A stretch of DNA of 21,393 nt from assembly GCF_000003605.2 (NCBI RefSeq), contig NW_003143795.1:26893-48285 (forward strand), written 5' to 3'. This stretch comes from Saccoglossus kowalevskii (taxonomy: Eukaryota; Hemichordata; Enteropneusta; Harrimaniidae). The first letter of the stretch is position 1, and each line of letters starts with the position of its first letter. The notes under the pieces are model-generated. The model was not told the origin of the DNA. It searched no databases and worked only from the letters and a program-made list of their open reading frames with translations. A program made the position numbers and the translations under genes. Of the stretch, positions 1 through 21,393 are shown piece after piece.

Positions 1-258
1 ACTAGTTCGCTATCTTGATCATCAGAAGGTTAGAGTGATGTTTGTGACTATGTATTTACGACAATTTGTATCCAAACGTGTTTATCATTATGATATGTCG
101 AATAAAATTTCTGTAATACATGGATTGTTCGCACGTCTGATCATCACAATTCCGTGTTTATGGCAAAAATATTTGATAATCATATGTAGATGGTTTCAAT
201 TCATCGATGTATAGCTTACGGTACGGGGCATCATGATTATTTTTATTTGTTTATGTAG
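1..258. other. Intron or upstream sequence of the TNF-like gene
   Basis: AT-rich sequence with no exon that I can support. It ends in an acceptor-like stretch (T-rich, then TAG at 256-258) directly before the first recognisable TNF exon. The upstream exons of that gene, which should encode the cytoplasmic tail, membrane anchor, stalk and first beta strand, are presumably outside the window. Confidence 0.6.
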
Positions 259-1066
259 TTACTAACGCACATAGAAGGAACAGAAACATTAAAGTTGGAC
301 CCTGGGAAGCAGTGTATGGCCGATCTCTCCAAAAGAACGTACAGTGCGATCAGTATAATATCATAGTACCGGAGTCCGGAATCTACTATGTATACAGCCA
401 GGTAAACAAAAAAAAAATGTAACTGCGTCAATCTGTATTATAGTTATATTTCACTTGTTAACACATTTCGTCTGAATTATCACTACAGGCATATTTTCGC
501 GACGAGGAGTTGGACAGTGCACCGAGTTCTCCAGATATAATGGAATATTTACATTATACAGTGTTAGGTAATGTAATCCAGTATTTTGTCTATTGATTAC
601 CCGTTCACAGCGTTCGCAGTAATTTTCATAACAATTTCCATGAGTAGTATTTCTTGAGTGTATACAATCAATACAGTGATGCAAAACGTTCATGAAGGAC
701 ACTGCTTGCGCCTATTTACGTCATTTTGACGTCACAGAAGTTCTTCGTCGCTAGAGGGCGCTCTGACCTCTTAAAAATCTTACCGAATGTCTTTGGTGTT
801 TTGTTAATAATTTTTTTTTTCTTGCAGAGAGTACAGCTTATGAAGCCGATCCAATTAATCTTATGAAGAGTGGTAAAACTCAACGTAAAAATTCCGACTA
901 CTACTACAGTAGTTTCCACTCGGGTTTATTTGAATTAAGAGCGGGGGATAGGCTTTATATGAAAGTATATTTGCCAACGCGAGCAACGATAGATTGTCAA
1001 CAAGAATCCACTTTTATGGGTATGTTTCTAGTAAGTGGTCTGGGAATAGAAGAGTTGGTAATGTGA
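259..1066 (+). CDS. TNF-superfamily ligand, C-terminal TNF homology domain (5' partial, three exons)
   Basis: Exons are 259-401, 489-567 and 828-1066, with introns of 87 and 260 bp. The first junction is phase 0 and the second phase 1, and the joined frame is open to a TGA at 1064-1066. The first exon carries a Trp about 30 residues before a VPESGIYYVYSQ motif, the hallmark of the first half of a TNF homology domain. The second continues AYFRDEEL. The last carries SGLFELRAGDRLYMKV and then STFMGMFLV, the classic strands F, G and H. Members of this family are trimeric type II membrane or shed cytokines that bind TNF receptors. The N-terminal exons are outside the window, so subfamily, cleavage site and membrane anchor cannot be judged. 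C1q shares the jelly-roll fold, but the VPESGIYYVYSQ and FELRAGDRLY patterns favour TNF. Confidence 0.9.
751..763 (-). promoter_or_regulatory. CTCF-like motif in the TNF-like intron
   Basis: CTAGAGGGCGCTC is, on the minus strand, GAGCGCCCTCTAG, close to the CTCF core. It lies in the second intron of the TNF-like gene, beside a CRE-type TGACGTCA at 727-734. Confidence 0.3.
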
Positions 1067-1133
1067 CCGAAGTTTATGTTACAAGTACAATTCTTAATAG
1101 AAATTTATCACCGAGAATCACAGTATCGGTTTC

Positions 1134-1139
1134 AATAAA
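1134..1139 (+). terminator. Polyadenylation signal AATAAA of the TNF-like gene
   Basis: A canonical AATAAA hexamer lies 68 bp after the TGA of the TNF-like gene. A second copy at 1203-1208 is an alternative. Either would give a short 3' UTR. Confidence 0.55.
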
Positions 1140-1289
1140 AAAACAACAACATTTGTACAAATATAAATTATAAATAGACTTTTTGTAAATACGTTCTTAA
1201 AAAATAAAGCAAACATACAGATACATCGATATGTAATTCGGTATACAATTTTGATTCTGCCTTCAATTTGTCAAATAATTTCAAATCTA

Positions 1290-1415
1290 TATATATAATG
1301 TGGTATATCTTTTTTTTTTTAAATTGTGATTGCAGTTTTGATTTATTATTTTTGTTTTGTCTTATATGTCTGCCCGTTGACCTGTGTATAAATAAATAAA
1401 TAAATAAATAAATAG
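1290..1415 (+). mobile_element. (AAAT)n tract with a non-LTR retrotransposon tail look
   Basis: A T-rich segment leads into a perfect AAAT tandem run at about 1388-1413. Many LINE families of marine invertebrates end in a short tetranucleotide repeat of this kind, so this may be the 3' tail of a truncated insertion. No coding part is recognisable upstream, and a plain microsatellite is the alternative. Confidence 0.35.
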
Positions 1416-1960
1416 TTCAATAAAATTCGATGTGAAAAACTATAAATTTGGTGGCATTGCTCCAATGTTATAACTAATTTGTCATGTCACGAGGTTGAAT
1501 GTTATTTCACGCGAACAAATCCAGTCAATGAAGGACGCCACTTAGTTCTCGTAATTGATTTTTTTTACCCACCAAAATAGGGTATTATGGGCCTCTTAGT
1601 AAATTCAGAACTGGAATTTATCGCTTTGCGGATAACAATCATAATAAAGTGAAAATAAGAAGGTAACATTACTCAAATTAGGAAAATAATAGATTTAATA
1701 TTCTTATAAGCAACATACCATGTACACATAAGTGCAATCAATAATATAACAATAACAATGAATATTACTACAGACTACGAAACTTCCTACACCAATACCG
1801 CGTGCTAGTGTGTGCGTGAAACGGTAACATGAAAGATGAAATCGACGTTGGACGCCCAAAACTTTCCTTAATCAACACGTTGTTTACTGTGGCGCGTATC
1901 GCGTGGACGGGTTTCATGTTCTCTGCACGTAATAAGCTCGGTTATTAAGCATCCTTTTTT

Positions 1961-2053
1961 GGGGATGCCCGGTGGCCGAGGGGAAGACGTGTAGTGGCGT
2001 GAAGCTAGGCGATTAGGTGCCGTACGCGAGCGCCGGTTCGAGTCACGTACGCA
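1961..2053 (+). mobile_element. tRNA-derived SINE-like element
   Basis: A box-A-like sequence TGGCCGAGGGG (1973-1983) is followed 52 bp later by a box-B-like sequence GGTTCGAGTC (2035-2044). This is the internal RNA polymerase III promoter arrangement of tRNA-Leu or tRNA-Ser type genes, which have a long variable arm. The segment is markedly richer in GC than its surroundings. I could not fold an acceptor stem or see a clear anticodon arm, so a tRNA-derived SINE head or remnant is more likely than a working tRNA gene. Confidence 0.55.
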
Positions 2054-3722
2054 GTACGTATTTACTATAATTAGACATAGTCTTTACCTTGCCGTTTATT
2101 CGGTGTTATTTGCTTACTTTAATTTCTATGTCGACAGCAACTATGAGTTTAAAATTATTTCTCAGTACTTATACGCTGTTTACTGGCTTGGTATGTAAAC
2201 ACCGTTGTTAGTGGCTTCCCCGCATCATCGGCTTGGTAAAGCTCACTTGTTCAATCTGCATACAGCATGGCCCGACTAGGTGGCATTTTGATGTCCTGAT
2301 CGCAAAGTGTACGTATTTTACAAAAATCTTCTCACCTAGCAGTATAATCAAAGACCTATATATTTTAACCGAATAGTCTAATTGTGATAGATTTTCTGAC
2401 GAACCCTGTGACAATATGGTGTTTGTAATCAATCGCAGGAATACCGGAAATAGTGAGTTAGTGGTATTGCCGGTTGTGACGATTTTCTTTTATAGACACC
2501 GACGTAGACTAATACAATGCACGTCAACTTGATTTGTATTTATAATACGGTCTTTAAAAACAGCATGAAGCGCTCCCTCTAGTGTCCAGTCCGCAAAGCT
2601 GTTAATGAAATATAGATGTACAATTAAATGTCGTTATGGCAATCTATGGCTCTCTGTAGAGGACGTCATTCTGTGACATACTCTTTGTGACGCAGTGACA
2701 AATCAACGTCCGTTCAAGAGAGCCAACCCACGATTTCTACGCACATACACCCTTTTTTGGATTGTATCGTATTCACTTAGCACGGCCAAGCATGGCTAAT
2801 AGGTGCGCGTGATTCACATGAGCGGTGGCGATTTAATGTTGGGGCACATTTATTAGTTTAATGCACGTAACCAGGTGATCCCCCGGTAATGTGTGGGTTC
2901 CCGGTCCCTTGAAAATATACATACAATGGGAAAACAGATTTAGATCAAATCTAGTTTAACTGTGTTGATAAAATAATTATCGTCAGTAATTGAGTTTGGG
3001 AACCATAACTTTGACATGTTTTGCAAGGGGGATGAATTTATCAACGATCGCATAAATTATATGTTGTTATTTAGTCAGCGCGAACAAAGTATAAAGACCA
3101 CCCGTCTCTAAATGAATGCAAATACAAACCGGCAAAACAAAATGACCCGACCCTTTGACCTTTAGAGCAGGTGTTGTCTGTGTTCAGTCCAGACAAGTAA
3201 ACAACTGCAATATTATTCCCAGTTTCACATATATTATCAGCTACTTAGTTGAAGCTGCCATCTGCTCGAGATTTCATGCAAAAATGAAACATCGCATAAA
3301 CAAATACTTAGTTTGGTCGTTACGGCAACCAGGCGCCATATAAATCGTTGAACTGTTGTATATAAAGAAGCTCAGACAGCGCAATGATATATTAATGACA
3401 CCTATGACAGCAAAATTGGACACGCTATGTTTTCACGTATTAAATCAAATTTTATCCCAAGAACTAAGTTCTCACTATTCTACCGTGACCTTTACGATTG
3501 TTATGACAACGTACACTACGAAACTATTTCAATGGCACAACGAACACTGACGATTTCAACCAATGGCATCGCACGCGTCAAACTTCCATGGCAAAAAATA
3601 GCCTTTATCTTTAAAATTGGATATAACCAATGTTTTTCGGCCTATTGATAAGGCACACCATTTGGCAAAATTGAAGGTTTCGGACAATAACAAAATACGT
3701 AATATCTGAAATTGTTCCTGAC
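2054..3722. other. Intergenic, no gene recognised
   Basis: AT-rich DNA with only short open frames that lack family motifs or convincing splice sites. The one item noted is a CTCF-like motif at 2570-2587, listed separately. Confidence 0.5.
2570..2587 (+). promoter_or_regulatory. CTCF-like motif
   Basis: GCGCTCCCTCTAGTGTCC resembles the bilaterian CTCF core when that is written as GCGCC-N-CTAGTGG. It lies between the TNF-like gene and the Death-domain gene, where an insulator would make sense. This is a motif match only. Confidence 0.3.
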
Positions 3723-3857
3723 ATGTATAAGCGATCTTTTTATGTAAACATTGCGTCCGAATTTAACAGTTTACCCGATGATATCAGCCCTTCTCTTGCC
3801 ATCAAAAGTCTGCCTGTAAAATGCAACTTTTTTCACAATTTGTACCAGAATAATTAA
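3723..3857 (+). pseudogene. Remnant resembling the C-terminus of a LINE reverse transcriptase ORF
   Basis: A 44-codon frame ending in TAA contains SFYVNIASEFNSLPDDI. It matches the pattern found near the C-terminus of many LINE polyproteins: a Ser-Phe pair, a short spacer, then W/F-N-S-L-P and acidic residues. The catalytic domain is not seen upstream, and a T-rich stretch follows. I read it as a 5'-truncated, decayed retrotransposon end. The match is short and could be chance. Confidence 0.4.
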
Positions 3858-4132
3858 TTGTTATGTGTTTTTTTTGTGTATTTTTACTCAGTTGTCTTTA
3901 CTCGACCTCCAGGAAAATAGATACCTACCTACTACTACACGTTTCAGATATTTTAGCATATATTGGCCGGAGAATGTTATTGAAATGCTGTACCATATTC
4001 AATTGCGGAGTATTTAACTGTGACATACTCTTGTGTGGTGTCAGTACTGAGTACGTTGCGTATTACAAATACATCGTGGAGTAAAACACGGTTACAGCAA
4101 CGGTCCACTCACATATTCATACTGCGCATGCG

Positions 4133-4143
4133 CCAGTATTCAC
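4133..4143. promoter_or_regulatory. NRF1-like palindrome
   Basis: TGCGCATGCGC matches the NRF1 consensus (YGCGCAYGCGCR) and is palindromic. A related half-palindrome, ACGCATGCGCAGA, lies at 5129-5141 inside the CpG-richer block upstream of the Death-domain gene. Such sites mark CpG-type promoters in animals. Confidence 0.35.
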
Positions 4144-4859
4144 ATTACCCGATTCGACCAACAAAGTGCAATGCGTTATTAAGAATGGAGGTATTTACAA
4201 CTATGTTTACACACATCGTAGAGAACGTTAATATTTTTCGCTTTTGGTAAAATTTATATACTGTTAGGCTTCAGAATTTAAGACAATTGCCGCATCATTT
4301 TACCTGAAAGGATCATCTAAATACATGTTTTAGTTACTCCGGTTGTTATTTACTTATTATGCCGCGCCGTATATTACGCCCTGAGACGAGGCTGTGCTGA
4401 TAATTTACAACAGTACTCAGGCATGTTTTAAAATATTGTCCACAATCACCAAGCAACACATCGTAAAGTAAGGTAAGACATCAGTGTACTTAGCGTTTAG
4501 CATGTGTAATTTATTTACCATTTTTAATAATTCAAGCAAGCTTTTACACTGTTAAGTTATCTTTCTGAGACAAAATATTATTAATACCGTACATACGAAA
4601 TGTAATATTAAGCCACATACCGATCAATTTATTAGTTAGATGGAAAATATAGAGAGTATGAATATAGGCAGTATGATTACTGAACCCCCAATGTATCGTG
4701 ATTTTTCACTTTATCTGTAGCAGGTGTCCCTTCAGTTCAGTTCAGTTTATTTAATTAAATGTTTATTTGAAAAGGAAGGACGCGGATTACCTATAATGTG
4801 ATGAACGCGTTACTTATGAATTATGAAGTCATGGCAACCGAACTTCAATATCAGCTCAG

Positions 4860-5165
4860 AAGTCAGAAGGCCGGGTTTCGTCGCACAGCCGTGCACGATT
4901 TCATCGTTTAAACAAACGATGTAATTTATATGCATCGTACACGTTGGGTGGGACCTATGTCGAAGAAGACGCATCGCGAAGACCATCGTTATTTAAAGCG
5001 GGAGGGTCGTCACCTGCGCACGCGCGGGAATTGAGTTCCAAGCGATGATAACAACACACGCTAAAAACGCCGCAAAGTCTCGTTAGTAGACGCTTGTTTG
5101 TAAACAATGACACGCTATGGCCAACCGACGCATGCGCAGATGACGACTCCCCTGCTTTAATTAAG
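4860..5165 (+). promoter_or_regulatory. CpG-richer block, candidate promoter of the FN3-ZU5-Death gene
   Basis: This block has many more CpG dinucleotides than the DNA around it. It contains an E2F-like CGCGCGGGAA, an NRF1-like ATGCGCAG, and an 8-bp stem hairpin at 4902-4921 (CATCGTTT, AAAC loop, AAACGATG). It lies 0.65 kb or more upstream of the start codon at 5817, and an intron acceptor at 5701-5710 implies at least one upstream non-coding exon. Together these suggest a transcription start region. The exact start and the first donor cannot be read. Confidence 0.35.
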
Positions 5166-5700
5166 CTTTCATTGCTACATAATGCAATAGCATTAGCACT
5201 ACGACTTACTTTCTTCGTGTAATTGTTGTCAACATACCCAATATTGGGCAGTACAACAAAATCTAATATTCAATTTATATTAAGTTTGTTACCCCTGTCT
5301 CGGCAGGTGGTCTATTTTGTTTTTGTCGAAACACTATCTTTATTGAAAGTCACTGAAACAAAACGTGATACACATGTCAGGCTTTTTCCGCTTTTCGCTT
5401 ATTAGTTGTTACGGTAGTATACACTTGATTATTGTACACCTAGTAATACTATAAAGCGAAGAATACATCGAACGCGAAATGTTTACATACACGTGTATGG
5501 ACATTTTACAGTCGTCCTTGCAGTTTCTTGTTTATGTTTATAAGGCGTTGTACTGTTTAATTCGTTCCAGTCTAGAAATGTAGAACTTGGATATGTTTAT
5601 TCTCTAGTCGTGTTCTGATTTAGTTTCATTGCATTCAATATTGCATAATTTAATTAAGAAACTTTAATTTCATAGTTGATGTAAATAAAGGCTTGTTTGT

Positions 5701-5816
5701 TTCATTTCAGGTACCATGGGTATGATGTTAATTTACATTTATTAAGATTAGCAGAAAAGTCATGTGATTAAACTTAATATAACACACAACACTGGAGGAG
5801 GCATTCCGTTGAAGTC
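5701..5816 (+). other. Splice acceptor and 5' UTR of the FN3-ZU5-Death gene
   Basis: TTCATTTCAG at 5701-5710 is a good acceptor after a T-rich tract. The following 106 bp contain a short upstream reading frame starting with ATG at 5716 and ending in TAA after nine codons. The main frame has a stop at 5775-5777, so ATG 5817 is the first in-frame Met. The upstream ATG could reduce translation (inference). Confidence 0.5.
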
Positions 5817-6591
5817 ATGAAAGTAAACGTTCCAAGGTATTTAGGGATGGTCCACGAATTAGAGAATTACGTCACTGTGTTAGAGAAATTGAACTACACT
5901 TTATTCGGCAATCTCAGTAACTCGGCTTGGTATCTGTGGAAAGTAAACGAGGAGCTAGACGCGTCACTAGGCGACACAAGTAACGCGCCTCTACCGATCA
6001 TTGTGAGCGGAAGTCAGTTGAATACGCACCTGACAGATAACCCAGACCTTCCGTATATTCTCCGTCATTATTCTGACAGATTACAGAGATGTAATTTACT
6101 CGACTTGGACATGGCAGATGGTATGTATGCCGCGCTTGTGTCGGCTAAGAAGGACATCAACGCGAATCGAATGCGATATGCACGGGAGGCCTCCACGGTA
6201 CAGGAAAGAGAACGAACACTGAAACAGTTCAGCTACACTCTTAAGGCTAAGGTTAACCAGTTACTAAACTGTTACCGTCTTGGAAACGAACCATACGATC
6301 ACAGACTTTTTCCGAGTCCAAACAATCATGCAACAGTTATTGACATTGATCGCATCGAAACGATTAAATACCGCCATTTACATGAAGTATGTCGGATTAG
6401 AAAATATCCTGTGCTTTTTGTTTTTATTGAAATTTTACATTTGCTGAAATGTGAATTCGAGAATGTCCTGGAATGCTGGTTTCCGAAATGGATGATGAAA
6501 ATTGTGCCAAACCTTGCTGATACACGGTCGAGGATACAGTCACAGTTGAATAATATTCTTCGATTTGAAGTATACTCCCCACGTCCAAAAA
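5817..6591 (+). CDS. Exon 1 (coding): unrecognised helical N-terminal domain
   Basis: This single 775-bp exon encodes residues 1-258 and ends in phase 1 at a GTGAGT donor. The predicted protein is rich in Leu, Glu, Lys and Arg with few Gly, as in long alpha helices. It has a charged stretch (REASTVQERERTLKQF) with coiled-coil character, and a hydrophobic run YPVLFVFIEILHLL at about residues 198-212 that could be a buried helix or, less likely, a membrane segment. There is no signal peptide. I recognise no family. One intact exon joined in phase 1 to a string of phase 1-1 FN3 exons looks like a module added by exon shuffling. Confidence 0.8.
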
Positions 6592-9500
6592 GTGAGTGAT
6601 GCAATTATTTTGTTTCGAGGTTTATACATTCACTGCTAAGTAAATAGATGTAATACGATGTAAAACGTCCATATATCAGCTTGAATTTTTACAAAGTACC
6701 CATACATAATTATTTATTGTCCCTCATGCCATTGGTACTGTTAAATATAAAAACAAACTTACATAATTGCTGCCATATTTTAGTTGTTTTCATATTTCTA
6801 AACATGAAAACTGATGCCATCTGAATTGCTGTAAAACAAAAAAAAAAAAAATGGTCAAAGTGCGCCACAGAAATATTAAGACCGAAAAATGAATGTTTAT
6901 AAAGAGCGCCATCTAGTGAGTATTTTTTGTATAATGGATGGTGTTATTATGTCTGTAGGAAAACTGTTTAGATTCAATTATGTAAGCTAAATGGCACGTA
7001 ACCGGGTGATATTAAATGATCATTTTTATGACATTCTTTCAGGCGTTGAAGTTAAGAGTGTTACAAGAAACGATATCGCCATTAAATGGATTCCTGGACA
7101 TGCTGACGATCAAGAGCAACATTTCCATGTAGCTTACCGTCAACTTCATGACAGGAAATTCCGGAAGTATGAAGTGGATGGCGGGAAACTGGAAGCCACT
7201 TTGTCTAATCTGATGATCGATACAGTGTACGAAATTGTGGTTGTTGGGACGACGTTGCTGCGGACTGTGACGAGTTTCAAGATAGTGGCAAAGACGATCG
7301 AAAAAAGTATGTAAACGTAATTTATGATTCTAATCATCGAGCGACACAGCCATCATTACGAGAACGTTGATGATATTTTACGATTGGAAAGACAATGTGT
7401 ACCCAAAATCGTTTCGTTTCGGGAAAAAATTAAATTGTCATCTCTGACCAATACTCATGAAATTGCGTTGTTAATACGAAACAATACATCGATAGTTATT
7501 TAAAAATGACACAAAAATACAACAGATGCTAATATATTTAACTATTGAATATGTTAATGTGAAGATGAAATTTAAAATACGCACCTTATGTACAACTTAT
7601 TTCAATTATCATAACATTTAGAACATTATACGTTGGTCATGGTACCAGAGCATGCGACTCACACACCAATCGACGCAATCTACGATGCCGCGGCGCTAGC
7701 GGCACACGCGGGTTACGATAAGGATGCCGAGACAACATAAGTTAATTTCATTGTATTCAATTACCCTCCTTACGCGCTCTACCAATACAGCTCTGAAAGA
7801 ATTGGTCTCACGGCTTGTATAGTACTGTGTATGGCACGTATAGGAAAACACATTCCTCCAACATAGGAGCATAATTTCCTAGTTAAATTGTTGCATAGGA
7901 AAAAGGAATTACTAACAAAATACCTCAAACATACTTAAGAACGAAGATATATTTCTATCGACTTGAAACGTTCGTCGGTTACTGTAACATGTTTTGTCCG
8001 TTTTTTTAAAGTTGTAAGAGTGTCATCGACGACTGAGAATTCAATAAGTTTGGTATGGCCACACGACCAAGATATGGAATATACTGTTCTCTGCTTCCTC
8101 GTGAAAGACGAAACATTACGTCATCGTGTACAGCTACGTAGTCAAGTGACGTATACACTTGATAATCTAGAAGCTGGTGAAGAATATCTCGTCACTGTGA
8201 TTGCCAAGAAACACAAGATCGTGATTTGGCGCGATAAATTCAAGCACAGAACAGACAAACCCCGTAAGTTTCATATCTGATAATTTATGTTATGGGTGAC
8301 CTCGCTTGGGAAAAGGTAGGCTAATAATTCGCGAAGATCTACAAAGATTGTGGCGAAGATTGTACAATTTAAATGAAATTCTCACAGACTTTTGCCATCG
8401 GTGATTGGAGCGCAGGTATTGCGTCATCCACATTTGCTTTGGAAAAAAAAGAAAACATTCAAAACGCAATTTCTTTTAACAAACCGCATTTCCTGCAAAA
8501 TGTTTAGGCCAGTCGCACGAACGCAACATTCTTTTCTTTTAGCACACTGGCCTCATCGTAAAAAGGTTGATTTATTTTCGATTTAAATAACCGATGATTG
8601 TCACAGTAACCACCTTGTGTTGTTCATCAGGTTACGCATAACTCGGCATCCTTTCTGATTATCTCTATAAATATCATACCAATCTTCCATTTCAGCGCCC
8701 TCAATTGATTTACTCATCGAAAGTGCATCGGAGAATTCCTTATTTTTGGAGTGGACAGTTCGTGAAATGTACCCCGGCGATTTGACCTTCCGCGTTAGAT
8801 ACCGGCGTCACGGTCACAAAGAATGGAGTGGAAGCAGCGAATTGAAAGATCAAACGAATTATTCCATTCGTGGGTTAGAACCAGAGACAAATTATGACAC
8901 TATAGTAATTGGTACATTGAATTCCGAAACTATTAAAAGTGACGTAATAGAAGCAAATACAAAGAAAGGTCAGTGTTGCACCAAAAAGCTGTATTTACGT
9001 GTTTTACATAATAACTTAACGTGGCATTGTGTTTTCGTTAAATGGAAGTATAGCCTATTAATTATATACAATAATTATACACTGTCGCATTCATCTTGCA
9101 GAGAGAAACCTACACGAGCTGTTGTGTATACAAGGTTTGGTGGGTACCGATGGTGGCAACCTGCGATCTGATTCCTGTGGAGTTAGCATCGTGGTACCAG
9201 ATAAGAACATCATCAAGAAAGGGCAGTTTCCTGTAGCTATCTCCATTTCTGACAACCCTGAACTTGTTCCATCGCTGGACGCCACTTCGGTATCGGCATC
9301 CAATGCTGTTAAAGTCGAATTTTCCAGTGGTCTTTTTACGCACCCAGTTCCAGTCACGTTTCAAATTTCAATAAACGAGAGCGAGGGCTGGACAACTGAA
9401 CTGTTCAAGAGGGGTGTATCTCACGATGGAAATGTATTCGAACCACTGGAGGACTCGTCGTTTGTTATGCTGAAAGATGGGCGGGTAACTGTCAATGTAT

Positions 9501-12221
9501 CGCAACCGACCACGTACACCGCTGTCGCACATTCAAGCGCGACACACGTGGGGTGCTAATGTTCGAGTGATGCGAGTCATCGCGTTTGTCTGAACAGTCA
9601 TTGTGGTGAATGTTTCGCCACTCTTCGCGTATACTTAGTGGCTAACTCGGATGATTCGGAACAGGTAATGTGTAATTCATAATTTAGGGTGCTATGGCCG
9701 CCATTACGGCGTTAAAGGCAAAAACTGTCTGCTCGTTAAGCGACTGCGCACCTTTACTGTCACTGTGTCATTTCGCATTTGAAGAAATCCCCTCTATTCA
9801 CACTGTTAAAAATCGCAGATTTATAACAAGGGATGGGAATGTTGTATATGAATCATGACGTATCTTCATAAATTGGCAATAACACAATGTTCTCTTTTAG
9901 TTGGTCATGGCTGAAGAGAGACGAATTGGCGATCTTTTCAGGGGAAGGAAATTAGCACCACACTCCTTCCAGATACAACACCAGAAAGGAGACATAGACA
10001 TCGTGATTTCGTTTGACAAAGATAAGTGGGAACCCTTAAATAAGCCTGTAAGTGAGATGCAGTAACATCAATCCCGTGCTTGCGATTCACATTATATATA
10101 CTGCCGCCGTAATACTGAAAGCACAAACAAAAGTAATTCGAAAGCTACCGTTAGCGGCGTGCATATCTAAATTACATGTAATTGTGAGAGTCACGTTAAA
10201 TTGCTCAGACAGATTAAATGGATAACTTGGTTTTTCTTATTTCCGATTTTTATGCATTTTTAATATTACCAAAACCACGTGGTTATAAATCATATTTGTT
10301 CATACCCTTTCAAAGACAAGACACATTTTAAAAAACATTTTGTAAATTAAAATAATAACTGAATCTTATCATACAAGTTACTTCTCAAACTGTGCTCAAA
10401 TATATTACATGCAATTTCACCATTTAAAAATTGGACTTAAATCTGCATTTCATTGTAGTGGATTCATTGCAATATCAATCTAATAGAAGACATTGGTATT
10501 TGACTACCTTTTTTCTGAAAATTGTTGTTTTGGTAACTTAATCCTGAACACCTAACGCACCTCATTTTACCACTCTTTCCACCTTTAAAATGTTTTTTCT
10601 AATATCCCTCCAATTAAAAACCTCCCCACTTACAGTTAACATATTGCGTAACGATTACGCGATTGTATTTTTAACTCGAGAGAACGTAATTTTCTAAACC
10701 AATGCTTTGGTAACTTTCTAATATCAGACTGCTTGTTGACGCTAATGTCATCTACGTGAACCGAAAGGAGCATTAATACACTGACATACAGCGTTATTCA
10801 TGTATTTTATCAAATCTTGTGAATTTTTTTAAAGTTGTCAGTCGTTTTGCACTAGACAGACTGGTTGTCACTCAGCGTGTCCGAATTACTTATAAACAAT
10901 CAATTGTACAAGCGCCCTCTAACAATTTAAATGAGGAAGAAGTAACTATATTCACGAGCGTACGTTTTTTCTTTCCTCGTAGAAAGCTGTGTTCAGTTAT
11001 CACATGGCATGGCAATATGGAAAGAGACAGTATAAAGAATTTCTATTTAAGTGCATGGATACCAACAACAATTCACCGGATCACTTTTCAGGTTCAATGT
11101 CACTGAAACAGGAATATGCAACAAATACAGTAACAACTCCTTTTATAATATACCTCAGCATTCCAGCGAAGGTAACTGTACTTCTATGTCTAGATGAGGT
11201 CATAACACATGTCTCGATTAACCGATAAGGCATATGGTGAGAATACCTACGACAATATGTAAAATCTCAAATTAATTGGGAATTGAAACCTAACATGTTA
11301 GAAAATAATGAAGTGTAAAGTTTCTTAATATGATTGAGTTGCTCTACCGTATTTTGTGGGGCTATTTTGTACGGCTGCGATTGCCGCAATATGTTCTGGA
11401 AGCGCGTTCTCATAATTGCGTTTTCAATCTCAAGGGCACAAACGATTTCAAATATTAATATTTCAAAATGTTTCATCTTCATTTGGATAGGATATCTGGG
11501 TTTGGTTCGCTTCCATATGTGAATTATAAATTCCACAGCCCACTGAGAATGAACGATATGCTACAAGAAATCCATTTAACCAAGCGTTACGTGGGACGTT
11601 ACGAATTACTCCATCGAATCACTAATTAAATGTGATTTATTATTAGTGAAAACGTTTCTAATCATCTGTCACAACTAGAGATTGAAGCGTTTAGGCACGC
11701 TTGCTGACAGTTTGTCTTGTGGACAAGAAACTACACACAGTTACAGTAGACACATTACCAACCATTCGGCCATATATTATACTTCCATTCAGTTATGATC
11801 GACCTCATACTTTTTTATATATACTTAGAAACCCGCACCGTGGCAATTTACAACAGACGTGCGACCAACAATGTTCACGCAAAGTGAAGCTCGCAGTATT
11901 GCAGAAGAGCTAGACCTACCAACAGTCAAGGTGAATAATGGGTGGAGACGACTGGCTGAGCTTATTGGTGTGAAAACTGCGTATATAGAAACAATGGAGG
12001 AGAAGCAACAACACAACACTGATTACAGTCCAACCACGGAGCTACTGAATACATGGGAGGCCCAAGAAGGCAACTTATCTTCGGATAGTTACGATAGCCT
12101 AAATGTGATATTTACTAATTTAAATGTCACGCTAGGGAGCAAAATTACGACACTGAAATCAAGACATTTCAATATTAATAGGATTGATCATTCAGATTCT
12201 GAATTTGAACCGAGAATTTAA
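5817..12221 (+). CDS. Intracellular FN3x3-ZU5-UPA-Death domain protein with a new N-terminal helical domain (nine exons)
   Basis: Exons are 5817-6591, 7043-7306, 8012-8263, 8696-8968, 9102-9552, 9598-9664, 9901-10047, 10983-11171 and 11829-12221. They total 2811 nt, an exact multiple of three, for 936 residues. Layout: 1-258 helical unknown domain; FN3 at about 259-346, 347-430 and 431-521; ZU5 about 533-665; UPA about 673-806; Death about 821-905. Every junction is GT-AG and phases agree throughout. ZU5-UPA-Death is the cytoplasmic signalling module of UNC5 and PIDD and also occurs in ankyrins. There is no signal peptide, and no clear membrane span separates FN3 from ZU5, so this is not an UNC5-type receptor. 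A role as a death or inflammatory adaptor is inference. The weak point is the ZU5-UPA junction, where an in-frame TAA at 9557 must be removed by a 45-bp intron. Confidence 0.82.
6904..6920 (+). promoter_or_regulatory. CTCF-like motif in intron
   Basis: GAGCGCCATCTAGTGAG is the closest match in this window to the bilaterian CTCF core (GCGCC-N-CTAGTGG). It lies in the intron before the first FN3 exon. Confidence 0.35.
7043..7306 (+). CDS. Exon 2: first FN3 module
   Basis: This 88-codon exon is phase 1 at both ends. It starts after TTCTTTCAG and stops at GTATGT. It shows the FN3 pattern: a conserved Trp in strand B (DIAIKWIP), a Tyr in strand C (FHVAYRQL), a Leu before the EF turn (ATLSNLMIDTVYEIVVVG), and the final T/S-rich strand. 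FN3 modules are beta-sandwich protein-binding domains. With no signal peptide upstream they would act in the cytosol here. Confidence 0.85.
7622..7740 (+). CDS. Possible alternative terminal exon
   Basis: A frame of 38 codons ends in TAA at 7738-7740 and is preceded by an acceptor-like CATTTAG (ends 7621). Read in phase 1, which is the phase left by the FN3-1 donor at 7306, it stays open. The local GC and CpG content is clearly higher than in the flanking intron, as in real exons of this gene. The translation includes VPEHATHTPIDAIYD and an Ala-rich stretch, and matches nothing I know. If used, it would end the protein after one FN3 (385 residues, no ZU5-UPA-Death). No AATAAA follows closely, so a decayed exon or chance is possible. 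Confidence 0.4.
8012..8263 (+). CDS. Exon 3: second FN3 module
   Basis: This 84-codon exon is phase 1 at both ends. It follows a T-rich acceptor ending TTTAAAG (8011) and stops at a GTAAGT donor. It has the strand B Trp (SISLVWPHD), the strand C Tyr (MEYTVLCFLV), and the LDNLEAGEEYLVTVIA signature, where the Tyr corner and the L-x-P/A-G turn define FN3. It is more divergent than the third module at its N-terminus, and the split codon at its start depends on the acceptor chosen. Confidence 0.82.
8696..8968 (+). CDS. Exon 4: third FN3 module
   Basis: This 91-codon exon is phase 1 at both ends, between CATTTCAG and GTCAGT. It begins with the usual Pro-Pro-Ser linker (KPPSIDLL) and carries the strand B Trp (SLFLEWTV), FRVRYRR in strand C, and IRGLEPETNYDTIVIG, a textbook FN3 E-F corner. 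It is the best-preserved FN3 of the three and sits directly before the ZU5 exon. Confidence 0.88.
9102..9552 (+). CDS. Exon 5: ZU5 domain
   Basis: The exon enters in phase 1 after CATCTTGCAG. It encodes GTDGGNLRSDSCGVSIVVP, the start of a ZU5 domain (GG-x-L, then G-V-S-I-x-x-P), followed by GLFTHPVPVTFQI and NVSQPTTYTAVAHS near its end. ZU5 domains bind partners and, in UNC5, fold back on UPA and Death to hold the protein inactive. I end the exon at 9552 (phase 2, donor GTGCTA). Reading on instead reaches TAA at 9557-9559 after one more codon. Confidence 0.85.
9553..9597 (+). other. Putative 45-bp intron holding the only in-frame stop
   Basis: The ZU5 frame and the UPA frame are the same frame on the genome, interrupted only by TAA at 9557-9559. 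Taking GTGCTA at 9553 as donor and GAACAG ending at 9597 as acceptor removes 45 nt (15 codons) and the stop, and restores a continuous ZU5-UPA reading frame. The other introns here are 87 to 935 bp, so 45 bp is extreme. The alternatives are a genuine stop, stop-codon readthrough or a sequence error. Confidence 0.45.
9598..9664 (+). CDS. Exon 6: start of the UPA domain
   Basis: This short exon encodes CFATLRVYLVANSDDSEQ and ends in phase 0 at GTAATG. The L-R-V-Y sequence followed by a polar/acidic loop is how UPA domains begin in UNC5, ankyrin and PIDD. It supports reading this stretch as the continuation of the ZU5 exon. The 5' limit depends on the 45-bp intron model. Confidence 0.65.
9901..10047 (+). 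CDS. Exon 7: UPA domain, middle part
   Basis: This 49-codon exon has phase 0 at both ends, between TCTCTTTTAG and GTAAGT. The E-R-R-x-G-x-L-F segment followed by a hydrophobic FQIQHQKGDIDIVISF strand fits the E-x-x-x-G-G-x-L then F-x-F pattern of UPA. Splice sites are strong on both sides. Confidence 0.8.
10911..10923 (+). promoter_or_regulatory. Weak CTCF-like motif in intron
   Basis: AGCGCCCTCTAAC shares the GCGCC-CTCTA core of the other sites in this window but lacks the terminal GTG. It is the weakest of the four. Confidence 0.2.
10983..11171 (+). CDS. Exon 8: UPA domain, C-terminal part
   Basis: This 63-codon exon has phase 0 at both ends, after CTTTCCTCGTAG and before GTAACT. It contains VFSYHMAWQYGKRQYKEF and ends in PFIIYLSIPAK, the hydrophobic last strand of a UPA domain just before the linker to Death. 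The preceding intron (10048-10982, 935 bp) is the longest of the gene and shows no extra exon. Confidence 0.8.
11829..12221 (+). CDS. Exon 9: Death domain and C-terminus
   Basis: The exon enters in phase 0 after TATACTTAG and runs 130 codons to TAA (12219-12221). A short linker (KPAPWQFTTDV) leads into the Death domain: IAEELDLP in helix 1, NNGWRRLAELIGV in helices 1-2 with the hallmark Trp, then ELLNTWEAQEG in helix 4-5 and the final SLNVIFTNLNVTLGS. Death domains form helical assemblies with partner Death domains such as FADD or RAIDD types. A Ser/Asp-rich tail (IDHSDSEFEPRI) follows. The domain looks complete, with no breaks. Confidence 0.88.
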   Translation, partial: KPAPWQFTTDVRPTMFTQSEARSIAEELDLPTVKVNNGWRRLAELIGVKTAYIETMEEKQQHNTDYSPTTELLNTWEAQEGNLSSDSYDSLNVIFTNLNVTLGSKITTLKSRHFNINRIDHSDSEFEPRI

Positions 12222-12780
12222 AGTATTATATTATTCAGCTTAAATGTGCTAGATTTGATGATTTTTTTTGTGCTATCTTTTCTCAGTGACAACTACGTTA
12301 AACTATTTGTTTGAGTGGTACATGAAATGTACATACCTTGTTTGTGAACTTGCAAAATATTGACTTATCAAGCGTTTGTGCAATTTGACAAATTGTGATT
12401 ATCAGAATTAACAACAATCTCTCGTTAATGTGAGCATGTTGAAAACTGTGTTGATTGAGTGATGAATGGTTTAACAGAGTGTGAATCTAGAGTAATGTAT
12501 TTAAATTATCGTTTTTCGTGTATTACAAATTACAATGTAGCGTGTATTTTATCTGTGGTACCATCCACAAGCAAAAACATAACACATATTTATCGGCGCA
12601 TGGAAATTACCATACAAGTGGTTTTATCATTTTAATAATACGATTTATCGACATAAATCAAATTTTCGCTTCTCCCAGAATTATGATTACGCAAAATGTA
12701 ACTGTAAGGAAATCATCATTTCACGGACTTCATGTTCCGCCAGTCACCGTGGAAAATTGTTATACAAAGGACTGGACACT

Positions 12781-12786
12781 AATAAA
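12781..12786 (+). terminator. Polyadenylation signal AATAAA of the Death-domain gene
   Basis: The first canonical AATAAA downstream of the stop at 12221 is 560 bp away, implying a 3' UTR of about 0.6 kb. Variant signals closer to the stop cannot be excluded. Confidence 0.45.
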
Positions 12787-13548
12787 GAAAGATATAAATT
12801 AATCGATTCTCATTTAATCTAATAACAAGATCTAATTTAGTACGTTTAACTACTTTGTTATTAACGTGAGTATCACATGAGATGGGATAACATGACATGT
12901 ATTTTGTGTAGCCAAATCAAAGTCATGTTGTCGAAGCGACGTTGAGTCAAAGGGTCACGTAGGTCTGATTCATTCATTTTGATTTTAATTTATTATGATC
13001 GTGAGTATTCCGTTTAAGTAAATAATGGAATTTTTAAGTGTTTTACACTTGATAAAATGTCATATCAGGATGTAAAAAAAAAATCACCATACTAATTTGT
13101 TAGAAATATGTATTGCAGCTACTTTACTATCTCCTCGTGTTTATGTTACGTATGAATTGTGCTGCTTAGACCAGATTGCATGTCTGTGACTACGTGGTGT
13201 GCATGCGAAATTGTCCAGTGTGTCCTCATGTCATATCCATTAGGAAATGCATAATAGTCTTTTGGGCGCTTTATTCAGCAAATAACGGGACATCATGTTT
13301 TTGGCATTCATCCCGCGATGTGATGTAATGTGTGGAATTCCAGGTTATGAGTATTTTTTACATGACAACTGTTCTACGTTAACTCGGAAAATCTGCTATA
13401 TGTAAAGCTCTAAACACATTTTGAATTGATCTGACACAAACGGGTGTCGTGTTCGTAAAAACTCGTTAATTCAAACACATCCGTTCAAATCCTATTAAGT
13501 GCATTGAGTACAAGCGACATCAGCGACTACTGCATTTCGGTACAAATT

Positions 13549-13663
13549 TTCACTGGGTTTAAATTTCACTGATTTACCATTTCTGGCATATTCAGTGGGT
13601 TTTGACTTTTTTAGCGCATTTTTCAGTCAGTCAGCGAAATAAACAAATTTAAAACCCAGTGAA
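13549..13663. repeat. Inverted repeat, MITE-like
   Basis: Arms TTCACTGGGTTTAAATTT (13549-13566) and its complement at 13645-13663 differ only by one extra A. They enclose about 78 bp of unpaired sequence that also contains partial copies of the CACTG motif. The size and layout fit a miniature inverted-repeat transposable element, but no target-site duplication is evident. Confidence 0.5.
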
Positions 13664-14096
13664 TAATTAACACTTTTACAGTATATACTTATATATGATA
13701 TAACTAGTAGTTTGCGACAAGTCGCGAAAAACCACGACGTACAATTGAACAAGAAATTTACAAATTCTTTTCATTCGGATATCGTGCTTATTAGCTACTG
13801 TGTATGTTGTGGGGTCCACGCATTTCATAATGCTCGCGATCGCAGAGATAATATTTCCACGAAAACAGTCGTCGATGATTTATGGGGTACAATTTTTGCA
13901 GTGTAACGTTACAAGCGGGGTGCTCTCATCGTGCTAATACTAGGTGATTACGACAGTTCACTTCAGTAGCACTATTAATAAAACGTGTCACAAGGGATCG
14001 GATCCGTCGTGACTTGAAAATAATGCATACCTTATGTAAGTGAAATGAATGTATAGTCCCTCGGGTTCACAGGAAGTATGCAAACTTACTCAGCTT

Positions 14097-14139
14097 GATA
14101 CAGGCATGGAAGGTACTAAAGTACCTTCCATGATACAGG
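14097..14139. repeat. Perfect 12-bp-stem hairpin flanked by an 8-bp direct repeat
   Basis: CATGGAAGGTAC (14105-14116), a TAAA loop and GTACCTTCCATG (14121-14132) form a perfect stem. The sequence GATACAGG stands immediately before (14097-14104) and again at the end (14132-14139), overlapping the stem by one base. It resembles a tiny palindromic insertion with an 8-bp target duplication. Confidence 0.7.
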
Positions 14140-14957
14140 TGAATAATTTTGTCTGTAATCTCCAAACTTCGAATTGAGCCATTTTACGCATGTTCAAGGA
14201 TCGGTTGCGGTGTTCTGAGGCTCGTAATTTAACAACTCAGTCTGATTGTTATTTGCGTGATATCGTCCGCTGTTCGTTGGCCGAGTATAATCTGTGCCCT
14301 CAAACGTAAGTAATTAGTCATTATGCGTCATTATGTTGACGCACTTTCGGCTTTTAACGCCTCAGTTCGCTACTCACTCAAACTATTTTTACTACACAAG
14401 CGTCACTGTAATCTATTGGTGAATCATCACTCAGACCGCTGGAATACCACTTGTGGGAAACATGACCATTATATATACTGCCATTACACAGGGACATACT
14501 GAGAAAGCAGAAAGCGATGCAGTGTTTTACATCTTTCCACATGCCTCTCACCTCCACCTCCAACCAAAGACAATAGAAATGTCTAATGTCTTTGCTCCAA
14601 CACACACACAACAAAATAACGCCACATAACATACTAATCTTTGTTCGTTGTTAATTGACGATATACATTGAAACTGACAATTGCAAGAAAGTTCGTGATT
14701 TTAACGACATCTTCCGGGTTTTCCGATGGCGCACGAACCTTGTGCATGTACACAATGAATGTACACCCTTGATTCCAATGTTTTATTTAGAAGCGTTTGT
14801 ACTGACGCACTGATCACTCCAGTTGAAATTGTTGTCTTGGCTTTCTAAATGTTATTATCTGTTTACAGCCAATACACATAATCCGGCCTTATTTACAATC
14901 GTGTAAGGATTGAGAAACCACGACACCGTGATGTGAATACGTAAAATCGTCACTTAC

Positions 14958-15089
14958 ATCGTGCGCGTGAGTATTTAGAATGCTTGTAAAAAACGAATTG
15001 TGTTCTTCGCAAGTGCGGTTATTTTCTGCGAACTTCAACGACTCAACTTCAACGTCAAGGCAATATGTCCGGGAATGTACTGGGAACAT
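14958..15089 (-). CDS. Candidate first exon of a minus-strand gene, unrecognised
   Basis: On the minus strand an ATG at 15089 opens 44 codons that end exactly at a strong GTAAGT donor (intron begins at 14957), phase 0. The translation includes VEVESLKFAENNRTCEEH and ends THAHD. No domain is recognisable. A following exon further down the minus strand (for example near 14530-14600, where a GTGAGA donor occurs) is only a guess. Chance is a real alternative. Confidence 0.25.
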
Positions 15090-16613
15090 AAAATGTCTTG
15101 CACGAGAACGCCTAGTTGTTGTAAATAACGATTAAAACTGGAATTTGTGAAAGTAAGTGTCAAAGTAAAAGTGTTAATAAATTATAAAAGTATTAATAAT
15201 AAAAAAAAATATGTCTAGGGCTACTATCTAACTGTTGCAAAAATGATCATGATAGTCCGCAAACTGGCACACTGAGTATGTAATCTCATTTAGGCAGTCC
15301 CTGGGCTGCCCTGGCGGGGTTGACATGATGTTCATTCGATGGAAATCACATTTGCGTCGACACTTATAGGCGTAATAAAAGTTAACTCCTGTGCAAAAAC
15401 CATTTACCTAACCCATCGACTGATCAAATGCCCGCGTTCGCCGGGAAGCTAAAATAAACAGTGTGCAAAAAGAAACGTGATATATGTTCCCCGCACGCGT
15501 AGTAGATGCAATTCGTAAAGGTGTCTTAAAGCACTTAACTCGAAACGTTTCGCATTATGTATTCCCAAACGATGTTTTGCAATCAAGCAATATTCCTAAT
15601 GTTGTATTTTTTGCTGTAGCACACAAAATCAACGTTTCATTGGTCATTAAACCATTTACACACAGAACAAAAAAAAAAGTAATTACACAATGTGGCTGGT
15701 GCCCATAGGGAACACTGCATTAGAAATGTGTGTAGGAATTCCAACAGTTATATCGTCTTCATGGTGAACTGACTACAATTAGGTTATTTTTGAGTCCCCG
15801 TGAAATCCATTTTCTCAAAACACGAGTAGCATGTTGTTGATATTTATTTTTCCTAGATGTCTTTCCCACCTGTTTCAGTTCATACGGAGCAAGGTGCTTT
15901 TTGACTTTGCCGGAGATTTTCTAGACCGTTATACTAAGCCACTAGTGTATTAAGTTGCAGCTTTGATTTTGAATTGCGTGCAGAGACCTGTTGTGACTGT
16001 AATTGACACTTCCTAACAAATCAATACATGAGACATGCAGACTTCCACACATCGCATGGGATTCGACAAACGCGAAGTATTTCCTGGGTATTTGCACGCT
16101 TGGTAATGTGCTATACGCGTTTGATGGTGGCCAATTTTGATGACGTCATATTGGTTCGCGCTTTTCACGTATTGCGAGAGGTTCTCCAGTGGACGGAAAA
16201 TCGTCTATTGGCAAAAATAATAATGCCATTTAGTCAATCAGCTTTGTGACGTGCTATCTACCACACATCGACTAAAAACTGAATATGTCCGGAAATATAT
16301 TTGACAAATTATTTCACTAATATGCTATATAAGGTAATATATAATACATCTGTCACCGTAACGCCATAAGTTACAGCGTGCTGTAATTTGGCGGTAATTT
16401 ACGGGGTATTTTCATCTTACCATATTAGGAAATGTGAATTCCAAGTATGGAATGATTACGCGCGTAAACGTCCGCTAATAATAAAAACAAACACGGATGA
16501 CACCGGACCGGAATTCACACAAAGAAGTTCGCTTTTTCTGTTCTAAGCATTATGAATTTAGGCATTCCCGTGATGTATTCATGGAAGGAAAAACAATGTA
16601 CAATATTAAGGTT

Positions 16614-16732
16614 ATTACAAGGATACCTCAGAGTATGCACTCAGACAGTACGCCGCGCATCGACCTCCGCTGCGTGTCGGTCGATACTCCCTCTGTACTG
16701 TCTTCGTGCATACTTTGAGGTATCCTCGTAAT
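16614..16732. repeat. Foldback element, 38-bp imperfect inverted repeats
   Basis: The left arm (16614-16651) and the complement of the right arm (16695-16732) match at 34 of 38 positions around AGGATACCTC and AGTATGCAC. The 43-bp centre contains a second nested pairing (ATCGACC with GGTCGAT). Weaker pairing continues outward to about 16600 and 16745. It could be a foldback or MITE transposon, or a long RNA hairpin. Confidence 0.7.
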
Positions 16733-17075
16733 GACCTCATATTATACGATTGCTTACAAGTTGTAGTGCTGTCCTTATATTAATTATTCATCACTGATGT
16801 AATCTGTCAATTAGTTAGTTGTATTCTGAAAACATTCAGTTTCACTGTAGTCTTTGAATATAGCGTGAACAATTACACTTTTCCCACAAATAATTCAAAG
16901 AAAAAAATAAAATCTTCCTGACAACCGGTAATTAGGTATAGCGGTTTCACCACGTAACCTTTTCTAACATTTAGTTTATCAGAAATCGCCTTAAAGCAAT
17001 TCGAATATTTGAGAGCTAATTATTTCGTCTGAGAGAAAAGTGAAATATGTATTTCCAAAAGTGATACAAATGCAG

Positions 17076-17087
17076 AGGGGGGGGGGG
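17076..17087 (+). repeat. Poly-G run
   Basis: About twelve consecutive G in otherwise AT-rich DNA. It may be a G-quadruplex-prone or error-prone spot. No gene context. Confidence 0.6.
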
Positions 17088-17712
17088 GCGAAATTACTGA
17101 ACATTTCCGTAATCACAAAGACCAATATTGTAATGTGGAATTTTGACGTTGTTTCCCATTTGTGCAATATCTCAAAAACTTTAAAATCGTTTTTGACAGT
17201 TTTAATAAATAAATGCCTACACGAAAATGATTTCGCATACGTGACATTTCTTTAGATATTTATGTGTTAGGATTTCCTTTCATACGTAATCAAGGCAGCT
17301 TGTGACAAGAACGAGGCTACGATTGTAAACATAAATGCAAGCAATCGAGTGATGTGCACTATATACATTTGAATAGCATTTGATACTCCTTTACAACAGT
17401 TGGATTCACAAATTTTAATTAATCTCCGCTCGGCGCATAGTAATTTGAGACACGAGTGAATTCACAAATATTCACACGCATTCATAGCATTTAAGTACAG
17501 CTCATACGACTATATAAGGTTTAGGAAACATAACTTTGGAATGCGTAACGATTCAAAACCTTTACTGTATTTGTAAATTCTTAAATAACGTGTTGAATTT
17601 GTTATTAAAATTTAAAGATTGTTACTAAAGATTGTTGTAAATACACCCCACTATGACACATACAATAAACAAATCACTATTAAAATAATGAAACAAAGCT
17701 ACAATAAAAAGA

Positions 17713-17949
17713 ATGTCATGGGTACCGTTTTCTCGTCTCCGAGAATATTGGCCTAACAAGTATGTTGAATGTAGAGTTGGTCGCCACGGAATAGTAAGCG
17801 GATGCTTAACTTGGAGCCAGGATCAGATCCTTGGCTTTGAAACAGTCAAAACAAAAGTGTCGAAAAGAGACAAAAACAGCGTCGAAGGCAAAGGCCAAAA
17901 CTATATATGTGTGAAACTTCAGTTCAATTCAGTTGGAAATATAATCTGA
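17713..17949 (+). CDS. Open frame of unknown nature upstream of the TNF-like fragment
   Basis: A 78-codon frame from ATG to TGA contains LTWSQDQILGFETVKTKV and NYICVKLQFNS, loosely like the W...Y-x-V-x-x-x-F layout of the first half of a TNF homology domain. An internal GTAAGC at 17793 could act as a donor. The upstream acceptor is weak. I cannot decide whether this is an exon, and the TNF resemblance is only suggestive. Confidence 0.22.
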   Translation: MSWVPFSRLREYWPNKYVECRVGRHGIVSGCLTWSQDQILGFETVKTKVSKRDKNSVEGKGQNYICVKLQFNSVGNII

Positions 17950-18020
17950 TTGGCCGAATTAATTAGTGAGCACAAAAGCCACAGTAGTTCGAAAATGGCA
18001 GCCAGTCCAGTGTCACGGCC

Positions 18021-18077
18021 ATGTATGATCCAACTGAAAGCTGTGCAGTCTATGAGAATATAGATATATATGAGAAG
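18021..18077 (+). CDS. Possible first coding exon with tyrosine motifs
   Basis: From ATG at 18021 the frame reads MYDPTESCAVYENIDIYE and reaches a GTGAAT donor-like site at 18077. TNF ligands are type II proteins whose first exon encodes a short cytoplasmic tail, and the Y-D-P and Y-E-N-I motifs are of a kind that binds SH2 domains. An inverted CCAAT box lies about 70 bp upstream. No membrane-anchor exon is found, so this remains weak. Confidence 0.2.
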
Positions 18078-18544
18078 TGAATGCAGAAAGTTACACACGA
18101 CCCAAGTGCTACGTAAACATCATATGTTGAATGGAGTACTGGGCATCACACAGGAAGATGTGCCCCAGGTGGATATGAGAAGACATTCAGGACCTGGTGT
18201 ATGACGTTGCGTCCTAGAATGTATGTATATTTCTCTAAATGTTGTTAACAAGACATGACTGTACTGCAAGCAGAAGCAGTATTCCATCGTCTGGGTAGTC
18301 AAAAGGGGAGGGGAAGATTAGCAGCAAGCCTATTAGGGAAAATGCAAAATACACAATTTCTTCAAATCGTGTTCTGCAATAACAGAACAACCCTGTGGTT
18401 TCAAAAACAAATAGTTGTGTAGTCGTTTGTAAAAATATTGAAATCTCCCAAAAATATAATCGTCATTGACTAACAACACATATCAAACAACACCAATGCT
18501 TTGAATGACCTCCTGTCACCCATTCGCGTCACTAGAAAGTGCGA

Positions 18545-18570
18545 CTCAAATCAAATCAAATCAAATCAAG
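18545..18570 (+). repeat. TCAAA pentanucleotide microsatellite
   Basis: About five tandem copies of TCAAA, the last one ending in TCAAG, just before the 39-bp duplication. Confidence 0.8.
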
Positions 18571-18597
18571 TAAAGTTGATGTCTACCACAAATGAAA

Positions 18598-18675
18598 GGC
18601 AGACAGACGGGAGGACTGGTGGACCAGAGGTACCGAGGCAGACAGACGGGAGGACTGGTGGACCAGAGGTACCGA
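18598..18675. repeat. Perfect tandem duplication of 39 bp
   Basis: Two identical adjacent copies (18598-18636 and 18637-18675) that begin GGCAGACAGACGGGAGGAC. The unit is a multiple of three, and several frames on both strands remain open through both copies, so it could lengthen a protein by 13 residues. Zero differences between copies suggests a recent event. Confidence 0.9.
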
Positions 18676-18726
18676 GGAAGGCTGAGAGGAAAGTGTGAAG
18701 CCCTTAGCCGTAGATTCAATGTGCAG

Positions 18727-18965
18727 GTGCCACATGTTTAGAAACTGTTTATGTGAAGAATTCTGACCATGTAAGCTACACATATCTACAAAAGACAAGC
18801 TGTGGTCTGCTGGAGGTGCATCATCATAACCAAAGTCTTTTTGTACAGCTGAGGCCACCTTCACGTGCAAGACGTTTTGAAACTCAAATGAGTCATGGTT
18901 TTAATAACAACTTGTTCATTATTGGAAGTGGTACATCAATGAAACACACCGGGGTACAATATTGA
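18727..18965 (+). CDS. Probable last exon of a second TNF-superfamily ligand
   Basis: The frame runs from an AG acceptor at 18725-18726 to TGA at 18963-18965. It encodes VSYTYLQKTSCGLLEV, then QSLFVQLRPP, then NNNLFIIGSG. These line up with strands F, G and H of the TNF-like gene at the window start (SGLFELRAGDRLYMKV and STFMGMFLVSG). The exon enters in phase 1 and is 239 bp long, the same phase and length as the last exon of that gene. The acceptor has a weak pyrimidine tract and the matching first-half exons are not convincingly found, so it may belong to a decayed paralogue. The opposite strand is also open here, but shows no family likeness. Confidence 0.5.
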
Positions 18966-19400
18966 CCATTGACCTATTGACTTTGTTTGGTCATGTGTAC
19001 CTGATAATGTGTAAGGGGATTAATATAATCCAGTAAATAGATATTCCACTTCTCCCACAGTAAATTGTGTTATTGCACATTTCATTCTGCCTCGTATGTG
19101 ATTTTGTATTTTACACTAACCATACTTAGAAAGAGTATAAATAATACATGCCTGGTATCATTTCATCTCTATTCTTTGTAGTCCAAATATCACTTTCTAA
19201 GAGATTCAAGAACCGTTTTGTGTATGGTAATGACCAATGTTTTCCGTTTGTGATAATCTTCATGACCCAGAGTGGATTCAGGTGACCTACATTGCCACTA
19301 ATGAGTGGACGTGAACAATCAATAGCAACACTAATTTGCCTTGCCATGAAATCAAGTAGACTTAAATGTCGAATGTCAGTTCGACCAAGATGATATCAAA
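18840..19400. repeat. Diverged repeat unit, copy 1
   Basis: Anchors shared with two later copies: TCACGTGCAAGACGTTTTGA (18861-18880), TTTTACACTAACCATACTTAG (about 19109-19129) and CCTGGTATCATTTCATCT (about 19151-19168). Copy 1 overlaps the TNF-like last exon and extends at least to 19260. A further shared block appears at about 19633-19700. Confidence 0.55.
19126..19347 (-). CDS. Minus-strand open frame inside the repeat unit, unrecognised
   Basis: A 73-codon frame includes PLWVMKIITNGKHWSLPYTK. The second repeat copy (about 20600-20780) preserves a similar minus-strand reading, with GKSWFCYT in the matching place but with frame breaks elsewhere. It could be a relic of a transposon or gene, or only the complement of a conserved non-coding repeat. 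No family assigned. Confidence 0.22.
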   Translation of the reverse strand: MARQISVAIDCSRPLISGNVGHLNPLWVMKIITNGKHWSLPYTKRFLNLLESDIWTTKNRDEMIPGMYYLYSF

Positions 19401-19621
19401 ATCGGAAACTACACAATGTACAGTGACATTAATATGCATATTGCAACACTCGTACTGGTTACACTAACTTACGAGAACAATTTATAATACTTGGGGTTGT
19501 AAGATAATTAGTTACTATGGCAATGTAAAATAAGAGTTATAATGTACGTTGTATTTGTTATTGTGTTAACGTTTTATTTCTTTTCACAAGAATCTGAAAT
19601 TTATAATTGCATCGCTTAATG

Positions 19622-19927
19622 AGACATTACAGTTTACACTATGACGAAAGTAGAAACAGCTCAGATCGATATGAGAGTACAGTGTTCGAGGTGCTTACAA
19701 AGTACAAGAAGGGAGAACACTTCGCAGTTCCAATGACGTCAACGATTGAAATTATCCGGATTTCAGGTACTTATAAACAGTATGAGTTCAGGAAATCGCA
19801 CTCATCCCAAGGTATCTTTCTTTTAGACATTTTCAAACTACTAGTACATCATGCGATAGTTAGCAAATATCACCGAAAGGTCTTTGCCACAATAGCGATT
19901 CATGGTCGGTTTTCAGCAATAAAGTGA
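19622..19927 (+). CDS. Open frame with a weak TNF-like C-terminal look
   Basis: The frame reads SDRYESTVFEVLTKYKKGEH, then FAVPMTSTIEII, and runs to TGA at 19927. F-E-V, then G-E-x-F-x-V, then T-I-E resembles the F-E-L, G-D-R-L-Y, T-I-D series of the TNF-like last exon at 828-1066, with a three-residue insertion. A related sequence reappears at the very end of the window, open in a matching frame (HNSDRYDIILVV). The acceptor near 19632 would be phase 2, unlike the phase 1 of the clear TNF exon. Weak. Confidence 0.25.
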   Translation, partial: RHYSLHYDESRNSSDRYESTVFEVLTKYKKGEHFAVPMTSTIEIIRISGTYKQYEFRKSHSSQGIFLLDIFKLLVHHAIVSKYHRKVFATIAIHGRFSAIK

Positions 19928-20323
19928 GAGAGTTATTGTAAACAATGTTGTAACATAATTGCCCGTTAGTTAATATGATGATCATATGGCGTCGGCAAAT
20001 GGGCGATTACCAATCTCCTCAATGTAATATCCTGAAAATACAGTCGTTATGTATTCGACCAGAAAGTGTACAGGAAATAATAGTTTTTCGTGACAGAAAA
20101 AAATAATACGTCATCGGAACAAGAAACTGTTCACTGTGATTAATTTTTCTTTATATAATCCGCATCAATGCACTACGAATGTTATTTTGATTTTATACGT
20201 AAGTTAGATTGCTGTTGAATCCATGAAAAGGAAGGAATCCAATAATGTGAATGAGCAGTAAATTGGAAATATGTTATAGACATCCGTATTATTCCCCTGT
20301 TAGATCACCAACAGAGTTCATCT

Positions 20324-20780
20324 TCACGTGGAAGACGTTTTACAATTTAGATGAGGCGTGGTGTCCTACAACAGCCCTGGCGCATCAATGATAGCAATGG
20401 ATACTGCGGTTATATAGAACGGTTTATTCAATGACGTCTTGCTTAGCAAATCTCATCCCACCATTGTGAAGATCGATACATACCTCATTTTGCCTTGTAG
20501 GTGTTTTTGTGTTTTTTACTTTAACCATAGTCAGAAATTAAAAAACATCACCAATTGCACGTCAATAATAAGTGGCTTATGAATATAGTTACTACACACC
20601 TGGCATTATTTCATCTTATACGCCTAGGGTTCGAATGTTATTTACGGAGTGGTTTAAGTGATGTTTTTGTGTATAACAAAACCAAGACTTTCCAACTACG
20701 ATAGTCTGTACAGGATCGACTACGGCCAAGTTATATTTTTTAATACGAGCTATGAATTGTGCCAAGTAATTCTATATGAC
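20324..20780. repeat. Diverged repeat unit, copy 2
   Basis: Starts with TCACGTGGAAGACGTTTTAC (20324-20343), continues with TTTTTTACTTTAACCATAG (20512-20530), and shares CACGTCAATAATA (20558-20570) with copy 3 and CCTGGCATTATTTCATCTTA with copy 1. The TNF-like reading of copy 1 is broken by stops here. Confidence 0.55.
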
Positions 20781-20842
20781 ATCCGCTTTATTTGAGTAGT
20801 CGATTTTCTTCAGAATTCTTGCGTTTTACATAGCTGGAACTA

Positions 20843-21393
20843 GAAAGACGTTTTACATTTCAGATGAGTTTGTAATTTGAATAGCAACCATTTGAATGGA
20901 AATATTTGATTTAACAGTAATGGATTACAACAATTTCTTGTTACAACATTGACTACCTTTCGTATGTGCTTTGTTTGGTTATAATGATGAGAATAATAAT
21001 AATAAATTCTGGGCATCACTAATCCGGCATACTAAATCGTATTTAACGATGGGTTGCTTGGGAGTCCGGTTCTTCTATTGCGAAAAACAATACAGATTGT
21101 TTCTAAGTGTTTTCGCTTTTTTACACTAAATATACTCGTTTTAAATATCACAAATGTACGTCAATAATATTTAGCCCATAGATATAGTAACGATATCTTA
21201 CATCATTTCACTTGGCATGTTTTTAGAGTTTATTTACTAAGTATCCTGCTATTATGCTAATAGTTTCGATTCGTAAAAATCAGTAGTTCAATGGGAGATT
21301 GCAATTTACAGTATCATCGAAAGCGAAAGTAAAAACACACAATTCAGATCGATATGACATCATACTGGTAGTTTACAATGTAGTAGGACGAAG
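20843..21393. repeat. Diverged repeat unit, copy 3 (cut by the window end)
   Basis: Starts with GAAAGACGTTTTACATTTCA (20843-20862), continues with TTTTTTACACTAAATATACT (21116-21135) and TACGTCAATAATAT (21157-21170), and ends with a block containing CAGATCGATATGA (about 21345) that matches 19664-19676 after copy 1. It reaches the window edge. Confidence 0.55.

Follow-up and report, generated by a model that had tools for sequence, protein, structure and literature searches.

The locus at positions 5817-12221 of the window, the 21,393-nucleotide stretch of Saccoglossus kowalevskii DNA analysed here, raises the question of whether a helical N-terminal region, three FN3 modules and ZU5, UPA and Death domains belong to a single protein and, if so, where and how such a protein would work. 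The gene is real and its product is a putative protein, whose parts, integrity, relatives and possible mode of action are considered below.

The gene model and its surroundings

The first-pass annotation had proposed nine exons joining into 936 residues. The nine pieces listed in Table 1 yield 936 codons when joined, with one stop, the terminal one, and GT-AG at every junction. Exon 1 lies inside a stop-free run of 273 codons, for which the chance is 3.7e-9 at that length, in a given place and with this base composition. The coordinates, phases and single stop therefore stand as proposed, but the junction between exons 5 and 6 is probably a frame interruption and not a splice, and comparison with related sequences suggests that the exon count is probably eight, with an interrupted frame, instead of nine. 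A bacterial promoter scan was also run, which carries no information for an animal gene.

Table 1. Features of the gene, in window coordinates
Feature	Position	Strand	Evidence and remarks
Exon 1: start codon, N-terminal helical region (residues 1-258), first strand of FN3-1 at its end	5817-6591	+	Donor GTGAGT, phase 1
Exon 2: FN3-1	7043-7306	+	Phase 1-1; Pfam fn3 E 6.6e-7 joined with the end of exon 1
Exon 3: FN3-2	8012-8263	+	Phase 1-1; Pfam fn3 E 2.8e-6
Exon 4: FN3-3	8696-8968	+	Phase 1-1; best fn3 stretch, residues 431-507
Exon 5: ZU5 (Pfam match 9134-9403), 133 bases after exon 4	9102-9552	+	Pfam E 8.5e-9 (exon plus three preceding residues)
45 bases, "intron" of the nine-exon model; probably codes, in a shifted frame, for the first UPA strand	9553-9597	+	In-frame TAA 9557-9559; paralogue profile
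"Exon 6": probable UPA start (LRVY...)	9598-9664	+	End is the donor position common to paralogues
Exon 7: probable UPA middle	9901-10047	+	GT-AG, phase 0; UPA by position and weak profile match (mainly UPA start)
Exon 8: probable UPA end	10983-11171	+	GT-AG, phase 0; UPA by position only
Exon 9: Death (Pfam match 11931-12116), short tail, stop TAA	11829-12221	+	Pfam Death E 1.8e-8 on the exon; genome search
AATAAA, possible polyadenylation signal	12781-12786	+	Seen directly in the sequence

About 4.75 kb upstream, on the same strand, the window holds the 3' part of a TNF-family ligand gene (1-1066, +; Pfam TNF E 7.7e-21). Positions 1968-2045 resemble the head of a tRNA-derived SINE, with an A and B box pattern; ARAGORN reported no tRNA, this segment included, and an Rfam scan came back empty. 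An imperfect palindrome at 16591-16755 (75% over 169 alignment columns) is MITE- or foldback-like, and a 39-base unit is repeated perfectly in tandem, in two copies, at 18597-18674. Diverged repeat units lie at 18856-19132, 20319-20592 and 21151-21191, in a right-hand part of the window in which no gene was recognised.

The ZU5 and Death tail

On the 936 residues, Pfam recognises ZU5 (E 1.2e-7) and Death (E 3.3e-7), both over the curated cut-offs and in the same order as in the UNC5 receptor, and a ZU5 profile search of the genome likewise places the ZU5 of the window at exon 5. Together with the three FN3 modules, these domains had been named from the letters of the sequence, and the profile check bears them out, with all of them above their gathering scores.

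The UPA domain, claimed between ZU5 and Death in the same annotation, fares less evenly. Pfam UPA has no match in the 936-residue protein, and in a pairwise comparison of the UPA segment with UNC5B, 166 of 2000 shuffles score as well, so that the similarity is not above that of shuffled sequence. On the other side stand its position and an HMM built from two UNC5 sequences, which gives 6.3 bits at the expected place, a score reached by one shuffle in 1000. When this HMM is moved along the protein, the two best windows (6.5 and 6.3 bits) contain the UPA segment and the next reaches 1.0, the UNC5-like match spanning only the UPA start. The missed Pfam match itself tells little, because Pfam UPA passes its cut-off at just two of the 39 ZU5 clusters of this genome (C1732 and C613), with a sub-threshold match at a third (C2106). 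Its position makes a UPA between ZU5 and Death probable; its support from the sequence is weak.

A probable frame interruption between ZU5 and UPA

The 45 bases at 9553-9597 are a multiple of three and contain an in-frame TAA. What they represent can be judged from paralogues: of 26 ZU5 frames other than the window's, 14 segments were selected by eye and 12 frames left out, and these 14 run from ZU5 through a linker to an LRVY-like UPA start within one uninterrupted exon. A GT directly follows the paralogue exon at eight of the nine ends checked and comes three bases earlier at the ninth, and by hand count seven of eight such ends lie at the same distance behind the LR-like pair as the end of "exon 6". 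The linker strand, exemplified by RVLVYADL and KVGARGKY in paralogues and RLQLAIFAP in UNC5B, has a counterpart within the 45 bases of the window, ANVRVMRVIAFV, which is out of frame. Scored with a profile made from UNC5B and the 14 segments, the shifted frame obtains 9.2 bits, against 2.3 for the spliced reading and 1.9 and 2.8 for the others, and eight of 1000 shuffled inserts reach 9.2 bits. Exons 5 and 6 are thus probably one exon, by these comparisons, in which the frame has been interrupted by an assembly error or a real change.

A UPA strand in a shifted frame next to an in-frame TAA means either an assembly error, a recent break, or a product that ends after ZU5. Were the break real, a protein of 673 residues would be made, consisting of the helical region, three FN3 and ZU5, or else the locus would be a recent pseudogene, and the UPA and Death exons would be relics. 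The TAA, the different frame of the fitting UPA coding strand, and a G+C content of 0.49 in the 45 bases as compared with 0.30-0.39 in the other introns (6% of whose 45-base pieces are equally rich) all speak for such a true break. However, the remaining exons are open, their splice sites are intact and the Death domain still scores; moreover, the frame returns after about 45 bases, which paired sequencing errors would fit equally well. A true break is unlikely, while still deserving serious weight, and a pair of assembly indels, or a polymorphism of recent date, is somewhat more likely than an old pseudogene, since the other junctions and the domains are intact.

Alternatively, the 45 bases could be a genuine micro-intron, the nine-exon protein of 936 residues being made as first modelled. 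The piece begins with GT and ends with AG, its removal keeps the frame, and the codon statistics of the 45 bases are undecided, their best frame being neither the straight nor the paralogue-fitting one. An interruption between ZU5 and UPA is also possible in this genome, because in the UNC5-like gene on C1732 the two domains begin about 0.8 kb from each other, in different frames; there, however, the ZU5 frame stops earlier than that of the window, so that the interruption falls at a different place. A length of 45 bases contrasts with 133-935 in the other introns, no counterpart occurs in the 14 paralogue segments used, and splicing would remove the first UPA strand, with the loss of profile score given above. 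These points make a micro-intron improbable, and the interrupted single exon remains the preferred reading of this junction.

FN3 modules and the N-terminal region

Pfam fn3 matches the joined protein in three stretches (E 5.1e-20), all over the gathering score. The first module scores 29.9 bits (E 6.6e-7) when the end of exon 1 is joined to exon 2, 27.2 bits (E 4.5e-6) when the intron is read in, and 26.0 bits (E 1.1e-5) on exon 2 alone, and the better score lends modest support to the predicted join. Each FN3 domain occupies one exon, and all three exons are phase 1-1, the usual form for an FN3 module. The block resembles the FN3 modules of tenascin-R (E 1.1e-6) and Tie2 (E 1.8e-4); within the genome, a search with it matches the block itself and one distant FN3 (E 0.003).

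Residues 1-258 had been described as a helical domain of unrecognised type, a description that agrees with what was found. They are all-helical in a single-sequence structure model of low confidence (mean pLDDT 44), and neither Pfam nor PDB sequences offer a credible match: the Pfam matches are limited to a single family of viral peptidases, sub-threshold and implausible (E 0.13 and 0.053), and the PDB sequences give none at E up to 10. Scans of prokaryote and virus collections, which catch close relatives only, returned no relative, and in the 572-Mb genome the N-terminal query matches itself alone at E up to 0.001. The best PDB match in the structural analysis of this region (E 0.41) was set aside.

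An origin from a HEPN domain of the DZIP3 type was also considered, an idea that came from a known pattern, from HEPN-Death fusions and from an oyster HEPN-Ig-DED family. Passages of PMC3710099 describe HEPN-Death fusions and an expansion of HEPN_DZIP3 in oyster and Nematostella, and the oyster form has HEPN and Ig repeats followed by DED-TRADD-N (in passages of PMC8195603). This origin finds no support in Pfam. HEPN_DZIP3 (PF18738) has zero matches genome-wide, a silence that is no proof of absence because the control genomes gave no match either; with no profile behind it, HEPN is retained as a lead only.

Cellular location and unity of the gene

The absence of a signal peptide and of a membrane span before ZU5, noted at the outset, is upheld by hydropathy. 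In windows of 19 residues, for which the usual membrane-span threshold is 1.6, the maximum mean is 1.57, in FN3-1, and elsewhere the highest value, in a helix predicted for exon 1, is 1.40. By hydropathy, the protein has no hydrophobic start, the best mean among windows starting in the first 25 residues being 0.29, and, read upstream from the ATG, the frame closes after 39 bases. With no span-like stretch by this measure, the protein is most simply read as intracellular, as the first-pass annotation had also suggested.

For this to be a surface receptor of the UNC5 type, with ZU5-UPA-Death inside the cell and FN3 exposed outside, an exon that escaped recognition would have to supply a signal peptide or membrane span. 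FN3 is mostly an extracellular module, the modules it resembles here are those of tenascin-R and Tie2, and a TNF-family gene lies upstream. Against this, only 133 bases separate the exons of FN3-3 and ZU5, with no hydrophobic stretch between them, and the closed frame before the ATG argues in the same direction, which renders a surface receptor very improbable.

The same short gap bears on whether this is one gene. That a helical-FN3 gene and a ZU5-Death gene have been fused by the model alone is scarcely credible, even if ZU5 elsewhere in the genome follows other N-terminal parts, such as LRR in one frame, because the 133-base intron has a good donor and acceptor of matching phase 1. With the FN3-3 and ZU5 exons so close, one transcript is far likelier than two genes, and a single gene very likely encodes all these parts, from the helical region and the three FN3 through ZU5 and a probable UPA to Death.

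The ZU5 family in the same genome

The genome searched is an assembly of 572 Mb in 4830 contigs, in which the window corresponds to C3460:26893-48285. ZU5 has 44 matches genome-wide, 42 of them over the cut-off, which fall into 39 clusters, for instance L032-L051. At 19 of these clusters a same-strand Death match (E up to 0.01; 67 in total) lies no more than 10 kb downstream, and a home-made Death profile hints at more Death matches. From these numbers, the tail of the window gene is part of an expanded and shuffled family. An iterated ZU5 search started from the domain of the window found only itself.

The FN3 modules set the window gene apart from the members surveyed. Across 149 frames that contain ZU5 or lie upstream of it, at 29 of the 38 other clusters, Pfam fn3 has no match. 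The 149 were scanned out of 162 listed frames at these 29 loci, with ZU5 found in 29; the upstream flank covered was 6.3-6.5 kb at 19 loci, 3.1 kb at one and 1.5 kb at nine, and at one of the 29 a run of N across the ZU5 frame made it unreadable. Other partners do turn up in frames at or upstream of ZU5, namely leucine-rich repeats, ankyrin and kinase. A home-made FN3 profile, applied to 1164 frames (1096 from the 29 other loci), agrees with Pfam in finding no FN3. This second negative is limited, because without the window seeds that profile recovers two of the window's FN3 clearly, the third being a weak match (E 0.2), and it is the Pfam result that carries the claim.

Several members of the family can be described individually. 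A single frame of 679 codons at L030:661-2697 (-) encodes LRR followed by ZU5 and is PIDD-like. At L050:2913-7223 (-), a single open frame of 1437 codons encodes a ZU5 (residues 1262-1341), its sole Pfam match at E up to 0.001. A protein kinase frame (L042:6780-7799, -) lies upstream of a ZU5 on the same strand (L042:2928-3602, -), perhaps as a kinase-ZU5 gene; such a gene is listed for amphioxus in passages of PMC9573974. Some ZU5 matches contain internal stops and may be broken genes.

Relation to known systems

A close parallel in domain order is UNC5 (UNC5B, PDB 3g5b), which shares ZU5 and Death in the same order, with between them a UPA-like region that is probable in the window gene. UNC5 receptors carry extracellular Ig and TSP1 domains; the window gene, in contrast, has neither of these by Pfam and no membrane span by hydropathy, and presents three FN3 and the helical region instead. 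Ankyrins have ankyrin repeats and two ZU5, which Pfam does not find in the window protein. PIDD1 is intracellular and resembles the window gene in having ZU5 and Death in its tail, but the latter lacks LRR by Pfam, has one ZU5 where PIDD1 has two, and is devoid of an HF-S site. The LRR, ZU5 and cleavage-site features of PIDD used for comparison come from passages of PMC9573974 and PMC3210808.

The FIIND proteins CARD8 and NLRP1 combine a ZU5-UPA module with a following death-fold domain (passages of PMC3210808), whereas the window gene has Death and no CARD match, SQPT in place of an SF/S site, and FN3 in front. A likeness is also found in the lineage-specific shuffled TRADD-N/DED proteins of marine invertebrates, which also form an expanded family with an adaptor module joined to varied partners. 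According to passages of PMC8195603, TRADD-N proteins have been shuffled in a similar way, including fusions to UPA-ZU5; Pfam finds neither TRADD-N nor DED in the window protein.

The literature comparison drew also on passages of PMC8260672 and PMC3482391. Among the open-access matches listed, represented by titles, beginnings of abstracts and some passages, the order helical-FN3-ZU5-Death has no description; the texts that combine ZU5, Death and FN3 concern, by title, UNC5 and netrin, axon guidance and FLRT (reviews), and RIP kinase. The proposal of a new architecture can therefore be kept in part: the order was not found in this literature, and FN3 is absent from the frames surveyed at other ZU5 clusters, but the tail belongs to a large shuffled family. 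The domain combination looks unusual, and its novelty is relative, the ZU5-Death tail being shared.

Autocleavage site and proposed mode of action

In PIDD, CARD8 and NLRP1 the chain is cut at an HF-S or SF-S at the ZU5 end, and UNC5B has Leu in place of Phe at the cleavage position (both in passages of PMC3210808). At the aligned place the window gene reads SQPT, with the triplet QPT and no HF-S/T, and is in this respect similar to UNC5B, where the triplet is QLG. Elsewhere in the family the site is common: [DNE]HF[ST] stands at this position in at least 14 of 27 ZU5 frames (the window's included in the 27), a count that is a minimum, since some frames stop short of the site and a further two have THFT. 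Thirteen of the 14 triplets are HFT and one is HFS.

The model for a member without the site is UNC5B, in which ZU5 binds UPA and Death and silences signaling until a ligand opens the module (passages of PMC8897508). By analogy, the ZU5 of the window protein would keep UPA and Death in a closed supramodule at rest. The FN3 modules, seen as recognition arms in the first-pass annotation, and the helical region may bind a partner or ligand, and such binding at the N-terminal half would open the supramodule and free UPA and Death, which could then recruit death-domain partners, with outputs of the caspase or NF-kB type. Release would be conformational and not proteolytic, as in UNC5B but in the cytosol, an expectation that follows from the replacement of the HF-S/T type triplet by QPT. 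The gene itself may have originated when a tail of the expanded ZU5-UPA-Death type was joined to phase-1 FN3 exons.

Taken as a whole, the locus is read here as an animal gene for a cytosolic, non-cleaving death-domain adaptor or sensor, whose closed ZU5-UPA-Death module would be opened by N-terminal binding and whose frame interruption would be either recent and polymorphic or due to paired indels in the assembly. This reading is preferred tentatively, its chance of being right in all these parts falling a little short of even. A bolder version, in which an undescribed helical domain and an intracellular FN3 triplet serve as recognition arms for a non-cleaving ZU5-UPA-Death clamp, and in which one functional gene beside the TNF ligand gene encodes a new kind of cytosolic sensor, is doubtful and decidedly unlikely to hold in full.

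For the family, the Thr of the HFT triplets makes it a question of interest whether cleavage is allowed in this ZU5 expansion. If the protein of the window gene is made, a member devoid of the site within a family rich in HF-S/T would offer a natural comparison between proteolytic and conformational release. The ZU5-UPA-Death clamp would then also appear as a free module that can be plugged onto varied recognition parts, FN3 included, as is the case in NACHT and TRADD-N proteins.
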